Positions 1 to 38,147 of a stretch of DNA of 38,147 bases are shown here, piece after piece. The notes under the pieces were generated by a model. That model searched no databases and was not told the origin of the DNA. It was given only the letters and a program-made list of their open reading frames with translations. Source of the stretch: Pirellula sp. (GTDB lineage Bacteria; Planctomycetota; Planctomycetia; Pirellulales; Pirellulaceae); NCBI GenBank assembly GCA_021300155.1, contig JAJTID010000054.1, positions 1 to 38,147 on the forward strand, in the 5' to 3' direction. The stretch's first letter is position 1. Each line of letters starts with the position of its first letter. A program made the position numbers and the translations under genes.

Positions 1-1464
1 CGATCGAGTTGCCTTGAGTGCTAAGGCTTCTTTGCTTTCCTTTTCGAGCTTCGCTAGCTGAGCGACGATCGATTTCTTCTCTTCGGTAAGCTTTGATTGA
101 TCCGCCTTGAGGCTTGCTACTTTCTCCGCGTGCTCAGCTTCCAGCTTCTTACGCTCTTCCATCTGCTCGGTTGTCTCAGGAAGCTCAGTCGAGTTGAGCG
201 TGCTCCAGACACCAAACGGAATTTTATGGGTTGAAGGCGAACTTCGAAGCATCCCTGCGATGCCATAGTAATCTTCCAATCCAATCGGATCGAACTTGTG
301 ATCGTGGCATCGAACGCAGCCCATCGTCATCCCTAAAAAGGTTGCACCGATTTTTGTGACTTGTGTATCGATATGATCTGCTTCCATCTTCGCCTTATCA
401 GGCTCGACGATCTCGACATCACCCAGCATCAAGAACCCCGTCGCCGTGATGCATTCGGCCTTCTCGGAAACGGATGATGTGGCAATCAGGTCGCCCGCGA
501 TCTGCTCTCGAACAAAACGATCGAATGGTTTGTCTTTGTTGAACGCGTCGATTAAGTAATCACGATAACGCCACGCGTATTCGGCGAAGACATTATTCGA
601 GGTCCCGATCATGTCGGCGTAACCGGTTAGGTCCAGCCAATGCCGCGCCCAGCGCTCACCAAAGGCACGCGATTCCAACAGTCGATCCACGACCGTCGCA
701 CAGGCATGAGGCGAGTTGTCCCGAATAAACGCATCGATCTCGGCAGGAGTCGGTGGCAGGCCGGTCAGATCAAGGCTTACTCGTCGCAACCACGTGTAAC
801 GATCGGCATCGGCGACCGGTTTGATGCCTGCTGCTTCTTGTTTCGCAAGAACAAAATGATCGATCACATCGAGTGGCCACGAACCGTCATTTACCGCCGG
901 GGCTTCGGGATCGGTGATCGGTTGAAAAGCCCAAAACTTGCGTGCTTCTTCGAGATCGATGGCACGTGCAGTCGGTAATTCGTCGGCAACGCGTGGATCC
1001 GGAGCGCCCATCGCAATCCATGTTTCGAAATCGACGATGATGGAATCCGAAAGCTTTCCCTTCGGAGGCATTTCGACATCTTCGTAGCGGAGCGCCTTGA
1101 TCAGCGAGCTTTCCTTGGGTTCCTTGAGATCGATCGAAGGACCATTGTCGCCGCCTTGGATGAGCCCAGCCCGATGATCGACGCGCAGTCCGCCTTGAAT
1201 GATCTTTGAATCCGCCGCATGGCATTCGTAACAGTGTTCGATCAAGATCGGACGAATTTTTCTCTCGAAGAAGTCAAGTTGCTCGGGGGAAGCGGCCGTT
1301 TCATCAGCCGACGTGGGCGAACATAGTTGAGCGACAACCCAAAGTAACACGCACAGTCCGTGTGCCGCAACACGCATTGGAACTCGCCACAGTTCCCTGC
1401 CCTGTAGAAGAACTTCAGAACTCTTGCGATTTCCGCTACGAAGAATTTCCGTGCTGTGCTTCAT
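1..1464 (-). CDS. PSCyt1/DUF1549 planctomycete cytochrome protein (3' end outside window)
   Basis: The reading frame is open from the ATG at 1464 to the left edge, about 488 codons, so the C-terminal part (usually a DUF1553 domain) is missing. A hydrophobic export segment lies at about residues 28-50. It is followed by a c-type heme motif CYECH in the context typical of the PSCyt1 domain, then the DUF1549 signature LDLTGLPPTPAEIDAF and a second CxxCH in CVRCHDHKFDP. A Lys/Glu-rich, probably coiled-coil segment begins near the window edge. Proteins of this family are abundant, exported and nearly restricted to planctomycetes; they are often linked to sulfatases and sugar breakdown, but their biochemical role is not established. 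The start codon overlaps the stop of the upstream GntR gene (ATGA at 1464-1461), so the two are probably co-transcribed and translationally coupled. The family call is firm; the function is not. Confidence 0.9.
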   Translation of the reverse strand, partial: MKHSTEILRSGNRKSSEVLLQGRELWRVPMRVAAHGLCVLLWVVAQLCSPTSADETAASPEQLDFFERKIRPILIEHCYECHAADSKIIQGGLRVDHRAGLIQGGDNGPSIDLKEPKESSLIKALRYEDVEMPPKGKLSDSIIVDFETWIAMGAPDPRVADELPTARAIDLEEARKFWAFQPITDPEAPAVNDGSWPLDVIDHFVLAKQEAAGIKPVADADRYTWLRRVSLDLTGLPPTPAEIDAFIRDNSPHACATVVDRLLESRAFGERWARHWLDLTGYADMIGTSNNVFAEYAWRYRDYLIDAFNKDKPFDRFVREQIAGDLIATSSVSEKAECITATGFLMLGDVEIVEPDKAKMEADHIDTQVTKIGATFLGMTMGCVRCHDHKFDPIGLEDYYGIAGMLRSSPSTHKIPFGVWSTLNSTELPETTEQMEERKKLEAEHAEKVASLKADQSKLTEEKKSIVAQLAKLEKESKEALALKATRS

Positions 1465-2156
1465 GGCTGTTTCTCCAATCGTACGATGACGGCTTGCATG
1501 TGCTTCCGCATGGCTGATTCGGCTGCATCGGGATCATGCTCGCGGATAGCTTTCAGGATCGCGTTATGCAACCGACGACCGAGTTGATTGTCCTTTTGAG
1601 AAGGGGTTGTACGCGCCATTTGAGCGAGAACGAATTCGTAAATTACTTCCATCAAGTTCTGCATCAATTTATTGTCAGCAATCGAAAGCAGTTTGCGATG
1701 GAAACGGAAGTCGATCTCGAGCGCATCGGCATATGGCAAGTCTTCGTCATCGAGTTGCTTCAGCAGCTTTGCCAACTCGGCGATGTCTTCATCGGTCGCC
1801 TTCTCAGCCGCTTGTCGAGCAGCTTGCACTTCGATGGCCGATCGTAGTTCTATATAAGAAAGCAACTCTTTCGGCGAGATCGTCAATGCGGTTTGCAACA
1901 GCCGTACACAGTTCGTCAAGCTGCTCGTATCGCCGACAAAGGTGCCTCGTCCGCGCTGAATATCGACCAGCCCCAGACTCTGAAGCCGAGCCAACGCTTC
2001 ACGTAGCACCGGTCGACTGACCTGTAACTGCGCCACGAGATCATGTTCGCCGGGAAGTCGTGAACCAGCGCCCAATTTCTGATCCTTGATCACTTTCGCA
2101 ATCCGTTCGACGACCAAATCGACCGTCGTCCGCCGCTCAATCGCTGCCAATTGCAT
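1461..2156 (-). CDS. GntR-family transcriptional regulator, FadR/FCD subfamily
   Basis: The 231-residue length is normal for the subfamily. Residues about 10-75 form the GntR winged helix-turn-helix, with the typical string SRLPGEHDLVAQLQVSRPVL and the wing motif RGRGTFV. Residues about 90-220 form the all-helical FCD ligand-binding domain. It keeps the Asp/His pattern DFRFHRKLL and the later LHNAILKAI and MRKHM helices that usually hold a metal and a small organic acid. The gene overlaps the downstream cytochrome gene by 4 nt, so it probably controls that operon in response to a carboxylate or sugar-derived ligand; this is inference. A matching operator lies 38 bp upstream of its start. No specific ligand can be named. 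Confidence 0.93.
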   Translation of the reverse strand: MQLAAIERRTTVDLVVERIAKVIKDQKLGAGSRLPGEHDLVAQLQVSRPVLREALARLQSLGLVDIQRGRGTFVGDTSSLTNCVRLLQTALTISPKELLSYIELRSAIEVQAARQAAEKATDEDIAELAKLLKQLDDEDLPYADALEIDFRFHRKLLSIADNKLMQNLMEVIYEFVLAQMARTTPSQKDNQLGRRLHNAILKAIREHDPDAAESAMRKHMQAVIVRLEKQP

Positions 2157-2193
2157 CCAAAATCTCCGATAAACGCGCTTGACCCAACGTCAA

Positions 2194-2206
2194 CTTGTCA
2201 TACAAG
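2194..2206. promoter_or_regulatory. Candidate GntR (FadR-type) operator
   Basis: CTTGTCATACAAG is a perfect inverted repeat whose core TTGTCATACAA fits the FadR-subfamily consensus TNGTNNNACNA at every fixed position. On the minus strand it sits just before a TTGACG -35-like hexamer upstream of the GntR gene start at 2156, so autorepression is the simplest reading. The match is seen directly; binding is inferred. Confidence 0.6.
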
Positions 2207-2335
2207 CTAACAAATGGCCATAGCTGGTTCAAGCTGAAGCCGGAAAAATCTCGGTGGCAGAACAGAATCAGGTTCTGAGCGCGCAAGTTTAGTTTGCTTT
2301 CTTCCAATACATGCTTTTCTGTCAGTTACTTCCGG

Positions 2336-3028
2336 TTACTTCAGCGGTTGCCGACGATCTGAGGACAAAAAGAATCCATGCTTCAAGAAGTTAAACGTCA
2401 ATTTTTGTACCTCTTTGTTTTGAGGCATCACCATGTGCAAACCTTTCACTTGAATGAAATCACTCGCCCCAGCGAGCTTCATTGTGTCGATGCTCAATAA
2501 GCCATCGTCGTCGCCAGGTAGATCCAGTAAATAGCCATCGTCGTCACCTTGCCCGCCGGCAATTACTGCGAAGTCAAAATCTGGAACTTTTAAGGTCTTC
2601 TCCAGTTCCACCCAGCCACCATGCGGAGCGAGTTGCGTGCTGGCTTGGCCTGCAAGGATCTCTGCCGCCGATCGAATACCATTGCGCTGGGAAACCAATT
2701 CGTTTACCACGTCAACGATCTCAGCGCCGTGATTTGGCGGTGAGATCATCACGAATCGTTGAAAAGAAACTTTTGGTCTCTTCTCCAGTGTGTAGGACCC
2801 AATCGCCTGCAACCGGCCATTAGGGGCTACGAGGCGATGATGTCCGATAATCGCGTGGCATTGAATACGCCAGTTACGGAAAACGACTTGATCCGTCCAT
2901 CCGCCAAGATGGATGGCTCGTCGATGGGCCAAGTCCTCGGACGGTACCTGGGCAATCGCAGTAGCGCCATAGGCTACCAATATCAGACTGATGAAAGCAA
3001 TTGTCCATTCACTTTGCTTAGTAACCAT
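2336..3028 (-). pseudogene. Exported lipase-like alpha/beta-hydrolase with internal deletion
   Basis: The ATG at 3028 is preferred over an upstream start at 3145 because it begins a clear signal peptide (hydrophobic segment ending ATAIAQ). Next comes the phrase FRNWRIQ..GHHRLV, which I recognise from the N-terminal part of exported planctomycete lipase-like proteins. The remainder matches only the C-terminal half of an alpha/beta-hydrolase: MISPPNHGAEIVD, then AVIAGG, then the acid-bearing loop GDDDGLLSIDTMKL, then a late His near GLHMVMPQ. The stretch that should hold the first strands and the GxSxG nucleophile elbow (roughly 100-130 residues) is absent, although the frame stays open. The protein can hardly be an active lipase of this type. 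I read it as an in-frame deletion derivative; a repurposed binding protein is the alternative. Confidence 0.6.
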
Positions 3029-3119
3029 TTCCGTCGTCAAAAGTGATTTCGAGTACTGCGTATGCAAGCCAGCTCCCTCACCAAACAAAACTCCAGCGCA
3101 ATGGTAGGCGATAAACCAG

Positions 3120-3323
3120 CTACCGCCAATCACCGGACAAGACAAAAGGTGCCCAGTATTGTGTTGGGAGGCGAGATGGTGTTTTGCTGTCTGAGGATGG
3201 CGTGTTGTCGCGAACGATGCCGCGCTGGGCGACGCCGGAGAAGACTTTTTTGGGGTTATTGAGTGCCCATACTTTGCTTGAATCCGATCGCAATAGACGT
3301 CGAAGAATTGACAAGTAATCCAT
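3120..3323 (-). pseudogene. Possible C-terminal remnant of a CHAT-domain (caspase-like) protein
   Basis: The frame ends in LPTQYWAPFVLSGDWR, which resembles the last strand of CHAT-domain proteins (YWA.FVL.GD at the extreme C-terminus). Nothing recognisable of the catalytic His and Cys blocks remains upstream, so at most the tail survives. It is the only thing I can name in the 3029-3597 stretch between the lipase-like remnant and the 5'-nucleotidase gene. The short match makes this tentative. Confidence 0.35.
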
Positions 3324-3597
3324 TCCTTGTACCTAAAACCATACTTCAGTCATGATTGCAATGACTTGCCGCTGCCTTGGGCATCATCATACAATCTTTC
3401 AAAGCTATGCAACGATTTGAAATGCAACACATCCGTTCATTCTGACTCTTTAACGAAGCAGGAACAGCTCCCAGCACTTCAAAGTTGTGAGGGGAGCTAG
3501 AAGGTAACAAAGCAGTTCCTGGTGGACTGTTCTGTGATTTTCGTCGTCGCAGAGTATTAGACCGGACCGTGAAATAGAAACCACAGAAGCAACACTG

Positions 3598-5508
3598 ATG
3601 TCATTAAAACCGCTTTCTCGTCGCGAAGTTTTGGCTACCTCGGCCACAGTTGGTGCAACGTTTTGTTTAGCTGGTACCCTTTCTGCCGTACCTTCTTTTA
3701 AACGCACGTTCACCATTCTGCACACCAACGACATTCACTCGAACTTGATAGGCCTGGGACCAGCCACGGACTATTCCACGGACAAACTCAACAACGACAA
3801 GACCAAGGGAGGCTTCGCGCGTCTAGCTGCCATGATTGCAAAGAGGAAAGAGGCACGCGAAGCCCAGGGGCCTGTGCTAATCCTTGATGCTGGTGACTAC
3901 AGTATGGGAACTGCGTTTGGAGCTGCCATCCGCGAAACCGGTGGCGAGTTGCAACTCTTGTCCCAGATGGGGTACGACGCGACCACACTAGGCAACCATG
4001 ATTTTGATCTTGGACCTGATGGTCTGGCTAAGGCAATCGGAGTAGCAGCCAAATCCGGTCGGATTCCCGCGGTGGTCGCGTCAAACACCAATTTCTCGAA
4101 AGACGACCCTACGTTGGCCGATCTCCAACGCTTGGCCAAGGATGGCATAATCCGTCAACATCTCGTAGTCGAGCGAGTTGGTATTCGTTTTGGCATCTTC
4201 GGGTTGATGGGTAAAGAGTCCATCTTCTACGCTAATGGCGCAGGTGCTGTAACGTTCCCCGATCCCGTCGAGACTGCCAAGTCGATGGTAAAGTTGCTTC
4301 GCGAGACCGAGAAGGTGGACATCATCATCTGTCTTAGCCATGGCGGCCTAGATAAAAATGCCGACGGGACTTTCACCGATGGCGAGGACGTGCGACTGGC
4401 GAAAGCAATACCGGGCATTGACGTTGTTATCGGTGGTCATACCCACACAGAACTGCATGATGCGATCATCGTGAACGATCGCACGCCTGTGGTTCAGGCA
4501 GGCAAGTATGGAGAGAATCTTGGCGAACTAGTAATCACAATAGACGGCGATAAATTGACCGTCGAGTCCTACCAACTCCACGCGATTGACGACACCATTG
4601 CTGGTGACAAGCTCATCGCGAGTGAAGTCGAAAGACTGAAGCAGATTGTTTCCGACGTCGTGTTCGCGTCGCGCGGTTACAAAATAGATCAGCCGTTGGC
4701 TAGGATCGATCAAGACATACCCAATACATTCACCGATATTATCGCGAGTACACCTCTCGCCAATCTCATCACCGACGCCTTCCGAAAAGCCACCGGGGCG
4801 GACATCGGCTTCAATGCCAACGGAACGATGCGGGCTGGGTTGACCCGCGGGAAGACAGGCGTACAAACCGTCTATGATCTATTCGCGGTTACGCCTCTCG
4901 GTGCCGGTGTCCTCGATAACACGGCTGGTAGCACCCTGGTAACGGCTTATTTCACGGGCCTGGAACTGAAGCATCTGCTCGAGTACTTGCTCATCGAAAA
5001 CCCGGCTCACCCCGGTGAGTATTTTCCTCGTACTTCGGGGTTGCGATTTCGCTATGACATGTCTCGATCACGCTTCGACGTTGTAACGGCGATCGAGATC
5101 GGTGACCTCGATCGCGGCTACCGAGAGATTGATATCACCGGAAAAGACGCTAGGCTGTTTAGCCTCACTTCTTCCCTATTCGTTGGTATGATTCTCACGG
5201 CAACCCCCAACTATTCAAAGGGCAACTTGGCGGTGGTGCCAAAGAACAAGCAGGGGCTGCCTCTGCAATCCAAGATCGAGGCACTCGACGACCCTCGAGT
5301 CAGCACTCCAGATCTACTGCCACCTACGGGTATATTCGATACAAAAAGTATAGCAACTGCGACCCACAAAGGCGTCCTCCGGGAAATCAAAGAGTGGCAG
5401 GCGATCATGGATCATCTGCGAAGTTTGCCGGTAGGCTTCCAAGGAGAACTTCCTACCATCCCGATCGATGACCGCGCCAAAGAAGTTCGTGCGATAAAAG
5501 AGGGGTAA
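3598..5508 (+). CDS. Exported 5'-nucleotidase / UDP-sugar hydrolase-type phosphoesterase
   Basis: The 636-residue protein has the two-domain layout of the UshA/5'-nucleotidase family. The N-terminus carries a twin-Arg pair followed by a short hydrophobic stretch, suggesting Tat export. The metallophosphoesterase domain (about 38-330) shows LHTNDIHS, the DAGDYSMG block, GNHDFDLG and GGHTHTEL, which together supply the two-metal site. The C-terminal substrate-binding domain (about 370-560) contains NLITDAFRKATGADIGF and FNANGTMRAGL, as in 5'_nucleotid_C. Members hydrolyse nucleotides or nucleotide sugars outside the cytoplasm to salvage phosphate and nucleosides; the exact substrate is not readable. 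The next gene starts about 190 nt downstream, so it may or may not be in the same unit. The Shine-Dalgarno site before the ATG is weak. Confidence 0.93.
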   Translation: MSLKPLSRREVLATSATVGATFCLAGTLSAVPSFKRTFTILHTNDIHSNLIGLGPATDYSTDKLNNDKTKGGFARLAAMIAKRKEAREAQGPVLILDAGDYSMGTAFGAAIRETGGELQLLSQMGYDATTLGNHDFDLGPDGLAKAIGVAAKSGRIPAVVASNTNFSKDDPTLADLQRLAKDGIIRQHLVVERVGIRFGIFGLMGKESIFYANGAGAVTFPDPVETAKSMVKLLRETEKVDIIICLSHGGLDKNADGTFTDGEDVRLAKAIPGIDVVIGGHTHTELHDAIIVNDRTPVVQAGKYGENLGELVITIDGDKLTVESYQLHAIDDTIAGDKLIASEVERLKQIVSDVVFASRGYKIDQPLARIDQDIPNTFTDIIASTPLANLITDAFRKATGADIGFNANGTMRAGLTRGKTGVQTVYDLFAVTPLGAGVLDNTAGSTLVTAYFTGLELKHLLEYLLIENPAHPGEYFPRTSGLRFRYDMSRSRFDVVTAIEIGDLDRGYREIDITGKDARLFSLTSSLFVGMILTATPNYSKGNLAVVPKNKQGLPLQSKIEALDDPRVSTPDLLPPTGIFDTKSIATATHKGVLREIKEWQAIMDHLRSLPVGFQGELPTIPIDDRAKEVRAIKEG

Positions 5509-5700
5509 GTGTAGCGATTTTGATTTCCGTCAGTCTATCCGATGTCCAGTGCACTCACCCTAGCTTTTAAAACAAACGGGGGCAGAACCTAGCAATATCG
5601 ATGGGGCTAACTACCATAACCCGTAAGAAGGGCTCGTTTCGAGACTGTCCGTTTGTGGCGTTTCTTGGCCACTCATTCGTTGCATAAAGAAGCTCGACCT

Positions 5701-7560
5701 ATGACTCGGCACATAAACCAAAGCGTTACAAGCTATTTTTCGATAGCGGTGGTCACCCTTGCGATAGTGCATTCTGGCCAAGCACAAGAACGAACCAATA
5801 TCCAGTTATTAGAGTCCATAACCGGAGCTCTCAAAACTGCTTCCGTGTCGGAGATAAAGATCGCTATAGTCGAGGTCGAGGAGGCATTAAACCGACTGCG
5901 AGAGAGCTTGTCGGAACAAGCGATCGGAATCATCCTCAGCAAAGAACTACAAATCGATTCTCTGGCAACCGAATTACAAAAAGATATGCCCGATGTGATC
6001 GTTCTACATGATATCGAACGGTCGTTGAGTCGAATTCTGCCTGGCAAAGTGCAAGTCACAATGGATAGATTACGAGGCAAAGTCTCGAATTTGGCCAAAC
6101 TCCTCCGATTGTCTCCTGCCGGGCTGAACATCGCAAGGCAATCCATCGCTAGCATCAGTGACCATTTACAAAACGAACAGCTCCGACAGTCGCCAGTCGG
6201 GGATAGAAACCTGCGACAAGCATTTGCCGAGTTAAATCAGCATTACCCATCTGACTTAGATGTCGCCATGCTTGGCAAGAGGATATCGGGCGCAAATTAT
6301 TCGTCCCTTATCAAGAAGGATTTTTTGACGGCTATTTCTCAGCGAAGCTTTGACCTGCCCATTCATTTGCGTGAGTGCAAAGATGGCACCTCGATCGTAG
6401 GAAATGGAAAATTAAACATCGCTTTATCGCTCGAGTTACCACCTAGCAACGGCGAGATTTCGATGTTCGTCAACGCAACTGGGGCCGGGACGATCGACGT
6501 TTCTGCAGACCGCAATAAAATTCACATTTGCGGACAGTTGTCGCCACATATTCAGGGCCAGCAGCCGCTTCACATTCGCCCATCACAAGTTTCCGGTGAC
6601 ACACCAACAGTGAACGCACGTCTCAGTACACAGTTAACGCAGGTGAAGATTGATGGACTCCTTGGGCGTCTTCGTGTATCCGAAAGGTTGGCTGCGCGTG
6701 TCATTCAAAACAAGCTTGATGCGAACGAAAGGTCGGTTTCTGAGAAAATCGAAAAAACCGTACAAGACCGAGTCCAGGACGAAGGATTCGACTTATTGTA
6801 TCGTATCAACGGATTGATCCAGCACGGCGTATGGGACCGAATCCAATCTTTGGATTATAAACCTGAAGTCCACATGCAAAACGACTCTCAGGGGATTCAT
6901 ACCGATACGCGTTTTGTCAGTAGGAATCAGTTAGGCGCCCTGACCAAACGGCCCGAGATTGCTCCGGACCGGTATCAACAACTGGACCTCATTACGTGGG
7001 TCCATGAATCAGCCTTGAATAACATCTTTGAATCGTTTGGTAGTGTTCGGCTAGATGAAGCAACCATTCGTGGCTTATGGGAGACACAATTTAAATTGAC
7101 TAGCGAGGAGTGGAAGAATTTGCCGCCAGCCAGGATTCCAGCGGCCATAACGCTTGCTGATCAATCACCTTTGAAGGTCCGATTCGTTACTAATGGGCTC
7201 GAGGTTCTTTTGCGAGCTTCGTCGTGCGAGTTGGATGGCCATTTTCGGGATAATGTTCCGCGCGAGTTCACTGTGCGTTATCTTATCGCGAATACCGCTC
7301 ATGGAGCCGAATTCTCCCGACAACCTCTTGTTTTCCCAATCGGCTTAGAAGACGACAAAGTTGCTGTTTGGACACAGGCACTCGATCTGTTTTTTGGGAA
7401 GGCAATTCGTCCTATGCCAAAGTTTCGCAATGCTAGTTTCTCGTCTTTTCTGCGCGTAGGCTATTTGAATTTAACCGACGGCTGGCTAGTGATCGGTGTA
7501 ACTCGTTCGACCGTTTCGACTGCTCCAAGTTCGCGATCTGCAGAAGAGGTATCTAGATGA
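5701..7560 (+). CDS. Exported protein of unknown function, coupled to a patatin-like gene
   Basis: I do not recognise the family. The ATG at 5701 is chosen over one at 5653 because it directly precedes a signal peptide (hydrophobic stretch, cleavage near SGQAQ). The first 180 or so mature residues are predicted helical. The middle part (about 200-330) alternates short polar and hydrophobic residues in a pattern suggestive of beta strands, and a charged helical segment follows (SVSEKIEKTVQDRVQDE). The last third has further strand-like stretches ending near LRVGYLNLTDGWLVIGV. No catalytic motif, metal site or repeat is evident. The stop codon overlaps the ATG of the next gene (ATGA at 7557-7560), so the product is expected in step with the patatin-like protein and may be its partner or scaffold; that is inference from gene order. 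Confidence 0.8.
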   Translation: MTRHINQSVTSYFSIAVVTLAIVHSGQAQERTNIQLLESITGALKTASVSEIKIAIVEVEEALNRLRESLSEQAIGIILSKELQIDSLATELQKDMPDVIVLHDIERSLSRILPGKVQVTMDRLRGKVSNLAKLLRLSPAGLNIARQSIASISDHLQNEQLRQSPVGDRNLRQAFAELNQHYPSDLDVAMLGKRISGANYSSLIKKDFLTAISQRSFDLPIHLRECKDGTSIVGNGKLNIALSLELPPSNGEISMFVNATGAGTIDVSADRNKIHICGQLSPHIQGQQPLHIRPSQVSGDTPTVNARLSTQLTQVKIDGLLGRLRVSERLAARVIQNKLDANERSVSEKIEKTVQDRVQDEGFDLLYRINGLIQHGVWDRIQSLDYKPEVHMQNDSQGIHTDTRFVSRNQLGALTKRPEIAPDRYQQLDLITWVHESALNNIFESFGSVRLDEATIRGLWETQFKLTSEEWKNLPPARIPAAITLADQSPLKVRFVTNGLEVLLRASSCELDGHFRDNVPREFTVRYLIANTAHGAEFSRQPLVFPIGLEDDKVAVWTQALDLFFGKAIRPMPKFRNASFSSFLRVGYLNLTDGWLVIGVTRSTVSTAPSSRSAEEVSR

Positions 7561-9008
7561 CTCGCAACATGCATAGACTGGATCGGCTAATACAGTCGGT
7601 ACTCTTGGCAGTTTCACTTTTAGCGGCGGTTGTTCCGAATGCGTTGTCTCAAAGTCCGAATCCACCTGTTCGTGCTGAGCTAGAAGCTAAAATGGCGGCC
7701 ATGGAATTGCTGTTTTGCTTTCAAGGGAAAGGTTCCTGTTTGCCATATGACGGGGGTGTGCTGCACGAGGCGTATGCAAGGATACCAGCCATGCGCCAGG
7801 GACATACGATCGTCGCGGGGAACAGCAGCGGTTCGATACCTGCCGCATTCTTCTGTTGCTTTGGTATGAACGATGAGACTGTTCGCCACGCCGAAAACGT
7901 GTTGAAATTCGGTAATCGCGATGCAGTCCGAAATATGGAGAACATCAACAATAAGATTTCGAAACTCTCGCAAGGTAAATCGACCGAGATACCGCACACG
8001 GATCTACGCGAATACATCGCCTTTGCGTTAGGGGTTCAACAGTGGCGGGACGCCCAAACCATCGAGGAGATCGTGAGGCGAAGCTCTGCAAAACCGAATC
8101 ACCCTTGCCTGATTGTGGCGTGCAATAAAGAAGTGCTCGAAGACCGGCATCCGGAGAACAAGTTGTCGCCGGGCCGTTTGAAAGAGATCGATCTATCGAA
8201 TATGACCGTATCTTGGAAACCGGAAGTGTATGAATACTATCGGAATCACACCGATCGATTCCGCCGTGAGCATCCGGAGTTGATTTTGGGGCCAGATCGT
8301 AGAATCGGCCGAGCCGTGACATTTTTTGTCGATCCGTCGATGTACGATTTGTTGAGTCGAATTCCTTCAAATGAACGAATCGCCGATTTGAGATTGATGA
8401 CTGACGCTGCGGATGTAGCGTTAGCGATCTTGGCTTCCGCATCGGAGCCAACCTATTTTGATCCCGTGGTCGATCCACATCCGGAGAAGGTTCTCGCGGG
8501 CGGTCATCACAACGTGCTCGAATCGGTGCGTCACCGAATCTACAACGGAGGCTATATCATTTCGTTACCGGCACAGGATGTTCGTCGCATGTTGCCCGGA
8601 ATTCGTGTCGTGGGAACCGGTTGGAGGCACAATCCTCTTGTTGCGCGAACCTTATTGAAGAATATGCTTCTCGCAGACTGCGAGGAGATCGCATTTCTAA
8701 GTGAATGGTGGGCGGACTTGGAGGTCAATCCTGACGCAGAGTTCGAGAGCCATATTGAGTTTCGAGATCTGTCCGGCGAAGAGGAGTTTCAGTTTGGTGT
8801 ACGTAGGGCGAAGGAGTTGTTTGACCGTGATTCGGGTTTGCCCGCTTTCGTGATGGTGCCGCACTTCCACACTCCGACGACTGCCGCGATTGCGCCCCTC
8901 AAATTGCAAGAGGATATGTTTACGGACGGCGATGCGAATGCTCCGCGAATGCTAAAGACTCTGCGCGGAATCGCTCCAATCACCATTCCTGCTTCCCAAT
9001 CACGCTGA
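7557..9008 (+). CDS. Exported patatin-like phospholipase-family protein with altered catalytic dyad
   Basis: The 483-residue protein begins with a signal peptide ending near NALSQS. It keeps the patatin order: a glycine-rich oxyanion segment (YDGGVLHEAY, about 64-73), then a nucleophile elbow GNSSG (88-92, Ser90) in the expected spacing, then a helix and the A-S-x-x-P-T-Y-F-D-P-V block. Patatins then have an Asp-Gly-Gly/Ala dyad motif; here the corresponding position reads YNGGY (Asn330). The protein may therefore be inactive, or may use another Asp such as those near VVDPHPEK. Members cleave acyl chains from lipids. The gene overlaps the preceding unknown exported protein by 4 nt. A perfect hairpin just after the stop probably ends transcription. 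The family call rests on motif order and is moderately sure. Confidence 0.72.
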   Translation: MTRNMHRLDRLIQSVLLAVSLLAAVVPNALSQSPNPPVRAELEAKMAAMELLFCFQGKGSCLPYDGGVLHEAYARIPAMRQGHTIVAGNSSGSIPAAFFCCFGMNDETVRHAENVLKFGNRDAVRNMENINNKISKLSQGKSTEIPHTDLREYIAFALGVQQWRDAQTIEEIVRRSSAKPNHPCLIVACNKEVLEDRHPENKLSPGRLKEIDLSNMTVSWKPEVYEYYRNHTDRFRREHPELILGPDRRIGRAVTFFVDPSMYDLLSRIPSNERIADLRLMTDAADVALAILASASEPTYFDPVVDPHPEKVLAGGHHNVLESVRHRIYNGGYIISLPAQDVRRMLPGIRVVGTGWRHNPLVARTLLKNMLLADCEEIAFLSEWWADLEVNPDAEFESHIEFRDLSGEEEFQFGVRRAKELFDRDSGLPAFVMVPHFHTPTTAAIAPLKLQEDMFTDGDANAPRMLKTLRGIAPITIPASQSR

Positions 9009-9013
9009 GAGAA

Positions 9014-9039
9014 GCAGCGTGATAGCACGCTGCCTTTCC
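9014..9039. terminator. Bidirectional hairpin terminator between convergent genes
   Basis: GCAGCGTG (9014-9021), loop ATAG, CACGCTGC (9026-9033) form a perfect 8-bp stem, followed by CTTTCC. It lies between the stop of the patatin-like gene on the plus strand and the stop of the hydrolase gene on the minus strand, so it can serve both. The T tract is short. Confidence 0.6.
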
Positions 9040-9073
9040 ATGGCGAAATATCAATCCGTGTTGCGAGAGTTGG

Positions 9074-11113
9074 CTACCTGCCTTTTTCATTTTCCGTATT
9101 GTCCTCTGCTTTGACGAGCTGCTCGATGAGCGTCCAGTAGCTGAGTTCATTCTCGACGGGCCAGGCCAAGAGATTTCTTTCCTTCGGTGGCAAGTCTAGC
9201 GAGACAAGCTTTCGAACATCATTCAGAATGGGTAAACAGTCTCCGTAATAAGAATGACCTAGCAAGGCCGTATCAATCCCGGAGGCATCGACGGTATCGA
9301 GTTCCTTGGTCACCAAAACTCCTTTGCTTGAATCACCTGCTCGTGGGCCATCGTTGAATGTGTTAGATGCGATCAAGGCCATGTCATTCTTCGAGCAATA
9401 CATGGTCGTTCGATTCGCTGCCAAAGTCATTCTTGGTGCCAACTGCAATCGAAAGACTTCGCGGTCGATATCGGGGGCCGCCAAAATAATCTGGTCAAAA
9501 ATCTTTCCGCGTTCCCCAAGTTCTGCAATTGCACGACAGGTCGCGTCGGCTCCCATGCTGTGTGCGATTACATGGATCCGATCTGCATTGACCCGTTGCG
9601 AAACATCCAGCAAGAATTGCTTGATCACGTAACGGCTAAATTCAATCTCATTTCGATCGGAAAAGTAATGCCGCAGACTTGCTCGCGAAGGCCAACTAAA
9701 GAAGATGGGAATTCCTGAGAATTCGAGATCGTAGTGGATTTGAGCGGTACGCTTGGCTGCGTTCTCGAACGTGACATTGAATCCATGAATGAAGACGAAG
9801 CAGGAACGTTGTTCCTTGGGAAGCTCCGCAACTTTCGCTTGAACTGCCTGGAAGAAGGCCTTCTCCTCCATCTCCTCGGTTTTCTTGAGAACCACGTGAA
9901 GGTTTTCATCTTCTGGCCCAAGGACCGGGGTTTCGATGACACCGCTTTGGTGCTTGGGTGGAATTGAAACATCGCAAGTTCCATAGTGCACTTGCTCTGT
10001 CGAATCGCGTCTTGGTCCGAAACGAGGACCTATGCCGATCCGCCATCGGTCCAACAGCTCGGAACGGAAAACACTCAAAGTCCATAGAATCCCAATCAAA
10101 AACAGAGAGGTCAGCAAAACACTAACGCAACCATACGATTTGTCCTCTCGAGGACGCCACCAGACCATGAGTAGAGATACCAGCAGTGATAGCGACAGAG
10201 CCGGATAAAACAGAATCCTGCTCCAAGGAGGTTGCTCAGGTTGAATGAGCTCCCGATTGGTACCAAAATAAACTCTTACCGTATTCGGCTTGTCGGCGTC
10301 CACTTGGCGTGCGCTGAGCGGGGTCTCGGTGGCTGTAGGTCCCTTGGCCATGGGCACTACGTTTGGGATCGGATTTGGGGTTGGTTTCGTTGCAGGCACG
10401 CGTTCCAAAGTAGCAGGTGTGCTTGACTCCCCTGGTTTGACTTCATGAGCAGCCTTTCCACCAATGATTTTGGATAGAACTTTGGCAGCTTCATGCTGGA
10501 TGAGCGGCGTCGGACTTCGTAATGCTTTGATCAACGATGGTAAAGCCGATGGGCCTAGTTCTTGGAGACGGTCAGAGATACTTAGTACTATCTCCGGATC
10601 ATTCGAAGCAAGACCTTCGATTAAGGCATCCCAATATGCTTCCGGCAAGTCTTCTTTTTTATAGTCGACATGCTCCAATGCGATCACTGCAACCTGGCGC
10701 AGTTCCGGATCTTCACTTTGTACAAACTCGAGCAAAAGCTCGCTTACCACGCTTTCCAGCATCCCCAAAGCATCCAACTCTCGAGCGGCCTGTCTTTGAA
10801 CTTCAAGGGCTTCGTCCTTCAAAGCCAAGGCAAGAAACTCACGTTTCTCTGCTTGGCTGGCGGCAGTAACTCGCTTGAAATGCCGATCGATAACCGTTCC
10901 TTTACGACGTGGACTTGCTAAGCCTTGCCGTATGTCATCAAGTGTAACGGAATCCCTCGCAACCAATGGGTCCTCGGCCAAGTATTCCCGAGCCCAGGCT
11001 TGGTCCTTTGGCGTTGCTTCTGGAGGCTGCGTTGTAGGATCTTGAGCAACAGTTCGGTCGCTTTGACACACAAGACACAACGTGAACGCGAGCATACAAC
11101 TTGAAAACCGCAT
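9074..11113 (-). CDS. HEAT-repeat protein with DUF900-type alpha/beta-hydrolase domain
   Basis: The 679-residue protein starts with a signal peptide (hydrophobic stretch, then DRTVAQ). Residues about 90-220 form four or so HEAT-like helical repeats. A Pro/Thr-rich linker leads to VRVYFGTNRELI, the typical entry to DUF900 proteins. Two membrane spans follow at about 300-320 and 330-350. The hydrolase domain shows CFVFIHGFNVTFE, then the nucleophile context VIAHSMGADATCRAI, the acid block LAAPDIDREVF and a late LLGHSYYGD histidine. The family is inferred to be serine esterases; no substrate is assigned. The gene lies 44 nt behind the caspase-like gene in the same direction, so the two are probably one operon. 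HEAT repeats suggest a protein-binding role linking the hydrolase to a partner. Confidence 0.85.
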   Translation of the reverse strand: MRFSSCMLAFTLCLVCQSDRTVAQDPTTQPPEATPKDQAWAREYLAEDPLVARDSVTLDDIRQGLASPRRKGTVIDRHFKRVTAASQAEKREFLALALKDEALEVQRQAARELDALGMLESVVSELLLEFVQSEDPELRQVAVIALEHVDYKKEDLPEAYWDALIEGLASNDPEIVLSISDRLQELGPSALPSLIKALRSPTPLIQHEAAKVLSKIIGGKAAHEVKPGESSTPATLERVPATKPTPNPIPNVVPMAKGPTATETPLSARQVDADKPNTVRVYFGTNRELIQPEQPPWSRILFYPALSLSLLVSLLMVWWRPREDKSYGCVSVLLTSLFLIGILWTLSVFRSELLDRWRIGIGPRFGPRRDSTEQVHYGTCDVSIPPKHQSGVIETPVLGPEDENLHVVLKKTEEMEEKAFFQAVQAKVAELPKEQRSCFVFIHGFNVTFENAAKRTAQIHYDLEFSGIPIFFSWPSRASLRHYFSDRNEIEFSRYVIKQFLLDVSQRVNADRIHVIAHSMGADATCRAIAELGERGKIFDQIILAAPDIDREVFRLQLAPRMTLAANRTTMYCSKNDMALIASNTFNDGPRAGDSSKGVLVTKELDTVDASGIDTALLGHSYYGDCLPILNDVRKLVSLDLPPKERNLLAWPVENELSYWTLIEQLVKAEDNTENEKGR

Positions 11114-11128
11114 GGCTATTCGTCTTTT

Positions 11129-11160
11129 ATCTTGAAAGGGGCTAATCTTGAAAGGGGCTA
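11129..11160. repeat. Two-copy 16-bp tandem duplication across a stop codon
   Basis: ATCTTGAAAGGGGCTA occurs twice head to tail (11129-11144 and 11145-11160), followed by AT. The second copy contains the stop codon of the caspase-like gene; the first lies in the spacer before the HEAT/DUF900 gene. It looks like a recent slippage duplication. A small change in the spacing between the two coupled genes is the only effect I can suggest. Confidence 0.8.
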
Positions 11161-12294
11161 ATATCGCATTCGAATCAATACATCAAATTCGCCCTTGATT
11201 GCTTCCCTGATCCGCAGTCTAGCGATCTGCGGCGACTGAGCAATTGCCTTGACGACCTGCTCCGTAGTTTCGACAGGTTTCCCGTTGATCGAGATAATGA
11301 CCTGCTGCGGCGACAAGGAAGCAAAAACCTCCTTATCGACTAGAAAGACCTGAGACGCAGGCGAGTTGGCTTCTACCTTTGTGATTACAGCACCTTTTCC
11401 CGGAAAATCTCGTATGAGAAAACCGGTCCTTGGTCCCTTATTTTCAGGCATACCAGGATACTGAATCGGAAAAACATTTTGCTGTGTTTGGACTTGATCT
11501 CCTTTGCTTGCCTGAATGCCTTTTGGATAGTAGTCGTGAAATGAAGCATGGACGTGCAAGCTCACTCCCCGCACCAACTCATCCCAGATTCGTCGTTGGC
11601 TTTGATTCTTTTCGACCCAGGCAGTTAGTCCTATCGTAAAGATGGATCCTCGCTTGCTCCCAATATCGTCGCCTGAAGGGGCGAAGAAAGCACCTTCACC
11701 TGGCGCGCTACTATTAACATCTACGATGCCTTTGGGTTCCAAAAATAAAGAGCGAAAAAGGGGCGTTGGTGAACTGGGGCGATCTACCTGAAAAAAAGGG
11801 GCGAAAAACATCTGTCCGTCGCTCCGAAGATTGCAGCAATCGGTTATCAAAACCGCCAATCTCGGCCCCTTGCGGAGCATCGCATCGAGAACCTTTTTTC
11901 TGTGCAATTTCCCATTCGCCATCGCAAGATAGTGCCCCTGGTCGTCCGAGGCACCGTGACCTGAATAATAGAAAACGACAGTATCTACCGGACGAGGATT
12001 CAACTCGTAAATAAGCTTGAGGACTCTCGTAGGATCACTTTGATCGTCCTCAGTCAACTGCATGTTCAAGAGATTGAGTTGACGTTCAGGCATATTGGAC
12101 TCCAACATACCTCCGATGGTTAGTGTGTCCAGGACAATATTCGGCGCAAGCTTTCCCCATCCTGCTGCAGGCGAGAGATCGCCTAAGACAATTGCATGAA
12201 TCGTCTGCGCAGATAACGGGCCTCCAGCCATTGAAAAAATAAAAGCAAAAAAGCAAAAAAACGCCGTACTCGGAGACACGCCTTTGATTGCCAT
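11158..12294 (-). CDS. Exported caspase-like (C14 family) protein with C-terminal PDZ domain
   Basis: The ATG at 12294 is chosen because it opens a signal peptide (FFCFFAFIF..GGPLSAQ). The mature protein has a caspase-type fold. Strand-end motif VVFYYSGHGASD places the catalytic His at about residue 113, and VLITDCCNLRSD places the Cys at about 154, as in metacaspases (DCCHSG-like, but without HSG). Residues about 275-375 form a PDZ-like domain with the phrases AVITKVEANSPAS and QQVIISINGKPVETTEQV. Members cut proteins after basic or other residues; the bacterial ones act in signalling or cell death. Here both the protease and its operon partner carry signal peptides, so action would be outside the cytoplasm. 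A same-strand HEAT/DUF900 hydrolase gene follows after 44 nt. Confidence 0.85.
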   Translation of the reverse strand: MAIKGVSPSTAFFCFFAFIFSMAGGPLSAQTIHAIVLGDLSPAAGWGKLAPNIVLDTLTIGGMLESNMPERQLNLLNMQLTEDDQSDPTRVLKLIYELNPRPVDTVVFYYSGHGASDDQGHYLAMANGKLHRKKVLDAMLRKGPRLAVLITDCCNLRSDGQMFFAPFFQVDRPSSPTPLFRSLFLEPKGIVDVNSSAPGEGAFFAPSGDDIGSKRGSIFTIGLTAWVEKNQSQRRIWDELVRGVSLHVHASFHDYYPKGIQASKGDQVQTQQNVFPIQYPGMPENKGPRTGFLIRDFPGKGAVITKVEANSPASQVFLVDKEVFASLSPQQVIISINGKPVETTEQVVKAIAQSPQIARLRIREAIKGEFDVLIRMRY

Positions 12295-12370
12295 AAAGAC
12301 CGACCTTTCGAACCCGTATCGATTGTAAAAAACACCGCTGACGCATCGCGCTAACTGCAAACCTTATGCC

Positions 12371-12853
12371 ATGATGAGCCTCAACCAAGACAATAGAGCT
12401 TCTGGTCAACCCTCAAACGCAGGTTGGGAAGAACGAGTCAGACTGTCGCAATTTGCTGGCCAAACCGTGCGAATGGTCGCGCTGGGAGTATGCCCCCCTT
12501 CGATTTCGAGCCGGCACAGGGTATGTGTTGCGTGGATCTTCCATCATCAGTGGACCGACGACCAGGGTGAGGGCAACGTAGCCTTGCTCGCTCGAAGTGA
12601 TTGTTCTTTGATTGCCGGACTTCTTCAGCAAATTGAAAAGGAGAATTCTCTCGCTGGCGTACTTCCCGCCGTTCGCTTTCAACCGGCTTTGGATGGAGTG
12701 GTCTACGAATTTGAAATCGGTCATACCTTTGCACCGGCCAAGCCTTTGCCGAAGCCGCATTTGGACGCCCGGAGCAACGGTTTTCGTGACGACTCTCCAA
12801 TTAGGCTAAAACTGCTCAGTCCGGCACCGAACCTCAGTACACGTCTCAGTTAG
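12371..12853 (+). CDS. Hypothetical protein, divergent from the caspase-like gene
   Basis: The 160-residue frame is not recognised. It has no signal peptide, membrane segment or known motif; a short region of alternating hydrophobic residues (VCVAWIFHHQW, then YEFEIGHTF) suggests a small beta-rich cytoplasmic fold. Codon use looks ordinary and no competing gene is convincing on either strand, although two shorter minus-strand frames overlap it. It starts 76 nt from the caspase-like gene in the opposite direction, so the two would share a promoter region. No clear ribosome-binding site is visible, which keeps the confidence low. Confidence 0.45.
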   Translation: MMSLNQDNRASGQPSNAGWEERVRLSQFAGQTVRMVALGVCPPSISSRHRVCVAWIFHHQWTDDQGEGNVALLARSDCSLIAGLLQQIEKENSLAGVLPAVRFQPALDGVVYEFEIGHTFAPAKPLPKPHLDARSNGFRDDSPIRLKLLSPAPNLSTRLS

Positions 12854-13022
12854 GAGGCTGCTCTGGGGCTGAAAAGATCGTTAGTCCGTCTGAGGGGAGA
12901 TTGGATCGGTTTTCAAGGATACAACTACTCGGCCATTATAATAAACGAATCGGGTGTTAGGTCAGTCGCGATTGTTCCTCAATTTTCCAAGAGGTTCAGC
13001 ATCATGTTTGGGCAGTGCTACT

Positions 13023-14459
13023 TTAGAACAGATCAACAAGTTCGACATGCCAAGGAAACAAAGGTTGCGAATACTCATTTCTTTTCATCCCCGAGGCGGT
13101 GATCATGGTAGGAAACAAAGTATGCCGCGTACCGGTTTTGCTTCTATAAACTTTCTCCTTCTGAAGCAATTCTTTCGAGTACCCTTTGGTGATTACATAC
13201 GACTCCTGCGAAAACTTCATTTCGCACAAGTGTGAGCAGAAATCGGCCCGCTGTAGCACAAGATCGATCTGAGCTCCCTGTTCATCCTCTCCTTGAGGTT
13301 GGTATCTCCACGCAAAGGCTTGGGTCTCGACCGCTTCGATCCCAAGCTTTCGTTTGATGGGAACAATGTGCTTCAAACACAACGACTCGAAGGCGTAGCC
13401 ACACCATGGAAGAAATCTTCGGCTGGATGCGAGCGAGGCCCACGTTCGGCTGGAAGGATTTTTGGCCATCCAGGTCCAATAGAAATAGGTGAATTCGTCG
13501 GCGATTCGATAGATGCGGTCGCGCTCCTTTCGATCGAATGGCAACTGCTCAGAAATAAATCCGGACGCAACCAACTCGCTTAACGCTTGCGTGACGCCCC
13601 CGCCACTTTCCAGCTTCGCCTTTTGAAGCAGGTCATTTCGAACCATACCAGATCGACTATGGGCGAGCGCCTTCATGATCGCCTCATGAACAGTATGGTT
13701 CGTGAACAAGGCCGCGTACAACTGTTCATATTCGCCAATCAGAGGAGAGGATTCCCGGAGGCATACTTGTTCAAGTACTTGCGGCGCGGATCGCCCCGGT
13801 TCGACCAGATTGAGATAATGAGGCACGCCTCCCAGTGCCATGTAGAGCATCGCGATTTGCATCGGGTCCAATTTGACCTGCATGCGTTTGAGGTAAGCTT
13901 GGGTGTCTCTCAGTTGGAACGGATACAACTGGATTCGCCGGGTGACTCGATTGTGAAGTCCTCCACGGGCTTGGATGACTTGACGAATCATCCAGGCAGC
14001 AGACGAGCCACATAAAACGACAACCAAATCTTGGCGTCGCGAGGCAAAATCATTCCAGAAGTTTTCAAAGGCAGCAACAAAACCCGATCGCGGAGTAGCA
14101 AACCACGGGAACTCGTCTAGGAACAGAACTCGTTTTTGCTTCCGGCGCAGTTGTTTCTCTAAAATCGAACGCAGCAGCTCGAAGGCCTCCAACCACGAGC
14201 CAGGAAGTACCGCCATCGGCGTGTCCGGAAACCAGCGGCGAATTTGAGTGTTCCAGTTAGCAAGCTGTCGCGAAAGCAGCTCGTTGTGCAACCCGCTCAC
14301 TTCGAAACAGAGGCAATCGCGAAAGTGCTCTCGAATCAGAAAGGTTTTTCCAACTCGCCGTCGTCCGTAGACCGCGATCAATTCGGCATGGGGCGAGGCG
14401 AGTGCCTGGTCTAACACTGCTCGTTCGTCGGCTCGGCCAATAATCTCCGGTGCATTCAC
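13023..14459 (-). CDS. AAA-family ATPase with C-terminal DUF234 nuclease-like domain
   Basis: The 478-residue protein starts with FIGR-like IIGRADERAVLDQAL, then a Walker A motif YGRRRVGKTFLI (about 31-42) and Walker B VLFLDEFPW, followed by a sensor-like LCGSSAAWM. The middle part is a winged-helix region. The C-terminal part matches DUF234, ending HLCEMKFSQESYVITKGYSKEL..KE, whose Glu-x-Lys pair resembles PD-(D/E)XK nucleases. Such ATPases are widespread in archaea and bacteria and often lie in variable genome regions. Their biological role is not settled; DNA handling or a toxin/defence-like role is suspected. Its start lies 13 nt from a cluster of CGCCATAA inverted repeats that may be its operator or a site it acts on. 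Confidence 0.88.
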   Translation of the reverse strand: MNAPEIIGRADERAVLDQALASPHAELIAVYGRRRVGKTFLIREHFRDCLCFEVSGLHNELLSRQLANWNTQIRRWFPDTPMAVLPGSWLEAFELLRSILEKQLRRKQKRVLFLDEFPWFATPRSGFVAAFENFWNDFASRRQDLVVVLCGSSAAWMIRQVIQARGGLHNRVTRRIQLYPFQLRDTQAYLKRMQVKLDPMQIAMLYMALGGVPHYLNLVEPGRSAPQVLEQVCLRESSPLIGEYEQLYAALFTNHTVHEAIMKALAHSRSGMVRNDLLQKAKLESGGGVTQALSELVASGFISEQLPFDRKERDRIYRIADEFTYFYWTWMAKNPSSRTWASLASSRRFLPWCGYAFESLCLKHIVPIKRKLGIEAVETQAFAWRYQPQGEDEQGAQIDLVLQRADFCSHLCEMKFSQESYVITKGYSKELLQKEKVYRSKTGTRHTLFPTMITASGMKRNEYSQPLFPWHVELVDLF

Positions 14460-14472
14460 GATTTTTATACTT

Positions 14473-14570
14473 CGCCATAACTAGGATTGGTAGTCCACTT
14501 ATGGCGAATTATAGACTACATAACCCGCCATAACTAGGCTGCAAACGATGGTTGTGGCGAATTATGGCGA
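14473..14570. repeat. Cluster of CGCCATAA / TTATGGCG inverted and direct repeats
   Basis: Four clear copies are seen: CGCCATAACTAGG at 14473-14485 and again at 14526-14538, TTATGGCGAATTAT at 14499-14512, and TTATGGCGA at 14562-14570. A near copy, TTGTGGCGAATTAT, is at 14552-14565. The pattern is two units of forward repeat, 13-18 nt spacer and reverse repeat, about 53 bp apart, immediately upstream of the DUF234 ATPase gene. This could be an operator, a recognition site for the ATPase, or the end of a mobile unit. Confidence 0.8.
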
Positions 14571-15100
14571 CACCTCGACGTACCGCCTTACTGAAAACGG
14601 GGAAAGTGAATTGGTGCGTGACGCCGAATGCGTCGGATGGAAACAGGGACCCATCTATCGATGTTTTTTCTAGTTTGCTTTTTTGGGGTACAAAGCTCTG
14701 GATTGGTATGACTGACCAAGTTCTTGCGGAGATCTACTATGACGACCCTCAAAGCGCTAAATTAGTTGCGCGGTGCATGAGGACTGGAAAGGTACTATGG
14801 GAGTACATGCATCCACGGGCCCAGCTTGAACCATGGCTCGGGGATACGCACTTCTTTGAGGTAGAACAGATGGCAGTGGCATCAGTTGCAATGAAGAAGT
14901 CGCATTGGGTTCCATCGCAACTTCTGATTTTCAACACCGAAACCAAATCAATAGACTTTGTATTGAGTTGCTGGAATATTCTTGCCCCAGGGTCGCGAGG
15001 AGTTGTCTTGCGGATTGAATCAAATCCGCGATCGTATTGGCCGTTATACTTGTCTCTCCATTCATCGGGAACGGCCTGTGGGTCGTTCGGAGCCTGGTAG
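14564..15100 (+). CDS. Doubtful hypothetical ORF, 3' part antisense to a sulfatase fragment
   Basis: The frame opens with MATPRRTALLKTGK inside the last repeat copy and is free of stops for 179 codons. The first 140 residues have ordinary composition and no recognised motif (IFNTETKSIDFVL near the end is vaguely propeller-like). The last 35 residues run through sequence that on the other strand encodes a sulfatase fragment, so the C-terminus cannot be original. If it was ever a gene, it is now truncated and fused to foreign sequence. It sits between the ATPase and recombinase remnants in a region of rearrangement. Confidence 0.25.
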   Translation: MATPRRTALLKTGKVNWCVTPNASDGNRDPSIDVFSSLLFWGTKLWIGMTDQVLAEIYYDDPQSAKLVARCMRTGKVLWEYMHPRAQLEPWLGDTHFFEVEQMAVASVAMKKSHWVPSQLLIFNTETKSIDFVLSCWNILAPGSRGVVLRIESNPRSYWPLYLSLHSSGTACGSFGAW

Positions 15101-15222
15101 GCGAAGAACGGCTTGTCATTCGCAGGATTCTCGTCGATGCACTTGATGATGAAGTCGGTCAAATCCTTCGACGAGTAATAGTCGCGCAGCAGTTCGTTCA
15201 TTCGCACTTGAAGAACCTGCAT
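15000..15222 (-). pseudogene. Arylsulfatase gene fragment
   Basis: The frame contains YYSSKDLTDFIIKCIDEN, DKPFFAYQAPNDP and then DKYNGQYDRGFDSIRK. These match in order the central sulfatase block in which a Lys-Pro-Phe-Phe strand precedes a substrate-facing loop and the Y.G.YD.GWD.LR helix. About 65 residues survive, and neither the Cys/Ser-x-Pro-x-Arg active-site motif nor the C-terminal domain is nearby. Planctomycetes carry many sulfatases, so a stray piece is unsurprising. It abuts a recombinase fragment at about 15225-15250, which marks a rearrangement junction. Confidence 0.65.
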
Positions 15223-15239
15223 CGTGATGATTGCAGGCC

Positions 15240-15585
15240 CGATGCACCAGTACTGGAAGGCCGTTCATCAAGGCCCAACGTGTTGTTCGAGGAACTGTGC
15301 AAGCTTGCGAACATCTCACCGAAACGCGACGTCGAAACTGGAGCGGAGCAGGCTTGGCCTCTGAAGGATCTTCGCAAGACTTGTGCAACCTATTACGATC
15401 TGCATGTTCCCGAATCTGCGATCGAAATACTCGGCCACTCTGTCCAGGGAATCACCTATCGGCATTACGCCGGCCGCGATCCGTTTGCCTACCGAGCCAT
15501 TACCACCCTACCACAGCCATCCGCATTCTTGTCTTTGATCAAGGGACACGACGGCGAATGCCCGTGTTGCCGAAGAAGGTTTTGA
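15240..15585 (+). pseudogene. C-terminal fragment of a tyrosine recombinase/integrase
   Basis: About 110 residues remain, ending in a zinc-knuckle-like ECPCCRRRF. The catalytic C-terminal blocks are visible in order: LKDLRKTCATYY (box II Arg, with Lys where His is usual), then ILGHSVQGI and the nucleophile context YRHYAGRDP. The N-terminal DNA-binding domain and box I Arg are absent, so the enzyme cannot be functional. The fragment directly follows a sulfatase fragment on the other strand and is 275 nt from an orphan antitoxin gene, as expected of the scar of a lost mobile element. Confidence 0.75.
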
Positions 15586-15859
15586 CACATCGACCGGCTT
15601 GGGTGACTAGAGTCGACCATCAGCGAAGGATCGTCTCGGCGAGGGACGTGTCGAAAACGTGACGCCCGGGAGGGTAACGAACGAATCTGCCGATCCCCCG
15701 GATTAGATCGCGCAAAGGTCGCACTCGAGAGATTCTACCAATCCGACCCGGTTAGCCCATACTAGAAGGCGTTCCCAAAGGGCCTGTTCGGAAAAACTAT
15801 CTTGGATGGCGCGGGCTGTTGGTGTAGAAGTTTGCTTTTGCAAATTGGAGAAACAAGAG
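15586..15859. other. Non-coding stretch after the recombinase fragment
   Basis: I see no coding frame with recognisable content, no RNA gene and no strong terminator between the recombinase fragment and the antitoxin gene. The ribosome-binding site of the antitoxin (GGAG at 15847-15850) lies at its right end. It is probably residual sequence from the rearranged region. Confidence 0.5.
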
Positions 15860-16198
15860 ATGTCAACAATTCCCGTTGAATTACCAGATCATTTGCAGTC
15901 GTACGTTGACGAAAGTGCAGTGCAAGCCGGGTTTGCAAATGCAAGCGAGTATATCGTGGCACTAGTCGCCGCTGCGAGCGAGAAGCAGGGGGAGATTGAG
16001 CAGGCGTTGATAGCGGGAATCAAAAGCGGTTCAGCAGAACCATGGACGGACGAAGAATGGCAGGCGATCAGGAGTCGTGTAGTCTCGAAGGCGCTGAGTA
16101 GAGAAAATCTAGAGCGACGGATTCGGTCTTCGATCTCCCCGATGAATGGGAATGACTGCACGCTCCTTGGGCGACAGAACCAGGGCAATTTGCCTTAA
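15860..16198 (+). CDS. ParD/CC2985-type antitoxin, apparently orphan
   Basis: The ATG at 15860 is chosen because GGAG stands 10 nt upstream and the protein then begins MSTIPVELPDHLQSYV, the ribbon-helix-helix start of ParD-like antidotes. Helix residues AGFANASEYIVALV follow. The usual middle segment, GIKSGSAEPWTDEEWQAIRS, is intact. Members bind DNA as dimers and use their C-terminal tail to neutralise a RelE/ParE-type toxin. The last 30 residues diverge from the family after RSRVVSKALSR. No toxin frame follows: 16199-16436 holds nothing toxin-like on either strand. The gene is therefore an orphan, or its tail and partner were cut off by rearrangement. Confidence 0.72.
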   Translation: MSTIPVELPDHLQSYVDESAVQAGFANASEYIVALVAAASEKQGEIEQALIAGIKSGSAEPWTDEEWQAIRSRVVSKALSRENLERRIRSSISPMNGNDCTLLGRQNQGNLP

Positions 16199-16436
16199 CG
16201 GCAGCTCGTTTAGGGTAAACAATCTCAGCATCTTGGCTTCGAATGTAACCCACACCGTTTTGGCAAACAGGGTTGAGTTTTGGAGATGACCATAAGTGAT
16301 TAAAGTGCGAAAATTGGCGGCTTGTACAAGCAACTGGTTCAAATCGGACGCAGCCCAATACCTCACTCACGCCGGTGTCGAGATCGAAAGTGGGATGCAA
16401 ATGGTTGATCAACGCCTGAAATGAAACGAAAAAATT

Positions 16437-17648
16437 ATGGCATTCCCATGGCTACCATGGCGTCGCAAACCTGCAATGGACGGGCGGCAGCTTGAAAATG
16501 ACTTTGCAAAAATTCGCGAATCGGCGTTGGTTCCTTGTATATGGTTGTTCGGCAAGACAGGCAGCGGAAAGACTTCGGTCATTCATTATTTGACGGGCGC
16601 TGAGGAGGCGATTGTCGGGGAGGGCTTTCGACCTGAGACGAAAACCTCGCGTCGATTTGATTTTCCTGACTCGATCGATCCACTTCTTAGGTTCTTGGAT
16701 ACGCGAGGCTTAGCAGAAGCCACTTATGATCCGACGGACGATATCCAGCAGTTCTCGCAGTCCACGCAAATGATAATCGTTACGGTTCGTGTTACCGATC
16801 ATGCTTTGTCAAACTTGATTCCTCCACTGCGAACAATGCGTAGGGCGTCGCCACAGACTCCTATTCTGCTGGTTCTAACTTGCTTACACGAAGCAACAGG
16901 AATATCTGATTTGTCGGATGGGCCCGACCCGTTTCTAAAAGACATTGAGCGAGCTGCCGTAGCAAATGCGAGCACCGAGGAAACAGGCGATGTAAAGGCG
17001 GGCTGTATACCGAAAGCACTGGATCAGCTAATCACTGAAAAATCCTCGCAATTCGTTGGCCTGTACGATGCGATCATTCCGATTGATTTGACACCTGTGG
17101 AAGATGGCTTCGCGAACCCCGATTTTGGTGGCGATCGATTGAAGAAAGCCATTCTGTCGCAACTGCCCCATGCGTATCGTCAAGCGTTGCTGGCGCTGAA
17201 TCAGCCGGAAGACCGTCGACTATCGAAGCTTCAACGCAACTCGCGATGGCAGGTGTTGACATCGAGTGCCCTAGCGGCGACGGCCGGGGTGGTCCCACTG
17301 CCATGGGTCGATATTCCCGCGGTTCTCGCTATTCAAGCTCACATGGCAACGCGAATCGCAGCCATTTACGATCAAGAAATCACTCCCGCGCAGTGGGCGT
17401 TGCTAAGCAGTGCAGCGGGAACACGGATCGCGATTCGACTTGCCGTGCGAGAAGCACTTAAGTTCATACCGATCGTTGGGATGGCCGTGGGAGCGGCTGG
17501 AGCCTTTGCGTTTACCTATGCTTTGGGCATGTCCTGGGATTGGTATTTTGCGAACTTGCAAAAAGGTCACGCCCCAAGTGCGGACGATCTGAAGGAAGTA
17601 TTCTCAAATCAACTTCAGCGCGGTCACGCTTTATGGAGAGCATCATGA
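16437..17648 (+). CDS. Membrane-associated P-loop GTPase, YcjF/DUF697-like C-terminus
   Basis: The 403-residue protein has a G1 motif LFGKTGSGKTSVI (about 39-51), a Thr-rich switch I region (ETKTSRRFDF) and G3 FLDTRGL. The usual G4 N/TKxD is degenerate (LVLTCLHEA), so guanine specificity is uncertain. From about residue 265 the protein is hydrophobic and helical, with AATAGVVPLPWVDIPAVLAI and FIPIVGMAVGAAGAF, resembling the membrane-inserting DUF697 region of YcjF-like proteins. Such proteins are thought to shape or sense membranes; the substrate is unknown. The stop overlaps the next GTPase start (ATGA at 17645-17648), so the two are probably made together and may form a heteromer. Confidence 0.82.
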   Translation: MAFPWLPWRRKPAMDGRQLENDFAKIRESALVPCIWLFGKTGSGKTSVIHYLTGAEEAIVGEGFRPETKTSRRFDFPDSIDPLLRFLDTRGLAEATYDPTDDIQQFSQSTQMIIVTVRVTDHALSNLIPPLRTMRRASPQTPILLVLTCLHEATGISDLSDGPDPFLKDIERAAVANASTEETGDVKAGCIPKALDQLITEKSSQFVGLYDAIIPIDLTPVEDGFANPDFGGDRLKKAILSQLPHAYRQALLALNQPEDRRLSKLQRNSRWQVLTSSALAATAGVVPLPWVDIPAVLAIQAHMATRIAAIYDQEITPAQWALLSSAAGTRIAIRLAVREALKFIPIVGMAVGAAGAFAFTYALGMSWDWYFANLQKGHAPSADDLKEVFSNQLQRGHALWRAS

Positions 17649-19204
17649 AGCTTAGGTCTTGGATCAGTCTCCGCATGTCCGTGCTTGCGTTACTGTGGGT
17701 AATACCCCTGTTGTTGTACGTAGGCATCGGCTTGGTAGCGATGTACCAAATGCGTTGGCTATGGATGGTTGCTCTATCGCTTCCCATGGTCTGGTTGTTG
17801 GCATGGTTAGTTGGCAAGCTTTGGAGACCCGCCAAGCTGAATGTTTCGACTCGAGGAACTCTACTTCAAGCACCTGATTTTTGGACACCGCGAGATGCAG
17901 CAGCCATCTCAATCGTAGAAACGTATCGCGCCGAAGCCGCTGACGTTGATCGCACTACGATCGCAGATCCGACTCGTTACCAACGCGACGCAGAAGCACT
18001 AGCGGAACGGTTGGCGGAGCACTATCACGGTAAGCAACGAGAGCATGCGTTCGAGCCGGTGACGATGATCGAGATCTTTGCAGTCGTTCATTTGGCTGTA
18101 GAAGATTTAGAAGAATGGATGTTGCAGAATGTTCCTGGGAGCGATCTGGCCACGATTGGACAATTGAGTCAACTGCCGCGACTTGCAAACGCGTGGGATA
18201 GTCTTCAAAAAGTTGCCTATTTTGCTTCGGCCTTGTCTAACCCGAGCAAATTGCTGTCCTATCCGCTTTGGCGGAAGTCCGGACGTGTCACGATGGAAAT
18301 TCAGAACGAATTGATTCGGGGGTTGTACCAACGTTATCTGGCACTCATCGGATACTATTTAATCGAGATGTACAGTGGCCGCTTGAGAGGCGGTGCGAAG
18401 CACTACCGAGAACGCTTCGGAGCGATGGCGAACGCCGTCCATGCTGCGGATGGCCAGCTTGAACAACTCTCCGCAGTGAGTGACATCGCAACCACGATCG
18501 CCGTGATGGGGCAAGTCAAAGCGGGCAAATCGAGCTTGATCAATGCGTTGCTTGGAGACGCTTTGGCGCCGACAGGAATACTACCCTTGACCCGTCGAGT
18601 CGAGCGTTACGAGTACCCGATTCCTGGCTCATCGAATATCGTGACGCTTTTAGATACGCCCGGTTATGACGAAGCCGAAGTCACCAAGAAGCAGTTGCAA
18701 GAAATTACAACAGCATCCGAAGCGGCGGACCTGCTTCTGTTGGTATTGGCGGCCAACGTATCGGCTCGTCAAGCGGATCTTGCGTTAGTCAAGCAATTGG
18801 ACCAACATTACCGCGATCGACCGCATCTCAAATCCCCGGTGATTATCGTGGTGCTTACCCATATCGACTTGCTTCGACCCGTTCGCGAGTGGTCGCCACC
18901 ATACGACTGGCGCAATCCCCATTCGCTGAAAGAGCAATCGATTGCCGGTGCCGTTGACTATGTCCGGGAACTATTTGGAGACCGAATAGGAGGCTACGCT
19001 TGCGTGCATACTGGTAACACCCACGTGTCGGATTCGAGCGTATTGGACGAGCTGGTTCCTCAGATTGTACAACACCTCAGTCAAGGCAAGATGGCCGCGA
19101 TCCTCAAGGCATTCTATAAGCAGCTCGGTTCGCAAAGACTCCAGCGGTTACTGAAGCAAACACTGGGTTTGCTAAGGAATGTCTCGCTTCACTCGGGATC
19201 GTGA
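17645..19204 (+). CDS. Membrane-anchored Era/dynamin-like GTPase
   Basis: The ATG at 17645, overlapping the upstream stop, is preferred over an upstream in-frame start at 17540 because it directly precedes two membrane spans (about residues 10-32 and 38-58). The protein then has 519 residues. A long helical region (about 90-280) leads to the G domain: G1 VMGQVKAGKSSLINAL (about 287-302), switch I Thr in PLTRRVERY, G3 LLDTPGYDE, and G4 VLTHIDLL, which here is intact (THID). The layout recalls YcjX/YcjF-type or mitofusin-like bacterial GTPases that act on the inner membrane. The upstream partner has a degenerate G4, so one active and one altered GTPase may work as a pair. A strong hairpin terminator follows 40 nt after the stop. 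Confidence 0.85.
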   Translation: MKLRSWISLRMSVLALLWVIPLLLYVGIGLVAMYQMRWLWMVALSLPMVWLLAWLVGKLWRPAKLNVSTRGTLLQAPDFWTPRDAAAISIVETYRAEAADVDRTTIADPTRYQRDAEALAERLAEHYHGKQREHAFEPVTMIEIFAVVHLAVEDLEEWMLQNVPGSDLATIGQLSQLPRLANAWDSLQKVAYFASALSNPSKLLSYPLWRKSGRVTMEIQNELIRGLYQRYLALIGYYLIEMYSGRLRGGAKHYRERFGAMANAVHAADGQLEQLSAVSDIATTIAVMGQVKAGKSSLINALLGDALAPTGILPLTRRVERYEYPIPGSSNIVTLLDTPGYDEAEVTKKQLQEITTASEAADLLLLVLAANVSARQADLALVKQLDQHYRDRPHLKSPVIIVVLTHIDLLRPVREWSPPYDWRNPHSLKEQSIAGAVDYVRELFGDRIGGYACVHTGNTHVSDSSVLDELVPQIVQHLSQGKMAAILKAFYKQLGSQRLQRLLKQTLGLLRNVSLHSGS

Positions 19205-19243
19205 GTCATACTTTAGCGAAACTGATATCCCAAGACACGTAGT

Positions 19244-19272
19244 GGCCATCGTGACAGCGATGGCCCTTCTTT
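19244..19272 (+). terminator. Rho-independent-type terminator after the GTPase pair
   Basis: GGCCATCG (19244-19251), a six-base loop and CGATGGCC (19258-19265) form a perfect 8-bp stem followed by CTTCTTT. It lies 40 nt behind the second GTPase stop and 25 nt before the ABC transporter start, so it separates the two transcription units. Confidence 0.65.
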
Positions 19273-19296
19273 CAGGAATGCGATTATGAGGCAAGA

Positions 19297-21011
19297 ATGT
19301 TCGGACAGAGAAGGAAAGGCAAAACACCGCGGTTTGTCGGGCTCGCCGTGCCTATTGGTACTCCGAAGACAAGTGGAAAGCTCGCAGCCTATTGGCTCTG
19401 TTGGCGTTATTGTTGTTGGGAAACACAGCCTTCAGCGTATTTCTCAATGAGCAAGCGGGAGAATTCACCTCCGCGCTAGCCGCTCACGACTCTGAACGAT
19501 ACTGGATTTCCATTTACAAGTCGGTTAGCCTCATCGCTGCGGCATCGCCGTTTTATGTATTCTATTACTTTGTTCGCGACAAGCTTGTCAATTACTGGCG
19601 TCGTTGGCTGACACACAATTTCCTAGACACTTACTTTCGAAATAATGCTTTTTACAAACTAGCATTCAATACCGAGATCGACAATCCCGATCAGCGCATT
19701 GCCGAGGATATAAACACTTTCACGCTGAAATCGATTTACTATTTCCTACTCGCTATTGAAACTACTCTCCAGCTGGTTGCGTTCAGCGGCGTTCTTTGGT
19801 CCATATCGAAGACACTTGTTTTGTTCTTGGTTTTCTATGCAACCATTGGTACGCTAGTCGCCAGCATGGTTTTCGGAAGGAGTTTGGTTGCCCTCAATTT
19901 TTTCCAATTAAAGCGTGAAGCTGATTTTCGATTTAGTTTGGTTCGCGTACGAGAGAATGCGGAGTCCATCGCATTCTACCGTGGAGAAGCGCCGGAGTCG
20001 CTCAACATCAAGCGACGATTTGCGGATGCATTCGAAAATTACAATCGGATCATCAACTGGCAGTGGTTCTTGAATCTCTTTCAATATTTTTATAGCTCAG
20101 TGACCTTGATCTTGCCTGGAATTATCCTTGCTCCCCAAGTTTTGTCTGGTGAGATTGAGGTTGGACGTGTAGTGCAAGCTGCTGGTGCATTCGCGGCAAT
20201 CTTCGCAGCCTTGACCGTGATCGTCAATAACTTCGATTCCCTGAGTCGCTTCGCTGCAGGTGTCAGCCGATTGGACAAGTTCGCAAATTCTCTAGAGAAT
20301 TCAGCTTTGGCTCACACTCACGACAGTGAGGTGATTACGACGCATGAAGGAGAACGCTTGGTATTGGAAAACCTTTCGCTGCAAACGCCCGACTACAAGC
20401 GGACCTTGATCGTCGATCTTTCCATGAAGGTCATACCAAAAGAGGGTGTGCTTATTATCGGAGCCAGCGGAGGCGGCAAAAGTTCCTTGCTTAGAGCGAT
20501 TGCCGGCCTATGGGACGCGGGAAATGGAACCATCATTCGACCGCCGCTAAACGAAATCTTTTTCTTGCCGCAACGTCCCTACATGATCATTGGTACGCTA
20601 AGGGGACAGCTGCAGTATCCGAGCAACAAGAAGAGCACCGACGAAGAACTGCTTGACGTGCTTGAAGACGTTAACTTAGCAGATTTGCCAGAACGGTTTG
20701 GCGGTTTGGACATCGAATCCGATTGGGGAAAGATCCTATCGCTAGGCGAACAGCAGCGAGTCGCATTTGCTCGTGTACTAATTGCCAAACCTCGGTATGT
20801 CATTTTGGATGAAGCAACCAGCGCGTTGGATTCGAAAAATGAAGACAAGCTTTACCAAAAGCTACTCGATTCCGGTGCAACACTTATTAGTGTCAGTCAT
20901 CGTCTGAACATCCTTAAGTTCCACAAGCATGTCCTGAATATGATTGGTGATGGCTGTTGGCAAATATCGCTTGCTAAGGACATGGACGCAGGAGCACCCA
21001 AAGCTAACTAA
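19297..21011 (+). CDS. SbmA/BacA/YddA-type ABC transporter, apparent frameshift near 19346
   Basis: This is a fused permease-ATPase of the PF06472-like family. The permease part carries NTAFSVFLNEQAGEFTSAL and DNPDQRIAEDI typical of YddA-like exporters/importers. The ATPase part has Walker A IIGASGGGKSSLL, signature SLGEQQRVAFAR and Walker B YVILDEATSALD. The first ATG with a good ribosome-binding site (GAGG, 6 nt upstream) is 19297 and reads MFGQRRKGKTPRFVGLA. The family sequence then continues one frame away as RAYWYSEDKWKARSLL. One missing C in the CC at 19346-19347 would explain this. The only in-frame start without a shift is TTG at 19392, inside the first membrane span, which is unlikely. 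The gene ends 8 nt inside a convergent HAD gene. Confidence 0.82.
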
Positions 21012-21915
21012 GGCTGCCTAGGACAACGGCTCCTTCAAATGACTCGTAGTCACCTTCAGGGTCGACAATGCAGAATTGATATGACTGCGCGGCGATCGAG
21101 TCGACGATCATGTTCGCAAACGATGATTTTCCGCTTCCGGAAGCTCCGCAAACCAAGCACGGTGCTCCGAACGAAGGTAAGCAAACTTCGCCGCTGTCAG
21201 TGGTCGCCATCGGTAGCTTGTGCCGCTGTGGTATGACCTCGAATGATTGCAGGTCATCTGACACAATGCGATCGATCAGTAATTCGACATCGGCGCCGTG
21301 GTCGGCGGGCAACACCATATCAACAACTTCCTTCAAAGATGGCAGTGCATTCGCAACGGCAGCCGAGAACTCGCAAACCTGTAAAAATGCATGATCGTTT
21401 TCTGCATCCCCTACACCCACAGTATTGTGGGGCGATAGCTTCATTTCCTTAAGTGCCAGCGCCAAACCGAAGGCTTTGTTGACACCGGCGGGGAGAACCA
21501 TCACAGCGCCTTTGTTAAAAATGATCTGTCGTTCTAAACCGAGATCACGGATTGCCTCAAGGACAGTATTCTCAAATGGACTCCAAGTTGCGATGACACA
21601 GCGTCCGACAGAAATCGAGATTATACCGCGATGGGAAAGGGCTTCTACAAGCGCCTGGGATGGCGGCTTACCGACCAAGATTTCTTTATCCGTGGAGGGC
21701 TCATAAAGCAGGCCGCCGTCCTCGGCCACGACCCCGTGAAACAAATACAAATCCGAAAAAACTGACTTTAGCTGAGGTAACTCGCGACCTGTGACCATAA
21801 TCAGTCGCCTGCCGGAGGCTACAAAACGATGAAGGACTACAAGCGTTTCTTGAGACACACATCCATCGAGTGCCAAGGTTTCGTCGTAGTCAGTTGCCAG
21901 TACTTGATAGCGCAT
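21004..21915 (-). CDS. HAD-IIB phosphatase fused to a truncated P-loop domain
   Basis: Residues 1-215 form a Cof/sucrose-phosphatase-like HAD hydrolase: motif I DYDETLALDG (a variant of DxDGT), motif II IMVTGRE, the conserved Lys in NKGA, and motif IV GVGDAENDHAFL. Such enzymes release phosphate from sugar phosphates. After a linker, residues about 255-303 start a second domain with a Walker A motif CGASGSGKSSFAN and VDPEGDYESFEG. This resembles HerA/DUF87-type ATPases found fused to such HADs in longer homologues. The protein stops some 30 residues past the P-loop, exactly where the convergent ABC transporter gene begins to overlap, so the ATPase half has been lost. The HAD part may still work. 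It lies 44 nt behind the GH13 gene and probably shares its transcript. Confidence 0.83.
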   Translation of the reverse strand: MRYQVLATDYDETLALDGCVSQETLVVLHRFVASGRRLIMVTGRELPQLKSVFSDLYLFHGVVAEDGGLLYEPSTDKEILVGKPPSQALVEALSHRGIISISVGRCVIATWSPFENTVLEAIRDLGLERQIIFNKGAVMVLPAGVNKAFGLALALKEMKLSPHNTVGVGDAENDHAFLQVCEFSAAVANALPSLKEVVDMVLPADHGADVELLIDRIVSDDLQSFEVIPQRHKLPMATTDSGEVCLPSFGAPCLVCGASGSGKSSFANMIVDSIAAQSYQFCIVDPEGDYESFEGAVVLGSLS

Positions 21916-21959
21916 AAGATGCGCGGTGTTACTTGATTCGCTTGCTTAGAACGTAAGTT

Positions 21960-23807
21960 CTATGCGTCTAAACGGTCCTGCGAAAAGATCAACACGCTGT
22001 AGGGTCCGATGCTGATCGTACCCTCGGCCGGAAAATCGTCTCGTTGCACAATGTTTGGATCCTGAGGCATGCCGGTTTTCTCCAACGGAATGACCACATC
22101 CGAGCAAGCTTGGTTGCCAAAGCCACGGCTGTAACCATTCCAATCGCTGTTCAGTCGTAGTCGCCATGTCCCCGCCGATGGAAAGCCAAGCTGATAATTC
22201 TCGTGGGCCGAATGAGAAAGGTTGACAACGACAATCACATCGTCGCCGGGGCCACCTTGATGCCAACGATGATAAGCGATAACGTTATCAGCCTGATTCT
22301 GATGAAAGGTATTTAACCCCGATCCGCAAAGCCCACGCGTTGAGTCGAATCGGTTAAGTCGAAGATGAATCAGGTCGCGATACATTCGCACGAGCCCGCT
22401 GAACTCTTCCGATTTATGCCAATCGAGCGGCACCGAATCTTGGAACCAGCCGTCTTCGAGGAATTCCTGTCCCTGAAACAACATCGGGATACCTGGTGCT
22501 GTAAGGACCAATGCTGCGGCCAATGTAGTTCGCTTCTGCGCAAACCAGCTGTCGGGATTCTCTGGATCGATTTCCGAGGCGACGCGCGCCTTGCCATTTG
22601 CTACTTCGTCGTGAGACTCACTAAAGACAACACGCTGAAATGGGTCACCGTTGTAGCCACCTTCAAGCGCTTGACGAATACTGTCCAGCGACCGTTGATC
22701 GTCGCGAGCAACGATTACCGCCGCCCTTATCGGATGCACAAATCGAGCGCCCCATTGCGCGGTAAAGCTGGCTCCCCCCTGATCTAAGGGCTTGGTGATT
22801 CGGTCGTCGGTCCGCATGTCTTCGGCGATTGTAATCCGCCCCGGATACTTCTCATGCACTTCGCGATTGATCCATTGAGTCAGGCTCCATCCGTCGGGCA
22901 GGTCGGCCCCCGGATCGCCGTTGCCTCGGACGTTATGCATAAACAGTGTCATGTCAAATCGAAGACCATCGACGTGATATTCTTCTAGCCACATCATGGC
23001 ATTGTCTCGAATAAACTGACGCACTTCGCCCCGACCGTAATCTGGACGAGTGGCCCCCCAAGGAGTCTCTGAATGCCAATCGTTATAGAAATAGATCCCG
23101 CCCAATCCGTTTTCGCTCCAGCCATCAAACTGCCACAGATCCAAATCGGTCGGACCGAAGTGATTGTAGACTACGTCCAGGACCACCCCTATCCCTGCTT
23201 GATGTACCGCTTTGATGAACCGCTTAAAGCCTGTCGGACCACCGTAATTTGCTTCCACTGCGAATATGCATGAAGGGTTATAACCCCATGAAGTGTAACC
23301 ACCGAATTCAGCCAACGGCATCACTTCGATAACGTTTACCCCTAATTGCTTCAGATAATCGAGTTTTTGGAGAGTCTCATCGAAACTGTTTGTTCCACCG
23401 TCCTTGGTGTCGTGGAAAGTACCCAAGTGCATTTCATAGATCACCAGTTCGTTGATAGGCGGGAGATGGAAATCGTCGCCTTCCCAGTCAAATTGCGGGT
23501 TGTGAACCACCGAGTTACCGATGGAACTGGTCACTTGGCGTGCATAGGGATCGATGCGCATCATTTGCTTTTCGCCGTTTACAATGCGATAGCGATATTC
23601 ATTGCCAATTGCAGCCGTCGCAATGTCCGCATACCAATAGCCATTGCTTTCTTTAATCATAGCGTGTGAGTCGGGCGACCATTCGTTGAACGAGCCAGTG
23701 ACGAAGACCGCATCCGCGTGCGGTGCCCAAACGCGGAACGCAACGCCAGCACCGTGCAGAACGGCTCCCATGCCGGAGCGAACTTTCTCTGAGACAACTG
23801 ATGACAC
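21960..23807 (-). CDS. GH13 alpha-amylase-family enzyme with CBM48 (glucan branching-like)
   Basis: The GTG at 23807 is used, with GGAG 8 nt upstream. Residues about 12-95 are a CBM48/N-terminal beta-sandwich (FRVWAPHADAVFVTGSFNEW). The GH13 barrel (about 115-480) shows all four conserved regions: I DVVYNHFGP, II GLRFDMTLF with nucleophile Asp285, III ITIAEDM with acid/base Glu329, and IV FSESHDEV with Asp400. A C-terminal beta domain ends the 615-residue protein. This is the layout of glycogen branching enzymes and maltooligosyltrehalose trehalohydrolases; I favour a branching-type enzyme but cannot decide. It sits in a run of stress genes and is followed by a HAD sugar phosphatase, suggesting glucan or compatible-solute handling under stress. 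Confidence 0.87.
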   Translation of the reverse strand: MSSVVSEKVRSGMGAVLHGAGVAFRVWAPHADAVFVTGSFNEWSPDSHAMIKESNGYWYADIATAAIGNEYRYRIVNGEKQMMRIDPYARQVTSSIGNSVVHNPQFDWEGDDFHLPPINELVIYEMHLGTFHDTKDGGTNSFDETLQKLDYLKQLGVNVIEVMPLAEFGGYTSWGYNPSCIFAVEANYGGPTGFKRFIKAVHQAGIGVVLDVVYNHFGPTDLDLWQFDGWSENGLGGIYFYNDWHSETPWGATRPDYGRGEVRQFIRDNAMMWLEEYHVDGLRFDMTLFMHNVRGNGDPGADLPDGWSLTQWINREVHEKYPGRITIAEDMRTDDRITKPLDQGGASFTAQWGARFVHPIRAAVIVARDDQRSLDSIRQALEGGYNGDPFQRVVFSESHDEVANGKARVASEIDPENPDSWFAQKRTTLAAALVLTAPGIPMLFQGQEFLEDGWFQDSVPLDWHKSEEFSGLVRMYRDLIHLRLNRFDSTRGLCGSGLNTFHQNQADNVIAYHRWHQGGPGDDVIVVVNLSHSAHENYQLGFPSAGTWRLRLNSDWNGYSRGFGNQACSDVVIPLEKTGMPQDPNIVQRDDFPAEGTISIGPYSVLIFSQDRLDA

Positions 23808-23834
23808 TCAATGGCTCCTCATTTAGTTTAGGTC

Positions 23835-25679
23835 TCAAATCGAAGTGGACTCGACTCGCGACAAGCGAGGCTGTGACAGTAGGCGAATCTGTCCTTGAGC
23901 GTCGGCCAATTTCGCAACCACCATTGCGTCAAGTCCGATCCGCTCTCTCGCCTTACTCAAATCGTCTTGTACATCCCACAATCCGACGACTAGTTTCATC
24001 TCGGGAAGTCGATCGCGGAGACGTTTGCATAGATGTCGAGCATGCATTGCTGCAGCAGGAGGTGTAGCGGAAAGACAAATCACATCGGGCTTACGTTGTT
24101 CAACAATATCGACAAGTTCGCTGGCCAATGACGCAAGGGAGATAGCTTGTACGAGGCGACCGCTATTCGCAAGGACTTGTGCAAGCATCATGGCGGTGAT
24201 CTCATCCGCTTCGGTTCTCGCCGGTATGCAGAGGATCGATAACGCCGGAGCCTCGACCGCCGAAGAATCTTGACTCATATCGTCTTCCGATGACTGCTTT
24301 TTCTCGATGTCCGATTTTTCATGTGCGCGCTGAAGACTTTCACCATGATACTGAATCATGTCTTTCAGGCTTTGCATAATGAATTTGTGCTTGCCGTCAT
24401 TAAGCTCGCCGAGTTGCCAATGGGTTTCGGCCATAGCCAACGCAGGGATGAGGACCGTGTCGTAGACTTCGACCAACGGTATCTTCTGAAGATGTTCTTC
24501 GAACAATTCCGCAGCCTCCTCCTGGTCTCCCGCCACGAGGCGCTGATAGATGCGTTCCTGGGGCTCAAAAACAGGCTCGCTTCCAAGCAAGATGTCGAGA
24601 AAGGATAGTTCAGGGACGTGCTTGCCGACCACGAGAATACAAACGGTCAATGCAGTTGCCAGCAGAAGCCCTACTGGTCCCCACAACCACATCCAAAAGA
24701 ACGCAGCTATCAAGACAGCTACCGCCGACACGCCGGTATTCTTGCCGTAGACCCAGGGCTCTAATAAGTTGTTGTTGAAAAGCTCGAGCGCCACAAACAG
24801 CCCAACGGTCAACAGAGGCGCGAGCCAACCTGTTGAGATGGCCATCGAAAGCCCAATCGGCATCACGGCGGCGATCCAAGGGCCGATATAGGGAATAAAT
24901 CTCAATGCCATCGCCAGAATACCCCACAACAGAACGTTGGGAACACCAATGAGATAGAGGCCGATTCCGACTGAAATGCCGAAGGCGAGATTGATAAGAA
25001 GCAGCGTCGACAAATAGCGGCTAACCCGTGCTCCAGCATCTTCGATCGTCTGAGTCGTCAACGTAATCTGGGTCTTTCCAATCAGGTGAATGAATCGATC
25101 TCGCAAATCCTCACGCCGGACTAAGAAGAATATTACGAGCACAATAACAATGCTGGTGCTCCCTAAAACTTCAAGCAATGTGCCGTACATGCCACCAAAG
25201 ACTTGCAATGGGCTCGCAGGAGAAGTGAGCACGCGAACCGAGAAGGGTAGTTCAAGTGTCCCTCGTGGTTCCTCAATCGGTGTCGATGCCGAAAGATTCT
25301 GCCCCATTCCTTCGGCTGTTTTTGTCAGTTTGCTCAGCAACGTTACGGCGTACTGGTTAACCGTGTTGAACTTCGCCCCAATGTTGTGCTGATACTCTGG
25401 GATCTTCGGCGACAGGCTAGTCAATTGAACGACCACCAGCCACAAAACAATGCCCAGCAAAGAAAAGCCGAAGAAGGCCGTCATCAATACCGCAGGAATC
25501 CTGCTAAGCCTCCACCGTTCCATCCAGCCACATATCGGGCTCAACATAAAACTCAGAAGCACTGCTAACGTCAATGGAATCAATAGTGCCTTGGCAAGGT
25601 AAAGCGCGGCCACGACCACAGCAATCGACGCGAGTGTCAGAATCCAAGACGTTTTAGCGATCGCTTCGGGACGTTTCAT
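23835..25679 (-). CDS. AI-2E-type permease fused to a cobalamin-binding-like C-terminal domain
   Basis: Residues 1-370 form the PF01594 permease: two N-terminal spans, a soluble segment (about 75-180), then five or so spans with ALRFIPYIGPWIAAVMP and ELFNNNLLEPWVYG, which are hallmark phrases. The remaining 240 residues are soluble. A four-helix part (about 385-470) holds MAETHWQLGELNDGKHKFIM, as in cobalamin-binding cap domains. A Rossmann-like part (about 495-600) holds LSILCIPARTEADEITAMML and VICLSATPPAAAM. The DxHxxG cobalamin motif is not seen, so cofactor binding is doubtful. Family members export or import small molecules. The tail suggests a sensory input. It is in a likely operon with the GH13 gene 27 nt downstream. 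Confidence 0.88.
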   Translation of the reverse strand: MKRPEAIAKTSWILTLASIAVVVAALYLAKALLIPLTLAVLLSFMLSPICGWMERWRLSRIPAVLMTAFFGFSLLGIVLWLVVVQLTSLSPKIPEYQHNIGAKFNTVNQYAVTLLSKLTKTAEGMGQNLSASTPIEEPRGTLELPFSVRVLTSPASPLQVFGGMYGTLLEVLGSTSIVIVLVIFFLVRREDLRDRFIHLIGKTQITLTTQTIEDAGARVSRYLSTLLLINLAFGISVGIGLYLIGVPNVLLWGILAMALRFIPYIGPWIAAVMPIGLSMAISTGWLAPLLTVGLFVALELFNNNLLEPWVYGKNTGVSAVAVLIAAFFWMWLWGPVGLLLATALTVCILVVGKHVPELSFLDILLGSEPVFEPQERIYQRLVAGDQEEAAELFEEHLQKIPLVEVYDTVLIPALAMAETHWQLGELNDGKHKFIMQSLKDMIQYHGESLQRAHEKSDIEKKQSSEDDMSQDSSAVEAPALSILCIPARTEADEITAMMLAQVLANSGRLVQAISLASLASELVDIVEQRKPDVICLSATPPAAAMHARHLCKRLRDRLPEMKLVVGLWDVQDDLSKARERIGLDAMVVAKLADAQGQIRLLSQPRLSRVESTSI

Positions 25680-25758
25680 GGGACTTTCTTTGTAATGTGC
25701 GAATTACGTCAGAAGCTATGCTGAGCATTCTGTCGTTTAAGAATCGTCTGTGCTTCGC

Positions 25759-26232
25759 TCATGCCTTAGTCCTCCAAGAATTGTTAGGACCATTTTGGTT
25801 TCGAGTTAACCGGTCACGTACGAGTATTTTTTTCAGCCAACGCAGATTGCGAACGAGTTCTTGTTGCGATCGTTGCAGAACAGTCATCTGCTTGCGGACT
25901 TGAAACCAGCCGATCATGGTCAGCAATCCGCTCAAAACCGTTCCAGCCAATACGGCTATCAAAAATCCCGCAGCGTAAGATATTTCGAAGACTTGAATGA
26001 GCAAAAGCGCAATAGCTACTAGCGCCACGGGAAAGCAGCCGGTGCCGAGCGCTACGCCGCATAGCAAAATCAAGCCTGGAAAAAATCCGTGCTGACGGCA
26101 TTCCCGTACGTCCGTAACAAAAAGCTGTGCCTGCAATTCCACAAGGGTCGATACGCCTTTAAGAAAATCGCTCATGTCGCTACCTAGGCTGCTGCCGATC
26201 GGCTCTGACGACCCATTCTTTTGGCTTACCAT
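25759..26232 (-). CDS. Holin-superfamily-III-like small membrane protein (DUF1469-type)
   Basis: The 157-residue protein has a soluble N-terminus with LVELQAQLFVTDVRE, followed by two membrane helices (about 53-78 and 85-112). A basic C-terminal helix follows (QQELVRNLRWLKKILVRDR). This is the layout of the Phage_holin_3_6 family, which despite the name is common in non-phage stress gene clusters next to CsbD and DUF883 proteins, as here. Its role is unknown; a membrane-stabilising or curvature role is only a guess. An internal ATG at 26175 is a possible alternative start, since neither site has a strong ribosome-binding sequence. It lies between a DUF883-like gene and the AI-2E-type permease. 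Confidence 0.72.
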   Translation of the reverse strand: MVSQKNGSSEPIGSSLGSDMSDFLKGVSTLVELQAQLFVTDVRECRQHGFFPGLILLCGVALGTGCFPVALVAIALLLIQVFEISYAAGFLIAVLAGTVLSGLLTMIGWFQVRKQMTVLQRSQQELVRNLRWLKKILVRDRLTRNQNGPNNSWRTKA

Positions 26233-26302
26233 CGTCGGATGATTACTCCGGAAGGTTTGAAAAGCAATTCGCGCCGACTGTCGGGAATTCGATCGATCAA
26301 CA

Positions 26303-26746
26303 TCAATTGTTCTCTCTTGATTTCGCGGCCTCTAGGGATCTGTTCGACTGTTTAGCAAGCAACATGGCAGCTTGCTTCCCGACATACGATGACAATCCCC
26401 GCATCAAGAAACTGCCAACAAACGACAGTACTAGATCACGGGTTTTTCCCTTCTGCGGTAGGTTCGCTGCCTCGACAGGGTGGCTTTGCGTCTCCGCTTC
26501 GGACAGCTTCTCTCCATCCCGTTTCGATCGAAAAGGCCCCCACCATACGATCAAGTACCCCACAGCAAACGCGGTGGCCAAACCGGCCCACGGATATGCC
26601 TTCATGTAAGAACGCCAATCGCTCATCTCACGGACTCCCTCGACGGTATTCTGGACACTTTCATCCAAGTCGCGTCGCACCTCCTCCATCCGCTGTTGGA
26701 TTGCATTTTTTTCTATACAGTCGTTCAATCTCTTCTCCTCCACCAC
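26303..26746 (-). CDS. DUF883/YqjD-like membrane-anchored stress protein
   Basis: The protein has an N-terminal helix rich in Glu and Arg (RMEEVRRDLDESVQNTVEGV), a membrane segment (WAGLATAFAVGYLIVWWG) and a weakly hydrophobic C-terminal helix. This layout matches ElaB/YqjD/DUF883-like proteins that tether ribosomes or bind the inner membrane under stress; the match is by layout more than sequence. The start is uncertain: the longest frame opens with GTG at 26746. However, a strong GGAGGAG lies just inside it, so the TTG at 26728 may be the real start. It lies 13 nt downstream of the CsbD-DUF883 gene and is clearly in the same operon. Confidence 0.68.
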   Translation of the reverse strand: MVEEKRLNDCIEKNAIQQRMEEVRRDLDESVQNTVEGVREMSDWRSYMKAYPWAGLATAFAVGYLIVWWGPFRSKRDGEKLSEAETQSHPVEAANLPQKGKTRDLVLSFVGSFLMRGLSSYVGKQAAMLLAKQSNRSLEAAKSRENN

Positions 26747-26759
26747 AACTTTTTAAGTT

Positions 26760-27179
26760 CTATCGACGTCGCAAGAAAAGCGCCATTGCAATGCCCGTAA
26801 CAATGCCAGCCCCGAAACTGACCAACAAAGACTTAGCAGGCCTTTGCCGTACCACATCTTCAACCTCGGCATAGCCTTTACGCAACGATGCAGCTGAATC
26901 ATGGTACGACTCCTTGATTGAGTCGGCAGCCTGTTGTGCCCCCGCGCGAACAGTATCTCCCACTCGCTGAATCGCCGCAGCACTTCCTGAAGAAAGATGT
27001 TCTAAGAACTGCTCAATGCTTTCCCTCGCTTCTCCGGTCTTTCGCTGGATCGTCCCTACCAATTGCTGCAAATTGCCATTGCACTCCAAAAGGTCATCGT
27101 CGGTGAGTTCACCCCACCGACTTCGCAGCTTGCCTTTGATTTCATTCCAGTTCCCCTGAATTGTTTGTTGGTTATCCAT
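26760..27179 (-). CDS. CsbD-like protein fused to a DUF883 membrane anchor
   Basis: Residues 1-60 match CsbD-type stress proteins (MDNQQTIQGNWNEIKGKLRS, then a W..LTDDDL..CNGN segment). Residues about 70-139 are an amphipathic helix followed by a hydrophobic anchor (SLLVSFGAGIVTGIAMALFL) and a basic end, as in ElaB/YqjD/DUF883 proteins. The fusion would hold the CsbD part at the inner membrane. A good ribosome-binding site (AAGGAAGT) lies 6-13 nt before the ATG. It is the first gene of the minus-strand stress operon running down to about 21004. CsbD proteins are induced by general stress in many bacteria; their biochemical role is unknown. Confidence 0.85.
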   Translation of the reverse strand: MDNQQTIQGNWNEIKGKLRSRWGELTDDDLLECNGNLQQLVGTIQRKTGEARESIEQFLEHLSSGSAAAIQRVGDTVRAGAQQAADSIKESYHDSAASLRKGYAEVEDVVRQRPAKSLLVSFGAGIVTGIAMALFLRRR

Positions 27180-27368
27180 GATTACTTCCTTTAACGTTGG
27201 GGTAAATTTTCTCGTCCTCCTACGCGAAAGAGGATCTGTTTAATGATGCCAATTTGTCCCGTGAGCCAGTATGGCACACGTCTGATCAATGGACCTTGCG
27301 AACTTGGGTCGATAGGATTGTTTGTCTCCCATGAGCTAAGCAACGCAAATCGAGTGCCACGACGAACG

Positions 27369-27679
27369 ATGTCTCAATTCCTAAATGTCTGTAAAAAAGT
27401 GAAATTCCTATCGGCGAAGGCCGTATGTTCATGATCAACGAGATTCGAATTGGAATCTTCAACGTGGCGGGCGAATTCTTTGCTCTTGATGATCATTGTC
27501 CGCATGCATGTGCCTCGCTTTCCTATGGAATTGTCGATGGTGATGTGGTTCGCTGCCGAATTCACCATTGGCGCTTCTGTGTCCGCAACGGTTTTTATCT
27601 CGACGAAGAAAAACCGAGGTTCAACGTCGAAACATACCCGGTGCGTATCGTTGACGAACAGGTTCAGGTCGAAATTTGA
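27369..27679 (+). CDS. Small Rieske [2Fe-2S] protein with an apparent frameshift
   Basis: Joined across one base, the protein is about 103 residues and resembles the ferredoxin component of ring-hydroxylating dioxygenases or NirD-like proteins. The cluster ligands are intact: CPHAC near the middle and CRIHHWRF 17 residues later (Cys-x-His and Cys-x2-His). The opening MSQFLNVCKK is in one frame and SEIPIGEGRMFMINEIRIG in the next; a run of six A at 27393-27398 would need seven to join them. Without a shift, translation could start at ATG 27425, which has GAAGG just upstream but would lose the first beta strand. It carries electrons in a chain whose partner is not nearby. It is the only plus-strand gene in the stress region. 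Confidence 0.8.
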
Positions 27680-27691
27680 ATCCAGAACTCA

Positions 27692-27777
27692 TTATTCAAC
27701 TTGCTCTGTCGTGTTGCCAATCAGTCCACCAGCAGCCATCTTGATTCGACCTTGAGCATATCCGTTTTGCCACTCAT
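27692..27777 (-). pseudogene. CsbD-like short duplicate overlapping the catalase 3' end
   Basis: From the ATG at 27777 the DNA reads ATGAGTGGCAAAACGGAT, almost identical to the start of the intact csbD-like gene at 29521 (one difference in 18 bases). It continues to match over about 70 bases if one G is restored at 27750-27751. It would encode about 28 residues (MSGKTDMLKGRIKMAAG...) before a stop, half the normal length. It is best read as a partial duplication of the csbD gene that landed at the end of the catalase-like gene. Confidence 0.6.
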
Positions 27778-28840
27778 GTGTGATTTCATCAATTTGCTGC
27801 CGACGCCATTTGGATGAGATTTCGTAGGCCACACGTCGAACGCGGTTTATGCCACCCAAGGGACGATGTGCTTCCAACGCGTGCCAAACGTTGAAAGAGA
27901 GGGATTTGAGGTTGTTATCGCGCGCTAGAACTCCAATCTCCTGGCGTGGCAATAACAGGTGAGCGACTGTACGAAATGGTGATTCGCTTTCCGGCCACAC
28001 AACGGTGGCGTCTTCGATCGGCATCGATCGATCAGACGTCCGCAACTGCACCTGGAACTCAAACAGCACCTCCTGAATTCGCAGTGTTTCTTCAAGCGCC
28101 AATCGCAACGCGTCCGCTTCAGACACTAATCGCTGGATCAGATTTAAGTAAGAGTCGTTTCGATCACCTATTGGTCTCGCTCTGTATTTAGCCACAAAGT
28201 TTCCGTACCGAATCGGGGTCATACTAAAGTAGGTGTTACTCGCTAGGTGCGACGGGAGTTGCCCCACAATTTGCGCTGCCGTGAGCATTTCGCGCCAATG
28301 CCAGCGAAGAGGATTCCAGTCGCCACCAGTTAGAGACTCTCGCATCGTCGTGAAAGAACTGTCATCCACTTGTGCGAGCACTTGCTCCAAACGCAGAAAG
28401 TCTTTTGCATTCCGCGCGAAAAATACAGGATGATTGATCATCAAGAAATCCTGGGCCGCAGAGACTTGAGGCTCATCCGTCGATAACAGTCCTCCAGCCA
28501 CTTCCGAAACCTTGATCGCCATCCCGCGACCGTCCGGAATCGCATCGGACTGTTTATGGCTGGAGGCGTTCGAAAACCGAACCACAGCTGGATAGACGCC
28601 ATCGCGTTCAAAGAGTCCCTGAGCAAGATCACTCGGTAGATTGGGTAGAACCCGAAATTCCCCGCGGGCGTAGCCGTGCGTTTTCACGTGCACGTCCGCA
28701 AGAAACCTTCCCGTCTTGGCATGGCTCCTCGCTAAGATCGACTCCATAGCTTGGACGACTTTCTTGATATCCTCCGCCTCGTCCGCTGGAATCGTTTCAA
28801 CGGAATAGGAATACGGAATTGGCAAGTTGGAATTCGTCAT
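27692..28840 (-). CDS. Catalase-like heme protein (SrpA-type), C-terminus frame-confused
   Basis: The 382-residue protein has the catalase core: HVKTHGYARGEF with the distal His (about 55), VVRFSNASS, GRGMAIKV, and DFLMINHPVFFARN with the distal Asn region. Near the end is RPLGGINRVRRVAYEIS, where the proximal Tyr is expected. It is shorter than true catalases and matches the SrpA-like small catalase group, which degrades peroxides. The last 25 residues read QGRIKMAAGGLIGN, which is a CsbD sequence, not catalase. This arises because a short CsbD-like gene starts inside the 3' end (ATG at 27777). A GG at 27750-27751 that should probably be GGG shifts the catalase frame into it. Either a read error or a real fusion is possible. 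Confidence 0.85.
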   Translation of the reverse strand: MTNSNLPIPYSYSVETIPADEAEDIKKVVQAMESILARSHAKTGRFLADVHVKTHGYARGEFRVLPNLPSDLAQGLFERDGVYPAVVRFSNASSHKQSDAIPDGRGMAIKVSEVAGGLLSTDEPQVSAAQDFLMINHPVFFARNAKDFLRLEQVLAQVDDSSFTTMRESLTGGDWNPLRWHWREMLTAAQIVGQLPSHLASNTYFSMTPIRYGNFVAKYRARPIGDRNDSYLNLIQRLVSEADALRLALEETLRIQEVLFEFQVQLRTSDRSMPIEDATVVWPESESPFRTVAHLLLPRQEIGVLARDNNLKSLSFNVWHALEAHRPLGGINRVRRVAYEISSKWRRQQIDEITHEWQNGYAQGRIKMAAGGLIGNTTEQVE

Positions 28841-28983
28841 TATCAGTTTCTACCTGTATGAGTCTAGAATCGTTCTTCGACGACAATGGTCGACGTATTT
28901 TTGCTAAGCTATTCCGTCGTTCTACCGCCAAAGTGTTCGTTGTCGGACTCTGCGTCTTCACGAGTGTGGTGAACGACACTATC

Positions 28984-29301
28984 TCAATGATTTGGTGGCG
29001 AGTAAAGAGTATAGAGATTCATTGGAACCAAGCCGGTATTAATGACGTTGTGGTTCGTTCCAGCTGGAACGATGATCGCGAAGCCGCTTGCAATCGCGGT
29101 CCGAACACCCTCAAGCACCGTTTCACCTGTCCCTTCCTCAACACGAAAAAATTGGTCGAGCTTATGGACTTCCTCCCCGATCTCTTCGGACGGGAGTAGC
29201 GACATAACAACGAGTTGGCTGTACTTTGCCGTATAGAGTACGCGTCGAAAATCAGTATTCTTGACGGCTATACTTTCGATATCCTTCACAAAGCCTTTCA
29301 T
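28984..29301 (-). CDS. Cupin-domain stress protein with an in-frame TGA before its usual C-terminus
   Basis: The ATG at 29301 has a strong AGGAG 6-11 nt upstream and opens MKGFVKDIESIAV. The cupin barrel follows, with EIGEEVHKLDQFFRVEEG (motif 1, His and Glu ligands) and IIVPAGTNHNVINTG (motif 2, His). The frame stops at TGA 28986-28984 after LYTLYSPPNH. The same frame then continues without another stop to 28909, reading DSVVHHTREDAESDNEHFGG and ending RTTE, which is the usual tail of this cupin family. A single CGA-to-TGA change would explain the stop. Such cupins are linked to stress response; the substrate is unknown. The barrel itself is complete, so the short form may still fold. Confidence 0.83.
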   Translation of the reverse strand: MKGFVKDIESIAVKNTDFRRVLYTAKYSQLVVMSLLPSEEIGEEVHKLDQFFRVEEGTGETVLEGVRTAIASGFAIIVPAGTNHNVINTGLVPMNLYTLYSPPNH

Positions 29302-29332
29302 ATCGGCTCCTTTATTTTTGTGGGCACTGGTG

Positions 29333-29521
29333 TCATTCGGATACTTTTTCAACAACTTTTTCGACCGCTTTCTTAACCGTATCCGCCACCTTTTGAACGA
29401 CTTGCTTGGCCTCGCCGACAGCTTGATCGGACCTGCCCTCCTCGCGAAGAGCGTCGTTGCCCGTCAGTGCGCCAGCGGCCTCTTTGATTCGACCCTTAAT
29501 CACATCTGTTTTGCCACTCAT
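29333..29521 (-). CDS. csbD: CsbD-family general stress protein
   Basis: The 62-residue protein opens MSGKTDVIKGRIKEAAGALTG and continues NDALREEGRSDQAVGEAKQ, the standard CsbD fold of small stress proteins. The C-terminal third is a Val/Lys-rich amphipathic helix. GGAG at 10-13 nt before the ATG is a good ribosome-binding site. It lies 31 nt upstream of the cupin gene in the same direction. A truncated near-copy of its 5' end occurs at 27777. Its product accumulates under general or osmotic stress in other bacteria; no reaction is known. Confidence 0.88.
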   Translation of the reverse strand: MSGKTDVIKGRIKEAAGALTGNDALREEGRSDQAVGEAKQVVQKVADTVKKAVEKVVEKVSE

Positions 29522-29566
29522 CTTGGTGACTCCTTTTTTGAGAACGTTTTCGTAATTGTTAATCGA

Positions 29567-29680
29567 CTAAAACTCTTTCGCTGCTTCGTGAAGGGCTTTG
29601 TCCAATTTGTTCCATGCAGACTGATCGCAACCACTAGTGATCAGCAACCCTGACAACATTGCTATCGAGAATTCTCTCAT
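29567..29680 (-). CDS. Very small lipoprotein
   Basis: A 37-residue frame opens MREFSIAMLSGLLITSGCDQ, which is a compact lipoprotein signal with lipobox ITSGC. The mature part is only about 20 residues (WNKLDKALHEAAKEF), an amphipathic helix. A perfect AGGAGG lies about 11 nt before the ATG, which is the main reason to believe the gene. It resembles entericidin-like peptides in size and layout, but no family can be asserted. It sits between the DUF3309 and csbD genes, all on the minus strand. Confidence 0.65.
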   Translation of the reverse strand: MREFSIAMLSGLLITSGCDQSAWNKLDKALHEAAKEF

Positions 29681-29720
29681 CTTCGTCGAAGCCTCCTTTG
29701 TGATAATTTATTCTTGCTGA

Positions 29721-29876
29721 TCAGATGCGACCAAGCAGCAACAAGATGATGATGATCAACACGATCAATCCAAGCCCGCCGCTTGGTGCATAGCCCCAAC
29801 TTCTGCTATGAGGCCAAGTTGGCAATGCACCAAGAAGCAACAAAATCAGAATCACCAACAGAATAGTTCCAAGCAT
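29721..29876 (-). CDS. DUF3309-family hydrophobic peptide
   Basis: The 51-residue product opens MLGTILLVILILLLLGALP, then has a short hydrophilic turn (TWPHSRSWGYAPSGGLG), then a second hydrophobic helix ending LLLLGRI. This is the DUF3309 pattern of two membrane helices joined by an aromatic-Gly/Ser loop, as often seen beside CsbD genes. AGGA lies about 10 nt before the ATG. Function is unknown; membrane protection under stress is only a guess. Confidence 0.83.
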   Translation of the reverse strand: MLGTILLVILILLLLGALPTWPHSRSWGYAPSGGLGLIVLIIIILLLLGRI

Positions 29877-29895
29877 TTTTCGTTTCCTTTTTGAT

Positions 29896-30210
29896 CTAAA
29901 TGACAGATAGAGACTGGGAATTCACTGAGGTTTCAACTACACGATCGACTGGGCTTTCAGGTGAAAGCATCTTCAGACTTTTTGGCAATGGAGCCAGTTC
30001 GTTACCAAACAGTCGCTTTCGGAAGTCTGTGTAGACGTACTCGTCAATTGCTTGGGTCTCGATAGGCAGATGATCCATCTCTGGCGGAACCCTACTGTGC
30101 ATGTGTGGTACGGTACTGTTAGGCATGAAACCGCGATGAAAGCGTTCTACCGTTCTGTTGGCCAAGTACTTACTGGGCTTTATGATCACGACTTTTAGGG
30201 ATTGAGACAT
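29896..30210 (-). pseudogene. N-terminal fragment resembling a B12-dependent radical SAM protein
   Basis: The frame opens with LKVVIIKPSKYLANRTVERF and RGFMPNSTVPHMHSRVP, then ETQAIDEYVYTDF. These are the first strand and following segment of the B12-binding domain in a group of radical SAM proteins. The next 45 residues do not follow the family and the frame ends at 104 residues, before any CxxxCxxC cluster motif. It is therefore a truncated remnant, or a small protein built from that N-terminus. It lies between the DUF3309 gene and the tRNA array, at the edge of a rearranged region. Confidence 0.45.
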
Positions 30211-30383
30211 CTCACGCTGTCCAACTTCGACATCAATTGCAGATCAAGTTTCGCTTGATATCAAGTTTTACGACTTAGGTGACGTGTAGGTCATCGAGAG
30301 AACTTCGAAACAGGCCTAGTGAAATCAACCAGTCTGCAAATTCGATCGAACTAGACTTTCGCTTTCTCGTTGATAAATAACAT

Positions 30384-30456
30384 GGCTTGCGAGTGTGATG
30401 GATTCGCACGACAGTCTTCGAAACTGTTAGACAAGGTTCGATTCCTTGGCGAGCTA
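30384..30456 (+). tRNA. tRNA-Arg (anticodon TCG)
   Basis: A complete 73-nt cloverleaf: acceptor GGCTTGC pairs with GCGAGCT (one G-U at each of two positions), D stem GTGT/GCAC, anticodon stem ACAGT/ACTGT with loop CTTCGAA. The anticodon TCG is at 30418-30420. The T arm is CAAGG-TTCGATT-CCTTG. Discriminator base A; no encoded CCA. First member of the array. Confidence 0.88.
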
Positions 30457-30467
30457 CTCGGCAACAT

Positions 30468-30562
30468 GGTGCGGTGCGCGAATTGGCATAGCGACTGCGA
30501 CCACCCCTTCGTCGGTGGTGCCCGAACCTCAGTGTTTGTGGGTTCGAGTCCCACCCTCACCA
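30468..30562 (+). tRNA. tRNA-like gene, class II size, anticodon unresolved
   Basis: Acceptor GGTGCGG pairs with CCTCACC (one C-T mismatch), and the T arm GTGGG-TTCGAGT-CCCAC is perfect. The D arm CGC...GCG with AATTGG is tRNA-Leu-like. In the 95-nt total the anticodon arm cannot be drawn cleanly: one choice gives four pairs around ACCCCTT, another gives six pairs around an 8-base loop. It may be a degenerate tRNA. Confidence 0.55.
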
Positions 30563-30570
30563 CTAATGAC

Positions 30571-30644
30571 GACGTGGTACGCGAACTGGTACAGCGGCGA
30601 AGCTTAAACCTTCGTGATTGCGGGTTCGAATCCCGCCTGCGTCA
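30571..30644 (+). tRNA. tRNA with leucine anticodon TAA and short variable arm
   Basis: The 74-nt cloverleaf has acceptor GACGTGG/CTGCGTC, anticodon stem CGAAG/CTTCG perfect with loop CTTAAAC, and T arm GCGGG-TTCGAAT-CCCGC perfect. The anticodon TAA is at 30605-30607. The variable loop is only TGATT, whereas bacterial tRNA-Leu normally has a long variable arm. Discriminator A fits leucine; no encoded CCA. Confidence 0.82.
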
Positions 30645-30658
30645 CTCGAAAGATACAT

Positions 30659-30743
30659 GGGTCGATTGGACTTGGGAGTCCATGCCGTCTGTAAAACGGT
30701 CGCTCCTCGATGAGCAATGTAGGTTCGATTCCTTCTCGGCCCA
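30659..30743 (+). tRNA. tRNA-Tyr (anticodon GTA)
   Basis: The 85-nt gene has acceptor GGGTCGA/TCGGCCC, anticodon stem GCCGT/ACGGT and loop CTGTAAA. The anticodon GTA is at 30691-30693. A long variable arm is built on GCTC/GAGC, as expected for bacterial tRNA-Tyr. The T stem GTAGG/CCTTC has one T-T mismatch. Discriminator A. Confidence 0.85.
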
Positions 30744-30756
30744 CTGATGTGAATAT

Positions 30757-30830
30757 GGCTCGGTGCGATGTTGGTATTTGCAGTCAGCCCCTCAAGCTGG
30801 CGTTCACCGGTTCGATTCCGGTCCGAGTCA
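30757..30830 (+). tRNA. tRNA, probable anticodon CTC (Glu)
   Basis: Acceptor GGCTCGG/CCGAGTC, T arm ACCGG-TTCGATT-CCGGT perfect, anticodon stem TCAGC/GCTGG. The loop CCCTCAA puts CTC at 30791-30793, but position 33 is C instead of the nearly universal T, so identity is uncertain. Last member of the left block; the minus-strand WD40 gene begins 62 nt further on. Confidence 0.7.
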
Positions 30831-30892
30831 CTCAGCGACTTTTGAGTCTTGGAAGTGATGGGCGGCGAATAAGCTCGATGGAAAAATTTGAG

Positions 30893-32512
30893 TCACCGGG
30901 CAAGGGAGGGATCCAACGTTGACTCCAACTGTCCGGTGGCGACGTTCCAAAAGCGAATTGCTTGGGCACCCTCAAAATCCCAAGTGCCACCTTCACCGGT
31001 CGCCAATAGCTTTCCATCTGGAGAGAATGCAATAGATTTAACATCTACAGGGTGTTGAAGTACCCCAATTGCCTTACCCTGCTCGCAATCCCATAGTACT
31101 GCGACCTTTTCGTAACTTCCGTAGGCAAACATGTCATTAATTGGGCTAAAGCGTAATGAGGTTACCCGCTGTACTTGGTTGGGAATAGTCACAGGGCGCG
31201 AGATGTCTTCTAAATCCCAGGTGGTAATTACTCCCTCCCAACTAACGCACGCAAGTCTCGTTGAATCATATGAGAACGCCACCTGCATCGAACTCGAAGG
31301 GACAGAATTCAGCAAGGTCGTTTTTTCTGAGGCGAACTTCAAATCCTCTATGTAGACCAAGAAACCTATCGGCTTGGGTACTGTAGTATGATACGTATAC
31401 GCCAACTTGCTTGCGTCACGAGATAGTGCGACGGACATCACGTCAAATTTTGCGTCAAATCTCGCTAATTCTCCACCGTCGGATACCCTTGTAAGTCTTA
31501 CTGTATTGTCCCTACCGGCAGTCGCGATTGTCGATCCATCGCCGCTAAATGCAATGTCAAGTATTTCGTCAAAGTGCCCCTCGATAGTGCGTTTAATCTC
31601 ACCTGTTTTGGTCGAGGCAAGTACTACCTTCGACTTGGCGTGTGTTCCACCGGGTCCTTCGGTGACCCCATAAGCCAGTACGTCACCCATCGGTGAAAGT
31701 TCGTAGCAGTCAGGATATTTGTCCGGAAGTGAAAAGCGATAATCAACCTGCTTCGTCTGCAGATTCCAAACGATAATTGACTTATTCACCTTCAAATCGT
31801 AAATGGTGCCGTCTAGGTTGGTAATGTTCGAGTACAACTTATCGTCGCTCGGAGAAAAAGCAACGAAATCGACTCGCTGCCACTGCGGTTTCTTTTCTTG
31901 CTTGCTCCAAATGATAACACTCGCGCTAATCGCTATACCAATCAGCATAAGCAATCCATAGGAGGGCACCCTAAGATGATGAAGTTGGACATCTTCTCGT
32001 TTGAACTTGCTATAAGCAATCGCCAAGAGAACGTGGGAGCAAATCCATGTACCTGCCCCGAAGTATATACGATTCTCAGGGTGGTATCTGAAATCGAAGT
32101 CAAGAAACCCTTTCAATCCTGAAAACAAACTCAGCGTAGTTGCGGCCATGGCGATTCCGGGATTGAAGCGAGACAAATAAAACATCCTGTCTGACTTGCA
32201 CAGTAACATGAGATAGGCAAGTACGAATAGTATGTTCGCGACTGCCGACATCATGCCCGGCGGGGTTAGTATTAAAGGGCTAAAACTTAAGTAAACGACT
32301 TGCCAGCCGTAGAATAAACCGCTCGCATTGTTCAGTCGGGGTATCTCCAATGCTTGTATCTTCAGTGCTGGTAAAAACAGCGAAACAAGTAGCATGATGA
32401 GTGCCATGTGTGCGATCTTTTTCGAAGTAGGACGCACGTAATAGCAAAAGCAGAATGCGACGAGTGATGGGAGAATTGCTCCGGCTAGGCCACCAAGGAT
32501 TTGTTGCAGCAT
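30893..32512 (-). CDS. Multi-span membrane protein with C-terminal WD40 propeller
   Basis: The 539-residue protein has about six membrane helices in its first 200 residues (for example GLAGAILPSLVAFCFCYYV and LMLIGIAISASVIIW), with no catalytic motif in that part. Residues about 215-539 form WD40-type repeats: FSPSDDKLYSNI, IAFSGDGSTIATAGRDNTVRL, LRFSPINDMFAYGSYEKVAVLWD and IAFSPDGKLLATGEGG. It would sit in the inner membrane with a propeller in the cytoplasm or outside, depending on the number of spans. WD40 propellers bind proteins. It lies inside the tRNA array and on the opposite strand, so it was probably inserted there or the array was built around it. It resembles the propeller of the nearby kinase in type, not in obvious sequence identity. 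Confidence 0.85.
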   Translation of the reverse strand: MLQQILGGLAGAILPSLVAFCFCYYVRPTSKKIAHMALIMLLVSLFLPALKIQALEIPRLNNASGLFYGWQVVYLSFSPLILTPPGMMSAVANILFVLAYLMLLCKSDRMFYLSRFNPGIAMAATTLSLFSGLKGFLDFDFRYHPENRIYFGAGTWICSHVLLAIAYSKFKREDVQLHHLRVPSYGLLMLIGIAISASVIIWSKQEKKPQWQRVDFVAFSPSDDKLYSNITNLDGTIYDLKVNKSIIVWNLQTKQVDYRFSLPDKYPDCYELSPMGDVLAYGVTEGPGGTHAKSKVVLASTKTGEIKRTIEGHFDEILDIAFSGDGSTIATAGRDNTVRLTRVSDGGELARFDAKFDVMSVALSRDASKLAYTYHTTVPKPIGFLVYIEDLKFASEKTTLLNSVPSSSMQVAFSYDSTRLACVSWEGVITTWDLEDISRPVTIPNQVQRVTSLRFSPINDMFAYGSYEKVAVLWDCEQGKAIGVLQHPVDVKSIAFSPDGKLLATGEGGTWDFEGAQAIRFWNVATGQLESTLDPSLAR

Positions 32513-32708
32513 CGATTACCTCCGAGAAAGTGATCCCACCCGCCAAAACCGCGCAAGTCACATGGGATAGGTGAGTCCGAAAAATTCCGCCTGCTGAAAC
32601 TTAGGCAATTCCTGACCGGAATCGACAAGCATTGAGGCGCCAACTGTCAACCAAGCGTTTCTCACACCTTGCAGTTTGTCAAGAACACCAATGGATTGTA
32701 CTCCAAAT

Positions 32709-32776
32709 TGCAGGCTAGTTGGGACTGAGCTGACTTTCATAAGGTCGGTAACCCGGTTCGATTCCGGGGCTTGCAA
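32709..32776 (+). tRNA. tRNA-Met-like (anticodon CAT), short D arm
   Basis: Acceptor TGCAGGC/GCTTGCA, anticodon stem TGACT/GGTCG (two wobble pairs) with loop TTCATAA. CAT is at 32738-32740. The T arm is CCCGG-TTCGATT-CCGGG perfect. At 68 nt the D arm is short. CAT could also be the precursor of the AUA-reading isoleucine tRNA. First member of the right block; the next gene starts 2 nt after it. Confidence 0.75.
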
Positions 32777-32778
32777 CT

Positions 32779-32847
32779 TGCGGGTGGGCTAGTGCTCATC
32801 TGAGCCTCATAAGCTCGGACTGCCAGGTGCGACTCCTGGACCCGCCA
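32779..32847 (+). tRNA. tRNA-like, anticodon CAT (Met or Ile2)
   Basis: Anticodon stem TGAGC/GCTCG with loop CTCATAA places CAT at 32808-32810. T arm CCAGG-TGCGACT-CCTGG has G where T is expected at position 55. Acceptor TGCGGGT/ACCCGCC has a mismatch at the first pair, and the D arm is hard to draw. A second CAT tRNA beside the first. Confidence 0.6.
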
Positions 32848-32854
32848 TTTATAT

Positions 32855-32930
32855 GGTTGAGTACGCAAACCGGAAAAGCGACTTGGTCGAGAGCCAAGTG
32901 ATTCTGCAGGTTCGACTCCTGTCTCAACCA
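32855..32930 (+). tRNA. tRNA with leucine anticodon GAG and short variable arm
   Basis: Acceptor GGTTGAG/CTCAACC is perfect, D stem CGC/GCG, anticodon stem CTTGG/CCAAG perfect, loop TCGAGAG. GAG is at 32889-32891, with C at position 33. The T arm is GCAGG-TTCGACT-CCTGT. The variable loop is only 7 nt, so this is a second leucine-anticodon tRNA without the usual long arm. Confidence 0.75.
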
Positions 32931-32941
32931 CCTTGTTTGAT

Positions 32942-33014
32942 GATCGCGTGGTCCAGCGGCTAAGACACCTGCATGACACGCAGGAAATCGAAGGTTCAAT
33001 TCCTTCCGCGATCA
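32942..33014 (+). tRNA. tRNA-Val (anticodon GAC)
   Basis: A clean 73-nt cloverleaf: acceptor GATCGCG/CGCGATC, D stem GTC/GAC, anticodon stem CCTGC/GCAGG with loop ATGACAC, T arm GAAGG-TTCAATT-CCTTC. GAC is at 32975-32977. All stems are perfect. Discriminator A. Confidence 0.88.
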
Positions 33015-33025
33015 CTGAAGGTAAT

Positions 33026-33096
33026 GGTTTGTAAGTGTTCCGGGAGCACGCGTTCTTGGTAAGAACGAAGATCGAGTTCGATTCTCGAACGAACCT
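33026..33096 (+). tRNA. tRNA-Thr (anticodon GGT)
   Basis: Acceptor GGTTTGT/ACGAACC (one T-G), D stem GTG/CAC, anticodon stem CGTTC/GAACG perfect with loop TTGGTAA, T arm TCGAG-TTCGATT-CTCGA perfect. GGT is at 33058-33060. Discriminator T, which fits threonine. Length 71. Confidence 0.88.
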
Positions 33097-33107
33097 CTTT
33101 ATGAAAT

Positions 33108-33197
33108 GGGGTCATGGTCCAGTGGGAAGACATTGCCATGGCATGGCGAACAGTGTCTTCCCTGCGGGAGCGGCTCGTTCGAATCTCGGTGACTCCA
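33108..33197 (+). tRNA. tRNA-like, anticodon GGC with long variable arm
   Basis: Acceptor GGGGTCA/TGACTCC, D stem GTC/GAC, anticodon stem TTGCC/GGCGA with loop ATGGCAT. GGC (alanine) is at 33140-33142, but an alanine tRNA should not carry the 23-nt variable arm seen here. The T loop is conserved but its stem GCTCG/CTCGG does not pair. Possibly degenerate. Confidence 0.55.
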
Positions 33198-33208
33198 CTC
33201 AGAAACTT

Positions 33209-33293
33209 GGAAGGTAGCCAGATACGGTTTGCTGGGCTGCACTGCTAACGCAGTTCTCGAATAGAGATGAGGGTTCGACTCCCTTACCTTCCG
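33209..33293 (+). tRNA. tRNA-Ser (anticodon GCT)
   Basis: Acceptor GGAAGGT/ACCTTCC perfect, D stem CCAG/CTGG, anticodon loop CTGCTAA with GCT at 33244-33246. A long variable arm is built on TCTC/GAGA, and the T arm is GAGGG-TTCGACT-CCCTT. Discriminator G and the long arm are both as expected for tRNA-Ser. Length 85. Confidence 0.9.
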
Positions 33294-33328
33294 CTTCGTT
33301 GGTTCAACCGATTGTTCAAAGATGATAC

Positions 33329-33400
33329 GGCTCGATGGTGAAGCGGACATCATCTCTCGCTTCTAATGAGAAGTTCCAGGTTCGATTCCTGGTCGAGCTG
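33329..33400 (+). tRNA. tRNA-Arg (anticodon TCT)
   Basis: Acceptor GGCTCGA/TCGAGCT (one G-T), anticodon stem TCTCG/TGAGA with loop CTTCTAA, T arm CCAGG-TTCGATT-CCTGG perfect. TCT is at 33362-33364. Discriminator G fits arginine. Last member of the array, 35 nt after tRNA-Ser. Confidence 0.88.
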
Positions 33401-33440
33401 CTTGAATTTTGAATTAAGAAGTTTGAAGTTTGAAACTCAA

Positions 33441-33544
33441 TCACGGGATTTCTTGATGATGGTTGTAAGAATAGCAATGAGTTCATTGGACTCAGCAATC
33501 AATGGTTCCATCTGTTCTGTGAATTGCACGATCCTTGCCTGCAT
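33441..33544 (-). pseudogene. C-terminal remnant of a four-helix-bundle (23S rRNA IVP-type) protein
   Basis: A 34-residue frame reads MQARIVQFTEQMEPLIAESN and then ELIAILTTIIKKSRD. This matches the last helix of planctomycete four-helix-bundle proteins related to 23S rRNA intervening-sequence proteins. It overlaps the 3' end of the kinase gene in another frame (to 33492). The kinase coding sequence therefore probably ends in foreign sequence left from this gene. The match is short. Confidence 0.4.
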
Positions 33545-35846
33545 AGAAAAGAAACCGGTCATTTTGATCGAGGCATAGACTATGAATTTCCCTATGGGGT
33601 AGTTGCCATGTCTTTTCTGCTCCGAGTGTCAGGGGATTCAGGAGACGGATAACTCCCTCATAGTCTGAGCTGGAAAGTACCGCCTGCCCATTCTGGAATG
33701 GCTTCACAAAATTAATCCTCTGCTCCCCTTCGGCAGCCGTTTGTGATAAAGGTTTTCCAGAATCTGCATCCCAACGCTGAGTATGAACATAGGAGCCGGT
33801 ATATACCTCACGTCCATCCGGGCTGAAATGAACGCCACCTATGTTGTTTAGGAATCCTCGACATTTCGAAACCTCTTGAAAGGTCGATGCATTTAAAATT
33901 ACGATGAAGTCCTCGAAATTGAATTCCTCGTCACTCTTCTGCTGAGCAACGGCAACTCGATTGCCATCAGGACTGCAGCAGATGAAACCGACGCTACCGA
34001 TTGGGACTTTGGCTTTTACTGACGCCGATTCGATGTCCCAGACAAGCAAAGAATTTTCCGCACTTGTACAACTCCAGAGCTCGCGACCGTCTTCTGTAAA
34101 ACAAACATTGGTCACGGGTGAATCATGACCTTTCAACACCTTGACTTCCCTTCCTGTCCCAACATCCCAAATGCGAATGGTTTCATCTTGTCCTCCACTT
34201 GCTAGTAGCTTTCCATCAGGGCTGAAACACTCACAGTAAACGGTGCCTTCGTGGCCTCGTAGAACAAGTCGTGATTGATCTAGCATCGACTCAGCATGCC
34301 AGTATTCAATGTTTCGCAATCGTTCTGGAGTTTGGCTTAACAGCTTGTGGGCTAAGTCCAACGAGCCTTCTTCGATTTTGGCCATGGCCAATTGCACGTT
34401 GCTTCGGTAGAGATACAGTTCGGATTTCTCTCGCTGCTTCGCTTCGTCTTCGCGGGCTTCCTTGGCAACCTTTTCTGCTTCTCGAGCTTTACTTGTTTCC
34501 GCCAACGCAACCTGCTCTTTTTGCGTTGCTTTTTCTTCCGAGATCATCGCGCGTATGGCTAGTATCGAACTGACCGCTGACGCAGCGAGCAAAAAGATCG
34601 CAAATAAAGAGGCGACCGTAACTACGAATCGATTCCTTCTTACAGCCTTGCCGAATCGATATCGCCACGTTGGAGGTCTAGCTTCGATGGCATCGCCAGC
34701 CAAATAACGCTGGACATCGTTGGAAAAGCTGGTGGCAGACTCGTAACGGCGGGAGCGGTCTTTTTCTAACGCCTTCATCACGATCCAGTCGAGATCACCC
34801 TTGAGCTCACTTTGCAGTTTATTGCTATCGATTTGGCGTTGGCTGCTAATATCCGACAATCGATTTCCTGCAGAGCTCAGGCGAGCGCTCGGACGAGGTG
34901 GATCGGTCTCGCGAATCGATTGCAATACCCGCAGAACCGCTTGTTGCTCAAGCGTCTCTCGCTCGATCGGCGTGGAACCTGTCAGCAACTCGTAGAGCAA
35001 TACCCCCAGGGCATAGATATCGGCCCGCGTGTCGACATCGACAGCATCCAGTTCTGCTTGTTCTGGGCTCATGTATTGAAGAGTACCAACAACGGCTCCA
35101 AATTCGGTGAACAACGTTTTTTCGGTAAGCTGCGGTTGATTCCCCCAAGCTTTGGCCAGCCCAAAATCGATTACCTTTGGAACGGGCTTGCCGTTATAGA
35201 CAGCGACCAAAATGTTGGACGGTTTCAAATCGCGGTGAATGATCCCTTTTTGATGCGCGTGGTGGACCGCTTCGCATATGCTGGCAAAGAGTTGCAGTCG
35301 AGCCACAATAGTAAGGCGATGTTTATCGCAATACTGGGTGATGGGTAGCCCCTGGACGAGCTCCATCACAAAGTAGGGTTGTCCATCGTCGGTCGTTCCT
35401 CCGTCGAGCACTCGAGCGATCGAAGGATGATCCATCATGGCCAATGCTTGCCGTTCGGCCTCAAAGCGTGCGATGATCTTATCGTTATTGTTCCCTGCCT
35501 TGATCAACTTCAATGCAACGCGACGTTTCACAGGTTCCAGTTGGTCGGCCATCCAGACCTCTCCCATGCCTCCCGCCCCGATCTTCTGAAGCAATTTGTA
35601 TCGTCCTGCGATGACTTTGCTTTGGGCGTTCGGAGTGGGTTTTCTTAGAACCACTTCCTCGACAGACTGCGTTGGCAAGTCGGCTGCATCGCGTACCCGA
35701 TCAAGGTCGTCCAGGAACTCTGCTAAACGAACGGCATGCGAGGGATGTTTTGCGAACAATTCATCGCGTGAGATTGCTTGCCCCGATTCGATCGCTTGGA
35801 GATACTGGGCGATGATGGCATCGAGTTCTTGGCTGGAATCGGACAT
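33492..35846 (-). CDS. Ser/Thr protein kinase with membrane span and WD40 repeats
   Basis: The ATG at 35846 fits the typical opening MSDSSQELDAIIAQYLQAIE of planctomycete PknB-like kinases; the upstream in-frame TTG is less likely. The kinase domain (about 82-350) has the loop GAGGMGEVW, Lys113 in ALKLIK, HRDLKPSN with Asp206, DFGLAK with Asp228 and GTLQYMSPEQ. A juxtamembrane segment leads to one span (FVVTVASLFAIFLLAASAV) near 420. A Lys/Glu-rich coiled coil follows, and then WD40 repeats (RGHEGTVYCECFSPDGKLLA, IRIWDVGTGREVKVL). The propeller has perhaps five blades and ends abruptly in sequence shared with an IVP-like remnant, so its last blade may be missing. It would sense through the extracytoplasmic propeller and phosphorylate proteins inside. 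It lies 91 nt from the end of the tRNA array. Confidence 0.92.
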   Translation of the reverse strand: MSDSSQELDAIIAQYLQAIESGQAISRDELFAKHPSHAVRLAEFLDDLDRVRDAADLPTQSVEEVVLRKPTPNAQSKVIAGRYKLLQKIGAGGMGEVWMADQLEPVKRRVALKLIKAGNNNDKIIARFEAERQALAMMDHPSIARVLDGGTTDDGQPYFVMELVQGLPITQYCDKHRLTIVARLQLFASICEAVHHAHQKGIIHRDLKPSNILVAVYNGKPVPKVIDFGLAKAWGNQPQLTEKTLFTEFGAVVGTLQYMSPEQAELDAVDVDTRADIYALGVLLYELLTGSTPIERETLEQQAVLRVLQSIRETDPPRPSARLSSAGNRLSDISSQRQIDSNKLQSELKGDLDWIVMKALEKDRSRRYESATSFSNDVQRYLAGDAIEARPPTWRYRFGKAVRRNRFVVTVASLFAIFLLAASAVSSILAIRAMISEEKATQKEQVALAETSKAREAEKVAKEAREDEAKQREKSELYLYRSNVQLAMAKIEEGSLDLAHKLLSQTPERLRNIEYWHAESMLDQSRLVLRGHEGTVYCECFSPDGKLLASGGQDETIRIWDVGTGREVKVLKGHDSPVTNVCFTEDGRELWSCTSAENSLLVWDIESASVKAKVPIGSVGFICCSPDGNRVAVAQQKSDEEFNFEDFIVILNASTFQEVSKCRGFLNNIGGVHFSPDGREVYTGSYVHTQRWDADSGKPLSQTAAEGEQRINFVKPFQNGQAVLSSSDYEGVIRLLNPLTLGAEKTWQLPHREIHSLCLDQNDRFLFYAGKDRAIHRTDGTIDC

Positions 35847-35968
35847 TGTTCGCAATCGTTTTGAAAAGTTTGGCTTTGGAGGTGCGATAGTCTAATAGAC
35901 GAGGAATGGGCTCGCACGGACCACTAGGGATTCAGAATTATTTTTCAAGTTAGTAATCGATTGAGTCC

Positions 35969-38028
35969 TTAATTTTGAGCTGGCTCGATGAGGTCGATTG
36001 CTTCTTTCAAGAAAGCTTGATCCGATTCGTCTAGGCTTTCTGTTGGCATTGTGTGCTTCGAGCGGAACTCAGAGAGCATCGAGCGAGACTTGTCTAAGTT
36101 GCCAAGTTTATGATGCGTCATTGCGATAAAAAGAGTATCTGTGGGAAGGGGCTTGTTTTCAACCGCTTTGCTTAGTCCGTTCTCAAAGGTCACAAGTGCT
36201 TCGGCATACAGTGTGTTCCTGAACTGCGCGACTCCAAGCGTGTTAAGAACATAATGCGAAGGAGATAACTCGGCTGCCTTCGTTGCCAATCGAAGGCCCA
36301 GTTGATAATCGTTTGTCGATTGCCCCGTCGTTTTGACGATGTTCCATGCCCTGGTATTCAATGGCTCACGGCAGTCATACCAAGTGGCTATGACTGAGCG
36401 ATAAAAATATGCCATTCTATCGTCGAGACCCAAATCATGAATAGCGAGCTTGCTAAGCTCCTCGATCCACTCTTCCCGTCCTTTGTTATCAGTCTTTTTT
36501 TTCGATCTTCGATGAATGATACCGCCGAGTCAAACGTCTCGATTGCATGAACACGTACTGTGGTTGAAAGCTCATTTGTCGACATGATTTTCTCATTCGT
36601 GATTCTGCGCCATTCGGATACACTGTCGTATTCTTCTTGCGACGAGCCGAGTAAGCGGTTCAAATAGTCGATACTTTTTGAACGATTTTCCCGCGAGTCT
36701 TCCATTGTCCAGGTCTCATGCCATTGTTTCCAATGTTCGCGAAATGGGCGAGATGAAACGACTCGCCCCCCGAAAACTGCGATATCCAAATTTGGGGCGA
36801 ACCAATGATCATCATGTTCGTCGAGGTTGAAATTGATTAGCAACTCGCCGCGTTCTGGATCACAAATGCACATCGATGCGGTGGAGTAAACAAATAGTCT
36901 TTTTCCGCCTAGCGCCCATTCAATGGAATGCGCCCCTCGTTGCGGAATCACCCACGACTTGAGTTCTTGCATGGTGTCACAAGAAACCAAGTGAATGGTG
37001 CCGGAGGCTAAACATGCAACTGTTTTTTCATCCGGCGAGACGCTAGCTACATCTATAACGCCAGGTGCGTGAAATATATGCTGGTTGTCCGAAGAAAAAT
37101 CAAATCGATGAAGCGTCGCGTCAATTCTGAACAATGCTGAGTCCTCGTCAACTGCTAGGGGATGTACTTTATTGCCGGGAATTTCCTTCTCCCAAACAAC
37201 TTTGCCGCTATCGCACGCGAATACTTGGGCAGATTTTTCTGGCGCCAATAAGGTTAGGTAGAACACTCCGTCTCGGCTGAGGGCCGTTGTAATTGGAAAC
37301 TTGCGTAGAGGGTCCGAGAAGACCGAGTTGAACGGAGTCGTGTTAAGAACCTGTCTATGTGAATACCGCGAAATACCATCTTCCTCTGTCAATCGATAGC
37401 GTTCAAGGAAACGCTCGGACACATCGAACTGAACAACGAATCCATTCGGAGAAGACCGACGGTGACGACCAACCGGGAGGAGACCGACAGCCTGGAGCCC
37501 CTTAGGGTTTCGAACCACATCAGTTCGCCTGTTTTCATAGTCAGGATAACTACTTGATGCGATTGCAATACCGTTTCCGATCTGCTTAGAGTTCGTCTGG
37601 AGGTTAATCAACCTTGTGATTTCTGAACAACTTGGCAAAGGGAAAAACATTATGGATTGAGCAGAATAGACAATGGAATACTCTCCCATCGGATCAACAT
37701 AGATTTGATTGGTATCACTCGGTAGCGAACACAAAGTAAATGCAACCGGAGCAAGTTCCACGACTCCGTATTTCAAGCGGCAATCTTCATCGATGCCAAC
37801 AATTGCTTTCCCTTTATTGATGAACTGAAATAACCAAAACTCAGGATTATCCATTACAAACCTGCTAGTTGCGTTTTCTAACCTTTCGCTCCACACCTTT
37901 TCCTCATCTCGATTTTCAAAGATTTGATTGCTATCAGTGGAGAACTTTACTTCGCAAGATGCGAGTTCTTTATCTAGCGATAGAGCTCTTGAGGTATTCG
38001 TTGGAAGTGAGCGTTCGTTGAACCACAT
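35969..38028 (-). CDS. Beta-propeller protein with TPR-like C-terminus, apparent frameshift
   Basis: Two frames overlap at 36388-36433 and join into one protein of about 686 residues if one A is restored in the run of eight at 36495-36502 (plus-strand T). The first part (to about 510) has propeller-like strands such as VIDVASVSPDEKTVACLASG and IEWALGGKRLFVYSTASMCI, with no kinase domain. After the shift the sequence continues GREEWIEELSKLAIHDLGLD and then TPR-like helices: LATKAAELSPSHYVLNTLGV, AQFRNTLYAEALVTFENGL and FIAMTHHKLGNLDKSRSML. This C-terminal part is the same as in large planctomycete kinases with WD40-TPR tails, so the gene may be a kinase tail that lost its head or a separate propeller protein. 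An in-frame stop precedes the ATG. Confidence 0.75.
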
Positions 38029-38084
38029 CTTGCATGGTGGTTTAGGTTTGAGGGTTTTGTTTCCTCTAATCTAGGAGTCCTATC

Positions 38085-38147
38085 ATGGATCGTTTGAATC
38101 GTTCGGCCAAGGCTGGGGTTTGGCAACTGCTTCTCAATGAACAGGCC
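38085..38147 (+). CDS. Start of a divergent gene, cut by the window edge
   Basis: An ATG at 38085 has AGGAG about 9 nt upstream (38073-38077) and opens MDRLNRSAKAGVWQLLLNEQ; the frame runs to the window end without a stop. Only 21 codons are visible, so no family can be named. It diverges from the propeller gene at 38028, with 56 nt between the two starts. Confidence 0.5.
   Translation, partial: MDRLNRSAKAGVWQLLLNEQA

Follow-up and report, generated by a model that had tools for sequence, protein, structure and literature searches.

The locus considered here raises the question of why a planctomycete should carry a compact run of tRNA genes in addition to an ordinary tRNA set. In the relatives of this locus, a large tRNA array is physically joined to a bacterial Ro60 protein with its Y RNAs. 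Our preferred reading, to which we assign a probability of roughly 0.58, is that the window (the whole stretch of 38,147 nucleotides that was analysed) holds the damaged remnant of a mobile cassette for translation rescue. The identity of the cassette is strongly supported; its function, i.e. expression, charging, nuclease resistance and use of the tRNAs, is what we infer.

ARAGORN identified 12 tRNA genes at 30384-33401, all on the + strand, which together with one pseudogene form the thirteen-member, one-strand array in 3.0 kb that the original prediction had described:

30384-30457, + strand: tRNA-Arg(TCG); ARAGORN; Rfam 35 bits; aligned with three relatives
30468-30562, + strand: tRNA-Leu(CAA) homologue, pseudogene; Rfam 32.3 bits (cut-off 29) and alignment; no ARAGORN call
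30571-30645, + strand: tRNA-Leu(TAA) with short variable arm; ARAGORN; Rfam 54.7 bits
30659-30744, + strand: tRNA-Tyr(GTA); ARAGORN; aligned with relatives; in Rfam tRNA-Sec only, 39.5 bits against a cut-off of 47
30757-30831, + strand: tRNA-Glu(CTC); ARAGORN and Rfam; sole window anticodon outside the ordinary set
30893-32512, - strand: WD40-repeat ORF splitting the array; at this place the relative L044 has only Leu(CAG)
32709-32777, + strand: tRNA, anticodon CAT (first); ARAGORN; kept in four compared copies; no Rfam match
32778-32848, + strand: tRNA, anticodon CAT (second); ARAGORN; kept in four compared copies; no Rfam match
32855-32932, + strand: tRNA-Leu(GAG) with short variable arm; ARAGORN; Rfam 45.2 bits
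32942-33015, + strand: tRNA-Val(GAC); ARAGORN; Rfam 61.5 bits
33026-33097, + strand: tRNA-Thr(GGT); ARAGORN; unchanged in L043 and L044; missing from the copy on contig C219; no Rfam match
33108-33198, + strand: tRNA-Ala(GGC) with G3:U70; ARAGORN; Rfam 26.6 bits, under the cut-off; L043 and L044 agree
33209-33294, + strand: tRNA-Ser(GCT); ARAGORN; Rfam 36 bits
33329-33401, + strand: tRNA-Arg(TCT); ARAGORN; Rfam 54.5 bits
33492-35855, - strand: protein-kinase/WD40 ORF after the array; outside the cassette in the relatives compared

The intergenic gaps measure 0-13 nt with two exceptions, namely 34 nt ahead of the final gene and 1,877 bp between the Glu gene and the first CAT gene, the latter housing the opposite-strand WD40 ORF. 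The single member left unassigned in the original prediction (30468-30562) carries, in the alignment with three relatives, a 21-nt insert that abolishes the anticodon loop, and is therefore read as a Leu(CAA) pseudogene. The alignment of Arg(TCG) with three relatives revealed a compensatory change from A-T to G-C in the anticodon stem, and the discriminator base of Arg(TCT) is G in the window and A in three compared copies. As predicted, CCA is encoded by none of the 12 window genes, and equally by none of the 39 ordinary tRNAs; among the 1,029 tRNAs of related arrays it occurs once. The number of members passing Rfam depends on the search (8/13 in the whole-genome search, 7/13 in the permissive local search, 5/13 with fast filters), and at E<=10 the permissive local search lists neither Thr nor either of the CAT genes. 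The calls for Ala, Tyr, Thr and both CAT genes are based on ARAGORN and on same-place homologues in relatives.

The window array is a decaying fragment split by the WD40 gene. One member is destroyed, Leu(CAG) is present in relatives at the corresponding place and missing here, and searches of the window for HNH, Ro60 and other cassette proteins and for the Y-RNA motif returned no match, which bears out the earlier suspicion of a relic; this copy is probably dispensable. The nearest relatives bear planctomycete names, in agreement with the host proposed from the sequence, and contain homologous genes in identical order, in arrays reaching 43 tRNAs; the fuller cassettes provide tRNAs for 17-20 amino acids. 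The original prediction had advised looking for the same array order in related genomes, and it was found: 11 of the 12 anticodons match in L044 (maximum of 1,000 shuffles: 8) and 10 in L055 (shuffle maximum 9), so the order shared with these two loci is not due to chance; the match to the phage contig L150 (7) is within the shuffle range. Among nine planctomycete-type pairs the longest common order has a length of 16-38, with shuffle maxima of 10-15. Of the 102 loci examined, 26 are tRNA array units by the definition in Morgado and Vicente 2018, PMC5966550 (at least 20 tRNA genes at a density of at least 2 per kb), and the window piece itself, with too few genes, lies below this size.

In the fuller loci an HNH gene and Y-RNA-like genes follow the array, as does the gene of a Ro60 (TROVE) protein, and a second array copy in the genome of the window likewise runs into HNH and Ro60. 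The joining of array and Ro60 also occurs in cultured strains, among them Rhodopirellula rubra and Neorhodopirellula pilleata, in conserved order. Among the 44 Ro60 loci with at least 5 kb of upstream sequence, 24 are preceded by at least 5 same-strand tRNAs and 12 by zero ARAGORN tRNAs. The Ro60 census was made by protein search, and the TROVE Pfam profile misses the Ro60 of genome G009; the L001 protein matches vWA_Ro60 and TROVE above the Pfam cut-offs and NCBIfam Rsr with 90 bits, below the cut-off of 900. The Y-RNA motif, present at 61 of 69 Ro60 loci and in up to eight Y RNAs per locus, was found in 189 copies upstream of Ro60, 4 after it and 0 on the other strand. Altogether, the analysis points to 203 distinct Y-RNA-like elements, of which the single one seen by Rfam (YrlA, 39 bits) scored below the cut-off of 69. 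Their ends can pair in 126 of the 203 cases (31 expected), they exhibit covariation, and they contain a putative tRNA-like part with permuted order of T-arm and D-arm; single-sequence folding of four Y RNAs clearly beat shuffles in one only.

In four loci Ro60 is replaced by an SPFH/Band_7 protein, accompanied by a tRNA-like RNA. A strict alternation of Ro60 and Band_7 was considered and rejected: L073 carries both, and weaker Band_7 relatives (26-31%) occur in six Ro60 loci. Other partners are found at a few of the 110 loci, duplicates counted (RNA ligase in 6, endonuclease V or EndoV in 5, peptidyl-tRNA hydrolase 2 or PTH2 in 4), and anti-phage defence genes adjoin some loci, which were picked by eye and not sampled. 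RtcB and Rsr are not neighbours in the genome of the window, where the two RtcB genes lie on contigs C71 and C154 and Ro60 on C219 and C62.

The cassette occurs on planctomycete contigs and chromosomes and on two viral contigs. Its DNA (array, HNH and Ro60) is mostly 88-99% identical between species, against 77-81% for ribosomal-protein DNA in the same species comparison, and genome G024, with 96% in the ribosomal genes, is yet without array and without Ro60. The cassette therefore moves between planctomycetes. The two viral contigs, which are possibly fragments or prophages, bear the array together with head and tail genes, one with Ro60 and the other with Band_7. The original prediction had listed phages among the carriers described for such arrays. 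A setting with head and tail genes applies to the two viral contigs and not to the window, and a phage link does exist, given that the same array lies on both of these contigs. Array, additional set and suspected relic agree with the first description; the phage association comes from relatives. Several candidate sources were examined and rejected. No plasmid record matched the L044 array DNA at E<=1e-8; the best 20 of 51 phage-record matches to this DNA were all to one 109-nt stretch, which gives no kinship with known phage arrays; and the viral contigs L152, L185 and L186, which have arrays and an HNH relative, show an order unlike L055 (longest common order 8-9, shuffle maxima 11-13).

The alternative that survives best takes the cassette as purely a phage tool against tRNA-cutting defences, the chromosomal copies, including the window, being remains of dead prophages. 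Besides the two viral contigs and the destroyed window member, it is consistent with 5 bacterial array loci that have a serine recombinase, with G061-like ParB-like genes and a serine integrase at L098 and L054, with a PTH2 remnant adjoining the Ro60 of C219, a contig that also has a P4-type primase, and with Ro60 in broken pieces in several genomes. However, a search with the head and tail genes of G061 and G060 returned a single 27-residue match in a bacterial locus, only 7 of 49 array loci have the serine recombinase (a partly circular count, as six of the seven supplied the model), and the bacterial copies keep structure and identity elements. We consider this explanation rather unlikely.

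The array members look like chargeable tRNAs, as far as conservation can indicate: stem pairing exceeds shuffles in 40 of 40 classes, 484 of 844 base pairs show double changes, and discriminator bases and G3:U70 track the amino acid (Ala G3:U70 is kept in 48/55, Trp G73 in 28/28). These features, retained identity elements and compensatory changes, are the reason for calling them apparently chargeable. For Leu, charging is uncertain since 99 of 121 array tRNAs are without the long variable arm of the five ordinary Leu tRNAs. Such short-armed and otherwise odd members, and the proximity of Y RNAs with permuted tRNA-like parts, would fit decoys that absorb nucleases, or regulatory RNAs, in either case with no part in translation, but a decoy would need no discriminator base or G3:U70 matching its amino acid, and we regard this possibility as quite improbable.

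The array is additional to an ordinary tRNA set, as the original prediction supposed: 38 ordinary anticodons for 20 amino acids coexist in the same genome. The circumstance that it weighed, that these genes might be the only copies of ordinary tRNAs, does not apply, all window anticodons except Glu(CTC) being duplicated there. Codon supplementation, in which the array would bring anticodons missing from the ordinary set, can point to this Glu(CTC) but is rejected as hardly credible, with 19 of the 20 anticodons of this genome's array pieces already ordinary.

We return to the translation-rescue cassette. Anticodon nucleases of a defence system, a toxin or a rival would cut the ordinary tRNAs, the array would then supply replacements divergent in sequence from the ordinary set, Ro60 with Y RNA could deal with misfolded or damaged tRNA, and the ligase and peptidyl-tRNA hydrolase, where present, may aid repair and recycling. 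More tentatively, and with considerable doubt, we speculate that planctomycetes and their phages might share a self-contained second decoding set. Its roughly 40 divergent tRNAs, fixed in order, would be produced and policed together with a Ro60 ring and as many as eight Y RNAs of its own, or else with an SPFH scaffold and a tRNA-like RNA. The set would stay silent until the ordinary tRNAs are destroyed and would then take charge of translation, as ammunition that phages and cellular defence islands share. The joining of arrays with Ro60, with repair genes adjacent in some loci, ties spare tRNAs to Ro60 ribonucleoproteins in a way that can be tested.

Among known systems, Burroughs and Aravind in 2016 reportedly connected TROVE with Y RNAs, and Band-7 with a tRNA-like RNA. 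Among the papers listed by our searches, which mainly covered freely readable literature, none describes Ro60 next to a planctomycete tRNA array. The tRNA array units, as described in PMC5966550, likewise have fixed order and redundancy with the ordinary set, and their commonest gene, HNH endonuclease, is frequent in cassette loci; unlike them, the cassette arrays run into Ro60 and Y RNAs or SPFH/Band_7. Cluster C mycobacteriophages resemble the cassette in combining about 30 tRNAs with a Ro-like protein (McGee, PMC9583779), and PTH2 occurs in cluster C arrays according to PMC5966550. Phage HyRo differs, its Ro60 being only 22.9% identical, and no annotated tRNA was found within the 31.6 kb read around its Ro gene. 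The Salmonella rsr-yrlBA-rtcBA system (PMC7790460) is similar in its Ro60 orthologue and in Y RNAs with a tRNA-like part, which the Y-RNA-like genes of the cassette putatively have too, and it is tied to tRNA damage; in the genome of the window RtcB does not adjoin Ro60, and the cassette has a tRNA array and as many as eight Y RNAs in its place. Myxococcus phage Mx1 (OR576727) combines tRNA genes, a TROVE protein (41% identical), peptidyl-tRNA hydrolase, RNA ligase and HNH in about 22 kb, but its tRNA region is looser and differs in order. The component parts are already known; none of the papers listed reports their joint arrangement.

The 12 tRNA genes reported by ARAGORN in the window are, in our reading, a fragment of a mobile cassette, i.e. 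an ordered tRNA array with an HNH gene and either Ro60 (TROVE) with Y-RNA-like genes or an SPFH/Band_7 gene in its place; we put the probability of this identification at about 0.9. The window features are:

30384-33401, + strand: array of 12 tRNA genes
30468-30562: thirteenth member, 32.3 bits with Rfam tRNA, anticodon loop removed by a 21-nt insert
between Glu (end 30831) and the first CAT gene (start 32709): WD40 ORF on the opposite strand
27713-27777 and 29456-29521: direct repeat of 66 bp, 80% identical, close to catalase-like and cupin ORFs
14587-15009: two stretches 84-92% identical to a PQQ-like ORF of locus L043, antisense between HNH and Trp

Eight of the 13 members pass Rfam in a whole-genome search, 7/13 in a permissive local search and 5/13 with fast filters; for Thr and both CAT genes, support comes from ARAGORN and homologues only. 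The fragment is itself decaying, because one member is destroyed, Leu(CAG), the only gene at the site of the WD40 ORF in the related locus L044, is lost, the discriminator of Arg(TCT) is changed, and neither HNH nor Ro60 nor the Y-RNA motif has a match in the window. The original prediction was correct that no array copy encodes CCA, yet CCA is also absent from 39 ordinary tRNAs, so its lack is not special. Nor are these the sole copies of ordinary tRNAs, an outcome that would have spoken against the prediction: the ordinary set, among the loci fetched from this genome (6.46 Mb, 260 contigs), comprises 38 anticodons for 20 amino acids and includes every window anticodon save Glu(CTC).

Other contigs of the same genome hold further pieces. 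C219 carries a second copy (97% identity over 314 nt to window 32707-33016; 92% over 197 nt to 33207-33403), which runs on via HNH, Trp and Thr tRNAs into Ro60, with an adjoining PTH2 remnant and a P4-type primase close by. C208 and C103 have four tRNAs apiece close to a contig end, 87% and 92% identical, respectively, to the array of the related genome G009, and several assemblies break at these arrays.

In relatives, the window's array genes are united in one array. The array DNA was matched in 23 of 60 genomes (drawn from the genus, the family and the order, and including that of the window) and 16 of 34 genera. L044, from a single-contig genome, has 37 tRNAs, L055 has 42 (42 anticodons, all 20 amino acids) and L132 has 43. 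Across the thirteen large arrays that were checked, coverage ranges from 17 to 20 amino acids. The longest common anticodon order is 31/37 between L044 and L055 (shuffle maximum 14), 38 between L055 and L132, and 21/31 between L044 and Rhodopirellula rubra L137. The window shares 11/12 with L044 (shuffle maximum 8), 10 with L055, 9 with L043, 9 with the phage contig locus L143 and only 7, a level also reached by shuffles, with the phage contig locus L150. Array units in the published sense occur at 26 of 102 loci, including two viral contigs; the 102 are made up of L143, L150, four own loci, 20 stretches and 80 Ro60 loci minus four duplicates. At 4/33 testable loci a CoA-binding gene is found on the 5' side of the array.

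The array tRNAs appear well formed. Among 1,029 of them from 56 loci, on average 6.87 of the 7 acceptor-stem pairs form, with TTC in 94%, U33 in 90% and a purine at 37 in 99%. Identity elements match the isotype: Ala G3:U70 (48/55), G73 in Trp (28/28) and Asp (25/26), U73 in Cys (21/21) and Gly (51/55), His C73 (27/30) and Pro C1:G72 (49/51). Of the anticodon classes, 40 contain 12 or more distinct sequences (868 sequences overall; 13 smaller classes were left aside), and every one of the 40 shows pairing above that of 100 shuffles, with double changes at 484/844 pairs; this supports tRNA structure without proving it, since related sequences can beat shuffles without structure and ARAGORN selects for pairing. 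The one real departure is the short variable arm of 99/121 array Leu tRNAs, the five ordinary Leu tRNAs all being long-armed. Separately, four viral contig loci with an HNH relative (L152, L184, L185, L186) have large arrays of different order with mostly short-arm Leu genes (72-88 nt, mostly 72-77).

The Ro60-alignment scan of the species-genome collection gave 100 relatives; we retained 80, whose record titles bear planctomycete names with a single exception ('bacterium', L070). An upstream stretch of 5 kb or more is available at 44 Ro60 loci: same-strand tRNAs lie in it at 32 of them (five or more at 24, ten or more at 21) and are absent at 12; just 10 tRNAs lie on the opposite strand or 3' of Ro60 over all 80 loci. 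Y-RNA-type elements upstream of Ro60 start with ACTGCC-N2..6-GGANTACA, a motif found 189 times upstream, 4 times past Ro60 and never on the other strand (61/69 loci with 1 kb upstream, 1-8 per locus; base-shuffling every locus 20 times yielded 3 altogether). Of 203 distinct elements, 126 show full pairing of the five bases that precede the motif with five that follow a later TTCGY (31 expected when swapped), with 40 different sequences represented, and in the 37 elements that contain a T-arm as well as a D-arm motif the T arm precedes the D arm, as in a permuted tRNA. Rfam reports one element as YrlA (39 bits, under the 69-bit cut-off). The case for Y RNAs lies in position and covariation, single-sequence folding energies being weak (z -0.89, -3.46, -1.45, 0.15). 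At the position occupied by Ro60 elsewhere, L055 has a 542-residue ORF (12776-14404) 3' of the array, with a DVSAS stretch resembling a vWA metal site; it matches neither Pfam nor NCBIfam and does not align credibly with Ro60.

SPFH/Band_7 replaces Ro60 in L044, L051, L054 and L057, whose genomes have no Ro60 match save a 42-residue piece in G006; L073 has both proteins, therefore the two are not strictly exclusive. A conserved tRNA-like element with varying loops, including changes in its anticodon loop, lies 5' of Band_7 in the first four loci and is possibly its partner RNA. In L045 there are also genes for PTH2, endonuclease V and an RNA ligase that exceeds the TIGR02306 cut-off; over a total of 110 loci, duplicates (four) counted, RNA ligase was matched at 6, PTH2 at 4, EndoV at 5 and HNH at 33. 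In NCBIfam, one array HNH protein (L001:8108-8749) comes closest to the HNH portions of Cas9d and IscB, with every score well under cut-off. A family of ~265 residues in or next to arrays (L055:9873-10664, L059:362-1159, L061:9680-10489) was matched at 9/110 loci, duplicates counted, and the members scanned have no Pfam or NCBIfam match.

As to movement, the rplK-rplA-rplJ-rplL segments (assigned by Pfam L11, L1, L10, L12) of G009, G006, G021 and G002 are 77-81% identical to that of the window's genome; window array 32700-33402 is 90-99% identical to these genomes, and 30375-30832 is 88-90% identical in three of the four (G009: 79% over 30375-30748, where order differs). For C219, identity is 92-94% at Ro60 and 89-94% at HNH. 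G024, 96% identical at the ribosomal segment, has neither an array match nor Ro60, and scattered Ro60 pieces in G017, G009, G015 and the window's own genome reveal decay. In L007 a group II intron reverse transcriptase (11233-11979) lies right 3' of the ribosomal protein genes, with near-identical DNA both in G003 and at other places in the genome.

Two viral contigs carry the array; their hosts are putative, being read from sequence identity. G061 (35 kb), ~90% identical to both window segments, encodes terminase, portal, head protease, decoration, major tail and tape-measure proteins, followed by 32 tRNAs, Y-RNA-type elements, HNH (91%), Ro60 (93%) and PTH2 (90% to L045), as well as ParB-like proteins and a serine integrase. 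G060 (94 kb) encodes terminase, portal, major head, tape-measure, polymerase, helicase and RNA ligase; its 36 tRNAs, which cover 20 amino acids, sit together with HNH and Band_7 amid phage-type genes. Phage signal is sparse at bacterial loci: a search for head and tail genes gave only a 27-residue match. A serine recombinase occurs at 7/49 array loci (viral contigs account for two, and the model was built from six of the seven), 1/53 other loci and 0/9 control loci.

The odds that the cassette replaces tRNAs under attack are, in our estimate, about even. Among 10 proteins from 5 loci, hand-picked as promising-looking, we found Gabija and BrxC beside L137, type I restriction-modification and PtuA-like proteins beside L084, SduA by L043, a DrmD-like helicase by L098 and weaker helicase matches only by L044. 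Escape of phage-encoded tRNAs from defences that cut tRNAs is reported in PMC10264068 and PMC11555353. Ro60 relatives are present in 356 of 50,697 phage records; none reaches 60% identity, and most come from Mycobacterium (195) and Streptomyces (118) phages. Phage HyRo has no annotated tRNA within the 31.6 kb read around Ro. Myxococcus phage Mx1 combines tRNAs with TROVE, peptidyl-tRNA hydrolase, RNA ligase and HNH. In mycobacterial arrays, according to PMC5966550, HNH is the most widespread gene and PTH2 is found in cluster C phages.
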